64,000 nt of DNA, from contig SVFJ01000002.1 in assembly GCA_015056925.1 (NCBI GenBank), positions 43,484 through 107,483 of the forward strand, read 5' to 3'. Under the pieces are notes generated by a model, which saw only the letters and a program-made list of their open reading frames with translations, was not told the DNA's origin and did no database searches. Within the stretch, counting starts at the first letter, position 1; each line of letters starts with the position of its first letter. Source of the DNA: Lachnospiraceae bacterium. Lineage in GTDB: Bacteria > Bacillota > Clostridia > Lachnospirales > Lachnospiraceae. Position numbers and translations under genes: made by a program. Shown one piece after another: positions 1 through 64,000 of this stretch.

Positions 1-474
1 AGTGATAAGGCTGTCTACCGTCTTTACTCCAAGAGGAAGTACCTCATCAATAATCTTTCTGCTCATCGGGTCAGGTGGCGGCGCCTCTATCGGATATTTC
101 TTACCAAAGCTCTGCTCTTCCGATGAACCATCAAGAAAACGTCCCAAGCCATCAACTGTCTTTCCCAGAAGCCAGTCTCCTACATGAACGCATAGCGGAC
201 TGTTCATATTCTCAACAATACAGCCAAGCCCTACGCCATCCGTTACCTCATATGGCATGAGGAGTGTTTTCTTATCCTTAAAACCTACTACCTCTGCCAT
301 GATGGAATTCTTTTTCTCAGAGTCCGTGTAAATCTTACACAAGTCCCCCAGCTTTGCATCAGGCCCCACAGATTCAATTGTAAGTCCGACTACATTTTCC
401 ACTTTTCCAAGCTTTTTAAAAAATGTCTTATTTAATACTGCTCTATACCTGTCTAAAGAGTTTACTGCTTCCAT
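1..474 (-). CDS. fliI: Flagellum-specific ATP synthase FliI, N-terminal part (truncated by window start)
   Basis: Reverse translation reads MEAVNSLDRYRAVLNKTFFKKLGKVENVVGLTIESVGPDAKLGDLCKIY...VGDWLLGKTVDGLGRFLDG; directly follows fliH in a flagellar operon. Confidence 0.85.
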   Translation of the reverse strand, partial: MEAVNSLDRYRAVLNKTFFKKLGKVENVVGLTIESVGPDAKLGDLCKIYTDSEKKNSIMAEVVGFKDKKTLLMPYEVTDGVGLGCIVENMNSPLCVHVGDWLLGKTVDGLGRFLDGSSEEQSFGKKYPIEAPPPDPMSRKIIDEVLPLGVKTVDSLIT

Positions 475-501
475 ACTTACATTTCCTCATTTCCGGTGTC
501 C

Positions 502-1401
502 TTATGCTTCCTCTTCTGTCTGCGGTTCATATGACAAAAGCCGTAATTCTTCATTCAATGCCTCAAGCTGTGTGCCAAGGCTGCAATCAAAGACACCATT
601 TCCTGTTTCAATCATACACTCGCTTCTGCCAAGTGTTACATCCTCAATGATGTCTATTACATCGACAGAAATACCGGTTCCCTTAACCAGTTCCTTCTTC
701 TGCATACTGACAAAGGGATAATCATCCTTTGACACATGAATCAGATATCCACTGTTTCCTTCGGCATTCTTCAATGTATTCGCAATCAGATGCACAATCA
801 AATCTCTTGAATTCTTAAGGCTCACCTTAAAGATATGCTCATAAATGCCTGTCAGTGTCTCTACAAACATTGGCTCTAACTCTGCCATTCTTCTCTGGTA
901 CTCCTCTTCAAGCTGCTCTCTTAGCGCCTCATGCTTCTGCTCTAACTGCTTTCTTTGTCCGGCTACGCTTTCAAGACCTTCCTGACGACCAAGCTCCAAG
1001 CCCTCTTCGTAACCGCTTTGTCTGCCTTCCTCTACTGCCTTTTCCTTAATTGCTTCTATCTCCGCCATAGCCTGCTGCTTCATCGCCTCTATCTCCGCCA
1101 TGGCTTCCTGCAATAGTTCTTCTTTGGTTGGACCCAAATCCACCGGTTCCGGCTCCGGCTGGTCAAGCTGCTCCATAGCAGTCTCTTCACCAACCAAATC
1201 CATTACCTGCTCTGCTTCAATCCCCTGTGCAAATTCATCTGTAAAATCATCATTACTGCCCGTTTCTTCCCGCAACTTTGTTGATAATTCCTTCAGTTTT
1301 TCCTCCACCAGGGCATTGGTATCTATGACTCTCGTCTCACTCGGATTCACATAGAACCAGTTTGACTTATAAATTCCACTTTTAGACAATGATTTCGTCA
1401 C
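502..1401 (-). CDS. fliH: Flagellar assembly protein FliH (probable GTG start at 1401, overlapping the fliG 3' end)
   Basis: Glu/Gln-rich coiled coil and FliH/HrpE-like C-terminus, between fliG and fliI; the longer listed ORF (to 1485) overlaps fliG by about 100 bp. Confidence 0.85.
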   Translation of the reverse strand: MTKSLSKSGIYKSNWFYVNPSETRVIDTNALVEEKLKELSTKLREETGSNDDFTDEFAQGIEAEQVMDLVGEETAMEQLDQPEPEPVDLGPTKEELLQEAMAEIEAMKQQAMAEIEAIKEKAVEEGRQSGYEEGLELGRQEGLESVAGQRKQLEQKHEALREQLEEEYQRRMAELEPMFVETLTGIYEHIFKVSLKNSRDLIVHLIANTLKNAEGNSGYLIHVSKDDYPFVSMQKKELVKGTGISVDVIDIIEDVTLGRSECMIETGNGVFDCSLGTQLEALNEELRLLSYEPQTEEEA

Positions 1402-2389
1402 CTCCGCCTCTGGAAATAACAATCTCGCCTGCATCCTCAAGCTTTCTAATGATGTTAACAATCTTCTGCTGTGCCTCCTCAACATCCTTCATACGAACAG
1501 GTCCCATAAATTCCATATCCTCACGAATCATCTCAGCCAGACGCTTAGACATATTGTTGAAGATAGCAGTCTGTACCTCTTCATTAGAGCCCTTACATGC
1601 AACAGCAAGGTCATTGTTGTCAACGTCACGAAGTACTCTCTGGATTGCTCTGTCATCAAGCAGCAAGATATCCTCGAATACGAACATCTTCTTTCTGATT
1701 TCGTCTGCCAACTCCGGCTCTTCGATTTCGAGAGTTTCCATGATGTGCTTCTCTGTTCCTCTGTCTACTGTATTTAAGATATCTACGACTGCATCAACAC
1801 CACCGATAATTGTGTAATCCTGGTTAACAAGTGATGAAAGTTTAGCCTCCAATACCTTCTCAACTTCCTTAATAACATCAGGACTTGTTCTGTCCATGGT
1901 AGCAATTCTTCGTGCTACATCTGCCTGCTTCTCAGGTGTGAGAGCAGAAATAATCGTTGCTGACTGACCCGGTGATAAATAGGATAGGATAAGAGCAATC
2001 GTCTGTGGATGCTCATCCTGAATAAAGTTCAACAACTGCGAAGCATCTGTTTTCTTTACAAACTCGAAAGGCTTAACCTGTAATGAAGCGGTAAGTCTTC
2101 CAATAACGTCCAGTGCTTTCTCCTGTCCGAGTGCCTTCTCCAAAAGCTCCTTCGCATAACCGATACCACCCTCTGCAATATACTGCTGAGCAAGACATAC
2201 CTCATAGAACTCATTGATAACCTGTTCCTTTACCTGAGGTGTTACACTCTTGGTATTTGCAATCTCAAGTGTTAAATCTTCGATTTCCTCTTCCTTTAAG
2301 TGTTTAAAGATAAGTGCCGACTTTTCCGGTCCTAATGCGATGAGCAATACTGCTGCCTTTTGTATTCCGGTTAATTGAACTTCTGCCAT
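1382..2389 (-). CDS. fliG: Flagellar motor switch protein FliG
   Basis: LTGIQKAAVLLIALGPEKSALIFKHL...; MFVFEDILLLDDRAIQRVLRDVD; typical FliG motifs. Confidence 0.97.
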   Translation of the reverse strand: MAEVQLTGIQKAAVLLIALGPEKSALIFKHLKEEEIEDLTLEIANTKSVTPQVKEQVINEFYEVCLAQQYIAEGGIGYAKELLEKALGQEKALDVIGRLTASLQVKPFEFVKKTDASQLLNFIQDEHPQTIALILSYLSPGQSATIISALTPEKQADVARRIATMDRTSPDVIKEVEKVLEAKLSSLVNQDYTIIGGVDAVVDILNTVDRGTEKHIMETLEIEEPELADEIRKKMFVFEDILLLDDRAIQRVLRDVDNNDLAVACKGSNEEVQTAIFNNMSKRLAEMIREDMEFMGPVRMKDVEEAQQKIVNIIRKLEDAGEIVISRGGGDEIIV

Positions 2390-2395
2390 TCCTAA

Positions 2396-4009
2396 TTACC
2401 CCCAATCCTCATCAAGCCAGTTACGAAGGAGTGTAGCAACCGCTTCCGGATTCTCCTCCACAAACGTATCGATAAGCTTTCCTGCTTCTGATTTCTGTTC
2501 AGGCTCAATGCTTTCTAACTCTTCCTGCAGTGTAGACTGCAATAAATCCTCTACTGATAACTCTTCTTCCTCTTCAACCTCTCTCTTGCTTCTCAAGCTC
2601 ATAAATACTACAAAGCCTAATAATCCAAGAATAATTACAATAAGTACAATCTGTAAGATATCCTTATAAGAAACCTGCTCAACTACTGCATCGATGAACT
2701 GTGTTTCCTCGTATGCCACAAAGCTTACATTGTTTTCCGGAATACCTGCTGCCATAGCAATGACGCTTACCAAGTCCTCGTCCACCTCGAGCTTTGTCTT
2801 TGCTGTATGAGCAATCTTGTATTCATCCCATGTAATACCATCTAAGAAGCCCTGAAGCTTCACATCTGCTTCTCTGATAATCTTATACTTCACAGCCGTA
2901 ACCGCTACTGTTGAGTCCGCATACACGATTTCACCTGTTGACTTTTTCTCATTTGTAATCTTTTCATTTAACAGATAATCCGTAATACTCTCATAAGTAC
3001 TTGTGTCTGCACCTGACTCTGTCTCTAACATGTATCCTGTCTCTGAGTTTGAGTCAGTTCCCGGTACACCGCCGGAGCTTTCTGTTGACTTCTGCTGGTA
3101 GATTTCCTGATGTGAGAAGTAACCCTGCTCCTTTCCATCATTAGTAGAATACTCATGATTTGTAATCTCCTTCTCAGAGAAGTCCATTACCACATTGGTA
3201 GCCACCTCAATCTGTGCAAACTCATTTGTGCCGCTCAGCACCTTCTTAATTTCATTCTTGATATTGGTTTCCGCATTTTCCTTTAAGCTCATCATGGAAT
3301 CTGCTTTATCAATTACCGATGTGCTCTCTTCGATTGGAAACCAAAGTGTTCCGTTCTGGTCGATAATTGTAATCTTATCTGTTGTGTCATTTCCTAATGC
3401 TGTTGCTACGAATCTTGCAAGTCCTGCTGCTATCTCCGCATTGAAAGCTGCACCCTCTTTCAACTCCAGTACAACAGATGCTGAGGATTCAAGATTCTGT
3501 GCAATCAAAGTACCGTTATCCTCAGGAATATCAAGCTGTACGGTTGCTGAAGCAACTGCCTTGTTCTGCTCCAAATCCTCTTCCATCTGACCTTCCAGAT
3601 AAAGCTTGTATCTCTTTAGGTTATCCGCCTGAGATGATGTGAAGCTGCCGTTCAAAGCATCCTCTATGCTGTATCCTGATGCCGGTATGCTGTTGGTTCC
3701 AAGCAAGAGTCTTGCGTCTGATTCCTGCTCATCCAGAATCGTGAAGGACAATCCGTCATTGGACACCTTATAGTCCAATCCGTCTCCATCCAGCAATTCC
3801 TGAATCGCTCCGGCCTCCTTTGTAGTTTCACACACTGCAAGCTCTACATACTGCTTACGGGTTAATACCGCAACCAATATAGAGATTGCAATCAATGCTC
3901 CCAAGCCAACACAGATTAAAACCGTCTTCTGCTTTGGCTGGAACTGGTTCCACCACGTCTTCACCTTTTCATAGATTTTGTTCCAAATTTCTAGCAACTT
4001 GTCTACCAT
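2396..4009 (-). CDS. fliF: Flagellar MS-ring protein FliF
   Basis: YscJ/FliF-like fold region, two TM segments, operon position. Confidence 0.95.
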   Translation of the reverse strand: MVDKLLEIWNKIYEKVKTWWNQFQPKQKTVLICVGLGALIAISILVAVLTRKQYVELAVCETTKEAGAIQELLDGDGLDYKVSNDGLSFTILDEQESDARLLLGTNSIPASGYSIEDALNGSFTSSQADNLKRYKLYLEGQMEEDLEQNKAVASATVQLDIPEDNGTLIAQNLESSASVVLELKEGAAFNAEIAAGLARFVATALGNDTTDKITIIDQNGTLWFPIEESTSVIDKADSMMSLKENAETNIKNEIKKVLSGTNEFAQIEVATNVVMDFSEKEITNHEYSTNDGKEQGYFSHQEIYQQKSTESSGGVPGTDSNSETGYMLETESGADTSTYESITDYLLNEKITNEKKSTGEIVYADSTVAVTAVKYKIIREADVKLQGFLDGITWDEYKIAHTAKTKLEVDEDLVSVIAMAAGIPENNVSFVAYEETQFIDAVVEQVSYKDILQIVLIVIILGLLGFVVFMSLRSKREVEEEEELSVEDLLQSTLQEELESIEPEQKSEAGKLIDTFVEENPEAVATLLRNWLDEDWG

Positions 4010-4216
4010 CTCAAGTGTCTCCTTCTCATGTGCCTTGTTATCGAAATGTCCCCTTAAACACTTCTTATTCCATCGTAATTATTCAGTACCTTCATAATTA
4101 CGATGCAAAAATCCATTAATAATCGCTTTCAGCGATGAGATTTTTGCTTCTTGTATCATTTTTCTTACAGTCTCAGCATTATATGCTTCAACCTCCCAAG
4201 CAGTTACATTACATCA

Positions 4217-4552
4217 CTAAATCTGCATCGACATAATCTCGTTATATGCCGTTAAAAGCTTATCTCTCACAGCTAATGTATACTGTAATGCTGTCTCCGC
4301 TTTCTGTGCCGCAATAGTCAAATCATGTGTATTCTCACTAATTCCCATTGCATACTTCAATTCCTCATTCTCATAATCAGAGATATAATTATTCGTCTCA
4401 TTGATATTACTGATTGCCGCATTCAGAATTGAATCAAAACTTTCTTCATTTGCCTCCGTTGTCCCGCCAAGCATGCTTGTCAGTGATTTCTGTATCGCCT
4501 CTGAGCTGACATTCATCAAGCTGTTAATATCATTTGCTGCTGTAATTGTCAT
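4217..4552 (-). CDS. fliE: Flagellar hook-basal body protein FliE
   Basis: C-terminus ETALQYTLAVRDKLLTAYNEIMSMQI typical of FliE; operon position. Confidence 0.93.
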   Translation of the reverse strand: MTITAANDINSLMNVSSEAIQKSLTSMLGGTTEANEESFDSILNAAISNINETNNYISDYENEELKYAMGISENTHDLTIAAQKAETALQYTLAVRDKLLTAYNEIMSMQI

Positions 4553-4588
4553 TTATTTTCCGCCTTTCTTAATTGCCTGTTCTATCTC

Positions 4589-5083
4589 TTAATTAGCCAT
4601 CTCCAAGCCCTTAGTTGCTATGGACTTCGACGCATTGAACGCCGTTGCATTTGCTTCATAAGAACGGCTGGCATCAATTAAGTTTGTCATTTCTGTAATC
4701 GTGCTGACATTCGGATAGGTTACATATCCCGCTTCATCCGCATCAGGATGTGTCGGGTCATATACCTTATTCATCTGGGTCCATGTATCCTCATCCACAC
4801 TGGCAATCTTTACACCATATCCTGCATCTGTAAGTTCAGTTGCATTCAGATGACCAAGCGGTCTGCCTGTCACACGGCTAAACTGCGAGTCTAATACATG
4901 TGAAAAGCTTCTTGTCTCTGTTGCCTGTTTCTCCTGAAAGGTAACTACCTTTCTTACATACGGTCCACCTTCACTTGTTCTGGTAGTCTCCGCATTCGCC
5001 ACATTTTGTGCGATAATATCCATACGATAACGCTCTGCAGACATACCCGAAGAGCTGATATCAAACGAATCAAACATTCCCAT
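4589..5083 (-). CDS. flgC: Flagellar basal-body rod protein FlgC
   Basis: MDIIAQNVANAETTRTSEGGPYVRKVV...; MTNLIDASRSYEANATAFNASK. Confidence 0.95.
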   Translation of the reverse strand: MGMFDSFDISSSGMSAERYRMDIIAQNVANAETTRTSEGGPYVRKVVTFQEKQATETRSFSHVLDSQFSRVTGRPLGHLNATELTDAGYGVKIASVDEDTWTQMNKVYDPTHPDADEAGYVTYPNVSTITEMTNLIDASRSYEANATAFNASKSIATKGLEMAN

Positions 5084-5129
5084 ACTCTATTCCCCCTGTT
5101 TACTGCATTGCAATTTATTGCGATGTAGT

Positions 5130-5519
5130 TTACTGCATTGCCATCTTCATCATGGAAAACTCATGATTTACGCTGTCAATAAGACCGTTATATTTAATTT
5201 GATTGGCGGCAAGCATAGCACTTTCATTATCATAGTCTACGTTATTGCCATCATACCGATAGGAAAGCTCCGCATAGTCTGTATATACCTCGGGTTGTAA
5301 GTAGTCTAAATCCAGTTGTTTTACCGTTGCATCTACAGTCTTGCGATCAGAATTTAAAAATGCATATTTTAATTCTGTTTCAAAGCGGATATCCTTTCTC
5401 TTGTAGTTCGGAGTATTTACATTCGCGATGTTATTAGCAAGAATCTCATTCCTTGTTGCTGTCGCATCGGCTGCCGTACCCAGAACATTAATGTAATCAT
5501 ACACGTTTGAACAAAACAT
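5130..5519 (-). CDS. flgB: Flagellar basal-body rod protein FlgB (start at internal Met preceded by GGAGGAG)
   Basis: EILANNIANVNTPNYKRKDIRFE motif; first gene of the operon. Confidence 0.93.
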   Translation of the reverse strand: MFCSNVYDYINVLGTAADATATRNEILANNIANVNTPNYKRKDIRFETELKYAFLNSDRKTVDATVKQLDLDYLQPEVYTDYAELSYRYDGNNVDYDNESAMLAANQIKYNGLIDSVNHEFSMMKMAMQ

Positions 5520-5882
5520 CTGCACTCCTCCTGTTTGCATGTTAATGTAATCTTCACATATCTTAGCTTCTTGCAAGTGATGCTAATCATTTCTCTTTTA
5601 TCCAACTATGTTGCTTCTTCACATAACACAACCGCATGAGCTCGTTTATGTAAATCTTACATTTCACTGTAAATTGACATAATATTACTTGTTTCTTATT
5701 CTATTATAAGATATTTTCAGAATATTTCAAGAGTAATTTTGATTATTTTTATAAATTATGTAAATTTATGTATCTTATATACATAATTATATCAATTGTT
5801 TACATAAATTCAAGTTTTGTATCTCAATTCATTTTATATGTATTTCTATCATTTATTCTGAGGTTGTACATTTCCCTATAAT

Positions 5883-6173
5883 ACGGAAAATACGCTCCTT
5901 CGCTACTTTTTTTCCGTACTCTCCTCCATGCGCCTTCCAAAAATACGGAAAATACACTCCTTCCATGCTAGTTTTTCCGTACTCCCCTCCATGCACCTTC
6001 CAAAAACACGGAAAATACGCTCCTTCCATGCTAGTTTTTCCGTACTCCCCTCCATGCACCTTCCAAAAACACGGAAAATACACTCCTTCCATGCTAGTTT
6101 TTCCGTACTCCCCTCCATGCACCTTCCAAAAACACGGAAAATACACTCCTTCCATGCTAGTTTTTCCGTACTC
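5883..6173. repeat. 63-bp tandem repeat array (about 4.6 units)
   Basis: Units start at 5883, 5945, 6008, 6071, 6134 (last partial); consensus acggaaaatacactccttccatgctagtttttccgtactcccctccatgcaccttccaaaaac; first unit is 62 bp and divergent; each unit contains an acggaaaa/ttttccgt inverted repeat. Confidence 0.95.
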
Positions 6174-6334
6174 GCGACATTCTTAGAGATTCTCGCACGA
6201 ATTAGTCGACATAACTTTTATCTAATATATCCATAACATCTTGTTACGGTAGACGCAATACATCCTTGCCATTAGTAAAAATAGGATGTACAATCAAGGA
6301 AATAAATTTGAAGTTGCAAGGGAGATAATCCGGT

Positions 6335-6802
6335 ATGTTGATAAGAAAAGCGACAATGGATGATATTGAAGCATTAAGAGTTCTATATTTAGAATTGGAA
6401 CAAGATGGGGTCAAATATCAACCAGAACACTTTGTAATTGGACATAGAGATGATGAATTTTTCGAGAAAATTTTTGATAGTGAAAATCAGGATATTTTAG
6501 TTGCCGAAACAGAATCTAAAGTGGTTGGATTTTCTCATGTCATGATACTTAAGCAGAAAAATGTGACATGTTTAAAACCACAAACCGTAGTATATATTCA
6601 AGATTTAGATGTAATAACTGAAATGCGAAGTCAAGGAATTGGCTCTTTATTAATGAAAACAAGTAAAGAATACGGACTAACTCACGGAGCTGATTTCATT
6701 AGAACACAAGTGTTTCCACAAAATGCAGATGGCTTGAGATTTTATGAAAAAAATGGATTTTGTGAAATGATGAAAACCCTAGAATGTCAATTTGACAAAT
6801 AG
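6335..6802 (+). CDS. GNAT family N-acetyltransferase
   Basis: MLIRKATMDDIEALRVLYLELEQDG...EMRSQGIGSLLMKTSKEYG...NADGLRFYEKNGF. Confidence 0.9.
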   Translation: MLIRKATMDDIEALRVLYLELEQDGVKYQPEHFVIGHRDDEFFEKIFDSENQDILVAETESKVVGFSHVMILKQKNVTCLKPQTVVYIQDLDVITEMRSQGIGSLLMKTSKEYGLTHGADFIRTQVFPQNADGLRFYEKNGFCEMMKTLECQFDK

Positions 6803-6855
6803 ATTATTTTTCATAACGATAAACAATTCCAATTTAAATTCACAAAGGAGAAAAC

Positions 6856-7230
6856 ATGTTAAATATTATCGCTGTTGGCTTAGGCGGTTTTGCCGGAGCC
6901 ACTTTACGCTATTTGATAGGATTGATTCCACTAAACGAAACAACTACGTTTCCTATCAAAACATTCATCATTAATATCATTGGATGCATCGCAATTGGAA
7001 TCATTACAGTTGCAGCCTCAAAGAATCATACATTAAATCCACATTTAATACTCTTTTTAAAAGTTGGAGTATGTGGCGGATTTACTACCTTTTCTACATT
7101 TGCATTAGAAACAGCATCTTTAATCAAAAATGGTAATGCAGGTATTGCCTTGCTATATATGTTAGGCAGTATGTTAGTAGGTGTCGGCATGGTTTTCATA
7201 GCCGAATACTGTACTTTAAAAATGCTTTAA
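6856..7230 (+). CDS. crcB: Fluoride efflux channel CrcB/FluC
   Basis: GGFAGATLRYLIGL...FPIKTFIINIIGCIAIG...GVCGGFTTFSTFALE; single crcB. Confidence 0.95.
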   Translation: MLNIIAVGLGGFAGATLRYLIGLIPLNETTTFPIKTFIINIIGCIAIGIITVAASKNHTLNPHLILFLKVGVCGGFTTFSTFALETASLIKNGNAGIALLYMLGSMLVGVGMVFIAEYCTLKML

Positions 7231-7301
7231 GCTAATCACTTATTCCATTTCTCTTGTAAACAAATCATCCCTGCTTTCCGATATAATAGTTAGCTAAGGA
7301 C

Positions 7302-7338
7302 AGCGCACATTTCAAAGGATTGACTTGAAATGTGCGCT
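7302..7338. terminator. Perfect 14-bp stem hairpin downstream of crcB
   Basis: agcgcacatttcaa-aggattgac-ttgaaatgtgcgct followed by attttatt. Confidence 0.6.
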
Positions 7339-7718
7339 ATTTTATTGCCACAAAAAACTATACCACTTGGACCTTTTGGGAAGTGGTGCAATCCGGAATG
7401 CCACAAAAGAATCTACATCTTCTGATGATGGCAAAAGAATCGGACTCATGACAGTGGATTCAACTGTATAAAATGAGCGGTATTTGCAACGGCATTCCAG
7501 ACTCAAATGCCATATATACAAAGAAGCAGGACTGGACTCAAATTATAAGCTCCATCAAGCAAAGCTTCTTACAAAATCCTCAAACCTACAAACAGGCTCT
7601 TGACTGTGATAACTTACTGTTTACAATGTCAAAAGCTCATAAATAGTTCGCCCATGTTGGGGTGAACACAAAAGGGCATATCCAATCGGATATGCCCTTA
7701 CAATTTAAATTTATTAAA

Positions 7719-8504
7719 TTACTTATTCAACTGACGCTTTAAAGCTTCTACTTCTTCAAATACTACGTTGTTAAGAACCTTGATGTATGTTCCCTTCATA
7801 CCTGATGAACGGGACTCGATAACACCGGCACTCTCAAACTTACGAAGAGCATTAACGATAACGCTTCGTGTGATACCAACTCTGTCAGCAATCTTACTTG
7901 CAACAAGGATACCCTCCATACCGTTTAACTCATCGAAGATATGTGTAATAGCTTCCATCTCTGAGAATGATAATGTAGAAATAGCAGACTTAACAACTGC
8001 AATCTTTCTGTTCTCTTCTGCACTCTCTTCGCTTACTGCACGAAGCATCTCAAGACCTACTACTGTAGTACCATACTCGCTAAGGATAATATCATCAATA
8101 TCATACTGCTCGTTGCACTTATAGATGAATAATGTTCCTAATCTCTCGCCAGCGATTTCAATTGGAGTAATGATTGCCTGAAATTTGCGTACATCTGTAC
8201 TCTCAAAACCAAGTGTAGCAAGGTTAACATTTTCCTTTGTTGAAAGAACTCCTAAAAGTCTCTCATTTAACATAGGATCAATAAATCCACCTACATTGTC
8301 TTCTACTAATTCCTTCAATTCTTCAACACCTTCACAAGTGCCTACGCCAAGAACCTTACCCTTCTTACTAATTACCAATACATTGGAATTCAAGATATCG
8401 CGTAATACCTTACAGATATCATTGAACACAACCTTACTAGAATTATTGTTGTGTAAAAGTTTTCCAATCTTTCTTGTTTTGTCTAACAACTGTACACTAC
8501 TCAT
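7719..8504 (-). CDS. codY: GTP-sensing transcriptional pleiotropic repressor CodY
   Basis: MSSVQLLDKTRKIGKLL...; C-terminal winged HTH LVASKIADRVGITRSVIVNALRKFESAGVIESRSSGMKGTYIKVLN; start at 8504 with GGAGG RBS. Confidence 0.97.
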   Translation of the reverse strand: MSSVQLLDKTRKIGKLLHNNNSSKVVFNDICKVLRDILNSNVLVISKKGKVLGVGTCEGVEELKELVEDNVGGFIDPMLNERLLGVLSTKENVNLATLGFESTDVRKFQAIITPIEIAGERLGTLFIYKCNEQYDIDDIILSEYGTTVVGLEMLRAVSEESAEENRKIAVVKSAISTLSFSEMEAITHIFDELNGMEGILVASKIADRVGITRSVIVNALRKFESAGVIESRSSGMKGTYIKVLNNVVFEEVEALKRQLNK

Positions 8505-8683
8505 TGCAAACCTCCAAGTTTTTCTTACTACCGGTATAAAAATACCACAATTGTTTATATTTCGCATTTTAACATACGTTGACGGTTTTTTCAATACTTA
8601 GTCAGATATTTTAAGATTACTTTATTTTTTATCTGAATTGGTTATTTTTTCATGTTTTTACGATAAAAATATATAACTTTTGA

Positions 8684-10753
8684 CTATGCATTTACCATCT
8701 TTGTGTGTCCACACTTCTCATCTGCGCACACTAATTTATTTCCTTTGGTCAACATGACGTTGCCACACTCAGGACATTTCTCATTGGATGGCTTCTGCCA
8801 TACCATAAAATCACACTCCGGAATACTCTCACAGCCGTAGTATCTTCTGCCCTTCTTGGTCTTACGGATTACAATATCCTTGCCACACTTCGGACAGGCA
8901 ACTCCAACCTTTTCAAAATATGCCTTTGTGTTTCGGCAATCCGGGAATCCCGGACAAGCAAGGAACTTACCATGAGGACCATATTTGATAACCATTCGTC
9001 TACCACATACTTCGCAGTCCACATCTGATTCCTCATCCGCAATTTCAATGTGCTCTAATTCCTTCTCGGCAATCTTAACTGCTTCATCCAAATCAGGGTA
9101 GAAATTAGAAACAACTGTTTTCCATGAAATCACACCCTCTGCAACTTTATCCAACAGGCTCTCCATGTTGGCTGTAAAGTTCACATCTACAATAGAAGGA
9201 AAGGCTTCTTTCATTACATTGTTAACAACCTCTCCAAGCTCAGATACATAAAGACTCTTCTCTTCCTTTACAATATATCTTCTTGCAAGAATCGTTGTAA
9301 TCGTTGGCGCATAGGTACTCGGGCGACCGATTCCCAGCTCCTCTAAGGCTCTAACCAAAGACGCCTCTGTATAATGTGCCGGCGGCTGTGTAAAGTGCTG
9401 CTTTGGCTCAAATTCGTTCAGACTAAGCTTTGTATCCAAATCAATGTCCTTGACCAAGGTATTCACTGCCGTCTTCTCCTCATCCTCATCCTTATACACA
9501 CTCATAAAGCCGTCAAACGCAAGCTTTGAAGCTGCAACTGTAAATCTATGACCATTTGCATCAATCTTCACTGAAGTTGTCTCATACTTTGCAGCAGTCA
9601 TGCGGCTTGCTACAAAACGCTTCCAAATCAGCTGATACAATCTCAGCTGGTCACGACTTAAGGAATCCTTCAACTCTGCCGGTGTATGGTTCAAATCCGT
9701 AGGTCTGATTGCTTCATGCGCATCCTGAATCTTCTGATTATTCTTCTTATCAGAAACATCCTTTGCTACATAAGCATCCCCATACTGCGTACCGATATAT
9801 TCCTCAGCCATTGCCAAAGCTTCATCAGAAATTCTGGTAGAATCCGTACGCAGATAAGTGATAATACCTACCGTACCTTCTCCCTTAATCTCCACACCTT
9901 CATATAACTGCTGCGCTAAACGCATCGTCTTCTGTGTTGAGAAATTCAAGGTCTTGCTTGCTTCCTGCTGTAAGGTAGATGTCGTAAATGGGAGCGGCGG
10001 CTTCTTCATACGCTCCCCCTTCTTCACGTCAGCAACCTTATAGTCTGCACCCTCAAGCTCCTTCAGAATCTTATTTAATTCTTCTTCAGACCCAATTGCA
10101 GCCTTCTTATCTCCCTTACCATAGTACTGCGCTACCAATGGCTTCTTCTCATGCGGAATCTCAAAAGAAGCATCCAATGTCCAATACTCCTCAGGAATAA
10201 AAGCTTCAATCTCTGCCTCTCTATCACAAATAATGCGAAGCGCTACCGACTGTACACGACCTGCACTCAGTCCTCGCTTAATCTTCCCCCAAAGCAAAGG
10301 CGAAATACGGTAACCCACCATACGGTCCACCATACGTCTTGCCTGCTGGGCATCAACCAAATCCTTATTAATCTCTCTTGCATTCTTCAAGGATTCCTTT
10401 ACAGCATTCTTCGTAATCTCATTGAAAGCAATACGATAAACCTTCTTATTCTCCAGCTTCAATGCAATATACAAATGCCATGAAATTGCCTCACCCTCAC
10501 GGTCAGGGTCAGTTGCAAGATATATCTTCTCAGCTTTGGCAACCTCCTTACGAAGCTTCGCAAGAATGTCACCTTTTCCTCTAATGGTGATATACTTAGG
10601 TTCATAATCATTCTCAGCGGAAAATCCCAACTGACTCTTTGGCAAATCACGAACATGTCCGTTACTTGCCAAAACTTCATAATTTGTTCCTAAGAATTTC
10701 TTAATCGTCTTTACCTTTGCAGGCGACTCCACTATAACTAAATATTTTGCCAT
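8684..10753 (-). CDS. topA: DNA topoisomerase I
   Basis: MAKYLVIVESPAKVKTIKKFLG...ATDPDREGEAISWHL...; C-terminal zinc fingers; start coordinate uncertain by a few bases. Confidence 0.97.
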   Translation of the reverse strand: MAKYLVIVESPAKVKTIKKFLGTNYEVLASNGHVRDLPKSQLGFSAENDYEPKYITIRGKGDILAKLRKEVAKAEKIYLATDPDREGEAISWHLYIALKLENKKVYRIAFNEITKNAVKESLKNAREINKDLVDAQQARRMVDRMVGYRISPLLWGKIKRGLSAGRVQSVALRIICDREAEIEAFIPEEYWTLDASFEIPHEKKPLVAQYYGKGDKKAAIGSEEELNKILKELEGADYKVADVKKGERMKKPPLPFTTSTLQQEASKTLNFSTQKTMRLAQQLYEGVEIKGEGTVGIITYLRTDSTRISDEALAMAEEYIGTQYGDAYVAKDVSDKKNNQKIQDAHEAIRPTDLNHTPAELKDSLSRDQLRLYQLIWKRFVASRMTAAKYETTSVKIDANGHRFTVAASKLAFDGFMSVYKDEDEEKTAVNTLVKDIDLDTKLSLNEFEPKQHFTQPPAHYTEASLVRALEELGIGRPSTYAPTITTILARRYIVKEEKSLYVSELGEVVNNVMKEAFPSIVDVNFTANMESLLDKVAEGVISWKTVVSNFYPDLDEAVKIAEKELEHIEIADEESDVDCEVCGRRMVIKYGPHGKFLACPGFPDCRNTKAYFEKVGVACPKCGKDIVIRKTKKGRRYYGCESIPECDFMVWQKPSNEKCPECGNVMLTKGNKLVCADEKCGHTKMVNA

Positions 10754-10929
10754 ACAGTTACCCCTTACCACCAAATTCGTTGATTCCTACTATTTTTTCA
10801 ATTATTAAAATTTTTTCAGTAATCGTGAACCACTATACACCAAAAAAAATATTGTTGCAAGTGAATTTTCGTTTTTTTCCCAGTTTTAACCCTTTTCCCG
10901 TAATATTTCACACAAATTTCATAAAATTC

Positions 10930-12033
10930 CTACACCATATACAATAAATGGTACTGTCCGCCTATCCGTTCTGCAATCCCCTTCATCTCCAATTCCAACA
11001 GTCCCTGACACACCTCTGACACCAGATACGAAGCTCTCTGCTTACGAAGTTCCATCAAGATTTCATCCTGCGTCTTAGGCGTCGTCTCCAAAATCCTGCA
11101 TATACTCTCTGCCACCTCTGACAGCTTTATCTTTTTTCCAGGCTTGGCATCTCCTTTCAAAATCCATCCCATATCCGCTATGATATCCTCCGGTGTAACC
11201 GCCGCATTGGCTCCCTGTCGCAGTAACTTATTACAGCCCTGACTTAATGCATCCGTGCAACGCCCCGGAATCACATAGACCTCTCTTCCCTGTTCCAAGG
11301 CCATATCCACAGTAATCAATGTTCCACTCTTTTCCTTTGCCTCTACTACCAATACCACATCTGCCAGTGCACTGATAATACGATTCCTTTGCGGAAATAA
11401 AGCTGCCAGAGGCTGTGTCCCCGGTACCGACTCGGAAATTACACCGCCCTGCGCACACAGAGCCTCATACAGGTCTTTATTGCTATTAGGATAAATGACA
11501 TCAGGACCACTGCCTAAAACGCCATAGGACCTGCCTCCTGCCCTCAAAGCTGCCCTTTGACTAATTCCATCTATCCCCATCGCCATACCACTGATTATCT
11601 GAATACCGCTTCCTGCAAGCCTGTCCGCAAAATACTCTGCCATGTATCTGCCGTACTCGCTATAACGTCTTGCTCCTATCATCGCAACCGCAGGCTCATC
11701 TTCTCTAGGCAGCTGCCCTTTATAGTAAATAGAAAAAGGGGCATCCGGAATCTCCCTAAGCTTCTTTGGAAATTCAGACTCTCCGTAATAGGTATATGAC
11801 AATCCGTCTCTTTTCAGTACCTCATATATCTCTTCCGGCTGTTTATATCTTTTAAACTGCATCCATATATCTGCCCTATCTGCTCCAAGAAGCTGTGTCA
11901 GTTCACGCTCACTCAGCTGATACATACAAGAGGGACTTCCATACATTTTCAGCAAAAGATTTTTCTGCGTTCTCCAAAGCCCCGGCACATGGTCAAGCCA
12001 GCAGGCATACATTTTCTCATTTTCTTTCTCCAT
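10930..12033 (-). CDS. dprA: DNA-processing protein DprA/Smf
   Basis: AVAMIGARRYSEYGRYMAEYFADRLAGSGIQIISGMAMGIDGISQRAAL...GTLITVDMALEQGREVYVIPG. Confidence 0.95.
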   Translation of the reverse strand: MEKENEKMYACWLDHVPGLWRTQKNLLLKMYGSPSCMYQLSERELTQLLGADRADIWMQFKRYKQPEEIYEVLKRDGLSYTYYGESEFPKKLREIPDAPFSIYYKGQLPREDEPAVAMIGARRYSEYGRYMAEYFADRLAGSGIQIISGMAMGIDGISQRAALRAGGRSYGVLGSGPDVIYPNSNKDLYEALCAQGGVISESVPGTQPLAALFPQRNRIISALADVVLVVEAKEKSGTLITVDMALEQGREVYVIPGRCTDALSQGCNKLLRQGANAAVTPEDIIADMGWILKGDAKPGKKIKLSEVAESICRILETTPKTQDEILMELRKQRASYLVSEVCQGLLELEMKGIAERIGGQYHLLYMV

Positions 12034-12034
12034 A

Positions 12035-13564
12035 CTATCTGCCTCCCTCATTCATTCGATAACAAACAGCCTCTCCCAGATGCTCCTGCCCGATTCTGTC
12101 CGTTCCATCCAAATCAGCAATAGTGCGTGCTACCTTAATCAGCTTATGATAAGAGCGTGCCGACAAATTCATCCGCTCAAATACCTGTTCCATAAATTCC
12201 TGTTCCTTTGCTCCCAGCGGACAGTACTCTCTGATATCCGCTCCCCGAAGCTCTGAATTAAACCGATAACCACTGCCCCGAAATCTTGCCTCCTGACGCT
12301 CTCTGGCCGCCATTACACGCGATTTCATCACTGCACTGCACTCATTCTGCGTTTCCGTGGATAATTGCCTGATATCCACCTTAGGTGCTTCTATGGCTAT
12401 GTCTATTCTATCCAGTATCGGCCCCGATATCTTATGCAGATACCGCTTCACTTCATTCTCTGAGCAGCTGCAACGATTCCTGTTAGGAAAATACCCACAG
12501 GGACATGGATTCATCGCCGCTACCAGCATAAAATCCGCCGGATAAATAAAGTTCCCATAGGTTCTTGCAATATGCACCCGCTTGTCCTCCAGGGGCTGTC
12601 GCAATATCTCTAATGCACTTCTTCGAAACTCAGGCATCTCGTCCAAGAACAGCACTCCTCTGTGTGCCAGTGAAATCACTCCGGGCTTTGGAATCCTTCC
12701 ACCTCCTGCCAACGCCTGCTCCGAGATAGTATGATGTGGGTCTAAAAAAGGTCTTTTCTTCATTAATCCGCTATTTGCCTGAAGCTGTCCTGCCACGCTG
12801 TATATCGTCGACACCTCCAAACTTTCCTCCATCGTCAAATCAGGCAAAATTGTCGGAATCCTCTTCGCAACCATAGTCTTTCCCGAGCCCGGAGGCCCTA
12901 CCATCAAAATATGATGAAAACCTGCTGCCGCAATCTCTACCGCTCTTCTCACCCCCTCCTGACCATTCAAGTCTGCAAAATCAAGCGTCTGAACTGTTTT
13001 TGAAACCTCCTGCCTCGCTCTCTGCGGTGCTTGCCATTGCAGCCTTTGCTCTTCTGACTGCGTCAGATAAGTAATCGTCTCCTCCAAAGTCTCCATCCCT
13101 GCCACATCAATTCCTTCGATAATTGCTGCCTCTGCATAATTATCCATCGGCACAATACATCTTCTCACTCCATTTTCTTTTGCCTTTCTTACAATTGGGA
13201 GTACACCTTTTACACTACGAATCTCACCATTCAAACCAAGCTCTCCTATCACAACCGTATTCTCTACATACTCCATGGGAATGTTCCCCAGTGCAATCAA
13301 CACCGCTACGGCAATGGGCAAATCGTAAGAAGCCCCCTCCTTACGCATATCCGCAGGTGTAATACTGACTGTAATCTTGGTTGCCGGAATCTGTACTCCG
13401 GTATTTTTTAACGCCACCTTCACACGTTCTCTTGCCTCTCTGACCTCATTTCCCAGCAGCCCTACCATTTCAAAGCCCGGCAGTCCCGTAGACACATCCA
13501 CCTCCACCGACGCAATCTCACTCTCAATACCGCAAAGAGCTCCCGTTAACACTTTACAATACAT
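12035..13564 (-). CDS. comM: YifB/ComM family Mg-chelatase-like AAA ATPase
   Basis: MYCKVLTGALCGIESEIASVEVDVSTGLPGFEMVGL...LMVGPPGSGKTMVAKRIPTILP. Confidence 0.95.
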   Translation of the reverse strand: MYCKVLTGALCGIESEIASVEVDVSTGLPGFEMVGLLGNEVREARERVKVALKNTGVQIPATKITVSITPADMRKEGASYDLPIAVAVLIALGNIPMEYVENTVVIGELGLNGEIRSVKGVLPIVRKAKENGVRRCIVPMDNYAEAAIIEGIDVAGMETLEETITYLTQSEEQRLQWQAPQRARQEVSKTVQTLDFADLNGQEGVRRAVEIAAAGFHHILMVGPPGSGKTMVAKRIPTILPDLTMEESLEVSTIYSVAGQLQANSGLMKKRPFLDPHHTISEQALAGGGRIPKPGVISLAHRGVLFLDEMPEFRRSALEILRQPLEDKRVHIARTYGNFIYPADFMLVAAMNPCPCGYFPNRNRCSCSENEVKRYLHKISGPILDRIDIAIEAPKVDIRQLSTETQNECSAVMKSRVMAARERQEARFRGSGYRFNSELRGADIREYCPLGAKEQEFMEQVFERMNLSARSYHKLIKVARTIADLDGTDRIGQEHLGEAVCYRMNEGGR

Positions 13565-13642
13565 TTACCTCATCCTTTCTTTGTGTTTTTATATCTATTT
13601 CTTCTATATATAATTAGACGAAAATAGAATATGCTTTGCTCT

Positions 13643-13670
13643 TTTGTATGTCTGCGCGCAGACATACAAA
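13643..13670. terminator. 28-bp perfect palindrome downstream of sigK, upstream of comM
   Basis: tttgtatgtctgcgcgcagacatacaaa. Confidence 0.55.
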
Positions 13671-13788
13671 AAGAGCCATCGTTGCCGATGACTCTCCCAA
13701 AGGACATACCACATTTGCCGCAAGTTTGCAACCCAAATGTAAAAACTCGTGAAGTTAATGTAAAAAATACGTCTTTTAGACTCCTTGG

Positions 13789-14439
13789 CTATCCCTGTAT
13801 GCCACAAGCAAGATATGCCTTTTTGAGCTTTTGCAATGCCTTCTTCTCTATCCGTGACACATAGCTTCGGGAGATTCCCAGCAGTTTCCCAATTTCCCAC
13901 TGTGTCATTTCCTTTCTGCCATTTAGCCCATAGCGCAGAACGACAATTTCCTTTTCCCGCTCATCCAATGCTTCTTCCACAAGCCCGGAAAGTTTCCCTG
14001 TTTTCTCATCCATATCCATTCGTTCCACAATATCCGCCTGCTCCTGCATACAGATATCCAAAAGACTAATCTCGTTCCCCTCTTTATCTGTTCCTATCGG
14101 CTCATAAAGTGATATTTCTCTGGTAATTTTCTTCCTTGCCCGAAACATCATCAGCAATTCATTATCTATGCATCTTGCAGCATAGGTAGAAAGTTTGCTT
14201 CCTTTATCGTAATGAAATGTGGATATTGCCTTTATTAGTCCGATTGTCCCTATAGATATGAGGTCTTCCATATCTTCTCCGGAACCGGCATATTTTTTTG
14301 CCACATGTGCTACCAGACGCAGATTTCTTTCTATGAGTATTTGTTTGGCTTTTTGGGCTTCTTCACCGTCCGACTCATGCATTATCTTCAGATAACCGGT
14401 CTCTTCTTCTGCAGATAGTGGTTGTTGAAACGTTTTCAA
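13789..14439 (-). CDS. sigK: RNA polymerase sporulation sigma factor SigK (pro-sequence apparently absent; TTG start)
   Basis: ERNLRLVAHVAKKYAGSGEDMEDLISIGTIGLIKAISTF...STYAARCIDNELLM...EKEIVVLRYGLNGRKEMTQWEIGKLLGISRSYVSRIEKKALQKL. Confidence 0.85.
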   Translation of the reverse strand: MKTFQQPLSAEEETGYLKIMHESDGEEAQKAKQILIERNLRLVAHVAKKYAGSGEDMEDLISIGTIGLIKAISTFHYDKGSKLSTYAARCIDNELLMMFRARKKITREISLYEPIGTDKEGNEISLLDICMQEQADIVERMDMDEKTGKLSGLVEEALDEREKEIVVLRYGLNGRKEMTQWEIGKLLGISRSYVSRIEKKALQKLKKAYLACGIQG

Positions 14440-14522
14440 GGCACGCCCCCGGAAATCTTTTACTATATCTTATGTAGCATCAGCCTCATCTGTGCCTTTC
14501 CAAATTTTTTTGTAATTCAAAA

Positions 14523-14562
14523 AAAGAAAGGGTGTATTGCATAATACATCCCTTTCTCTAAG
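14523..14562 (-). terminator. Rho-independent terminator of the xylanase gene
   Basis: Minus strand: gaaagggatgtatt-atgc-aatacaccctttctttttttg. Confidence 0.8.
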
Positions 14563-14593
14563 CCTGGTGCAACCATATTAAATTATCTGTATA

Positions 14594-16717
14594 TTAGTTA
14601 CAAGCCTCAAACTTCCATAACTGGCATGAATTCTTATAATATGTCCACTGACATACGTTAGAACCATCAGCTGTTCCGAATTCATATACATCCAAAGACT
14701 TCTTATCTGCAGAAGCCTTTGTCAAAATACCATAATTTCCATTTGCTTCCTTAACAATCTTGAACTTCTGCGGGTCCTGATTGTGCTCTGTATAAATCTG
14801 AACATTTGCACCATCTACATCCTCACCATATGCAATATCAAGCATATATCCTGTTCCATTCTTTAATGTTACATAGCCATCGCCGGTATTTGTTACATAC
14901 CACTTCTGACCGGAAACACCTGTACCCTTACTAATTTCTACATTCTGGCCATTTGCACCTGTATTACCTGCAACCTGAAGATACTTCTGTGCATTAATAT
15001 TCTTGATATAGTACCAGCCATCAGCAACTACAACGTTAGCATTTGTACCAGTGCTTCCGCCCTGAGTATAGTTTGTTGCTTCAAATACCCATACCTGGTT
15101 AACACCGCCATAGTAGCTATACTGAATTACATTTGTTCCATCTGTTGTTCCCTTGTTTGCTGCATCTAATCCCTTAGTATAATTACTTGACTTAGTAACA
15201 ATACCATACTGATTATTTCCTGCTGATTTCAACATGAAAGTCTGCGGGTCTTTTCCATTCTCGTTCCAGATTTCAATATTTACAGCCTCTTCATTCTTTC
15301 CTCCGGTTACATCAAGCATGTAGCCAAGTGCATTCTTTAATGTAATTGCACCATTGCCCTTATTGGTCAGATACCACTTCTGACCTGCTGCTCCATTACC
15401 TGTACCAAGCTCAACATTAGCTCCGGCACTACCGTTATTACCTGCAACCTGAAGATACTTCTGTGCATTGACATTCTTAATATAATACCAGCCGTCCTTT
15501 AATGTGGCTGTTGTTCCTGTATTGGAAAATGAATTATTAGAACCTGTACTTCCTTGCTGCAAGCCTGCATCCGTATATGCCTGAAGAACCTTATAATAAG
15601 ATGACTTAGGTGTGTTGAATCTTGAGAAAAGCAAAGGATTATTCTCTTTCACCCACGAAACATCATCGGAAATCCCCCAGAAAGTAACTCCTGTAATCTT
15701 TCCGCCGGCCTTCTTAATCTTGATAACATTAGACATCAACTGGTATAAATAATTTGCCTGCTGGCTCTCAGATTTATTACCACAATCCAACTCTGTAATC
15801 TGTACCTCAAAGCCTGCATTTACAAATGCCTGTAATGCCTGTGTATAGTAATCTACGCTTGGATATGTTACACCTACATGTGACTGCATTCCAACGCCAT
15901 TACAGATTTTCTTATCAGAGTTAATGAAGTTAATCAATTTGATTACCTTATCTTTATCTATATATGTATTAAAATCATTATAGAATAAGCTTACCTTATC
16001 AGTTAACTTAAAGTAACTGATTGTATCATATGCAAACTGAAATGCTTTTTTCACAAATTCCGGTGAAGTGCCGCCTTTTCCATATACTGCTTCCCAACCT
16101 GAATTTGTTGCATGTAAATACTCATTTACAACGTCCCATGCATATACGCAGCTTCCGTACTTACCTGTATATACATGATTCATTACTGTCTTGATGTAGA
16201 ATTCCATTCTGGCATCCATTGTTGAAGGACTTACATAACCACCATTTCCGGAATAATTATTTCTAAAAAACCATGATGGAGTCTGACTATGCCACACTAA
16301 TGTATGTGCTCTAACACCAATTCCGTTCTCATAACAAATCTTCAAAGTCTTGTCAACTGTATCAAAATTAATCTTTGGCACATATGCCTCTTTGTAGTTA
16401 TTAGGAATATAATAACCAAGAGACTTTGCCTGTGAAACTGTTATGAGAGTTGCAGAACCGCCAAGCATATGGTCCGGCTTCATCTCATTTTCCAAAGTAA
16501 TACTGTTATACTGTGACTTAACATGCTGCAAGGTTGTACCGTTTTGAAGCTGATTCAGATTTATACATGTACCAACTCTTCCAAAGTAAGAGCCATATGT
16601 ATTTAAGAGGTTATTCTCTGCTGCAAAAGCATCAACTGAAACATTAGCAAGCATAGTTGCTATAACCATTACCATACAGAATATTCTTAATAATATTCCA
16701 TTCTTTTTTACCCTCAT
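14594..16717 (-). CDS. Secreted endo-1,4-beta-xylanase: GH10 catalytic domain plus two ricin B-type (CBM13-like) modules
   Basis: Signal peptide; NSITLENEMKPDH; RAHTLVWHSQTPSWFF; AWDVVNEYLH; VQITELDCG; two copies of GWYYIKN.NAQKYLQVAGN...Q.W. Confidence 0.93.
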   Translation of the reverse strand: MRVKKNGILLRIFCMVMVIATMLANVSVDAFAAENNLLNTYGSYFGRVGTCINLNQLQNGTTLQHVKSQYNSITLENEMKPDHMLGGSATLITVSQAKSLGYYIPNNYKEAYVPKINFDTVDKTLKICYENGIGVRAHTLVWHSQTPSWFFRNNYSGNGGYVSPSTMDARMEFYIKTVMNHVYTGKYGSCVYAWDVVNEYLHATNSGWEAVYGKGGTSPEFVKKAFQFAYDTISYFKLTDKVSLFYNDFNTYIDKDKVIKLINFINSDKKICNGVGMQSHVGVTYPSVDYYTQALQAFVNAGFEVQITELDCGNKSESQQANYLYQLMSNVIKIKKAGGKITGVTFWGISDDVSWVKENNPLLFSRFNTPKSSYYKVLQAYTDAGLQQGSTGSNNSFSNTGTTATLKDGWYYIKNVNAQKYLQVAGNNGSAGANVELGTGNGAAGQKWYLTNKGNGAITLKNALGYMLDVTGGKNEEAVNIEIWNENGKDPQTFMLKSAGNNQYGIVTKSSNYTKGLDAANKGTTDGTNVIQYSYYGGVNQVWVFEATNYTQGGSTGTNANVVVADGWYYIKNINAQKYLQVAGNTGANGQNVEISKGTGVSGQKWYVTNTGDGYVTLKNGTGYMLDIAYGEDVDGANVQIYTEHNQDPQKFKIVKEANGNYGILTKASADKKSLDVYEFGTADGSNVCQWTYYKNSCQLWKFEACN

Positions 16718-16743
16718 TCTTAATCTCCTTCGATTTTTATTAC

Positions 16744-16757
16744 GAAAAGCGCTTTCC
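16744..16757. promoter_or_regulatory. Candidate cre/LacI-family operator upstream of the xylanase gene
   Basis: gaaaagcgctttcc with AAAGCGCTTT core, 27-40 bp upstream of the start codon; resembles the CcpA/LacI-family operator pattern. Confidence 0.45.
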
Positions 16758-16919
16758 TTTTTTAGCTTATCTTAATTTCAAAACAGATACTTCTCATTCA
16801 GTGCTATTTTAACGCTATTTTTTATCAAATCTTACCAATACAAGCGCAAAATATTATTATTTTTTATGCACATTTACCATGATGTATTCAGTTTTGAGCA
16901 CACTGTTTTATTAATAAAT

Positions 16920-16962
16920 CAAAAAAAAGTGTATTTTTATATCAAAATACACTTTTTCTATA
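16920..16962 (-). terminator. Terminator downstream of hemW
   Basis: aaaaagtgtatttt-tatatc-aaaatacacttttt. Confidence 0.7.
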
Positions 16963-16978
16963 TAATCTTACGAATAAT

Positions 16979-18112
16979 TTATACATTTTCTTCTAAAAGA
17001 AAATCTGCAAAAATCTGATTGCTCACATCAATTCCCGCATCTGTCAGTGTAACCTTTTCACCGTCACACTCTAACACTCCCATATTTCCCCAACGCTTTA
17101 AGACATCACCATAGACATCGTCCATACTGATATCAAATGCATCTGCAAATTTCTTACAAGACACACCATCCATCATTCGTAATCCAAGATACATAAATTC
17201 TTCCATACATTCCGCCTTAGAAAGCTTCTGTACCTCTTCCTTCAACTCCTGCTGCCTCAGATATAATGTCATATCATCCGTATTCTTCCAACGAACATTC
17301 TCTACCATCGACGCCGCACCTAATCCAAAGCCTGCATAATTTTCTCTCGTCCAATATACTACGTTATGCTTACACTCATATCCGGGCTTTGCATAATTAG
17401 AAATTTCATATCTTTCATATCCCTGCTTTTTTAGCAAGGATTTAGTGTCCTGATACATGATTCTGTCCTCTTCCTCGTCAGGAATTGCAGGATAGCTTTC
17501 AATATTCTCAAAAAGTGGTGTGCCTTCTTCAATTATCAGACTATACGCCGAGATATGCTCCGGTTTCAAATCCACTGCTCTCTGTAATGTTTTACGCCAT
17601 CCTTCTACACTTTGTCCCGGTATGGCAGACATCAAATCTATATTGATATTCGTAAAGCCAGCCTCTCTTGCCGCATAATAGGTATTCTCAAACTCCGCAT
17701 AGGTATGGATTCGTCCCAACATCCTAAGCTCCTCATCTACAGCCGACTGCAAGCCGATACTAAGACGATTAATCCCCGACCTTTTCATCACACGAAGCTT
17801 CTCCGGCGACGCTGTTCCCGGATTCATCTCCATACTAATTTCCGCATCAGCCGAAATCCTATAGTACTCCTTTAGAACATCCATGCATTCACTTATCTGC
17901 CCTGCCTCGAGTATAGAAGGTGTTCCTCCGCCAAAAAATACAGTCTTTACCTCATAATCCTGATAAGCAGGTGCTTCCTTTATCATTTCCCTTTTGAGTG
18001 CCTCCAGGTACTCTGCCCTCGCCTCAGGCGTAGAAGGTGCTGACAAAAAATCACAATACTTACACTTTTGCACGCAGAAAGGAATATGAATATATATACT
18101 AAGCGACTTCAT
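16979..18112 (-). CDS. hemW: Radical SAM heme chaperone HemW (HemN-like)
   Basis: MKSLSIYIHIPFCVQKCKYCDFLS...VKTVFFGGGTPSILE...RLSIGLQSAVDEELRMLGRIHT. Confidence 0.95.
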   Translation of the reverse strand: MKSLSIYIHIPFCVQKCKYCDFLSAPSTPEARAEYLEALKREMIKEAPAYQDYEVKTVFFGGGTPSILEAGQISECMDVLKEYYRISADAEISMEMNPGTASPEKLRVMKRSGINRLSIGLQSAVDEELRMLGRIHTYAEFENTYYAAREAGFTNINIDLMSAIPGQSVEGWRKTLQRAVDLKPEHISAYSLIIEEGTPLFENIESYPAIPDEEEDRIMYQDTKSLLKKQGYERYEISNYAKPGYECKHNVVYWTRENYAGFGLGAASMVENVRWKNTDDMTLYLRQQELKEEVQKLSKAECMEEFMYLGLRMMDGVSCKKFADAFDISMDDVYGDVLKRWGNMGVLECDGEKVTLTDAGIDVSNQIFADFLLEENV

Positions 18113-18283
18113 ATGCATCTCTCCTCTATGTCACGACTCAAATGTCGCTATTTTACAATAACTCTCTCCATTTTACATTGTTTTCACTATATAGAATTAT
18201 ATAAAATATAAATATACTTTGCAAAATTATTTTATTATAAAAATTATAAGAATGACCATATCATATTTAATAAGGAGGTTTCT

Positions 18284-20653
18284 ATGGATAAACAAACTAT
18301 TCTATTATCAGATTGCTGTCGTTTCCATCTAGGCGACGAACCAGATGCATGGCAGGCCTGGTTCAATGATTCTGACTGGGAGGAAGTCACTCTTCCACAC
18401 GACTGGTCTGTGGCACACCCTTTTTCTCGTGACTACTCTAGCGGTACTGGTTATCTTATTGGAGGTATCGGCTGGTACCGTATTCATATAATTCCTTCTG
18501 CTGCTTGGCAGGGTAAACGTATTTCAATTACATTCGATGGTATTTACAAGAATAGCCGTGTGTGGTGCAACAGCTATTACCTTGGCGAAAGACCTAACGG
18601 CTATATCTCATTCACTTATGATATTACAGACGCATTTCGATTTGATACAGAGAATATTATCTCGGTATACGTAGATCATCGCGAGATTTCGGACTCACGT
18701 TGGTTCACAGGCTCAGGAATTACCAGAAAAGTAACCTTAAATATAGAAGAAAACGTTCATCCTGTACCAAATGGAATCTTCTTTACCACACCTGAAGTAT
18801 CAGAAGAAATGGCTACCTTCCATGTAGATAATGAACTTGTAAATACAGGAACCGAGACAGTACAGCTTCAAGTCACAAATTACCTGTTATCCCAAACAGG
18901 AAATACCGTCACCAAAGCATGTGCCTCCATAACACTTGCTAAGGGCGAGACCAAAACTCTTCATACAACTGGAAGTATCGACTCACCTATTCTTTGGTCT
19001 CCAAAAAACCCTTATCTTTATACCTTGAAAACTACAATATGCATCTTAAACAAAGCCAGTTCCGAAGAATACGTTGCATCTACTATATCTGTAGGCATTC
19101 GTACCTTCTCCTTTACACCAGATAAAGGCTTCTTTTTAAATAATAGACCTCTAAAATTAAAAGGCGTTTGCGTTCATCATGATGCTGGTTGCCTTGGCGC
19201 AGCAGTACTTGCTCCTGTTTGGCAACGTCGTTTAACCAAACTAAAAGTCATGGGTTGTAATGCCATCCGCATGAGCCATAATCCACATATGCCAGAGCTT
19301 TATGACCTCTGCGACTCTATGGGATTTTTGGTGATTGATGAAGCCTTTGATGAATGGGAAGGGCCCAAAAATAAATGGAGTACAGGGCATAATGTATACC
19401 CGCCAAAGCATCAAGGCTATTATGTCGATTTCCCTGCATGGCATGAACGTGACTTAGTAGACATGATTCGTAGAGATCGTAATCACCCCTGCGTACTTCT
19501 TTGGAGTATCGGTAATGAAATTGACTATCCTAACGATCCTTACTGTCATCCTTCCTTCGAAACTATGACTGGTAACAATGATGCGAACAAACCAGCTCAA
19601 GAAAGACAATATAACCCCTATCGTCCTAATGCAGAACGCCTGGCTGTTCTTTCCAAGCACCTATGCGACATTGTCAAAAGCACAGACACATCGCATCCCG
19701 TTACTCTTGCAGCCGCCTTTCCTGAGCTGTCAAGCACACTCGGATTTATTGATCCTCTCGACGTAGTGGGATATAACTACAAAGAACATCTATATGCTGA
19801 AAGCCATGCCCAATTTCCTGATAAACCATTTTTAGGAAGCGAAAACGGTCATACACTTAACGCTTGGAAAGCTGTAACAGATAATAACTACATATCCGGG
19901 CAATTCCTTTGGACGGGCATTGATTATCTAGGCGAAGCTCACGGTTGGCCTATCCATGGCTCTGGAGCAGGACTACTGACCCTTGCAGGATTCGAAAAAT
20001 CCTCCTATTACCGTAGACAGAGTTTCTGGGCCACTGAGCCTATGGTTCATCTGACTACAACACTGGCCGACGAAGACTGTGGCGAGTTTACATCAGTATC
20101 GGAATCCTGGAATTATCCTTTAGGAGCAAAGGTACTTGTAAAGTGTTACACCAACCTTTCTAAAATAGAACTCTTTTTAAATGACAAGAGCTTGGGTATT
20201 TGGGAAAAATCAAAAGACAATGACTGTATTTGCTTACAGCTTTCCTATGAACCAGGTAAATTGCGAGCAACAGGCATTATGGAAGATTCCACCTGTATCG
20301 CACCATCGCATACCCTATATACCACCAGTTGCGCTTGTCAAATGGATTTCCATATTTGGGAAACCTCGAAACCAAAGTCTTTCTATCAGATTGAAGTCAC
20401 GCTGCAAGATAGCAATGGGTACCGTGTATATAATGACAACACCATGCTCTATGTATCAGTAGAAAATGGTAATCTGCTAGGACTCGAAAATGGCAATCTT
20501 GCTGACATCACCGAGTATAGTGCTACCTATCGAAGTGCTTATAGAGGACAGCTTTTAATTTATGTAACTGCATTGGATGACACCGAACCTGTATCGGTGC
20601 ATGTTTCTGGTGAAGGAATTCAATCAAAGACCATCGAGCTTCCTTTACCATAG
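18284..20653 (+). CDS. Glycoside hydrolase family 2 beta-galactosidase-like protein
   Basis: VTLPHDWSVAHPF; GIGWYRIHI; KLKGVCVHHDAGCLG; AIRMSHNPHMPELYDLCDSMGFLVIDEAFDEW; LLWSIGNEI; preceded by aaggagg. Confidence 0.93.
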   Translation: MDKQTILLSDCCRFHLGDEPDAWQAWFNDSDWEEVTLPHDWSVAHPFSRDYSSGTGYLIGGIGWYRIHIIPSAAWQGKRISITFDGIYKNSRVWCNSYYLGERPNGYISFTYDITDAFRFDTENIISVYVDHREISDSRWFTGSGITRKVTLNIEENVHPVPNGIFFTTPEVSEEMATFHVDNELVNTGTETVQLQVTNYLLSQTGNTVTKACASITLAKGETKTLHTTGSIDSPILWSPKNPYLYTLKTTICILNKASSEEYVASTISVGIRTFSFTPDKGFFLNNRPLKLKGVCVHHDAGCLGAAVLAPVWQRRLTKLKVMGCNAIRMSHNPHMPELYDLCDSMGFLVIDEAFDEWEGPKNKWSTGHNVYPPKHQGYYVDFPAWHERDLVDMIRRDRNHPCVLLWSIGNEIDYPNDPYCHPSFETMTGNNDANKPAQERQYNPYRPNAERLAVLSKHLCDIVKSTDTSHPVTLAAAFPELSSTLGFIDPLDVVGYNYKEHLYAESHAQFPDKPFLGSENGHTLNAWKAVTDNNYISGQFLWTGIDYLGEAHGWPIHGSGAGLLTLAGFEKSSYYRRQSFWATEPMVHLTTTLADEDCGEFTSVSESWNYPLGAKVLVKCYTNLSKIELFLNDKSLGIWEKSKDNDCICLQLSYEPGKLRATGIMEDSTCIAPSHTLYTTSCACQMDFHIWETSKPKSFYQIEVTLQDSNGYRVYNDNTMLYVSVENGNLLGLENGNLADITEYSATYRSAYRGQLLIYVTALDDTEPVSVHVSGEGIQSKTIELPLP

Positions 20654-20665
20654 ATTGGAGATATT

Positions 20666-22042
20666 ATGCGTAAATTCTTCTCATATGATAAATCCTTATC
20701 AACAGTAGAAACGCCTCAGGGAACACTCTCCCTATCCAAAATATTCTTTCCATTACTCATCGAAATGTTGCTTTTGAATACAATGGGAACCATTAACACT
20801 TTGATGCTTTCTCATTACTCTGATGATGCTGTGGCAGCTGTTGGTGCTGCCACACAGCTGCTTGGTATGATATTAACCTTTTACACCGTAATCAGCACAG
20901 GTGCTTCTATTGTCATCAATCACAACCTTGGCGCTGGCAATCAAAAAAGAGCCTCCGATGCCGCTTTTGCATCTATTGTCTCTTGCGGCATCATCAGTCT
21001 CATAGTTGGTACCAGCTTATCCTTAACTGCAAGACCTATATTAAAATTGATGCATTTAGAAGCTCATGTACTGGACTATGCGGTAAACTATTTTCAAATT
21101 GCAATGCAATTTTCTTTCTTCCAAGCAATTACCTCCAGTATCTCAGGCATATTTCGAAGCTATGGAAAACCTAAAGTATCCGTTACTGTATCAATTTCCA
21201 TGAACGTTTTTGTAGCAATACTGGACTATATCATCATTTTTAGGCCAATTGAACTACCTTTAGAGGGTGTAAGTGGAATTGCAATTGCCTATGTTTTGAG
21301 TGAGGCCTTCGGCTTGATTATGATAGTCTGTTTCCTGTGGAAAATACCTTTAGGACTTCACCTAGAAGAAAAGAACTTTAGGACGCTAGCTATTATAGGA
21401 AATATCCTACGTGTAGGTATTCCTGGAGGAATTAGTTCCATCTCCTACAATTTATCACAAGTAGTATCTACCTCCATCATTGCCATTCTAGGAACCACCG
21501 CCATCTCAACCAAAATCTATGTATCCAATATCGTATTCTATGTCTACGTCTTTGGAATGACATTAGGAATCTCAGCTTCTTTGATGATTGGCTGGATGGT
21601 CGGTGCAGGCAAATATGAACAGGCCTATCGTTTGAATTTGCAGAGCCTAAAAATAACCATTACTGCAAACCTTCTATTTTCTATACTGATTTTTATCTTT
21701 GTCCAACCTCTCTTAGGCTGTTTTACCTCTGACCCTGCAATTATTTCTATGGGTAAAACACTTATGCTTATTGATATTATGGTGGAAATAGGAAGAGGCT
21801 TTAACCATATTGAAGAAAACTCTCTACGCGGTGCTGGAGATGTTGTTTATCCTATGATTGTCTCCATGATTTCCTGTTGGACTATGAGTATTCTTTTCTC
21901 CTACCTATTAGGCATCAAATTCAGCCTAGGCCTTGCAGGCTGCTGGATTGCATTTGGTATGGATGAATTTTTCCGAGGCATAGCATACCTAATGAGATGG
22001 CGTTCCCGAAAATGGACAACAAAATCAATTGCGCATCCCTAA
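20666..22042 (+). CDS. MATE family efflux transporter
   Basis: 12-TM pattern; SLSKIFFPLLIEMLLLNTMGTINTLMLSHYSDDAVAAVGAA; 12 bp downstream of the GH2 gene. Confidence 0.92.
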   Translation: MRKFFSYDKSLSTVETPQGTLSLSKIFFPLLIEMLLLNTMGTINTLMLSHYSDDAVAAVGAATQLLGMILTFYTVISTGASIVINHNLGAGNQKRASDAAFASIVSCGIISLIVGTSLSLTARPILKLMHLEAHVLDYAVNYFQIAMQFSFFQAITSSISGIFRSYGKPKVSVTVSISMNVFVAILDYIIIFRPIELPLEGVSGIAIAYVLSEAFGLIMIVCFLWKIPLGLHLEEKNFRTLAIIGNILRVGIPGGISSISYNLSQVVSTSIIAILGTTAISTKIYVSNIVFYVYVFGMTLGISASLMIGWMVGAGKYEQAYRLNLQSLKITITANLLFSILIFIFVQPLLGCFTSDPAIISMGKTLMLIDIMVEIGRGFNHIEENSLRGAGDVVYPMIVSMISCWTMSILFSYLLGIKFSLGLAGCWIAFGMDEFFRGIAYLMRWRSRKWTTKSIAHP

Positions 22043-22056
22043 TCTCAACATCAAAA

Positions 22057-22084
22057 GCGGCAGCTACCATTTGGTAACTGCCGC
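22057..22084. terminator. Hairpin between convergent MATE and AraC genes
   Basis: gcggcagctacc-attt-ggtaactgccgc. Confidence 0.7.
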
Positions 22085-22095
22085 ATAATTATTAC

Positions 22096-23028
22096 TTACA
22101 TAGGCTTTTGCTGAGCTTCAATTAATTGCGCTGTCAGCTTTTCGTATTGTCCCGGAGACATTCCCGTATATTTCTTAAACACCTTGCTAAAATAACACTC
22201 ATCTCTAAAACCTACTCTATAAGCAATCGCTGCTATTTTCATAGATGTCGTCCCCAATACTTCTCGAGCATGTTGAATTCTAATCTCATTTAAATAAACA
22301 AAAATAGTTTTTCCAATCGTCTTTTTAAATACTCTGTTTAAATAGTCAAAATTGCAAGCGAATTCATCTTCTATCATCTTACTGGATATATCTTTATCAT
22401 AATTCGCATTTAGATATCCTAGCACCTCATGCACCTTATGATAGGACTGAGGAACACCTTGCGTTCTCTTCAACATCTCTATGGACACAGATTCTCTTGC
22501 AATTTCTACAAATGCCTCCACCAACCGACAAGCACATGACACCTTGTAATTTTCCATCTGATTACAATTATGTTCCATCGCCTCTTGCACCAAACGTATT
22601 ACCTTAAGATAAGTATTGCCAGTGCTTAAGGATATTTTCTTTGGAAAACAAATCCTTGAATCCTGATATCGTTGCCAAGAGCCACCATCTTCTTGTAATG
22701 ACTCACTACGAAGCCGCATACATCTTTCCATAAATCTGCTGTTCTCTCGTCGCCGCTTTATCTGCGGATGCCGAAAATGAATATAATAATATTCACAATA
22801 CGATGCCTCCAAGCCAAAATGGATATAATCTGGATCTAATAAGATAACATCTCCCTCTGTCAGTACATACTTTTTATTATTCTCCTGCAAATAAAGAGTT
22901 CCCTTCGTCATAATATAAAGAATCCATTCATCCGCTTGCCTTTTTCTATGCACATAAGGCGGCTCTAAGACCGCCTTATCCACCAATCTCACTTGTGGCA
23001 AAATATTTCCATTGATTTCATAGTACAT
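22096..23028 (-). CDS. AraC family transcriptional regulator
   Basis: N-terminal cupin-like region and C-terminal double HTH: MKIAAIAYRVGFRDECYFSKVFKKYTGMSPGQYEKL. Confidence 0.93.
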   Translation of the reverse strand: MYYEINGNILPQVRLVDKAVLEPPYVHRKRQADEWILYIMTKGTLYLQENNKKYVLTEGDVILLDPDYIHFGLEASYCEYYYIHFRHPQIKRRRENSRFMERCMRLRSESLQEDGGSWQRYQDSRICFPKKISLSTGNTYLKVIRLVQEAMEHNCNQMENYKVSCACRLVEAFVEIARESVSIEMLKRTQGVPQSYHKVHEVLGYLNANYDKDISSKMIEDEFACNFDYLNRVFKKTIGKTIFVYLNEIRIQHAREVLGTTSMKIAAIAYRVGFRDECYFSKVFKKYTGMSPGQYEKLTAQLIEAQQKPM

Positions 23029-23081
23029 ACTCCACGATTACCTCTCATCTCCTAAGTACTATAATGAACTACAATTCCTTA

Positions 23082-24827
23082 TTAACCTACGTCCGGCTCA
23101 TCTCTAAGCACTATGGTATCCCTAACCTTACCCTCTGTTTCAAAAACAATAATCTCGTTCATTCCAAATTTCAGAAGTGGTGCCGGAATGTATAATCTCT
23201 TCTGTGGTCCAATCTCCCAAAACCTTCCGATATTGAACCCATTCACAAATACACATCCCTTCCCCCAGCCTTCGAAATCCAGGAAAGTATCTCCCTTCTG
23301 CGTTACCTCAAAAGTAAACTTATAAAATGAAGGGGTGTTTTCCACATATGCTTTATTAAAATCAAGTTTATTCACATTATCTAAAGGTAATGGATACTGC
23401 AACCAATTATTATGCATATGACCATTAATCTGCACACACTGATCGATACCCTTACGCTGGTGTGCAAGACGAGGTCCAAAATTTACACGCCCCATATTCT
23501 CGACAAGAATATCTAAAGCCTCTCCTTGTTCAAAAGAAACCTTTACTTCATGCTCTTTTTGTAATTCTAAGTCATAAAGAGTAAGTACTGGCTTTTGACC
23601 TACAAATATATTTGCTCTGTCGTTTGCCTGCCATAAACGAATTTTCTCCATATTCTCTTCTGTATCCAATGTAGAATGATACAAAATATAGCCATAAGAC
23701 TGTCCTAATCGTTCCATAGACTTAGGCTGTACATCTTCGATAGGACTACTCAAATCCTCCAATACCGAGAATAGACTAACCTTTTCTTTTACTTCAAGCT
23801 CTCCATATGCCTTCCGTTCAATCTTGGTGCTAAAAGTAACCTCTGGAATATCAGCGTATTTTGCAACCACCTCTCGATAACGACAATACTTCTCTGTAAT
23901 CTGACCATCCTCTGTCAATACAGCATCATAATCATAAGAAGTCACATCTGGCGTCAACTCATCATAATAGTTGGAACCATTCATAAAGCCAAAATTTGTT
24001 CCTCCCTCAAACATGTATATGTTGACATGACCAAGCTCTAGCATCTTATCTAAATCTTTTACGCTTTCTTCTAAATTACCGCGCATATGACCACCATTAC
24101 CCCAATGATCAAACCAGCCAACCCAGAACTCTGTACACATAAGAGGTCCGCCTTTGGTATATTGTTCTAACACTTTGAAACGCTCTTCTGTTCTCGAACC
24201 AAAGTTTCCTGTCGGAAGAACCCCATCCATACAACCTCCATTAAGGCTCTCTGGATATGGACCATCTGAGGTAACAAGAGGAACTGTCACTCCATACTTC
24301 CTCATCATATCTTTTATAGACTCCATATAGGCCTTATCATTGGCATAGTATCCATACTCATTCTCTACCTGCATCATAATGACATTTCCACCACACTCAA
24401 TCTGATAAGGGACAAGCTTTGGAATCAATACACTATAATATTCCTCTACCGCTTGTAAAAAAGGAGAATAGCTTACTCGAAACTGCATTCCATCTTCCTT
24501 GAGCAGCCACGCCGGCAGACCGCCAAACTCCCACTCAGCACATATATAAGGTGACGGACGAATAATCACATAAAGTCCTAACTCTTCAGCTAGTTTTATG
24601 AATTTCTCAATATCAAGGATTCCATCAAAACAAAATGTACCCTTTTGTGGTTCATGCATATTCCACGGCACATAGGTTTCAACTGTATTACACCCCATCG
24701 CCTTACATTTTTCTAATCTGTCTCTCCAATATTCGGGTACTGTACGAAAATAATGTATTGCACCTGAAATAATCTTATATGGTTTCCCATCTAAATAAAA
24801 ATTGTCTTTAATCTCAAACCTAGCCAT
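23082..24827 (-). CDS. Glycoside hydrolase family 35 beta-galactosidase (start at MARFEIKDNF preceded by AAGGAGG)
   Basis: FYLDGKPYKIISGAIHYFRTVPEYWRDRLEKCKAMGCNTVETYVPWNMHEPQKG; QVENEYGYY; CTEFWVGWFDHWG. Confidence 0.95.
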   Translation of the reverse strand: MARFEIKDNFYLDGKPYKIISGAIHYFRTVPEYWRDRLEKCKAMGCNTVETYVPWNMHEPQKGTFCFDGILDIEKFIKLAEELGLYVIIRPSPYICAEWEFGGLPAWLLKEDGMQFRVSYSPFLQAVEEYYSVLIPKLVPYQIECGGNVIMMQVENEYGYYANDKAYMESIKDMMRKYGVTVPLVTSDGPYPESLNGGCMDGVLPTGNFGSRTEERFKVLEQYTKGGPLMCTEFWVGWFDHWGNGGHMRGNLEESVKDLDKMLELGHVNIYMFEGGTNFGFMNGSNYYDELTPDVTSYDYDAVLTEDGQITEKYCRYREVVAKYADIPEVTFSTKIERKAYGELEVKEKVSLFSVLEDLSSPIEDVQPKSMERLGQSYGYILYHSTLDTEENMEKIRLWQANDRANIFVGQKPVLTLYDLELQKEHEVKVSFEQGEALDILVENMGRVNFGPRLAHQRKGIDQCVQINGHMHNNWLQYPLPLDNVNKLDFNKAYVENTPSFYKFTFEVTQKGDTFLDFEGWGKGCVFVNGFNIGRFWEIGPQKRLYIPAPLLKFGMNEIIVFETEGKVRDTIVLRDEPDVG

Positions 24828-24852
24828 CACATCCTCCTTATATAGCCAAAGG

Positions 24853-24890
24853 TTAAAAAGGGAGTGCCAACTCCCAGAATCAGCACTCCC
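24853..24890 (-). terminator. Intra-operon terminator/attenuator between solute-binding protein gene and GH35
   Basis: Minus strand: gggagtgc-tgattctgggagttg-gcactcccttttt. Confidence 0.75.
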
Positions 24891-24933
24891 AGATTGTTCG
24901 ACAGAATCACATCTATCTATTAAAACATAAATC

Positions 24934-26523
24934 TTATTTATACAATTTATCAAACTGTGCCTGTAATGCTACTGTAACATCTTCAATACCAGCCTGCTTC
25001 AAAGCTGCCTGCATCTCAGCAACAATCTCTTCTGCAGTTCCATTGTATTTACCAAATGAAATCTGCTTAGTATAATTTGTATAAACTTCATTGACATTCT
25101 GAATCTTAGCCTGAATATCATCTACTTCTGGAACGAACTGACCATATGGATAATCAATCTTTAGTTTATCATACTCTGCATATAACTTATCAATTGCATC
25201 CCAATTCTTAGTTGCATCTTTGATTTCGATATTATCGTTACGTCCCCACCACCAAGACGTCATACCGTTGATATTGTCTGTATCAGAATTATATCCTTCT
25301 GGAATTGTACGAAGACCGTTCGCATCAATTTCATAAGAGATTCCTTCAATACCATAGTTGATTAACTTATAACACTCTGGGTCATTTCTTAACAAATCAT
25401 ATACCATAAGTGCTCTCTCTGGATTTTCACTTGCCGCTGAAACTGCCATTGCACCATGAGTTATAGAAAGAGCTACTACATTCTTAGTTTCCTCACCAAA
25501 ATAGAAGAAGCCTGTTTCTGCATCTGCATCATCCTGATAAATTGTATTTGCAGCTGTTGCACTACAAAGATCAGTCCATGTCTGTGTATGATGCTGCTCT
25601 GCTGCTACACGTCCAATTCTGTAATCATCTCTGTTTGAAGAAGCTGTATTATTTAATACGTCTGTCTTCCAAACGCCAATTCCATCCCACTCCTTCATCA
25701 TCTTTGCATATTCAACCATCATATCTGTATCTGAATATGCAGGTGTAACGATTGTATATAAATCATCCTTTGTACCACCCCAAAGAGCGCCTGAACAAAT
25801 ACCATCAACTGGTACAAAGTTGCTATGAGAAGCAATCCATCCATTTGCCATCTGAGAGTAATGTGTTCCATCTGAATCCCATGGAATAATATCAGGGTAA
25901 GCTTCCTTCACATATTTAAAATATGTTGTCATATCTTCCCAGCTATGAACACCGTCTGCAAGACCTGCTTCCTTAGCCCAGTCAAGACGATATGCATAAC
26001 CATGATTTGTCCACTGTGCATAATTGTTCTCTGGCATCAAATAAATTTCGCCATTGTACTTACAAAGCTCCCACTGCTCAGGAGAAACACTTGCCCATGT
26101 CTGTGGAGCATAAGTTTTAAGCATATCTTCGCTCAATTCAAGGAAAGCACCATTCTTTGCATTTGGCCATGCATCTAACCAGTCAGATGCAGTACCAACA
26201 AGGTCTACCGAGCCATCCATCTGTGCTAATGTTAAATTATAGTTTGCAAGATAATCTGTCCAACCAATGAAATAAAGCTCTAACTCTGCATTTACTTTCT
26301 CCGTCAAAATGGCATTAAGCTTTGTCATCATCTCATCAAGTCTCTCAGCTGCACCACCTTCTGGCTTATCGCCTGTAAACATATAACTGATCACCACATG
26401 CTCAGAAGTGTCAACCTCTAAGCTCTCTGAACCTGTTTTTGCAGATTCACCGTTGCCGCCACAAGCAGTTAATCCCATCACCATACTTGAAGCTAGAAAC
26501 ATCGCAAGTAATTTCTTTTTCAT
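24934..26523 (-). CDS. Extracellular solute-binding lipoprotein (ABC sugar importer)
   Basis: MKKKLLAMFLASSMVMGLTACGGNG lipobox; SBP_bac-like composition; followed in the operon by GH35. Confidence 0.92.
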   Translation of the reverse strand: MKKKLLAMFLASSMVMGLTACGGNGESAKTGSESLEVDTSEHVVISYMFTGDKPEGGAAERLDEMMTKLNAILTEKVNAELELYFIGWTDYLANYNLTLAQMDGSVDLVGTASDWLDAWPNAKNGAFLELSEDMLKTYAPQTWASVSPEQWELCKYNGEIYLMPENNYAQWTNHGYAYRLDWAKEAGLADGVHSWEDMTTYFKYVKEAYPDIIPWDSDGTHYSQMANGWIASHSNFVPVDGICSGALWGGTKDDLYTIVTPAYSDTDMMVEYAKMMKEWDGIGVWKTDVLNNTASSNRDDYRIGRVAAEQHHTQTWTDLCSATAANTIYQDDADAETGFFYFGEETKNVVALSITHGAMAVSAASENPERALMVYDLLRNDPECYKLINYGIEGISYEIDANGLRTIPEGYNSDTDNINGMTSWWWGRNDNIEIKDATKNWDAIDKLYAEYDKLKIDYPYGQFVPEVDDIQAKIQNVNEVYTNYTKQISFGKYNGTAEEIVAEMQAALKQAGIEDVTVALQAQFDKLYK

Positions 26524-26593
26524 GTTATAACCCTCCATTTTCTTATTTATTATCTACCTCACCTTGAGGTTACGATCAAAATATTGTTCAAAA

Positions 26594-27514
26594 TTAACCT
26601 TTAACAGCGCCTACCGTAATTCCACTAATAAAATATTTCTGTATAAATGGATATAATAAAACGATAGGTCCTGTAGCTAATACGGCATTCGCCATTTTTA
26701 CAGTTTCTTGTGGAATATCCGCAAGTGTTACATATTGTCCTGCAACTGAGTTTTTCAGTGCATCCATTTTATTAACAACCTCATACAAAGTATACTGTAG
26801 TGGTTTTACATCAACCTTAGAGCTTAGGAATAGCGAAGACTGATACCACTCATTCCAATAGCCCAAAGCTAGAAACAAACCAATTGTTGCTAGCGCAGGC
26901 TTTAGCATTGGCAAAATTAATGCTGTAAAAATCTTCATATCTCCTGCACCATCAATCTTACCCGACTCCGTAATCTCATGTGGAATTGCCTTTACAAAAT
27001 TCTTCATGAGTATGATTAACCACGGAGACATCATCAACGGTAACAACACCGCAAAATAACTATCCTTCAGTTTGTAAGTTTGTGTCATCAGCAGGTAGTA
27101 AGGCGCAAGACCTGCTGAAAACAAACTTGTAAAATAAATATAGAATGAAATCACATTTCTAAAAGGAAAGTCTTTTCTTTGCAATGCATATCCTGTCATA
27201 GAAATGATAGATAATCCACATACAGTTCCAACAAGTGTTAATATGATAGTCAGCAAATACGACCACCAAATTCTACCACTTTTACATACCATCTCATACG
27301 CATCTAAGGACAACTCCCTAGGAATCAACTGAACTCCTTCCGCTCGCAAAAGCTCCTCTGATGCAAACGAACTACCCACAATTAAAAGAAAAGGAAATAT
27401 ACATGCCAGTGCATATAATGTAATAACAACATAACCAAATCCTCTAATTATTTTATCTGACGTTCCAAGCTTAACCTTGGCACCACTTTGAATTTCCTCT
27501 TTATTTTTTGCCAT
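26594..27514 (-). CDS. Carbohydrate ABC transporter permease (YtcP/MalG type)
   Basis: ESGKIDGAGDMKIFTALILPMLKPALATIGLF EAA-loop; C-terminal SGITVGAVKG. Confidence 0.93.
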   Translation of the reverse strand: MAKNKEEIQSGAKVKLGTSDKIIRGFGYVVITLYALACIFPFLLIVGSSFASEELLRAEGVQLIPRELSLDAYEMVCKSGRIWWSYLLTIILTLVGTVCGLSIISMTGYALQRKDFPFRNVISFYIYFTSLFSAGLAPYYLLMTQTYKLKDSYFAVLLPLMMSPWLIILMKNFVKAIPHEITESGKIDGAGDMKIFTALILPMLKPALATIGLFLALGYWNEWYQSSLFLSSKVDVKPLQYTLYEVVNKMDALKNSVAGQYVTLADIPQETVKMANAVLATGPIVLLYPFIQKYFISGITVGAVKG

Positions 27515-27556
27515 TTTATTGCCTCCCATATTCTTACAGCTATACGATCCGCCCTA

Positions 27557-28516
27557 TTAGAACAATGAATAATCTGGTTCGATTTTCTTAACAATATAAT
27601 TAAATGTCATTACAATCACAAATCCAACAATGGACTGATATAAACCAACCGCTGATGCTGTAGAGAAGTTAAAGTCTGTCATTGTAGCTCTGTAAACAAA
27701 GGTCTCAATAATATCAGTTGTGCTATAAAGCAAAGAATTCGTTCCAATTATGTTATAGAACAATCCAAAATTTCCTTTCACAATACCACCTAGCGCAAAC
27801 AACAGCAGAATAACGATTGTCGGCTTCAAGCTAGGAAGAATTATGTATCTGATTTTCTGGAACGCATTCGCTCCATCAACTCGTGATGCTTCAATCATTT
27901 CCGCATCAATTCCCATAATTGCTGCAAAATATACTACAGAGTTATATCCTGTTTGCTGCCAGAGATAGATAACAACCAGAAGCACTGTCCAACAATAAGG
28001 ATCCGCATAAGGCTGCCATCTCTCTAATCCCATAGATGTCAGTATACTATTTACAAAACCTGTATCATAATTCAACAAATTATATACCAAAACACCTACC
28101 AAAACCTGTGATATAAAATATGGTAGAAACATCATCGTCTGTGAAACCTTCTTAAACCATTTAGAACGCATCTCATTTAGCAGAATTGCCACCACTACTG
28201 CCAATAAATTTCCTAAAAGAATAAAAGCTAAGTTATACAAAATTGTATTTCTTGTTAAATCAAACAGCTTTCCGGATTCGGCCAAAAACTCAAAGTTCTG
28301 CAATCCTACAAATTTACTTCCAAAGATTCCATCACGATAGTTGTACTTTACAAACGCGACATATATTCCTGGCAACGGCATATAGCTAAATGCAAAGAAG
28401 AAAATAATCGCTGGTAAACACATCAGTGTCAAAACACGGTATTTCCAAACTTTCTTCCAAAACGGAATCCTACTAGTTTTCACTCCTGTTTTAATCTTCT
28501 CTTTTTGCTTAATCAT
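27557..28516 (-). CDS. Carbohydrate ABC transporter permease (LplB/MalF type)
   Basis: EMIEASRVDGANAFQKIRYIILPSLKPTIVILLLF EAA-loop; C-terminal IVKKIEPDYSLF. Confidence 0.93.
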   Translation of the reverse strand: MIKQKEKIKTGVKTSRIPFWKKVWKYRVLTLMCLPAIIFFFAFSYMPLPGIYVAFVKYNYRDGIFGSKFVGLQNFEFLAESGKLFDLTRNTILYNLAFILLGNLLAVVVAILLNEMRSKWFKKVSQTMMFLPYFISQVLVGVLVYNLLNYDTGFVNSILTSMGLERWQPYADPYCWTVLLVVIYLWQQTGYNSVVYFAAIMGIDAEMIEASRVDGANAFQKIRYIILPSLKPTIVILLLFALGGIVKGNFGLFYNIIGTNSLLYSTTDIIETFVYRATMTDFNFSTASAVGLYQSIVGFVIVMTFNYIVKKIEPDYSLF

Positions 28517-28559
28517 AACTTATCATCTCCCATATACCAAAACAGTCAACTTTTAGTTT

Positions 28560-28573
28560 TGCAACCGATTTCA
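28560..28573. promoter_or_regulatory. Candidate LacI-family operator upstream of the ABC importer/GH35 operon
   Basis: tgcaaccgatttca; 12/14 identical to tgaaaccgatttct upstream of lacI (29963-29976). Confidence 0.6.
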
Positions 28574-28754
28574 TGCCTTAATGATAGCATTATGCACATC
28601 TTATGTCAAACTATTTTTAAACTACTTTTGTATTTTGATTAATATGTTCATCTTTTTATTGCCTTTTTTGGTAATTGTGCACATCTTGTTAGTGATACGA
28701 AAATCTTCAAAAGTAAAAATATGTCGTTATCTAATGTTAAAACCCCATTTTTTT

Positions 28755-28768
28755 AGAATCCGATTTCA
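28755..28768. promoter_or_regulatory. Third candidate LacI-family operator between lacI and the ABC operon
   Basis: agaatccgatttca, shares the CCGATTTCA core. Confidence 0.4.
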
Positions 28769-28799
28769 TACCAAAGAATAAATAATCCACTATAAACAA

Positions 28800-28850
28800 A
28801 AAAGTTCTATCCAAGAGTCCACACTCTTGAACAGAACCATTTCCCTTCCA
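28800..28850 (-). terminator. Terminator downstream of the lacI-type regulator
   Basis: Minus strand: gttctgttcaagagt-gtgg-actcttggatagaacttttttg. Confidence 0.8.
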
Positions 28851-28874
28851 ATCAACCTTTATTAACTTATACTC

Positions 28875-29939
28875 TTATATTTCCGATGCAGACTTAGCAA
28901 TTCCACTACTCTGCCTAATCACCAGCTTCGGTGTAACAGTCTGCAACATAGACACTTCTTTTCCTTCAATTACAGCTATTGCTGTTGCGATCAGTTTTCT
29001 ACCAAACTCCTCATAATCATAATCTACACTTGTAAGATTAGGAACCGCAATACTCGTCAAAAAAGTATTATCCTGACTCACCACAGAAATATCCTCTGGA
29101 ATACGATATCCATGCTCCAAAATACTTCGAACAGCACCTACTGCCGAAAAGTCATTAATTGCCACAACCGCTGTTGGAACAGTACCCTGTTCAAAAATCT
29201 TATTCATCAGCTCATAACCACTTTCTGCATTATAGCTCCCCTGCGTTAGCAACAGCTCCGGGCAAAAATCTATTTTATTCATCTGCAAAATCTGTTTATA
29301 ACGCTGCACTTTTATAAACGTAGATGAAACATCCATACTACCACCAATCATAGCAATCTTTCTATGATTCAAAGATAGTAAGTGCTCCATCAATAAATCC
29401 ATCACTTTCATAGCATCAATCTGTACCATATGACACTGTGTACCATCAAGCTTTCCCGTTACAATGACCGGTGTCGTAGTCATAATCTGATTGACAAATT
29501 CTGAATACTCTAAATTTGTCGACAAATCATCTACACTTCCACCTACCTGAATAATCGCATCAACCTTCTGCTCCTGCAGTTTCTCCAATAAGGCCTTCTC
29601 CTGTTCAAGAACATCTAAAGAATTACTTGATAATAACGTATATCCCGCCTCATGCGCTGCTTTTTCACATGCCACGAACAGCGCTGCATAGAACGGATTT
29701 CGAACATCAGCAGTCAACAAACCAATGACCTTACTTCGGGTATCTGCAAGTCCCCTTGCTAAGGCATTCGGTTTGAAATTATACTTTTCAATCAATTGAA
29801 GCACACGCTCCTTCTTCTCAGGCCGTACCTTGGCACTGCCGGTAAGTACTCTAGACACTGTAGATGGCGATACTCCCGCTTCTCGCGCAATATCATATAT
29901 CGTAATTGCTTTATTTTCATTTGTTCTTGATACTTGCAT
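28875..29939 (-). CDS. LacI family transcriptional regulator
   Basis: ITIYDIAREAGVSPSTVSRVLTGSAKVRPEKKERVLQLIEKYNFKPNALARGL. Confidence 0.95.
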   Translation of the reverse strand: MQVSRTNENKAITIYDIAREAGVSPSTVSRVLTGSAKVRPEKKERVLQLIEKYNFKPNALARGLADTRSKVIGLLTADVRNPFYAALFVACEKAAHEAGYTLLSSNSLDVLEQEKALLEKLQEQKVDAIIQVGGSVDDLSTNLEYSEFVNQIMTTTPVIVTGKLDGTQCHMVQIDAMKVMDLLMEHLLSLNHRKIAMIGGSMDVSSTFIKVQRYKQILQMNKIDFCPELLLTQGSYNAESGYELMNKIFEQGTVPTAVVAINDFSAVGAVRSILEHGYRIPEDISVVSQDNTFLTSIAVPNLTSVDYDYEEFGRKLIATAIAVIEGKEVSMLQTVTPKLVIRQSSGIAKSASEI

Positions 29940-29962
29940 TGCATTTTCTCCAATAAAATATT

Positions 29963-29976
29963 TGAAACCGATTTCT
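29963..29976. promoter_or_regulatory. Candidate autoregulatory LacI-family operator upstream of lacI
   Basis: tgaaaccgatttct. Confidence 0.6.
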
Positions 29977-30056
29977 TACACACTAATCATAGCTTATAAA
30001 AAAGCTACCTGTCAAGTGCACAGCTATTTTTAAATCATAAGAATTTTCTAATTATT

Positions 30057-30093
30057 TAAAAACAGGTAGTCAGCTCTATCACCAACTACCTGC
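30057..30093 (-). terminator. lepA terminator
   Basis: Minus strand: caggtagttggtgatagagctgactacctgttttt. Confidence 0.8.
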
Positions 30094-30101
30094 ACCTTAA
30101 C

Positions 30102-31919
30102 CTATTTACCTTCATCAAGCTTCAGAACAGACATAAATGCCTTCTGCGGTATCTCCACATTACCAACCTGACGCATTCTCTTCTTACCTTCCTTCTGCTT
30201 CTCTAAGAGCTTCTTCTTACGGGTAATATCACCACCATAACACTTAGCCAATACGTCCTTGCGCATCGCCTTAACAGTCTCTCTGGCGATAACCTTACCA
30301 CCAACTGCTGCCTGAATCGGAATCTCGAATAAGTGTCTTGGAATCTCATCCTTTAATCTCTCGCACATTCTTCTGCCACGCTCATAAGCAGACTCCTTAT
30401 GCACGATAAAGGAAAGTGCATCCACTTCCTCCTTATTAATCAGTATATCCAGCTTCACAAGCTCAGACTGCTCATAGCCCTTAATATCATAGTCAAAGGA
30501 CGCATAGCCTCTTGAGCGTGACTTCAAAGCATCAAAGAAGTCATAAATAATCTCATTTAACGGTAACTCATACTTCAAGAGTGCTCTCGTACCCTCTACG
30601 TATTCCATACCCAGATATCTGCCTCGTCTTTCCTGACAAAGCTCCATAATCGAACCAATAAACTCTGTTGTTACCATAATCTCAGCAGTAACAATCGGTT
30701 CCTCCATATAGTCAATCTCTGACGGGTCCGGTAAGTTCGACGGATTGGTTAACTCAATCACCTCACCATTGGTCTTATATACCTTATAAATAACGCCCGG
30801 AGCTGTTGTAACCAAATCAAGATTGTACTCTCGCTCTAATCTCTCCTGAATAATCTCAAGATGTAACAAACCTAAGAAACCACATCTGAAACCAAAACCA
30901 AGTGCAATCGATGTCTCCGGCTCATAATGCAATGAAGCATCATTCAGCTGAAGCTTCTCCAGAGCATCTCGTAAATCCGGATACTTCGCTCCATCTGCAG
31001 GATATAATCCGCAATAAACCATGGATTGAACCTTTTTATAACCGGGTAATGGCTCTGCACACGGACGATTTGCATCCGTAACCGTATCACCCACTGCTGT
31101 ATCCTTTACATTCTTAATGGAAGCCGTAATATATCCAACCATACCGGCTGACAGCTCCTCACACGGAATAAACTGACCTGCACCAAAGTAACCAACCTCA
31201 ACAACATCTGCTGTGGCACCTGTTGCCATCATACGAATCTTAGTTCCCTTTGAAACCTTACCCTCCATCAGGCGACAGAAGATAATAACACCCTTATAGG
31301 AATCATATAGTGAGTCAAAGATTAACGCCTGCAATGGGTTATCTGCACTGCCCTTTGGTGCCGGAATCTTCTCTACAATCGCCTCTAATACATCCTCAAT
31401 ACCAATACCATTCTTCGCTGAAATCAAAGGTGCATCCTGTGCCTCAAGACCAATAACATCCTCAATCTCATTCTTCACCCAGTCAGGCTGGGCACTTGGT
31501 AAATCTATCTTATTAATAACAGGGAATACATCCAAATCATGGTCCAATGCAAGATAAACATTTGCCAAGGTCTGTGCCTCAATTCCCTGTGCCGCATCCA
31601 CTACCAGAATCGCGCCATCACATGCAGCTAACGCTCTACTTACCTCATAGTTAAAGTCAACATGTCCCGGAGTATCAATTAAATTAAAGATATACTCCTC
31701 GCCATTCTGCGCTTTATATACAGTTCTAACAGACTGCGCCTTAATCGTGATACCACGTTCTCTCTCTAGCTCCATATTATCCAGAACCTGCTCCTGCATC
31801 TCTCTACTGGTCAAAAGTCCTGTCTTCTCTATAATTCTGTCTGCCAACGTTGACTTACCATGATCGATATGTGCAACAATACAGAAATTCCTGATTTTAC
31901 TCTGGTCTATCTGCGACAT
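30102..31919 (-). CDS. lepA: Elongation factor 4 (LepA)
   Basis: [34 protein letters not shown]...[11 protein letters not shown]. Confidence 0.98.
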
Positions 31920-32016
31920 AATCTTCCTCCAAACTCTTCCAATCTATGTGTTTTCATAATCCGTTTAAGTATAACACATAAAATATGGAATTGTCTATGG
32001 AGGAAAATCCTATTAT

Positions 32017-33201
32017 TCACCCGTCTTCTCCCTTTAAAACCATTGCAATTATATGCGCCAAAGGCTCACAGGCATTCATAGCCTCCTCTACCGTATTGGT
32101 CTGTGCCCCCAACTCCACTAAAAGACTTTTGGCACGATAATGCATATTGTAGCGATAACCCTTTAAATATATTTTTCTGGTAATGTCAGGATAATACTCC
32201 TGTGCCGCCAGATTCATCTGAAAGGCAAAGGACAGATTATCCTGTACATAAGGATTTGGCAAAGAGGTTAATTCTCCCATAGCCCTCGTATAGCTTAATC
32301 CATTAAAGAACATGAACTTTGCAACTTCTTTTCCCTGCACCGTAGTCACCAGCTTCGTATCCTCAGGAACCGCATCTCTATGTAGGTCTATGATAACCTC
32401 TATGGTAGGATACTCTGCAAGTACGGCTTCCACTCCCTTTGCAGCCTCAGTATATGCATAATCACGACTCTCCACGTCGTACTGCCCCAAATGATGAATC
32501 ACATTGAAGCCGTATTGGTCTCGTAGTATCCTTGTCAGATATTCCCCTACTCCCATAATGGTTGTCTCAGCCCGCGCCGGGTCTGAGTCAACATAGGTTT
32601 CTTGTGAATGTGTATGATAAATCAATATCTGTGGTTGTGAGTTGTCCTGTTTTAATGTTGCATCAAAGCCCATCAGCTTATCATAAACCAACTGTGATTC
32701 CTTGATTTGTGTCGTTGCATCCTCCGTATAAAATTTCCCTTTTACAAAAGCCATGTCTGAAAGCTGCTCCTTCGTATAGACAACACTCTTCTCCTTCGCA
32801 GGTCGAAAACCGTCTTCATCTATATAAATGACATCACTTGCAGATGCCTCATTTGCAGCCTCAGCTTCCTGCTCATCTGTTGAATCAGGAACTGTCTGCA
32901 TCGATATTGCCTCCTGTTTCTTGGTTTCTGCATCAGAAGCTGTCACTTCCCCCTCACTACTTTCCTGTACCTGAGCAGTCTCCTGTATGTCCTTATTTTC
33001 TTCCTGCATCATACGTATCAGTTCCTCACCACTATAAGGCTGCGCTGACTGTGTAGCATATACATATTCCTGTGTATCCTCCAAAAAGCTTACCATTGGT
33101 ATCTGTTCCCATATATTCTCATAAACAGTAACCGCCGGATTATCTTTTGGTTCACTGTCCATATATCCAACCAAAGGCTGCACCATAAGAAGCAACCACA
33201 T
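32017..33201 (-). CDS. spoIIP: Stage II sporulation protein P (real start may lie upstream, see findings)
   Basis: QPQILIYHTHSQETYVDSDPARAETTIMGVGEYLTRILRDQYGFNVIHHLGQYD...VIIDLHRDAV; adjacent to gpr. Confidence 0.9.
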   Translation of the reverse strand: MWLLLMVQPLVGYMDSEPKDNPAVTVYENIWEQIPMVSFLEDTQEYVYATQSAQPYSGEELIRMMQEENKDIQETAQVQESSEGEVTASDAETKKQEAISMQTVPDSTDEQEAEAANEASASDVIYIDEDGFRPAKEKSVVYTKEQLSDMAFVKGKFYTEDATTQIKESQLVYDKLMGFDATLKQDNSQPQILIYHTHSQETYVDSDPARAETTIMGVGEYLTRILRDQYGFNVIHHLGQYDVESRDYAYTEAAKGVEAVLAEYPTIEVIIDLHRDAVPEDTKLVTTVQGKEVAKFMFFNGLSYTRAMGELTSLPNPYVQDNLSFAFQMNLAAQEYYPDITRKIYLKGYRYNMHYRAKSLLVELGAQTNTVEEAMNACEPLAHIIAMVLKGEDG

Positions 33202-33253
33202 TATCAGCTTTTCTGCAAATTCACGAATCTCTCATCTCCCCCTTCCGACCCGG

Positions 33254-34159
33254 CTATATCGAAAGTGCGATGTTAATCGCCTCTGCCAGTGTCTCACTTA
33301 ATCTCTTGGTAATTTCATCAATATTTTTGGTGGTCACATACATATTATGGAGCTGTGAATTTTCTCTTGCCCGATAACAAATCGTACGTGCATGAACATC
33401 CTCTGCTGAAGTCATCTCCTCAAGCGCATCTACAACAATTGTCTGTGCATCCACTACCATAGGCACTCCAATCGCAATTACAGGAATCCCAAGGCTATCC
33501 TTACACAAAGCATCTCTATGATTTCCCACTCCTGAGCCCGGTTGTATTCCTGCATCAGAAATCTGCACGGTACGGCTCAAACGCTTCGTACTTCGTGCCG
33601 CCAATGCATCTATTACTATAACTATGTCCGGCTTAGTCTCCTTTATGACTCCTTTTACAATTTCCAAGGTTTCCATACCTGTCTTTGCCATAACACCGGG
33701 TATCAGACTGCTAATACTATGCATCTGTCTGCCGCTATATGCCTGTTTTCCATACTCTCTTAATATATGTCTTGTGATATTCAGATTATCCACTGTACTC
33801 GGCCCCAAAGCATCTGCTGTCACATCACGATTGCCAAGCCCTACCACCAGCACTGACTTCTCCTTATGAATATCAGGCAGAACATCTTTAAGCTCTCTTG
33901 CCAGTTCCTTTGCAATACTTGCATGATATTCTTCATCATCCTCCTGAAGGCTCGGTGCTTCAACAGTAATATAGGTTCCTACCGGCTTTCCCATACTCTT
34001 TGCAGCGTTTCTCGTCTTTATCATTACCTTTGTAACACGAACCTCCTCAAGACAACGATACTCCTCAATGGCAATACCGTGCATATGCTCCGCATCTGCC
34101 CGTTTCATTTCCTCTGTTGCTTCCAATGCCAGGTCCGTTCTAATCTGATAATCCTTCAT
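33254..34159 (-). CDS. gpr: GPR spore endopeptidase
   Basis: MKDYQIRTDLALEATEEM...VLVVGLGNRDVTADALGPSTVDNLNITRHI; divergent from rpsT. Confidence 0.95.
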   Translation of the reverse strand: MKDYQIRTDLALEATEEMKRADAEHMHGIAIEEYRCLEEVRVTKVMIKTRNAAKSMGKPVGTYITVEAPSLQEDDEEYHASIAKELARELKDVLPDIHKEKSVLVVGLGNRDVTADALGPSTVDNLNITRHILREYGKQAYSGRQMHSISSLIPGVMAKTGMETLEIVKGVIKETKPDIVIVIDALAARSTKRLSRTVQISDAGIQPGSGVGNHRDALCKDSLGIPVIAIGVPMVVDAQTIVVDALEEMTSAEDVHARTICYRARENSQLHNMYVTTKNIDEITKRLSETLAEAINIALSI

Positions 34160-34354
34160 AACACATCCATACCTTTCCAAAAATCATAATATATCCATAT
34201 TTTTCTCGTTTTTTTTCAGAATATGTATTGACAGAAACAGTTCCATAAATTACAATATTTGAGTATGTTTACATTAGAACGTCCGTGTCCGGATTTAATG
34301 AAACATTTTCATTTGTACGAATACATGATTTTATGAAAATGGGAGGTGTTAAGC

Positions 34355-34618
34355 ATGGCAAACATCAAATCTGCAAAGAAGAGAATTTTAGTTAATCAGA
34401 CAAAGGCTGACAGAAATAAGGCTATCAAATCTGGTGTTAAGACTGCTATCAAGAAAGTATATGCAGCTGTTGAAGCTAATGATAAGGAAGCTGCTGCTGC
34501 AGCTTTATTAAACGCTACTAGCGTTATTGATAAAGCTACATCTAAGGGCGTATATCATAAGAATTATGCTTCTAGAAAAGTTTCTCGCTTATCAAAAGCT
34601 GTTAACCAGATGGCTTAA
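34355..34618 (+). CDS. rpsT: Small ribosomal subunit protein S20
   Basis: MANIKSAKKRILVNQTKADRNKAIKSGVKTAIKK; gggaggt RBS. Confidence 0.97.
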   Translation: MANIKSAKKRILVNQTKADRNKAIKSGVKTAIKKVYAAVEANDKEAAAAALLNATSVIDKATSKGVYHKNYASRKVSRLSKAVNQMA

Positions 34619-34640
34619 TCGATATATAGAGACATTTTAA

Positions 34641-34675
34641 ACAGTCCATACCGTCATGTGGACTGTTTTCTTTTT
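34641..34675 (+). terminator. rpsT terminator
   Basis: acagtcca-taccgtcatg-tggactgttttcttttt. Confidence 0.85.
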
Positions 34676-34697
34676 GCGTGAAAGCAATGAGCCGTGC

Positions 34698-34758
34698 AAT
34701 AAAATAAGAAGATAAGAAATGATTGCTTGCAAGCACTTTCTTATCTTCTTATTTTATT
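34698..34758. repeat. Perfect 22-bp inverted repeat with 17-nt loop
   Basis: aataaaataagaagataagaaa ... tttcttatcttcttattttatt. Confidence 0.9.
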
Positions 34759-34785
34759 ATAGGGCGAATGCCCACGAACGAGCAA

Positions 34786-34828
34786 GCGAAGCTTGCGAGT
34801 GGCGCACGGCGAAGCTTGCGAGTGGCGC
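34786..34828. repeat. Two 20-bp direct copies of gcgaagcttgcgagtggcgc (34786-34805, 34809-34828)
   Basis: Read directly; the first is embedded in hairpin GCAAGC-GAA-GCTTGC. Confidence 0.9.
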
Positions 34829-34833
34829 CCGAC

Positions 34834-35103
34834 TCACTCGCGATATTTCACCAACGGATAGCGCTCATTCATCCATGCTATCGCCTCTGCCAATCCATCT
34901 TCATTGAACGCAAAGTACTCCGTTAGCTTCTTCTCTTCCTTTGTTGCACCAAAGCAAAAAGGCTCCGGCCAGATATACACCTGCAGCTTCTTCTCTTCCT
35001 CTACCGTTGCCTGTCGAAGCATGAATCGCATTCCTTGATGGCTTCCCGTAAAATCTTCCTTCTTAACAAAGTTTAAAGACAGGAAATCCTTTCTTTCCAG
35101 CAT
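34834..35103 (-). CDS. Hypothetical protein (89 aa), next to a HAD hydrolase gene
   Basis: Intact ORF with 3-bp spacing after the HAD gene on the same strand. Confidence 0.65.
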   Translation of the reverse strand: MLERKDFLSLNFVKKEDFTGSHQGMRFMLRQATVEEEKKLQVYIWPEPFCFGATKEEKKLTEYFAFNEDGLAEAIAWMNERYPLVKYRE

Positions 35104-35106
35104 TAT

Positions 35107-35829
35107 CTACACCTCCACACCGGTCTGTGTAAGCACCTCTGTCAAAGCACCTTCCTTAGAAATATACTTATATTCCGCCTCTGCCGGCTCATGGAAGACA
35201 GGATATCTGTTAATATAAAAGGCATCCATTCCTGCCGCAACAGCACCTGCCACATCTGACTTCAGCTCATTTCCTATCATCACACACTCCTGCTTATCAA
35301 GTTCATAACGCTCACACAGAATATTATAAAAGTCGGGGTCCGGCTTCATACATCCCTCATCCGAAGAAATCAGAATGCCATCAAAATACGGTATAAGCCC
35401 CGTCTCTTCTAACTCCTGCCATGTAAAGCTTCTCTGCGCATTGGATAAGAGATATATCTTCTTCCCTGCACGTCTCAAAGCATCCAGTGTTGAAAGTGTA
35501 TCCGGGAACAGACACAAATAAATCAATGACAGACGTCTGAAATTCTCGCAGCAATACTTTACCTCGTCCTCTGATACAAAATATCCATTCCACCAGAATA
35601 CCTCTCTAAACACATCTTCAATCTGTATCTCCGGTCTTGTATGCTCACTTGGCATCTGACGATAGCGTTTCTCAATTAATGTATAAAATCTCTGAAACTT
35701 TCTCCACGAAAAAGCATATCCTTCCTTACGAAGCCATTTGGCATATTTCTTAAAGAAATTCTTACTGCTCTCATCTGTATGAATATCAATCAATGTTCCA
35801 TATAGGTCAAAAATATAATTCTGATACAT
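35107..35829 (-). CDS. HAD family hydrolase
   Basis: MYQNYIFDLYGTLIDIHTDE; KIYLLSNAQRSF; KPDPDFYNIL; CVMIGNELKSDVAGAVAAGM. Confidence 0.93.
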   Translation of the reverse strand: MYQNYIFDLYGTLIDIHTDESSKNFFKKYAKWLRKEGYAFSWRKFQRFYTLIEKRYRQMPSEHTRPEIQIEDVFREVFWWNGYFVSEDEVKYCCENFRRLSLIYLCLFPDTLSTLDALRRAGKKIYLLSNAQRSFTWQELEETGLIPYFDGILISSDEGCMKPDPDFYNILCERYELDKQECVMIGNELKSDVAGAVAAGMDAFYINRYPVFHEPAEAEYKYISKEGALTEVLTQTGVEV

Positions 35830-35844
35830 ATACCATCCTCCATC

Positions 35845-36732
35845 CTATAATAATACCGAGTCCTCAAAATCAGGAATAAAGCTTTCTGTCGCTGTATCTC
35901 CCTCCTGAATAAAAGCATTCTCAATTCCTATGGAAAGAGCATAATCAATAACCCTCTCGTACTCTCTTGGCGTAATCCTGCGATTAATCTCAGGATAATC
36001 CTTCATAGCCTCTAACGGCGTATATTGATTCATAATACTAATATAAATATCATTTCCATAGGTCTCATACAAATATTTCAGAACCGCCTTGGAATCCCTT
36101 GTATTCCCCGGCAATATCATATGTCTTACCACAACTCCACGCTTTAGCAAGTCATCTTCAAACACCGGCGTGCCTACCTGTCTTATCATCTCCGCAATCG
36201 CTGCCGATGCTACCTCAAAATAATCCGGTGCATTGGAATACCTCGCCGCCAAGTCTCTACTATAATACTTACAATCCGGCAGATAAATATCGACCAGCCC
36301 CTCAAGCATCCGCAAGGTCTCTACCTTTTCATAGCTCCCTGTGTTATATACAATAGGAATCACCAATCCCTGCTGCTTTGCTAACTCCAAGGCTTCCACA
36401 ATCTGCAGTACATAGTGTGAAGGAGTCACAAGATTAATATTATGTGCCTTCTTCTCTTGTAGCTTTAAGAAAATTTCCGCCAGACGACTGACGGAAATCT
36501 CTTCTCCCAAATCTGCTAATGCTATTTTCCTATTCTGACAATATACGCATCGCAATGCACATCCGGTAAAAAACACTGTACCGGAGCCATAAGTTCCACT
36601 TATCGGCGGCTCTTCCCACATATGAAGCGATGCTCTTGCCACACGAAGCTCTCCCGATACACCACAGTAACCATTCCTGCCATGTTCTCTGTCTGCCTGA
36701 CAGCCTCTTGGACACAAATCACATACTGCCAT
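35845..36732 (-). CDS. Radical SAM protein, PflA-activase-like (PflX-type)
   Basis: MAVCDLCPRGCQADREHGRNGYCGVSG... TGCALRCVYCQN motif; TGATG overlap with the kinase stop. Confidence 0.88.
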   Translation of the reverse strand: MAVCDLCPRGCQADREHGRNGYCGVSGELRVARASLHMWEEPPISGTYGSGTVFFTGCALRCVYCQNRKIALADLGEEISVSRLAEIFLKLQEKKAHNINLVTPSHYVLQIVEALELAKQQGLVIPIVYNTGSYEKVETLRMLEGLVDIYLPDCKYYSRDLAARYSNAPDYFEVASAAIAEMIRQVGTPVFEDDLLKRGVVVRHMILPGNTRDSKAVLKYLYETYGNDIYISIMNQYTPLEAMKDYPEINRRITPREYERVIDYALSIGIENAFIQEGDTATESFIPDFEDSVLL

Positions 36733-39700
36733 CAGCCAACCTCCAAAAGCCACTTATTCAGGCAACGATATACCTCATCCGGTTCTATCGGCTTAGAAAT
36801 GTGACCATTCATTCCACTATTGTATGATTTTTCCACATCAGTAGCCAGCGCATTTGCAGTCATGGCAATAATTGGAATCTTCTTACAATCTTCTCTTTCT
36901 ATACTTCTGATAGCCATAGTAGCCTCATCGCCCTTCATAATCGGCATACGAATATCCATGAAAATCAAATCATAAGTTCCCTCTGCAGCGTCACGAACCA
37001 TCTCTACTGCTTCCTTACCATTGTGCGCTTCATCAATAGCAAGCTCTGTATCCTCCAGGAAGCCTTTTACAATTTCCATATTAATACGCTTATCCTCGAC
37101 AATCAAAACACGTTTACCCGTGTATTTATGCCGTTTTGCCGGCTCAAGTATAATCTCAAAATCATCAGCTGTATCACAAAGAACCATCGGAATACACACT
37201 GATACTTTGGTTCCTTTACCAACCTCACTATCAATCTCAATCGTTCCGCCCATGGTATCCACAAGATTCTTTACAATCGCCATACCAAGTCCCGTACCTT
37301 CAATCTTATTTGACAATGCAGTTTCTTCTCGCTCAAACGGTAAGAACACCTTACTGATAAACTCCTTACTCATACCGATACCATTATCTGTAATCACAAA
37401 TCTCATACTGCAATTATTCATGGTATCCCAGCTGTCTTCTATCGCTTCCAGACTAATCTGCCCATTCTCCTGCGTATATTTTACTGCATTCGATACCAGA
37501 TTGGTCAATATCTGCTTAATACGCACCTCGTCTGCGATTACACTTGCATGGCGTACCTTATCATAGCGAATCTCAAGACTTTGATTATTCGCCTGACATT
37601 TATTTGCGAAGACATTTTCCAACTCCACAAACAGCTTTTCAAGATTACAAGGCTTCTCATGAAGCTCCGTAATACCGCTTTCAATCTTATTCATATCCAG
37701 TACATCATTAATCAGTGCCAGCATATCCTCTGAAGAAGACATAATCACGTCAAGGCACTTGTTCACCTCATCCGCTTCCCCAAGACGCTTCTTCGCAAGA
37801 TAAGTCATACCAAGAATAGCATTCATAGGTGTTCTCAGGTCATGAGACATGTTGGAAAGGAATGAACTCTTCGCATGATTGGCACTCTCTGCCTGCTGCA
37901 AAGCCTTCTCCAAATCCTTGCTCTTCTTTGCTAAGAGCTTGGTCATCTCCAACTCCTTAGCCTTCACACGAAGCTCTCTTTGAAGTTGCTCTGCAACCCA
38001 CATCTCATGCTTCTTTGCTTCATCTATATTCTTAATCAAAATAACCATACGCGAACCGGAAGGAACCTTAACCTTTGTAATGTACTCATGGTAATAATGA
38101 ATATTCCCTTCCTTATCTACCAGACGGTATTCACATTCTGCCATACCATCCTGCTCATACTTGGCATCAGACAACTCTCTTTGAAACTTCTCCTTATCCT
38201 CCTCATGCACACTGTCCATGAAGGTTTGAAAAAAGTCCTCATAATTACCCTTCTCTGGAATTCCAAGAAGATTCTCCGAGCAATGAATAAACTCATACTT
38301 ATCTGCCTCTACATCTCGCGATGCAACCAGCATATATACATTGGTCAATGCAACAGAAGCCAATACCTCATTGGTACGAATCTGCATCTCCTCCGTATAG
38401 TCACACAACGCAAAAATCATCTTCTCATTGCCAACACCATACTCAGGAACCGGAAAACACTGCAATAGCTTCCAGTTACCATCATTAGACTCATAAATAA
38501 ACTCTATCTTCTTCTTGCCCTCTGCAAAATTATGCTTTACATCTTCTACATCTGTCAGCTGACGGAACATATCACGATACGGAGCTTTTGCCCATGTATG
38601 ATAAGCTCTCTCCATTAACTGTCCAAAATCTCCTGTCAGATTCTTAATGTAGTTACCATATCGCTCTGCAGAACGGATAATCTCATAGGAATCTGTATTC
38701 AAATCAACTACATATACCTCAAAATAGTCTCTACTAAAGTGCATCAGCATCTCATCTCTTTGTCTCTGCTCATTCTGCTGCTGCACAATACCAACGGCAT
38801 TCTTATATGAGAAAACAACCACAGGTTCATCCTCACTATAATTCCTTGCCTTGGTAATTTCCAACATAATCCACTCATTGGAATTCGTCTTATAGATGCA
38901 GGATACAACCGCCTGTCCCTTTTTAAACTTATTCATAATGTGGTTTGGCTGTATGGTTCTAAGGAAATTATTTCTATGTGATTCTGCAATGACTGACAAT
39001 GCATAATTTCCCAAAATCTCCAGGTAGCCCTTTGTCTCTGCCTCACACTTAAAGTCCTTCAGAACACACTTAAGCGGCTTTGCCTTCTCTGTCTTCAAAT
39101 TAATAACAGAAATCATCAAAAACTCATCTGTCAAAGTCGATAAAACATCTTTATTAAACTTCCTAATACTATAAAATCTGTTATTCAACAATAAAAATGT
39201 ACATATGCATAAAACAGTCGCCAAAACTCCTATCATCTGAATCAGATAGATGCGATTTATCGCTGCCCTTTCGCTTCTTTCTTCTGCCTCAAGACGCTTC
39301 CGCACATATCCGACAAACGCTGTCGTATTCTCAGACAAGTCATCCAACTGCTCGGTGTACTCACTGCTTATCAAATAATTCAACGCCTGTTTGTTATATT
39401 CCTGATTCTCTAAAATCGGCAAGTTATACTCATTCACATAGCGAATATAATTATTTACGATACCGTCATCTGCATACTGTTCTTCTGTAATCCCATGTTC
39501 TTCAAAAATCTTACGAAATGTCTCGACTTCCTTTGCTTCCAAGAGCGCATACTGCTTTCTCAGACCATCCAGTCTCCTAGACTCTTCTCCCTGCACCACA
39601 ACCTGTTCAAGCTGCTTTAACGCAATATCTCTACCGCCCTCAATAAATACACAATCCCAATAGGTTCGCAAAAACTCCACATCCCCCGTCAACGCAAAGT

Positions 39701-39899
39701 TACGAATCTGATATGTCATCTCTCCCGATATCTCCTGCAAATGCGGCACAACCTCATCAATCTTATAATACCTGTTCGTATCAGCATTCTCCCGCTCCGT
39801 ATACCATCTGTAACCGCCAATACTAATCGCCCCTACTGCCACCAATGCCAGCAATCCAACAATCCATTTTAAATACTTACTCTTTCTTAAGTTCTCCAT
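36732..39899 (-). CDS. Hybrid sensor histidine kinase/response regulator
   Basis: TM-flanked sensor; PAS-like regions; SFLSNMSHDLRTPMNAILGMTYLAKK; NGIGMSKEF; GTGLGMAIVKNL; receiver VLIVEDKRINMEI...YDLIFMDIRMPIMKGDEAT. Confidence 0.95.
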   Translation of the reverse strand: MENLRKSKYLKWIVGLLALVAVGAISIGGYRWYTERENADTNRYYKIDEVVPHLQEISGEMTYQIRNFALTGDVEFLRTYWDCVFIEGGRDIALKQLEQVVVQGEESRRLDGLRKQYALLEAKEVETFRKIFEEHGITEEQYADDGIVNNYIRYVNEYNLPILENQEYNKQALNYLISSEYTEQLDDLSENTTAFVGYVRKRLEAEERSERAAINRIYLIQMIGVLATVLCICTFLLLNNRFYSIRKFNKDVLSTLTDEFLMISVINLKTEKAKPLKCVLKDFKCEAETKGYLEILGNYALSVIAESHRNNFLRTIQPNHIMNKFKKGQAVVSCIYKTNSNEWIMLEITKARNYSEDEPVVVFSYKNAVGIVQQQNEQRQRDEMLMHFSRDYFEVYVVDLNTDSYEIIRSAERYGNYIKNLTGDFGQLMERAYHTWAKAPYRDMFRQLTDVEDVKHNFAEGKKKIEFIYESNDGNWKLLQCFPVPEYGVGNEKMIFALCDYTEEMQIRTNEVLASVALTNVYMLVASRDVEADKYEFIHCSENLLGIPEKGNYEDFFQTFMDSVHEEDKEKFQRELSDAKYEQDGMAECEYRLVDKEGNIHYYHEYITKVKVPSGSRMVILIKNIDEAKKHEMWVAEQLQRELRVKAKELEMTKLLAKKSKDLEKALQQAESANHAKSSFLSNMSHDLRTPMNAILGMTYLAKKRLGEADEVNKCLDVIMSSSEDMLALINDVLDMNKIESGITELHEKPCNLEKLFVELENVFANKCQANNQSLEIRYDKVRHASVIADEVRIKQILTNLVSNAVKYTQENGQISLEAIEDSWDTMNNCSMRFVITDNGIGMSKEFISKVFLPFEREETALSNKIEGTGLGMAIVKNLVDTMGGTIEIDSEVGKGTKVSVCIPMVLCDTADDFEIILEPAKRHKYTGKRVLIVEDKRINMEIVKGFLEDTELAIDEAHNGKEAVEMVRDAAEGTYDLIFMDIRMPIMKGDEATMAIRSIEREDCKKIPIIAMTANALATDVEKSYNSGMNGHISKPIEPDEVYRCLNKWLLEVG

Positions 39900-40002
39900 A
39901 CTCCCACATCTTCCTGTATCATTTCATCGGACACTCCCATATCCGACTATTCATCTTATAAAGCTTCAATTATGTAAATAATATCACAAGAAGAACAAGA
40001 AA

Positions 40003-40038
40003 TAAAGGGATTATCGCCTAAAGACGATAATCCCTTTA
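40003..40038. terminator. Terminator hairpin downstream of the tpiA cluster
   Basis: taaagggattatcg-cctaaaga-cgataatccctttatta. Confidence 0.85.
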
Positions 40039-40287
40039 TTATAATTTAAATATCATATCATGGTTAATCTGCTTGGCATCACGAATAATCTGCTTCTCCT
40101 GCCCCTTCAGATACAGCTGTAACTGCGCCAGTTCTCCCTCATCAAAACCCTCGTTATGAAGAAGCTTTCGACTCGGTAGCTGAAACTCTGCATAATCACG
40201 TCCTGAATCCGTCTTGCGTTCAAAAGAAACATGAATGACTTTTCCCTTCTTGCCGGGAATCAACCCGGTATGCGTCATCGTAACCAT
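40039..40287 (-). CDS. Hypothetical protein (82 aa) downstream of tpiA
   Basis: Intact ORF 13 bp after tpiA on the same strand. Confidence 0.7.
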   Translation of the reverse strand: MVTMTHTGLIPGKKGKVIHVSFERKTDSGRDYAEFQLPSRKLLHNEGFDEGELAQLQLYLKGQEKQIIRDAKQINHDMIFKL

Positions 40288-40300
40288 ACTATATACCTAA

Positions 40301-41050
40301 TTATTTATAGCAAACAATCTTGCCAAAGTCAGCCTTAAGAGAAGCACCACCAACGAGTCCTCCGTCAATATCAGGCTGAGCAAATAACTCTGCTGCATTA
40401 CCTGCATTTACAGAACCGCCGTACTGAATACGTACTGCCTCAGCTGTAGCCTCGTCATACATCTCGGCAATACACTCACGGATACCCTTGCATACTTCTT
40501 CAGCCTGCTCTGTAGTAGCAGTCTTACCTGTACCGATAGCCCAGATTGGCTCATAAGCGATAACAATCTTCTTAACCTGGTCTGCTGTTACACCTACAAG
40601 GTCAGACTTAATCTGGAAACGAATCCAATCCATTGTTACGCCCATCTCTCTCTGCTCTAATGACTCACCACAGCAAAGAATAGGGATTAAGTTGTGCTCT
40701 AAAGCCTTCTTAACCTTCTTGTTTAACATGCAATCGCACTCCTTGAAGTAATCACGTCTCTCAGAGTGACCAATGATAACATATTCAACACCTGCATCTA
40801 CCAACATCTCTGGAGAAATCTCGCCTGTATAAGCACCATTCTCCTCATAGTACATATTCTCAGCACCAACCTTAACATTAGTTCCCTTAACAGCGTTAAC
40901 AACAGGAACAATGTCAATTGCAGGTACACAATATACTACATCCACTTCATCATTCTGAACAAGTGGCTTTAACTCTTCAACTAACTTAACTGCCTGGCTT
41001 GGAGTCATATTCATCTTCCAGTTACCGGCGATAATCTTCTTTCTTGCCAT
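40301..41050 (-). CDS. tpiA: Triosephosphate isomerase
   Basis: [18 protein letters not shown]...[13 protein letters not shown]...[16 protein letters not shown]. Confidence 0.98.
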
Positions 41051-41208
41051 ATTATTTTCTCACTTTCATTTTTTATATCGCAGACATACTCAAAAATGCT
41101 TCGCATTTTCTCGTTCGCATTGCGCTTCACAAAGTAATACAAGGACATACGTATGCAAGCATCCGATATCCCTTGTATCACTTTTCTCAGTCTGCTTATT
41201 CGCGCAAA

Positions 41209-42432
41209 TTATTTGTCATCAGCTGCAACTACACCCGGAAGTGCCTTACCCTCTAAGAACTCAAGAGAAGCACCACCACCTGTAGAAATGTGGCTCATCT
41301 TATCAGCGAAACCTAACTGGTTAACAGCTGCTGCACTATCACCACCACCAATGATTGTTGTTGCATCTGTCTCAGCAAGAGACTTAGCTACTGCGATTGT
41401 ACCTGCTGCAAGTGTAGGATTCTCGAATACACCCATAGGTCCGTTCCATACAACAGTCTTAGCAGACTTAACTGCCTCTGCATACATAGCTGCTGTCTTA
41501 GGTCCGATATCGCAGCCTTCTCTGTCAGCTGGCATGTTAGCTACATCATATACCTCAACCTCAACAGGAGCATCGATTGGGTTAGGGAAATCAGCGATTG
41601 TTGTAGAGTCAACAGGAAGTAATAACTTCTTACCAAGAGACTCAGCCTTTGCCATCATTTCCTTACAGTAATCAAGCTTCTCATTATCTACTAAAGACTT
41701 ACCAATCTCATAGCCCTGAGCCTTTAAGAATGTATAAGCCATACCACCACCGATGATAAGTGTATCACACTTCTCAAGAAGGTTAGAAATAACGTTTAAC
41801 TTATCTGCTACCTTAGCACCACCAAGAATAGCAACGAAAGGTCTTACAGGATTCTCTACTGCATTACCAAGGAAGTCGATTTCCTTCTGCATTAAGTATC
41901 CAACTACGTTCTCGCCACCCTTAGCCTTGATAAACTCTGTTACACCTGCAACAGAAGCATGTGCTCTATGTGAAGAGCCGAAAGCGTCACATACATAGTA
42001 ATCAGCTAAATCAGCTAACTCCTTGCTGAATGCTTCGCCGTTCTTTGTCTCTTCTGCACCACGGAAACGTGTATTCTGTAATAATACAACATCTCCCTCC
42101 TTCATAGCTGCAACTGCTGCTGTAGCAGCCTCACCTGTTACGTTGTAATCAGCTACGAAATTAACTTCCTTACCAAGCTTCTCAGAAAGTCTCTTTGCTA
42201 CAGGAGCTAAAGACTCACCCTCGTTAGGACCATTCTTAACCTTACCAAGGTGTGAGCAAAGGATAACCTTTCCGCCATCGTTTAATAACTTCTGAATTGT
42301 AGGAAGTGCCGCTACAATACGAGTCTCATCTGTAATCTCACCGTTCTTAAGAGGTACGTTAAAGTCACATCTTACAAGAACTCTCTTACCATTTACGTTG
42401 ATATCATCAACTGATTTCTTATTTAATCCCAT
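41209..42432 (-). CDS. pgk: Phosphoglycerate kinase
   Basis: [39 protein letters not shown]...[17 protein letters not shown]. Confidence 0.98.
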
Positions 42433-42598
42433 GATTAAATCCTCCATTTTATTTTTTATAATACACGCATATTAAAGTGAATTTCACTTAATAAAATTTC
42501 ACTTGTGAAATTTATCGCACCGAGCGCAGTTGCTTTAGCAACTTATTCCACATGCGCGAGTGTGCATCCTCTTGACCCTGTTTGTTTTAAAACAAACA

Positions 42599-42625
42599 GG
42601 GTCCGGTCCATAAGACCGGACCCTT
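42599..42625 (-). terminator. GC-rich hairpin in the gap-pgk intergenic region
   Basis: gggtccggtc-cataa-gaccggaccc; on the minus strand followed by TGTTTGTTTT. Confidence 0.7.
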
Positions 42626-42745
42626 TATAGGTCAAATAAACCAAGCTCGAAAAACCGCAACTTCGTTGCTACCTTTTTTCTCGCTGTCATTCCGGATGAA
42701 AACAAATGTCTGCTTCGCAGTCGCTTGTTTTCCTTCCTCATTCCA

Positions 42746-43759
42746 TTATGCTAACTCAGCGAAGTACTTAATTGTCTTAACCATCTGAGATGTGTAGCTG
42801 TTCTCGTTGTCATACCAAGATACAACCTGTACCTGTGTATCACCATTCTCCATAGGAGCTACCATTGTCTGTGTAGCATCGAATAAAGAACCATATGTCA
42901 TACCGATAACGTCAGAAGAAACGATCTCATCTGTGTTGTATCCGTAAGAATCTGTAGCTGCTGCCTTCATAGCTGCATTGATCTGATCCTTTGTTACGCT
43001 ACCCTTAACAACTGCAACTAAGATAGTTGTAGAACCTGTAGGAGTAGGAACACGCTGAGCAGATCCGATTAACTTACCGTTTAACTCTGGAATAACTAAA
43101 CCGATAGCCTTAGCAGCACCTGTTGAGTTAGGAACGATATTCTGAGCACCTGCACGAGCACGTCTCTTATCACCCTTTCTCTGTGGTCCGTCAAGAATCA
43201 TCTGGTCACCTGTGTAAGCATGAACTGTTGTCATGATACCAGACTGGATCGGAGCTAAATCGTTAAGAGCCTTAGCCATAGGAGCTAAGCAGTTTGTTGT
43301 ACAAGAAGCTGCAGAAATAACTGTATCTGTTGCCTTTAATGTATTGTGGTTTACATTGTAAACGATTGTAGGAAGGTCATTTCCTGCAGGAGCAGAGATA
43401 ACTACCTTCTTAGCACCTGCTGTGATGTGAGCAGAAGCCTTATCCTTAGATGTGTAGAAACCTGTACACTCTAATACTACGTCTACGTTAAGCTCGCCCC
43501 AAGGAAGCTCAGCTGCGTTAGCCTTAGCGTAGATTGTAATCTTCTTACCGTTAACTGTGATTGAATCCTCACCGTACTCTACAGAATCAGCGTATTTGTA
43601 CTTACCCTGAGCTGTATCATATTTTAATAAATGAGCAAGCATTTCAGGACTTGTTAAGTCATTGATTGCTACTACTTCATATCCCTCTGCATCAAACATC
43701 TGTCTGAAAGCAAGACGACCGATACGACCAAAACCATTAATTGCTACTCTTACTGCCAT
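42746..43759 (-). CDS. gap: Glyceraldehyde-3-phosphate dehydrogenase, type I
   Basis: [20 protein letters not shown]...[19 protein letters not shown]...[13 protein letters not shown]. Confidence 0.98.
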
Positions 43760-44042
43760 TTTAAATTCCTCCTAAATATAGATAAATTTTTCTTTTCATC
43801 ATCATCTATCATGTCTTAAAACCCACGTTAAAGCGCAGATGATTGACAAAATTTTATCAGCAGTTTCATTCTACCTAATTATCAACCAAAATTCAAGTCA
43901 TAAATTTAAAAAAATTAGTATTTTAAGGAAATTTTAAGTTTTCATTACCATCTGTTCATTTTGAGGCATTTGTGATACCATAATTATTGAAGTAATTGAA
44001 ATAAAATATTCAAATCCAAAAATGAATTTCAGGAGGTAATTT

Positions 44043-44861
44043 ATGGCAATATTAACCGACTTCCATTTACACACAACCTTCTCCGGAGACGGTGAATCTA
44101 CAATGGAAGAGATGATTCAAAAAGCAATTAGCCTTGGTCTGACACATGTATGTTTTACCGAGCATCACGATATTGATTATGTATATTCCGATGATTTAAA
44201 GCCGGGCTGCTTCGAAGTAAATGCAGATTCTTATTTGTATGATTTGTTAAAACTCAGAGCAAAGTATCAGGACCAAATCAAGGTTATGTTTGGTATCGAG
44301 CTTGGGTTACAGCCCCACTTAAAGAAGGAGCTTGCCGTATACTCTAAGTCTCACGACTTTGACTTTATCATCGGTTCTACACATATCTGTAACCGAAAAG
44401 ACCCTTATTATCCTGCATTCTTTGAGGGTCGCAGTGAAGATGAGGCACATCACGAATACTTTGAATCTGTTTTGGAAAGTATCAAGAAGCTTCCTTACTT
44501 TGACGTGTATGGTCATCTTGATTATGTTGTCCGCTACGGCCCAACCAAGAATGATAACTACACCTATGAGAAGCATAAAGATGTTTTTGATAAGATTCTG
44601 AAGGCTCTCTTAGAGGAAGAAAAGGGGCTTGAACTTAATACAGGCGGCTTCCACTACGGACTTGGACAGCCAAATCCCTGTATGGATATCTTAAAGCGTT
44701 ACCGTGAGCTTGGCGGTGAGATTATTACTGTCGGTTCCGACGCTCACAATATCGCAAATATTGCTCACAGTTTTGATAAGGCTTGCGATATCCTGAAGGA
44801 AGCAGGTTTTAAGTATTACACCATCTTTGAAGGTCGTACACCTGAGTTCTTCAAGCTGTAA
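44043..44861 (+). CDS. HisK/PHP-type histidinol-phosphatase family protein
   Basis: DFHLHTTFSGDGESTMEEMIQKAISLGLTHVCFTEHHD...FDFIIGSTH...VGSDAHN. Confidence 0.92.
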   Translation: MAILTDFHLHTTFSGDGESTMEEMIQKAISLGLTHVCFTEHHDIDYVYSDDLKPGCFEVNADSYLYDLLKLRAKYQDQIKVMFGIELGLQPHLKKELAVYSKSHDFDFIIGSTHICNRKDPYYPAFFEGRSEDEAHHEYFESVLESIKKLPYFDVYGHLDYVVRYGPTKNDNYTYEKHKDVFDKILKALLEEEKGLELNTGGFHYGLGQPNPCMDILKRYRELGGEIITVGSDAHNIANIAHSFDKACDILKEAGFKYYTIFEGRTPEFFKL

Positions 44862-44871
44862 TTGACACAAC

Positions 44872-44902
44872 AAAGGCTGCGCCATGACGACGCAGCCTTT
44901 CT
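44872..44902. terminator. Bidirectional terminator between convergent PHP and MCP genes
   Basis: aaaggctgcg-ccatgacga-cgcagcctttctttt. Confidence 0.85.
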
Positions 44903-44908
44903 TTTATC

Positions 44909-46321
44909 CTACACCTTTTCAAACTTCTTAACTTCATTCTGAAGCTCTGAGGAAATTCTATGTGTATTTCCCGTCTCACTCTGAATCTCATTCATAGCTG
45001 TAACAAGACTTGACGCATCCTCTGCCACACTCGTAATCGCATTCGTTCCTTCTCCGATTGCCGAAGAAACACCGTCAATACCGCTACTCATCTGCTGCAT
45101 GGTATTTGTAATAACTGATACCTGTTCTACAAACTGCTGTAAAATATCACTCATCAAATCCGCATCTGCCTGATACTGATTCACCACATCCACAAATCCG
45201 TCATAATCCTTGATAACATCCGTACCAATAAATTTAAGCATTTCCTGTGCCTGTCCTGCCAGTCTCGAAACAGCATCTGTCACAAGCTTACTGATATTCT
45301 GAATATCATTTGCCGTATTGCTGCTATTCTCAGCCAAAACTCGAATTTCATCCGCAACAACCGCAAAGCCTTTTCCTGCCTCTCCGGCTCTTGCTGCCTC
45401 AATCGATGCATTTAACGCAAGCAAATTCGTTTGGCTTGCTATGCTAAGAATATTTCCTGTCAATTCGTTAATCTTCTCCACACTCCGACTGTCTTCTACT
45501 GCATTTTCCAGCTGCTTACCAATGGTACCAAATACCTGCATTGCATGCTCTTTACTTTCCATAGTTTCTCTATGAATTGTTGCCGCATGTCCTTTTACAT
45601 TTGTAACCGTCTCATTTCCCTGCTCTGCACTATCGCTCATCGCCTGCACACGTTCTAATATACTGTGACTACCTTCTGCCAGCTGCTCCAATGTCTGTGC
45701 CATTTCAACCATACTGGCTGCCAGTTCCTGCGTTGCCGATGACATGTTAAGCGCATTTTTATTTGACTCCTCCACATGATGATTTACTGCATCTGAGGAA
45801 TTCATCATCTCCTCGGACTCCACCTGCAGCTTACGCATAATTTCCTGAAGTTTTTCAATAAATCCGTTGATACCAACTGCAAGCTGACCAATCTCATCCT
45901 TTGTTTTTACTTCAATACGTTCAGTCAGGTCTCCTTTATTGCTGCTAATCTTTTCCACAATGCCCTGCAGCTCCAGGCTTGCCTTCTTTGCAGGCTTTCC
46001 AATACTCAAATGCATTGCAAATACAGAAACCACTACGATAACAACACCAACCACCATCAGAATATAATCAAATACAACTGTTCCGTCAATCTTAGTTGCA
46101 CTCTTACCAATGATATAGTCAAACTCTGCCTCTAACTCCTCAAGCCCTTCCGTAGACTGACTGTGAATCATCTCTTCATAAGTCGTAATATCATCTGCTA
46201 TTCTGCTGTTCTGTTCCTGAATGGTCTGTAACGCCGCCAAATTCAGATAAATTGACAAAATAAGAAGCAACCCCATTCCACCTACCGAAATCATTACTTT
46301 TCTTCCAATGCTTTTACTCAT
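44909..46321 (-). CDS. Methyl-accepting chemotaxis protein
   Basis: [49 protein letters not shown]. Confidence 0.95.
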
Positions 46322-46455
46322 ATCATGCCCCTCTCTCAAACACGAATTTCATTCAAATACAATTAATTTGCATCGTTTTACCTATTATTATAAGTTCTCT
46401 ATTTTTAATGATACTCTCTTTGGTTTTGTTTGTCAATTCATCTTATTTTCTGACT

Positions 46456-47337
46456 TTATACAGATTTAAGTTTTTTTTCGTTCACCAGCATTCCTGTAAA
46501 CTTTTCTACCTCAAACTGTCTTGCAAACATTTCACACTTACATAGGAATATATAGTAAATATTCAATCCACAGCCTCTTAACGTTTCAAAATTTGCCTGC
46601 CCCTTAGCAAGGATAACATCCGCCTCTTCTATTCTTTGCTTTGCAGGCAAAGCTACTTCCTCAAGCCATGTTCCTGCGATATTGTTACCATTATCCAGCA
46701 CCGCAACCAGCTCTGTTAATCCAATCTGCTTTGCATCCTCAAGCTGTGCATCATTTAAAACGGCACCGCCTCGCACGATAGTGGTGATTTTAAGCTGTGG
46801 ATACTGTTTCATGATTTCCCTGATAAAAAGCTTGTCTAACACAATCTCACCGCAGTTATCCGTCAAATAGACCAAGTGCTTTGCCTTTGCCAAATCCTCC
46901 TGTAATGCTGCAAAGGTCTTCTCATCTACTTTGCGCTTATCTGCATTCCTTAGAGCATTAGACAGATAGTCCTCTTCCACACTCTTTACTGCGCCAAAAT
47001 CAATATAATTCCCTGTCATGGCAAGCTGTAACGCCAGCTGCAACGGCTCCTTAGAGGCTTCTATCCAGCCTGCTATTTCCTCTTCCCATTCAAGCATCAG
47101 TTCATTAAAATGAGCCTTCTCCTCTACAAACTCATCCTCATAATCAAACATCTCTCTGCGTATATCGTTAATCGAACGCACCAGTACGGGTGCACTTAAG
47201 CTAAGAGGTGCTTCTGAAATTAGCTTCAATACCCTCCGGGAAAACTCCACCCTTTGTTCCTCCGTAGCATTTGCAGGGTACTTATCCATATATTTTTTTG
47301 TCAAACAACTCATACACTCTGCCTTTAACCGAATCAT
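46456..47337 (-). CDS. DUF89/ARMT1-like family protein
   Basis: MIRLKAECMSCLTKKYMDKYP; LVYLTDNCGEIVLDKLFIREI; ADVILAKGQANFETLRG. Confidence 0.85.
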   Translation of the reverse strand: MIRLKAECMSCLTKKYMDKYPANATEEQRVEFSRRVLKLISEAPLSLSAPVLVRSINDIRREMFDYEDEFVEEKAHFNELMLEWEEEIAGWIEASKEPLQLALQLAMTGNYIDFGAVKSVEEDYLSNALRNADKRKVDEKTFAALQEDLAKAKHLVYLTDNCGEIVLDKLFIREIMKQYPQLKITTIVRGGAVLNDAQLEDAKQIGLTELVAVLDNGNNIAGTWLEEVALPAKQRIEEADVILAKGQANFETLRGCGLNIYYIFLCKCEMFARQFEVEKFTGMLVNEKKLKSV

Positions 47338-47504
47338 TCTATTCCTCCTTGTTTTTTCGAAGAAAAAATGCCTGCCCGCATTCGCAGGCAGAGGAATTTT
47401 CCTTCCTTTCAAACATTCTTTACAAATTCTACCACATTTTTCAACTTTATGTTATGATTGTTAAGGTTTATGTAAACAAAAGAGAAATTGAGAGGAGAAC
47501 TAAC

Positions 47505-49115
47505 ATGCATCAATGTCCCAACTGTGCCGGACATCTTAGATTTGATATCACGGCACAAGAATTGCTCTGTGAATACTGCGGTACTACACTAAGCCCCTAT
47601 CACTTTGATAGTGCTGACAGTGCCAAAGAGACTGACGTCTTTGAAGCTACCGTATATTCCTGCTCCGGCTGTGGCGCAGAGCTGATTGCAGATGACACTA
47701 CCGTATCTACCTTCTGTAGCTATTGTGGTGCTTCTACCTTTATTAATAGCAGAATCAGTGAAGAAAAACGTCCCAAGTATATCATTCCGTTTCAAAAGAC
47801 TAAGGACGATTGCAAACAGTCATACCATAAGCTTTTACAAAGAGCTTTTTTTGCTCCAAACGACTTGAAAAATGCGGACTATATCGAACATTTCAGAGGA
47901 ATTTATATGCCCTACTGGATGTACTCCTTTGACAAATCAGGGACTATCTATGTACCGGGTACCACTTCACATCGAAGCGGTGATTATATCAAAACCAGTC
48001 ATTATCAAATCGGTGTAAATATTAATGCGGATTATAAGGGAATTAACTTTGACGCTTCTTCAGCCTTTAACGATGCGTTAAGCGGCGCCATTGCCCCCTT
48101 TGACACTGCAAACAGTAAGCCTTTTTCTCCGGCTTATTTAAGCGGTTACTATGCTGATACCAGTGATGTAGACAGCAAGGTCTATGAAGAAAATGCCAAG
48201 GACTTGGCTGTTACGGATGCTGCCAATCAGCTTCTTCGTAACCGTAACATCAGACGTTTCAACGTACAGCCTGATGATATCAAGAGCAAAATCAAACCGG
48301 AGTCTGCCAATACTGAGCTTGCACTTTTCCCGGTATGGTTTCTTGCTTACCGTAACAAAGACCGTGTCGCATATGCCGTTGTAAACGGTCAGACAGGTAA
48401 GGCTGTTTCCGACCTGCCAATTGATATCAGAAAGTTTTTAGGTGCAACAGGTGTCTTAGCAGTTATACTTTTTATTCTGCTCAATCTGTTCTTTACCATT
48501 AAGCCTACTACCCTATTATGGTTATCAGCGATATTGGCCCTGCTTTGCGGCTTAATATCCAATATTCAGGTATCACGTATTCTATACCGGGAAAGTGATG
48601 AATTCCGTAACAAAGTAGAAGCAAATGCTTTTATCAAAGGCCAAAAGAAAAAAGCATCCGGTGTCCCACCTGCGGTCACTGCATTCTTTATTTTCTTCTT
48701 CTGCGCAATTGCTTCTTTTATGAATGCTTTTATCAGACAGACCATCGGCTCCTTTTATGCAATTTTTGTTGTATACTTTGTCGGATTTGCCATAATGTTT
48801 ACAATTCCCTTTGCAGATGCCGGTAAAAAGTTAAAGAAAAAAGCCACCACGAAAAACGTAAATATTTATCGTGGAAATTGGAAGATGAAGCTTCCGCTTA
48901 TGAAGAAACCACTCATCGGACTTGCCATCGCATTACTTGTTATTGTATGGAATCCGGTGGAAGACCTATATTATTATCTTGGCTCACTGGCATGTATCTG
49001 TACCATGCTTTGGAGCTTTACAGATATCTTGGAGCGTCACAATATTCTGACCACAAGAAAGCTGCCGCAATTCAATGAAAGAGGAGGTGAAGACTATGCG
49101 CAAATTCATAACTAA
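47505..49115 (+). CDS. Zinc-ribbon integral membrane protein (two CxxC ribbons, TM segments)
   Basis: MHQCPNCAGHLRFDITAQELLCEYCGTTL...CSGCGAELIADDTTVSTFCSYCGA...; ATG at 47505 preceded by gagaggaga. Confidence 0.8.
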   Translation: MHQCPNCAGHLRFDITAQELLCEYCGTTLSPYHFDSADSAKETDVFEATVYSCSGCGAELIADDTTVSTFCSYCGASTFINSRISEEKRPKYIIPFQKTKDDCKQSYHKLLQRAFFAPNDLKNADYIEHFRGIYMPYWMYSFDKSGTIYVPGTTSHRSGDYIKTSHYQIGVNINADYKGINFDASSAFNDALSGAIAPFDTANSKPFSPAYLSGYYADTSDVDSKVYEENAKDLAVTDAANQLLRNRNIRRFNVQPDDIKSKIKPESANTELALFPVWFLAYRNKDRVAYAVVNGQTGKAVSDLPIDIRKFLGATGVLAVILFILLNLFFTIKPTTLLWLSAILALLCGLISNIQVSRILYRESDEFRNKVEANAFIKGQKKKASGVPPAVTAFFIFFFCAIASFMNAFIRQTIGSFYAIFVVYFVGFAIMFTIPFADAGKKLKKKATTKNVNIYRGNWKMKLPLMKKPLIGLAIALLVIVWNPVEDLYYYLGSLACICTMLWSFTDILERHNILTTRKLPQFNERGGEDYAQIHN

Positions 49116-49902
49116 TATCATACTTGTCCTTTTATTGGCTGCCGGAATCTGTACATCCTCTTCATGCCTTTGTCTTGCTAAGGAAAGCTATCATAACAAC
49201 GAAACCGGATATTCCATCGAACTTTGTGATGACGCCATGCTGCTGACGCCTGCAGAGCTTTCTGCTCTAAGCGAGGTTATGATACCGCTTACAGAATATG
49301 GAAATGCCGCATTTGTCACTACTTCTTCCAATAGCCACTCAACCGAGTACTATGCCGAGGTATGGTATCATGAGCACTTTTTCTATGAAGACGGATTGCT
49401 TTTTTTAATTGATATGGACAATCGCATTATTACATTGTACTGCGAAGGAGATGTCTCCGATGTAATTACAAGCTCTTACGCAACTACCATTACGGATAAT
49501 GTATACAGATATGCAAGCAATGAAGACTACTACACCTGTGCAGGTAGTGCATTTATGCAGTCCCATTCCCTATTAGAGGGCGAAAGAATCATGCAGCCGA
49601 TGAAATACATCAGCAACGCTCTGCTGGCAATTCTTTTGGCTATGCTGATTCTGTTCGGTTATGTCAGCTACTATTCACGCTTGAAAAAGCCTGCTGATGA
49701 CAAGCTCCTTGAAAGAATTCATAAGCAGTTCTCATACAGTGAGCCGATTCCGAACTTTACACACGAAACCAGCAGATACAGCCCAAGAAGTTCAAGCTCC
49801 GGCTCTAGTTCAGGCGGAAGACGAAGCAGTGGCGGCGGAAGCCGTAGCAGTAGTCGAAGCAGCAGCCGTAGCCGCAGCAGTAGCGGAAGCCATAGATTTT
49901 AA
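49096..49902 (+). CDS. TPM-domain (YgcG-like) membrane protein with Ser/Arg/Gly-rich C-terminus
   Basis: Signal peptide; ALSEVMIPLTEYGNAAFVTTSSN...; tail SSSSGSSSGGRRSSGGGSRSSSRSSSRSRSSSGSHRF. Confidence 0.75.
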   Translation: MRKFITNIILVLLLAAGICTSSSCLCLAKESYHNNETGYSIELCDDAMLLTPAELSALSEVMIPLTEYGNAAFVTTSSNSHSTEYYAEVWYHEHFFYEDGLLFLIDMDNRIITLYCEGDVSDVITSSYATTITDNVYRYASNEDYYTCAGSAFMQSHSLLEGERIMQPMKYISNALLAILLAMLILFGYVSYYSRLKKPADDKLLERIHKQFSYSEPIPNFTHETSRYSPRSSSSGSSSGGRRSSGGGSRSSSRSSSRSRSSSGSHRF

Positions 49903-49918
49903 CCTATTTATCCAAACA

Positions 49919-49986
49919 AAAAGCGTTACTCCCTACTGAACCGTTTTCCTATAAGAATTCGGTTCAGCATTTGCAGTAACGCTTTC
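49919..49986. terminator. Nested hairpin between convergent TPM and mnmA genes
   Basis: aaagcgttact...gaaccg...cggttc...agtaacgcttt. Confidence 0.75.
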
Positions 49987-50022
49987 TCTATATGTCTATT
50001 TTCCAAGGGCAAACAATCTCTT

Positions 50023-51120
50023 TTACAGAATCGTTCCTCCGCCAAACACATAATCATCCTTATAAAACACAACCGCCTGTCCCGGCGTAATGGCTCTTAC
50101 AGGCTCTTTAAAAGTACATTTTACCTGCGTCTCATTCAATCGTTCAATAACGCAGGTCGTTCCTTCATGGGCATAACGAATCTTTGCCAGAACCTCTACC
50201 GGTCCACTGATATCTTCTACTGCCATAAAGTTTAAATCCGTACAAATCAACGTATCCGAAAATACATCTGCATTGTCTCCAATCACTACCTCATTTGTTT
50301 GTGCATTCACTCTCGTTACAAAAACAGGATGCCCCATGGAGAGATTTAATCCCTTTCTCTGTCCTACCGTATAATGAATGATTCCCTTATGCTGTCCTAT
50401 CACTTTGCCATCGGTTGTTACAAAATTCCCCGGCTGTGGTACTCTATCTGCGGCCTCACGTTCTATCACTGCTGCATAATCATTATCCGGCACAAAGCAA
50501 ATATCCTGACTATCAGGCTTTGCTGCAATCGGAAGCTTTATCTCCTTAGCTATTTCCCTAATGCGCTCCTTTTCAAATTCGCCTACAGGCATCAGTGTAT
50601 GCGCCAGCTGATGCTGTGTCAGATTATACAGCGCATATGTCTGGTCCTTTCTTGCCGTAACCGAATTACGAATCACATATCTTCCATTCTCCAATTGGGT
50701 AATTCTTGCATAGTGACCGGTGGCAATATAATCCGCTCCCAATGCAAGACTACGTTGTAACAATGCCTCCCACTTCACATAGCGATTACAAAGGATACAC
50801 GGATTTGGTGTCCTTCCATGCAAATAATCTTCGATAAAAGGGTTGATTACATTACACCGAAATTCATCTCTGAAATTCATAACATAATAAGGAATATCCA
50901 GCACCTCGGCCACACGTCTTGCATCATCTACCGCACTAAGTCCGCAACAGCCGCCATTTTCCTCCACGGTCTGCTGCGCCTCCTCCTGCCATATCTGCAT
51001 CGTAACGCCAATCACGTCATATCCCTGCTCTTTCAGCAAATATGCCGCCACAGAAGAATCCACACCTCCGGACATACCCACTACAACTTTTTTACCATTA
51101 CCAGCCTTTGTATTCCCCAT
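50023..51120 (-). CDS. mnmA: tRNA-specific 2-thiouridylase MnmA (TrmU)
   Basis: [56 protein letters not shown]. Confidence 0.97.
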
Positions 51121-51406
51121 AAAATCTCCAATCTATTCTAAAGCATTCCTAAACTGCATATATCATTTCTATTATCTTTGTCATCATAGCATTGAGATTT
51201 TATCACTGTCAACCGCTATCCGCAGGCTGTTTGATACATTCCAAAAGTTACCTCTCCATGCCTTTTCTCTCCGGTTCATCCAAATCCAACACTCTTTCTT
51301 GCATTTTTATGCATGCAACAGGCAATTTTCTTGCATTCTTCCTTATAATCAGCTATAATTAGCGTGTTTTAGTGTATACAATGATTACATATTAAGGAGG
51401 CCCACC

Positions 51407-52435
51407 ATGGGATTTGATTTTATAAAGAAATTACCAACACCTGAAGAAATCCGCGAAGATTTACCTATGCTTCCAAGACTTCAGGAGATTAAGGCTAAGA
51501 GAGATGCTGAGATTAAAGATGTTTTCGAAGGCAAATCTGACAAATTTCTTGTTATCGTAGGACCTTGTTCTGCCGACAACGAGGACGCTGTTTGTGAATA
51601 TGTTTCCAGACTTGCAAAGGTAAATGAAAAGGTAAAAGACAAGCTGATTCTGATTCCAAGAATCTATACCAATAAGCCAAGAACTACCGGAGAAGGATAC
51701 AAAGGCATCTTCCACCAGCCTGACCCGGAGAAAAAGCCTGATTTCTTACAGGGATTAATTGCAATGCGTAAGATGCAGCTTCGTGCGATTGATGAGTCAG
51801 AGCTTACAGCTGCCGATGAAATGCTCTACCCGGAGAACTGGGGATATGTATCCGATATCTTATCTTATGTAGCTATCGGCGCACGTTCCGTAGAGGACCA
51901 GCAGCACAGACTTACCGTGAGCGGTTTCGATGTTCCTGCCGGAATGAAGAATCCTACCAGTGGTGATTTAAGCGTTATGCTCAATTCCGTATATGCCGCA
52001 CAGCATTCCCATTCTTTCACTTACAGGGGCTGGGAAGTTAAGACTAGCGGAAACCCTCTGGCACATACGATTCTTCGTGGTGCTGTTAACAAATATGGAC
52101 GCAGCATTCCAAACTATCATTATGAAGACTTGAATCTTTTATTAGAAAGCTACAACGAGCGTGAACTGTTAAACCCTGCCTGTATCGTAGATGCAAACCA
52201 TAATAACTCCAACAAGCAGTTCAAACAGCAGATTCGTATTGTCAAGGAAATCATGCTTTCCCGCAAGCTCAATTCTGATATTTATAAGCTTGTCAAAGGT
52301 GTTATGATTGAAAGCTATTTAGAAGAAGGCTGTCAGAAGATTGGCGAGCATATCTACGGCAAGTCCATTACAGACCCTTGCCTTGGATGGAATGATACAG
52401 AAGAATTGATTTATCATATTGCTGAACAGAATTAA
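51407..52435 (+). CDS. 3-deoxy-7-phosphoheptulonate synthase (DAHP synthase, AroG/F/H type)
   Basis: LVIVGPCSADNEDAVCEYVSRLAK; IPRIYTNKPRTTGEGYKGIFHQPD; GVMIESYLEEG. Confidence 0.95.
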   Translation: MGFDFIKKLPTPEEIREDLPMLPRLQEIKAKRDAEIKDVFEGKSDKFLVIVGPCSADNEDAVCEYVSRLAKVNEKVKDKLILIPRIYTNKPRTTGEGYKGIFHQPDPEKKPDFLQGLIAMRKMQLRAIDESELTAADEMLYPENWGYVSDILSYVAIGARSVEDQQHRLTVSGFDVPAGMKNPTSGDLSVMLNSVYAAQHSHSFTYRGWEVKTSGNPLAHTILRGAVNKYGRSIPNYHYEDLNLLLESYNERELLNPACIVDANHNNSNKQFKQQIRIVKEIMLSRKLNSDIYKLVKGVMIESYLEEGCQKIGEHIYGKSITDPCLGWNDTEELIYHIAEQN

Positions 52436-52448
52436 TAAATATACACAT

Positions 52449-52480
52449 AAAAAACGAGTAGGTTGACCTACTCGTTTTTT
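52449..52480. terminator. Bidirectional terminator between DAHP synthase and xerD
   Basis: aaaaacgagtaggt-tg-acctactcgtttttt. Confidence 0.9.
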
Positions 52481-52488
52481 ATCAATTA

Positions 52489-53373
52489 CTATCCTCTTGG
52501 ATGTGCTTTCGCATAAACCTCACGAATTCTGTTATGAGACATATTGGCATATACCTGAGTGGTTGAGATATCTGAATGTCCCAGCATCTCCTGTACACTT
52601 CGAAGGTCTGCACCATTTTCTACTAAATGAGCAGCAAATGAATGTCTCAATGTATGTGGTGTAATATCCGCTACGATACCTGCTTTCTTTGCATAGTATT
52701 TGATTAACTTCCAGAAGCCCTGTCTGCTCATAGGCTGTCCCGAACAGTTCACAAATAAAATATCCGAGCGCATATCAAGTACCATTACATTTCTTGAATG
52801 CTCCAAGTAATTAGTGATTGCTTTCTTGGCAGCAGCTCCGAACGGAATCACTCTCTCCTTGCTGCCATCTCTGCACACGATGAATCCCATCTGCAGATTT
52901 ACATCCGAAACTTTTAGGGTAATCAGTTCCGTCACGCGAATTCCAGTTGCGTATAAAAGCTCTAACATAGCTTTATCGCGAATTTCTTTTGGGGTATCCC
53001 CCTTTGGCTGCTCTAACAACCAAATGACTTCTTCCGGTGTCAAAATTTCAGGCATTTTCTTTTCAATTTTTGGTGCCTTCAAACTTTCAGAAACATCCTT
53101 TGTCACAAGACCTTCCTTCATTAAGTAATGATAAAATGCCTTGATAGAAGCTACGTTTCTCGAAATAGTTGCGGCGGCAAATTGGTTTTCCTCTAAATAC
53201 ACAATATAGGAATTTAATACTTCTTCGGTAATATCTGTTACCTTTGTTATTCCCTTCTCTTCTAAATACTGGCACATTTTGCCTAAGTCTCTTCTGTATG
53301 ATAGTTCAGTATTATTTGAAGTTTTCTTGATATTATGTAAATAAGAAATAAAGTTGTTAATTTCTCTTTCCAT
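52489..53373 (-). CDS. xerD: Tyrosine recombinase XerD (chromosomal type)
   Basis: LLYATGIRVTELITLKVSDVNL; TPHTLRHSFAAHLVENGADLRSVQEMLGHSDISTTQVYANMS. Confidence 0.92.
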   Translation of the reverse strand: MEREINNFISYLHNIKKTSNNTELSYRRDLGKMCQYLEEKGITKVTDITEEVLNSYIVYLEENQFAAATISRNVASIKAFYHYLMKEGLVTKDVSESLKAPKIEKKMPEILTPEEVIWLLEQPKGDTPKEIRDKAMLELLYATGIRVTELITLKVSDVNLQMGFIVCRDGSKERVIPFGAAAKKAITNYLEHSRNVMVLDMRSDILFVNCSGQPMSRQGFWKLIKYYAKKAGIVADITPHTLRHSFAAHLVENGADLRSVQEMLGHSDISTTQVYANMSHNRIREVYAKAHPRG

Positions 53374-53559
53374 AAATTATGAAAACCCTCCTCTAAAGTA
53401 TTTAATATCTACCCCCTCATGCCTACTTCTATTATATCTGTAATTTTACATAAAATCAAACGTTTTTTCAGTTATTTTTAATAATTTTTAAGCTTTTATT
53501 TGTTAATAATAGATATAGTATGTGTATCTCTTTTTCACTTCTACATCTAGTTTTCTTCT

Positions 53560-54210
53560 TTACAGAAACAATAATATTTTTTTCATCAACCAGGTATTTA
53601 TGTAAGTTTCAAGCATAACGCCTACCAAAACATATGCGATACATCTTAATATTTTCCATACTGCAAGCCGAATTTTATGCCACCCGTCAGATGTTATCAC
53701 ATTATTCTTATGGTAATTATTTGTGTTACCGCTTAATCCGTAATAATGCTCCTCAAACATCAGCTTAAATACTTTGAAGTACAGAATCATCTGCGGAAAA
53801 ACCATACCGACACTAACTAATATACCCAAAAAGCCAAGCTGATATGCAGCAAGCAACATGAAAACGCCTGTTACAAATCCTGCCAATGTTATCACAATAT
53901 AAAATGCAGCTTTACTTATTTTCCCTGTTGCAAGAATTCCCAACAGCAATGCCTGCCTTGTCCTACATTCTAAGATGTACCAAAACAATCCTTGCACAGC
54001 CGGTTCCATTCTTTGCATTTGTAATAATGTATCCAAAAACATTTTCCCTGCTTCTTTGCCAAAGCTTTCACCTGCCAAATAAAAAAACAGCATTCCTGCG
54101 CAAAAACCTGTCATAAATAACAGATTTTTACCGTCAAGCATACTGTCTTTATTGGCAGTGTCTGAAACACTGTTAACCTTATATGCTGACATATTATCGT
54201 ATAAATCCAT
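53560..54210 (-). CDS. spoIIM: Stage II sporulation protein M
   Basis: Multi-TM protein of SpoIIM size; FMTGFCAGMLFFYLAGE; C-terminal LVGVMLETYINTWLMKKILLFL; adjacent to xerD and NUDIX. Confidence 0.75.
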   Translation of the reverse strand: MDLYDNMSAYKVNSVSDTANKDSMLDGKNLLFMTGFCAGMLFFYLAGESFGKEAGKMFLDTLLQMQRMEPAVQGLFWYILECRTRQALLLGILATGKISKAAFYIVITLAGFVTGVFMLLAAYQLGFLGILVSVGMVFPQMILYFKVFKLMFEEHYYGLSGNTNNYHKNNVITSDGWHKIRLAVWKILRCIAYVLVGVMLETYINTWLMKKILLFL

Positions 54211-54273
54211 CTGTTCACCAATATCTCCAATGCTTTATACATACTATGTCCTATTTTACATATTTATACGTAA

Positions 54274-54825
54274 TTATTCAGTGCCTTCATAATTACATTT
54301 ATTCTTATAGGCCAAGATTGCCGCTATTGTTTTTGCATCCTGCAAGGTTCCGGCATAAATCATCTCTTCCAGCTCCGGCAATGAATAAGCCTTCACATTC
54401 AGAAACTCATCCTCATCCAAATGCTGCTGTCCTTTCTTCAGATTCCTGGCAAGATAAATATCTATCTTCTCATTGCAGAAGGCTACTGTTGTTCGAATGG
54501 AAATAAGGAACTCTATATTGTCACAATAATATCCTGTTTCCTCCTCAAGCTCTCTTGCCGCTGCATCCCTGGTCGGTTCATCCGGTGTCTGAAGTCCTCC
54601 TGCGGGTATCTCTATGGTCTCACGGTCTAATGCATTTCTGTACTGTGATACCATCAACAGCCTGCCATCATCCAATACTGCCACGCAGGCCGCGGCACCG
54701 TTGTGCCCAATAAAATCCCACTCGGCTGTATTACCATTGGGAAGCTGTACTGTATCCTTATAATATTTTGTAATAGAACCTTCACATAAAAGGGTTCGCT
54801 TTAAACGTTTAACTTCGTTGGACAT
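54274..54825 (-). CDS. NUDIX hydrolase (ADP-ribose pyrophosphatase-like)
   Basis: IPAGGLQTPDEPTRDAAARELEEETGY Nudix box. Confidence 0.95.
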   Translation of the reverse strand: MSNEVKRLKRTLLCEGSITKYYKDTVQLPNGNTAEWDFIGHNGAAACVAVLDDGRLLMVSQYRNALDRETIEIPAGGLQTPDEPTRDAAARELEEETGYYCDNIEFLISIRTTVAFCNEKIDIYLARNLKKGQQHLDEDEFLNVKAYSLPELEEMIYAGTLQDAKTIAAILAYKNKCNYEGTE

Positions 54826-54984
54826 GTTCTTCTCCCTTTACAAACTAAATAACTGTCATATGTTACTTTTTTAACTATAATCTTTGCTCCAATACCTATT
54901 TTATACTGCATCCTTACTTTTTTCTACAATTTCATGTATTAATTTGTCTGTATGTTTGCAATAAGTATAATAATAACAATAAAA

Positions 54985-55028
54985 TAAGAAAAGACTACAG
55001 TTTTATTATTTGTAGTCTCTTCTTCATC
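54985..55028. terminator. Terminator hairpin upstream of the NUDIX gene
   Basis: aagaaaagactaca-gttttattat-ttgtagtctcttctt. Confidence 0.6.
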
Positions 55029-55106
55029 AATATTCTCTTTTCCTATGCAAATACTACAGACCTTTCATTCTATTAAGCAAATACTTCTTGCATAATCTTC
55101 AAATAA

Positions 55107-55487
55107 CTACTCTGTTTCAGGTGTACTGTTAGAGACTGTCTTTTTCCCTTTTATAATTGCTATAACAGCCAAAATAGCATTAATCAAGCACCAACCTGAC
55201 CAAATAGCAAGGTCCGAAAAACTACCATAATTTGAAAATCCAATTAACGTCGCAAGTCCAAAAAGTATAATTAAAGCAATATTACCCCCATTGCGCACTG
55301 AATTTCTTGTAGCAACTGATACAATACCTCCCGCCAACATAAACGAAGCAACAATAACACCCGCTGAACCAGACACCTCACCATTTGCTTCTATAGTATT
55401 TAATATACCCGCCGCACATGACTGAAATGTTACAATCACAAATAAAATAATTGACAAAATTCCTGAAACTAATTTCCATGTTTTCAT
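55107..55487 (-). CDS. Small hypothetical membrane protein
   Basis: Several predicted TM helices; MKTWKLVSGILSIILFVIVTFQSCAAGIL. Confidence 0.7.
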   Translation of the reverse strand: MKTWKLVSGILSIILFVIVTFQSCAAGILNTIEANGEVSGSAGVIVASFMLAGGIVSVATRNSVRNGGNIALIILFGLATLIGFSNYGSFSDLAIWSGWCLINAILAVIAIIKGKKTVSNSTPETE

Positions 55488-55600
55488 TCTCTTCTCCTCC
55501 TCATACACAAACATAATCTACATTGTTTTCATATCCCCCAATTTTAACAATTGGATGTCATCTCTCGTATTTGCATATCTATCTTCCACTTAAGAATATT

Positions 55601-56260
55601 CTATCTTTTATTTCCACATCTAGGGCAGTATAGGCTACTTTCCCCCATCTCTGTTCCACACTGTGAACAAAAGTATTTTTCACGATTCCCAATTATATTA
55701 ATATTATTCGAGTCCAGCACTTCCTCTTCGTTGCTGATATATCCTTTCTCATTTGTTGCCTTTTGAACTGTGTATGCAATAATTCCCATATCCGCAGAAA
55801 CATTTCTGTATAGCCTGATATAATCTTCTAAGAGTAATGCTTTACCAATTGATTTTCTCCACCAAATTGTAAAGGTATTATCCTTATTGTAAAAAACATC
55901 ATAAATTGTGCCTAAATGTGTTATCATTGGGCCACCATCACTATTAAGCTCTACCCGCATATTCATCTGTGTCAATGTAGGTATAATTCTATTCATTAAT
56001 TCCTGATATTGTATCTTTTCATTACATTGAAATGTATAATTTCTCAAAAAAGGGCTTTGTAATTCTAAAATCTTATTTTTAATTAACCACCCGATTGCCA
56101 TTCCAAATAACGGTCCGCATACAATACCTAGAAAATTCGCATTAGCGCAAATCATAATAATAAAAAAAATAATTGCAAGAATAATGTATATTACATTGTA
56201 TTTTCTTCCGCCATCTGTTATTGGCTGCATTGAATTTAATACCACATTCTTTTTTTCCAT
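55601..56260 (-). CDS. Membrane protein with C-terminal zinc ribbon
   Basis: Two TM helices; C-terminal YFCSQCGTEMGESSLYCPRCGNKR. Confidence 0.7.
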   Translation of the reverse strand: MEKKNVVLNSMQPITDGGRKYNVIYIILAIIFFIIMICANANFLGIVCGPLFGMAIGWLIKNKILELQSPFLRNYTFQCNEKIQYQELMNRIIPTLTQMNMRVELNSDGGPMITHLGTIYDVFYNKDNTFTIWWRKSIGKALLLEDYIRLYRNVSADMGIIAYTVQKATNEKGYISNEEEVLDSNNINIIGNREKYFCSQCGTEMGESSLYCPRCGNKR

Positions 56261-56285
56261 AATTATCCCATCATACCTTTCTAAA

Positions 56286-56801
56286 TTAATCTTCAAAAAT
56301 TGCATAAAACAGCGCCAAAATTATAAGCTCACTTTGCGACATATCATTTAACGATAAATATGTAACCTCAAATGTTTCCTCTTCCTCGTCTACTGTAAAT
56401 TGCACTAACGCCTCCACTTCTTCTCCGCCATATGTGCATTTACCAGTAAATTCAACAATATCTTCACCTTCACTAGATTCAAAGTAGCTCCATTCTCCAC
56501 CTGAGAAAAAATCACCAAATTCTTCCCCATATGTTTTAGCCGGATAAGCTTTCGGATAACCAGTCTTTACTAATTCAATATAATAATCATCATTAGCCAA
56601 ATCAGAAATAAACAAAATCAAAACCATAATAATAGCTATAATTATCCCATACTTTAAATATACTTTTTTCTTATCTTGCATATCTCTACGCTTGAATTCC
56701 TCGACTACTGTGTCTCCTGTTGTACCTACAATTTTCATACCACATTGCGTACAAAACACTGCATTATACTCTATTTTCTTCCCACAGTTTGTGCAAAACA
56801 T
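56286..56801 (-). CDS. Membrane protein with N-terminal zinc ribbon
   Basis: MFCTNCGKKIEYNAVFCTQCGMKI; one TM. Confidence 0.75.
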   Translation of the reverse strand: MFCTNCGKKIEYNAVFCTQCGMKIVGTTGDTVVEEFKRRDMQDKKKVYLKYGIIIAIIMVLILFISDLANDDYYIELVKTGYPKAYPAKTYGEEFGDFFSGGEWSYFESSEGEDIVEFTGKCTYGGEEVEALVQFTVDEEEETFEVTYLSLNDMSQSELIILALFYAIFED

Positions 56802-57011
56802 TTTTATTCCTCCTTTCCCACAATATTCGTTTCTCTACCTCTTCTTCCTATAAAACTCCTTACTCGCAATTATTAAATATCGCTAACAGAATAATTTCCA
56901 ACATTAGAAATCATACTATTAACAATCTTTTCCGGTAAAATCGCTTTATTAATTTCAGTCATTTCATAAATACTTTTTATATTATCTGCAAATATCTCAT
57001 GTGTACATTAT

Positions 57012-57046
57012 ATATCTTTTACATCAGTTATTCAAGTAAAAGATAT
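57012..57046. promoter_or_regulatory. 11-bp perfect inverted repeat upstream of the XRE gene
   Basis: atatcttttac-atcagttattcaa-gtaaaagatat. Confidence 0.55.
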
Positions 57047-57083
57047 TATATATAATTTAATAGAATTAATAGGAGTGAACAAC

Positions 57084-57299
57084 ATGTTACGATTACGTAT
57101 TTTAGAAATCCTTCAAGAACAAAAACATACAAAATATTGGTTATATAAACAAATGGATTTAAGTTATCAAAATTTCAATCGCATAGTAAATAATGAAACT
57201 AGTAGCATTAAATTTGAAAACCTTGAAATTCTTAGCAAATTACTCAACGTACCTGTTGGTGATTTATTTGAAATGATTGATGAAACTGACAAAAAATAA
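57084..57299 (+). CDS. XRE/Cro-like helix-turn-helix regulator
   Basis: MLRLRILEILQEQKHTKYWLYKQMDLSYQNFNRIVNNETSSIKFENLEILSKLLNVPVGDLFE; RBS aggag. Confidence 0.9.
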   Translation: MLRLRILEILQEQKHTKYWLYKQMDLSYQNFNRIVNNETSSIKFENLEILSKLLNVPVGDLFEMIDETDKK

Positions 57300-57337
57300 A
57301 AGGAGTACCGGGATATTCCCAATACTCCTTTTATTTA
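57297..57337. terminator. Bidirectional terminator between XRE and Rpn-like genes
   Basis: aaaaggagtaccgggatattcccaatactccttttatt. Confidence 0.8.
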
Positions 57338-57350
57338 CTTTCTTCAGAAA

Positions 57351-58121
57351 TTAGCAAAGAACCGAATTCTTTCTCTTAAAATCCCTATACTCTTCCACAG
57401 TAATATTCTGAACCTTACAGGCTTCCTCTTCTGTAAAGTTATAGTTTTCTATCAAATTATCTGCTGCATCTACTAATTTCTTTAATGCATAATTTTCAAT
57501 AGCTTCACACATAATTTTTACACCTTCCTTATTCTCTTTCAAATAGTTTACTCGTTTCTGAAATCTGCTAAACCTTGTAGAATCTATCTTCGTCTGCAAA
57601 AAACATTTCATCAATTCAGCAATCTCCGTTTTATCATCAACTGCTGTATTCACATATATCTCATGCAAACCATTATCTATCTTTACCCCTGTTTCCTGAA
57701 TCACAGGTTCCACATGATAAATAGTTCTTCCAGCTTGAAATAAGTCAAACTTAGATATATAAATCACATATATATCTGGTACATCCTCAAAGTGTGCACC
57801 TGTACTCGTAATGTTTGCCGTTATACACGATGCATTATACCTAACACGTTTTACATGATTATCATTATCAGCAATCTGTATTTCTACATTGTAATATTTG
57901 TTTTCATTATTTTTGCACAGAACATCCAGTCTTACTGATCTTCCTTGCAAATTTTTAATATCCTTCTGAGGAATAGTCTCTACTATTTTAAGTGTATCAT
58001 CCTCCATAATAGTCTGTATGATTTCCTCCATAGCCTCTATGTCTTCTGCTATCTTTTCAAAGAAACTATCATCTAAAGGAACTAAATCATCTAATATTTC
58101 TTTTGCTTCTCTATAATTCAT
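57351..58121 (-). CDS. Rpn/PD-(D/E)XK nuclease family putative transposase
   Basis: RSVRLDVLCKNNENKYYNVEIQIADNDNHVKRVRYNASCI; C-terminal YNFTEEEACKVQNITVEEYRDFK. Confidence 0.85.
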   Translation of the reverse strand: MNYREAKEILDDLVPLDDSFFEKIAEDIEAMEEIIQTIMEDDTLKIVETIPQKDIKNLQGRSVRLDVLCKNNENKYYNVEIQIADNDNHVKRVRYNASCITANITSTGAHFEDVPDIYVIYISKFDLFQAGRTIYHVEPVIQETGVKIDNGLHEIYVNTAVDDKTEIAELMKCFLQTKIDSTRFSRFQKRVNYLKENKEGVKIMCEAIENYALKKLVDAADNLIENYNFTEEEACKVQNITVEEYRDFKRKNSVLC

Positions 58122-58406
58122 TTTGTCCTCTTATTATACTATATTTTCTGTTTCTATGCTACTTTCATTTCATAGCAAACACTCATAGGCATCCCTCCTC
58201 TCTCTATGATGCACATACGAATTCCGTACTCAAAATACGTTAAGTTTCTGTACTCAAAAAATACTCAAAATCGGGATTAAGTTACGTGGAAATACGTTAA
58301 AATATGTAAGATTTGATTTTAGAAGTTATTTATTGATGTAGGATTAACCCTACATCAATGTGCCAAGCGCAAGTAGCGAAGCTACAATTACCATATGCGC
58401 TTGTGT

Positions 58407-58456
58407 ACATAAAAAAAACCGCTAAAAACCAGTATTTTCTTGATTTTTAGCGGTCT
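58407..58456 (-). terminator. rny terminator
   Basis: Minus strand: accgctaaaaa...tttttagcggttttttttatg. Confidence 0.9.
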
Positions 58457-58484
58457 GCTTATTCAGTTGATTTGTTTCATCGAA

Positions 58485-60041
58485 TTATTTTGCGTAATCA
58501 ACGACGCGAGATTCTCTGATAACATTAACCTTAATCTGTCCCGGATACTCCAGCTCATCCTCGATTTGCTTTGAAATATCGCGAGCAAGTAAAATCATAT
58601 CAGAATCATTAATCTGCTCAGGAACTACCATTACTCGAACTTCTCTACCTGCCTGAATAGCAAAAGACTTGTCTACGCCCTTAAAATTGTTGGTTATTTC
58701 TTCTAACTGCTTTAATCTGGTTGTATATGTTTCTAATGTCTCACGTCTTGCACCCGGTCTTGCTGCAGAGATTGTATCTGCTGCCTGTACCAAACATGCA
58801 ATCAGTGACTGCGCTTCTACATCGCCATGATGTGACTCTACTGCATTAATTACAATAGCAGACTCCTTATACTTCCTACACAACTCAGCACCTAACTGAA
58901 TGTGAGAACCTTCCATCTCATGGTCAACTGCCTTACCGATATCATGAAGTAATCCGGCTCTCTTAGCCATTCTTACATCAAGTCCCATCTCAGCAGCCAA
59001 TAAACCTGTAAGATGTGCTACCTCGATAGAATGCTTCAAAGCATTCTGACCATAGCTTGTACGGAACTTCATCTTACCAAGGAGCTTCACTAATTCAGGA
59101 TGGATACCGTGAACGCCAACATCAAGTGTTGCTGCTTCACCTTCCTCCTTAATCATGACTTCGACTTCCTTCTGCGCCTTCTCAACCATTTCTTCAATTC
59201 TTGCCGGATGAATACGTCCATCCACAATCAGCTTCTCTAATGCGATTCTTGCTACTTCTCTTCTAATCGGGTCGAAGCCTGAAAGAATTACTGCTTCAGG
59301 TGTATCGTCAATAATCAACTCAACACCTGTCAAAGTCTCAAGAGTTCTAATATTTCTACCCTCACGACCGATAATTCTTCCCTTCATCTCATCATTTGGA
59401 AGCTGTACTACCGAAATCGTAGTCTCAGACACATGGTCAGCAGCACACTTCTGAATAGCTGTTACGACATATTCCTTCGCCTTCTTATCAGCCTCTTCCT
59501 TAGCTCTGCTTTCCAATTCCTTAATCATTACCGCAGTTTCATGTTTTACTTCATCTTCAACAATTTTTAACAAATACTCTTTTGCTTGTTCAGAGGTTAA
59601 TCCGGAAATTCTTTCCAGTTCCTGCACTCGCTCTTCGTTCAATCTTGCAATTGCTTCTTTCTGCTTTGCAAGCTCTTCTTCGCGTTTAACCAAGCTAGCT
59701 TCCTTCTTCTCAATAGCGTCAGCCTTCTTATCAATGCTTTCTTCCTTCTGCTGAACTCTACGCTCATAACGCTGAGCTTCTGCTCTACGCTCTTTGATTT
59801 CCTTGTCAAGCTCATTCTTAGCCTTAATAGACTCTTCCTTTACTTCAAGTAAACTCTCGCGCTTCTTAGTCTCCGCAGTCTTAAGTGCTTCATCGATAAT
59901 CTCTCTGGCTTTATCCTGAGCATTTCCAATTGTAGACTCAACGTTCTTCTTATAATTGGAAAAAAGAACAATGCCGATTAACGCACATACTACAACAATA
60001 ATAATACCTTCTATTACGTATGGCAGCATGTACAGGAGCAC
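58485..60041 (-). CDS. rny: Ribonuclease Y
   Basis: N-terminal TM, coiled coil, KH domain [40 protein letters not shown] domain [17 protein letters not shown]. Confidence 0.97.
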
Positions 60042-60187
60042 CTCCTTATTAAATTTTCATTGTACACTATCTAAACATATCAAAAAAATATATGAATATA
60101 TATGATATTACAACACTACAATTTTAACCTTTATAAACTGTTATGTCAAGTATTCAGGCAGAATCTGTATATAAACCTTTCAAAAAT

Positions 60188-60802
60188 TCAGTCCATTCTG
60201 CCTACAGCTTTATAAATTTTGTCCAAAGAAAACCCTTTCCTGTATAAAAATGACACCATCTTCTGCTTTTCTTCAAGAGTCGCACTCTGACTGTCATAAC
60301 GTCTCTTCTCAATCAGCCTCTCAATAAGTTCTGTCTCATGGTCAGTATCTTCGTCCTCATACACCTGCGTAAACACATCGGAAATATCACATTTACTGAC
60401 ACCCTTACGCAACAAATCCTGCTCCATCTGCTTCCTGCTCTTCGTCTGACTGGCATAGCGGATATACTGCTCCACATACCTTCTGTCATCTATATACCCA
60501 AAAGACATAACATACGCTATCGCTTCATCTATGACCGCCTCAGGATAAAATCCTTGACGAAGCTTTGTACGCATCTGTTCTTTCGTATACTCCCTGCTTT
60601 TAAGAAGATTCATACATCTGAGCTTAGCCCGCTTAGGTAAAAGCTCCTGCACAATCACAGTATATGCCTGCTCCGAAATCACTTCTCCCTGTCTGATTCC
60701 GTATGTACGCAATTCGCCTTTGTATAATACAAAGGCGAACTCGCTATCTATAAATACTTTATACTTTGCTTTGGTTGCTTCCGAAATCTCCGTAACAATC
60801 AT
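60188..60802 (-). CDS. recX: Regulatory protein RecX
   Basis: Size and repeats typical of RecX (AIAYVMSFGYIDDRRYVEQYIR); directly downstream of recA. Confidence 0.9.
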   Translation of the reverse strand: MIVTEISEATKAKYKVFIDSEFAFVLYKGELRTYGIRQGEVISEQAYTVIVQELLPKRAKLRCMNLLKSREYTKEQMRTKLRQGFYPEAVIDEAIAYVMSFGYIDDRRYVEQYIRYASQTKSRKQMEQDLLRKGVSKCDISDVFTQVYEDEDTDHETELIERLIEKRRYDSQSATLEEKQKMVSFLYRKGFSLDKIYKAVGRMD

Positions 60803-61851
60803 TATGCATCTGCCTCAGCAGCCTTCTTTGCAGGCTTAGCTGTCTCTTCTACTGCCCCCTGCAATCCATAATGCAGACGAACCTTATTCTCTACCTCTGC
60901 ACAAATCTCAGGATTATCCTTCAAATACTGCTTTGCATTCTCTCTACCCTGACCAATCTTATTCCCTTCATAGGCATACCAGGCACCACTCTTATTAATA
61001 ATATTCACATTTGCCGCCAAGTCAAGAATATCACCTACAGTAGAAATACCCTCACCAAACATAATATCAAACTCAGCCTCTTTGAATGGTGGCGCAATCT
61101 TATTCTTAACAACCTTAACTCTTGTTCTGTTACCTGTTACCTCGCCGCTCTGCTTCAAAGACTCAATACGTCTGACATCAAGTCTTACAGACGAATAGAA
61201 CTTCAACGCGCGACCACCTGTCGTAGTCTCAGGGTTACCGAACATAATACCAACCTTCTCACGAAGCTGATTAATAAAGATAACTGTACAATTAGACTTA
61301 CTAATAACTGCTGTCAGCTTACGCAAAGCCTGCGACATCAATCTCGCCTGTAAACCAACATGTGAATCACCCATATCACCATCAATCTCTGCCTTAGGAA
61401 CAAGCGCCGCAACAGAGTCCACTACTACGATGTCAATAGCACCTGAACGTACCATAGTCTCTGTAATCTCTAATGCCTGCTCTCCGTTATCAGGCTGTGA
61501 AATATACAGATTATCCACATCAACACCGATATTCTTCGCATATACAGGGTCAAGCGCATGCTCCGCATCAATAAAGCCGGCAATACCGCCTCTCTTCTGT
61601 ACCTCTGCAATCATATGTAATGTAACGGTAGTCTTACCTGAAGACTCCGGTCCATATATCTCAACAATACGTCCCTTAGGAATACCACCTAAACCTAATG
61701 CAATATCTAAGCTTAATGAGCCTGTTGGGAATGTCTCCACATTCATCTGTGCGGAAGGGTCGCCTAACTTCATAACTGCTCCCTTACCGTACTGTCTCTC
61801 AATCTGTCCTAACGCCGCATCAAGGGCTTTTAACTTCTCTTCTCTTTCCAT
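60802..61851 (-). CDS. recA: Recombinase RecA
   Basis: [22 protein letters not shown]...[20 protein letters not shown]...[39 protein letters not shown]. Confidence 0.99.
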
Positions 61852-62050
61852 GTCCCGTTCTCCTTCTCCATACAAACTCTTCCAAACAAATGTTCATCTT
61901 CTATTATATTAAAACATCTGTTCGGGTTTGTCAACATATATTTCGTATATTTGTTCTGTTTTTTGATAAAGCTTTATGCTCCCCTTTCATCACTTCCACC
62001 TTACCATATGAATTTTAGAGATACAAGACTTAGTTTTTACATTTCATTAT

Positions 62051-62118
62051 GTAAACCACTCCAAGAAAAAAAGCAAGCACACGCAAAGCGTGTATTTGCT
62101 TTTTTTGGAGTGGTTTAC
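62051..62118. repeat. Long (about 30 bp arms) imperfect hairpin in the MCP-recA intergenic region
   Basis: gtaaaccactccaagaaaaaaagcaagcacacgc-aaa-gcgtgtatttgctttttttggagtggtttac. Confidence 0.9.
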
Positions 62119-62131
62119 CGACAAAATCTTT

Positions 62132-62252
62132 TAGTAACACGCAGTGTTACGGCAAACGCGCAGCGTTTGGATTTTGGAGGTTACACTACCTCCAAATCTC
62201 TAGTAACACGCAGTGTTACGGCAAACGCGCAGCGTTTGGATTTTGGAGGTTA
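62132..62252. repeat. Two direct copies of an about 52-bp double-hairpin element
   Basis: tagtaacacgcagtgttacggcaaacgcgcagcgtttggattttggaggtta near 62132-62183 and near 62201-62252. Confidence 0.9.
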
Positions 62253-63764
62253 CCCCTGTACCACCTTATTTAACTGCTCAGAAAGCTCCTTTACCTGTTC
62301 TACAATCTCCGCTAAACTCTCTGTTCCTGCGCTGTTTTCCTGCGTTGATGCAGACACCTGCTCTACCGCACTGCAATTTTCCTCTGTATTATTGCGAATC
62401 TGCCTCATATTTTCTGCTACCTCATCACTCTTTACACGAATAAGCTCAGCTACCTTATCAATCTCATGAATCTGTCCGGCCAATGCCTCATTCGACGTTG
62501 TAATAATTGCCGCCGATTCATTTGCCTTTTGAATACTATCCATTCCATTTTGTGTATTCATGGCATTATACTCCATAGCCTTAACAGCATCCTCCGTATT
62601 TTTCACAACCTCATGAACAATCCTTCCAATGCTTTCCACTGCTGTTTTCGTCTGCTCAGCCAGCTTTTGAATCTCCTGTGCCACTACCGCAAAGCCCTTT
62701 CCATGTTCTCCTGCTCTGGCCGCCTCAATCGAGGCATTCAAAGCCAAAATATTCGTCTGACTGGAGATATGGGTAATCGTTTCTACTATTCCGATAATCT
62801 CCTTAGATTCCTCACCTAACGCCGTTATTATTTTCTTACATTCTCTTGTACTGTTATTAATCTGCTCCATACTTGCTGTCGCTTCATTCATTCTTCTTTG
62901 ATTTTCTCTCGTATTGTCCTCAATCTGGTCAGTCAACTCGGCAGTCTTATGATTCATACTGCTAAGTCCCAAAAGCTGTTCACTGATATCCTGAATTTTG
63001 CTGTCCGCATTCTCCACCGCCGCCGTATTTTCCACCGACCCGGTCAGCAGTCTTTCAGTTTCCTTAACAATACTCTGATTTGCCTGTAAAGATACCTCTG
63101 TAATGCCGGAAAGCTCTGATACCATGCCAAACATTATCTCAGAAGTCTTAGCCGCACTATCTTTCATTTCCTTCATGCGTTTAAACATTTCCTCCTGCTC
63201 CTTGGCACCTAATAAATTAGAAAGCATGGAAGCTGTTCTGCTGCAAAGCATGGTAAAAATCGCCGCTACCGCAATCAAGACCAGTGCTCTTGGAATCACG
63301 CCAAATATAATCACATCATCAAATTCCGTGAAATTATCATCCTGTAATGTATCCATATAAAAAGCAAGTACTTGTCCCACCGAAACTCCAAATACCGTAA
63401 GCCCGGTTGCCGCCATGTTTAATCTCTTTGAAAAATAAAGACTTGCAATGGCTATGGGATACACATAAATCGCTACTACATGATAAGTAAGCGTAATACT
63501 AAGCAATGTTACATATATCGAAGCGCACACTACATTAACATATTTAATATAAGCCCCTTCCCGCTTACTTACATTAATCAAAAATGTCGGCACCAGCAAC
63601 AAAGCACTGCCACCAATATATGCAATGGTCATAATCGTCTGGTCCACCACAAAAATCCCAATCACATTCAGCAAATAAATCACTGAAAAAATGAGAAATG
63701 TAACTCTCATTACCTTTGCCACCAAAAAATTAGCTTCCTTTTCATTCTGCATTAGCAAACTCAT
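62250..63764 (-). CDS. Methyl-accepting chemotaxis protein with multi-TM N-terminus
   Basis: About six TM helices then [44 protein letters not shown]. Confidence 0.95.
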
Positions 63765-63792
63765 ATTTCCAACTCCTTTCTACCGTTTCAGA

Positions 63793-64000
63793 CTATAAAC
63801 TAACCTCTTTATGCACTTGAACCACTTTGTCCTTAATATCCAAAAAAATATCTGTTAAGAGCGGGTCAAAATCCGTCCCTCTTCCGTTTTCTATAATTTG
63901 AAAACATTGCTCTAACGGCATTGCCTCTCTATAACAGCGTTTTTCAGATACTGCATCAAACACATCCGCAATTGCCATAATTCTGGCACAAAGCGGGATT
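63793..64000 (-). CDS. HD-GYP-domain protein, C-terminal fragment (truncated by window end)
   Basis: ARIMAIADVFDAVSEKRCYREAMPLEQCFQIIENGRGTDFDPLLTDIFL, typical HD-GYP C-terminus. Confidence 0.85.
   Translation of the reverse strand, partial: IPLCARIMAIADVFDAVSEKRCYREAMPLEQCFQIIENGRGTDFDPLLTDIFLDIKDKVVQVHKEVSL

Follow-up and report, generated by a model that had tools for sequence, protein, structure and literature searches.

Small structured repeats located behind intrinsic terminators in the Lachnospiraceae

Two look-alike hairpins in a 64,000-nucleotide stretch of the genome of a Lachnospiraceae bacterium (the whole stretch is called the window here) belong to a large repeat family that is spread across the Lachnospiraceae and is apparently undescribed. 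The initial annotation had read them as a conserved structured element; beyond that, the element behaves as a mobile-type repeat located 3' of intrinsic terminators. The two hairpins, copies A and B, are probably old copies of a nonautonomous element that is mobilized in trans and inserts behind terminator hairpins. The constant part is a core of ∼53 nucleotides (nt) that, as a single strand (the + strand, as RNA or single-stranded DNA [ssDNA]), folds into a bulged asymmetric hairpin. Next to it there is usually another hairpin, H2, and some subfamilies add a further one, H1, and a mini-hairpin. An enzyme acting in trans may recognize the folded core, with insertion taking place right after the hairpin and T-tract of an intrinsic terminator, on their 3' side, in an orientation fixed relative to the terminator. 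Insertion at such a position would be nearly harmless, and the 3' hairpin of the element could itself serve as a target for additional copies, which would produce tandem arrays.

Both hairpins are present on the + strand (Table 1), and they have the layout first described for them. What they share is an outer stem with a bulged U, a 2-nt step, a GCGCA/TGCGC stem, an inner hairpin, and an asymmetric strand of ∼10 nt. The compensatory change reported for the inner stem was likewise found, with GTTGC/GCAAC in copy A and GTAGC/GCTAC in copy B. The step is a tandem GA/GA in copy A, where the asymmetric strand is TTATTCCACA, and AA/UU in copy B. The H2 palindrome of copy A matches the H2 hairpins of other copies in position. 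Comparison with empty sites in relatives identified one arm of the copy A H1 as the tail of the gap terminator, which all of the relatives compared retain, in most cases with no element. The gapped pattern AGCGCA-N15-24-NCCANATGCGC matches exactly twice in the window, and shuffled sequences give an expectation of 0; the exact layout pattern has two matches in the whole 3.5-Mb genome, copies A and B. Folding of the + strand compared with shuffles gave a z score of -4.6 for copy B and a weaker one, -2.7, for copy A.

Table 1. Positions of copies A and B, their flanking palindromes, and the adjoining terminators in the window
Feature	Position	Strand	Remarks
Copy A core	42515..42567	+	Folded strand is +
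Copy A flanking palindrome H2, AAATTTCACTTGTGAAATTT	42494..42513	+	Adjoins core directly
Copy A palindrome H1	42574..42603	-	GACCCTGTTTGTTTT and its exact reverse complement
gap intrinsic terminator, GGGTCCGGTC..GACCGGACCC	42599..42623	-	Presumed insertion target of copy A
Copy B core	58358..58410	+	AAGCGCA/TGCGCTT, GTAGC-GCTAC hairpin, asymmetric strand AATTACCATA
Copy B flanking palindrome H2, GATGTAGGATTAACCCTACATC	58335..58356	+	Counterpart of subfamily S2 hairpin
rny intrinsic terminator	58411..58454	-	T8 tract abuts copy B; presumed insertion target of copy B

A covariance model built from copies A and B (R1) identified nine confident copies in the window genome. In a 60-genome sample, R1 was positive for 26 of 36 congeneric genomes, the window genome included, and for 0 of the 24 from the order's other families. 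With a refined model (R2), scored for no more than 14 to 19 candidates per genome so that copy numbers are lower bounds, there were at least 14 copies in the window genome. A sample of 299 Lachnospiraceae genomes, nearly all of different genera, contained 98 with R2 matches, and maximum counts were at least 19 per genome. When R2 was run on a 399-genome sample of the phylum, the matches were the window genome and one other member of the Lachnospiraceae, and none came from the approximately 394 genomes of other families. The many further copies, which show covariation, bear out the proposal of a conserved structured element. That element is indeed dispersed, as claimed, but describing it as a pair understates it, since A and B are two of ∼14 copies in the genome, and each of the two stands right behind the terminator of a gene. 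A pattern scan gave named hosts that include Eubacterium plexicaudatum ASF492 and Lachnospiraceae strains A4, COE1, and C-53. No known family had been recognized initially, and Rfam 15 agreed: at gathering thresholds, the window and 20 loci gave no match to the element, only to neighboring T-box, FMN, THF, and tRNA features. Relaxed thresholds at the two spots produced weak, chance-level matches only. A literature search yielded no description of the element in the Lachnospiraceae, which is weak evidence given that most subscription papers lay outside its reach. The plasmid records searched did not contain the element. A relative of the S3 type (see below) was seen in 29 contigs deposited as human fecal phages (MT837746.1, MT836815.1, MT835487.1, and 26 others); these are phage by deposit label alone and could be phage or host DNA.

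Conservation of the fold was evident from the pairing. Among 72 distinct copies from the genus, both sides change in 13 of the 15 core pairs and 97.6% of cells pair, exceeding all 500 shuffles and all slid controls. Across the family, 92 distinct copies showed compensatory changes in 13 of 15 core pairs, with 98.2% of cells pairing. Because both alignments were fitted to the model, the shuffles and slides outweigh the raw covariation counts. The bulged U is kept in 89 of 92 copies, and a UUCC motif is a conserved feature of the asymmetric strand. At the conserved 2-nt step that joins the outer stem to the middle one, pairing is Watson-Crick in 44 of 83 copies and tandem GA/GA in 33; the observed 77 of 83 with either form compares with a maximum of 47 when partners were shuffled. 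A UC/UC step on the + strand, equivalent to GA/GA on the other strand, occurred in 0 of 83 copies. With a step that is Watson-Crick or GA/GA and never UC/UC, structural constraint therefore acts on the + strand. A bias of G-U over A-C (50:10 and 43:11) agrees with the + strand; it comes mostly from one pair, and for this reason the G-A step is the main strand evidence. A pseudoknot between a UCC loop and a GGA strand in subfamily S3 was considered and dropped, as some copies do not have the GGA.

Along the terminator-sense strand, the complement of the folded strand, the modules are commonly arranged as host terminator with T-tract, an optional H1 and mini-hairpin, core, and H2. The whole element is 85 to 130 nt long and contains no open reading frame (ORF). 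In subfamily S2, the copy B type, the T-tract abuts ATGYRCAC directly and H2 is CGAGTAGG..CCTACTCG. Subfamily S3, found in many genera, has an H1 with ATAGGAAA..TCCTAT, a 3-bp mini-hairpin, the core, and an H2 that in several species has T-rich sequence of its own after it. TA-ended types of 127 bp have a nearly constant length and the ends TATACT..AGTATA. In copy A and three other copies in its own genome, H1 is made up of the terminator tail and, after it, the reverse complement of that tail. As a rule, an H1 arm matches its own partner when compared within a genome, but the effect is statistically small.

The association with terminators was quantified for 262 nonredundant copies, using a simple script as the detector. 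A terminator-like hairpin was found upstream of 99 of 166 non-TA-ended copies, versus 8 of 159 and 16 of 160 in distant control stretches and 23 of 165 on the H2 side. Approximately 40% of the non-TA-ended copies were negative with this script, and the TA-ended copies were at background (12 of 96). The distances are bimodal, either 3 to 14 nt or about 45 to 75 nt. Where the neighboring genes are codirectional, copies whose terminator-sense strand runs in the direction of the genes outnumber those in the opposite orientation by 69:13 (P = 2e-10). The same sites are filled in some genomes and empty in others. Between gap and pgk, the window genome carries copy A, another subfamily occupies this place in genome G010, and two close relatives (G023 and G020) have nothing between the gap terminator and the pgk leader. 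Directly behind the rny terminator, different variants occur in G032 (two in tandem), G012, G007, G021, and G005, and a decayed one in G034. That terminator is bare in G020, G023, G014, G017, and others, with the same form present without the element in these four and in G030. Near-identical cores with unrelated flanks were observed in five genomes (G282, G297, G233, G307, and G010). Taken together, the near-identical cores in unrelated flanks, the filled and empty orthologous sites, the tandem insertion behind H2, and the strand-specific fold argue for a nonautonomous element mobilized in trans, and from them we infer an enzyme that would recognize a single strand. The genes next to the copies are unrelated to one another. 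An all-against-all comparison of 215 flanking proteins, in which a recurrent partner gene was sought, gave small clusters only, none recognized as a transposase.

An unlikely alternative, although the least unlikely of the rivals, is that the element is a cis-acting leader RNA, located between a terminator or attenuator and a start codon, which controls the downstream gene by folding, RNase processing, or a strand-exchange switch. In most cases the downstream gene has the same orientation and is nearby (median of about 80 to 120 nt), and some copies lie between a T-box terminator and a gene. At one such place (L006/L008; G000:C164:7047-7178), a tandem of two copies, each from another subfamily, stands between a T-box-like terminator and thrS, and another copy (L314) is likewise behind an Rfam-confirmed T-box. 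In four loci from rumen genomes (L182, L195, L206, and L218), the core on the sense strand directly follows a TATAAT box. In L182 and L218, moreover, a second, truncated core comes after H2 and ends in the gene's Shine-Dalgarno sequence, AAGGAGG, just before the start codon, possibly as a strand-exchange switch or a truncated tandem unit. However, the downstream genes are functionally unrelated (pgk, thrS, fur, rimP, dnaX, glgC, and others), the element is missing at orthologous sites, the structurally constrained strand is antisense to the downstream gene, and the position of the terminator accounts for the orientation. The element may influence regulation of the downstream gene, above all in the copies at T-box terminators or with a truncated core at the Shine-Dalgarno sequence; such effects do not explain its distribution.

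We regard as quite unlikely a bacterial analogue of a SINE, in which a + strand RNA with the core near its 3' end would be reverse transcribed in trans from the 3'-OH of the terminator-hairpin T-tract. The first cDNA strand would then be the terminator-sense strand. This reading would account for the fixed orientation, the junction at the T-tract, the strand-specific fold, and the occasional inverted copies of terminator tails. Slightly more doubtful again is a miniature inverted-repeat element (MITE) of a conventional DNA transposon with IS630/Tc1-like insertion at TA, with the terminator-associated forms as derivatives. The ends and nearly constant length of the 127-bp subfamily speak for it. 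However, the 49 full-length TA-ended copies showed no target site duplication beyond a possible terminal TA, MITE-type terminal inverted repeats are confined to the TA-ended subfamilies, and the terminator-associated ones share the core only; a strand-specific conservation of the fold would also be unexpected for recognition of double-stranded DNA.

It is very improbable that the copies are REP/BIME-like palindromes mobilized by a RAYT (Y1) transposase on ssDNA. REPs have a GTAG/CGTC tag beside a palindrome of 20 to 40 bp (PMC3733652), and the resemblance lies in dispersed, intergenic, strand-specific bulged palindromes, tandem arrays, and probable recognition as ssDNA or RNA (PMC3733652). Against this, the conserved core of ∼53 nt is much larger than a REP palindrome, and a search for Y1_Tnp gave no match in any of five copy-carrying genomes, namely, the window genome (G000), G012, G035, G006, and G020; membership in the RAYT family was rejected on this feature. 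Just as improbable is quasipalindrome correction by template switching, which would keep palindromes perfect and produce "compensatory" changes without selection for a fold; H1 palindromes are indeed perfect despite differing sequences, with one arm copying the host terminator tail, but such correction would erase the bulged U, the UUCC asymmetric strand, and the G-A steps of the core.

The preferred reading, a nonautonomous element inserting behind terminators, makes this a kind of small interspersed structured repeat, like BOX, RUP, bcr1, and REP, that is distinct in its terminator targeting and conserved asymmetric core. As in such repeats, the copies are multiple and intergenic, with a conserved fold, no ORF, and variable occupancy between relatives. 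BOX, RUP, and SPRITE of Streptococcus pneumoniae are likewise small, dispersed, modular intergenic repeats with stable conserved folds that are thought to be parasitic and mobilized in trans, SPRITE being terminator-like (PMC3049150). In contrast, the Lachnospiraceae element has a different host family and a conserved bulged asymmetric core, and it is not itself a terminator but follows host terminators in a single orientation. Sequence likeness to BOX was checked via Rfam only. The bcr1 repeat, compared by description only, is also a short repeat (∼150 bp) with a conserved structure and mobile-element behavior, and it is described as specific to the Bacillus cereus group (cited in PMC2267715 and PMC3733652). 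According to PMC3898094 (and Robart 2007 and Toor 2006 therein), group IIC introns insert directly 3' of intrinsic-terminator hairpins, the terminator DNA hairpin being a key target determinant. The insertion site is similar; however, those introns are ribozymes with an ORF, whereas the element of 85 to 130 nt has no intron RNA domains, reverse transcriptase (RT), or Rfam group II match. Membership in the group II introns was rejected on the features tested (no ribozyme domains, no RT). Group II intron RT (GIIM) was absent from the window genome and other copy-carrying genomes and did not track with the copies.

The host family ranks among the most abundant groups of gut bacteria, and both the fold and the landing site of the element are sharply defined. 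With terminators as putative recurrent safe harbors, and with different subfamilies found at one and the same terminator (gap or rny), the mechanism of targeting can be put to a direct test. Leaders of core genes are made longer by the repeats, which could also mislead the annotation of small RNAs, terminators, and riboswitches in the Lachnospiraceae. Several other features were observed. A PD-(D/E)XK (PDDEXK_2, Rpn-type) transposase-family gene at 57351 to 58121 adjoins copy B, with no evidence for a relation to the element. A nested hairpin, AACAAGCGACTGCGAAGCAGACATTTGTT, lies on the - strand at 42701 to 42729, between the gap stop codon and the gap terminator; it is a single copy in the genome and is also present in the relative G023. 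In several relatives (loci L127, L126, L129, and L123, at the 3' end of gap), the last codons and the stop codon of gap are tandemly duplicated downstream of the gene.
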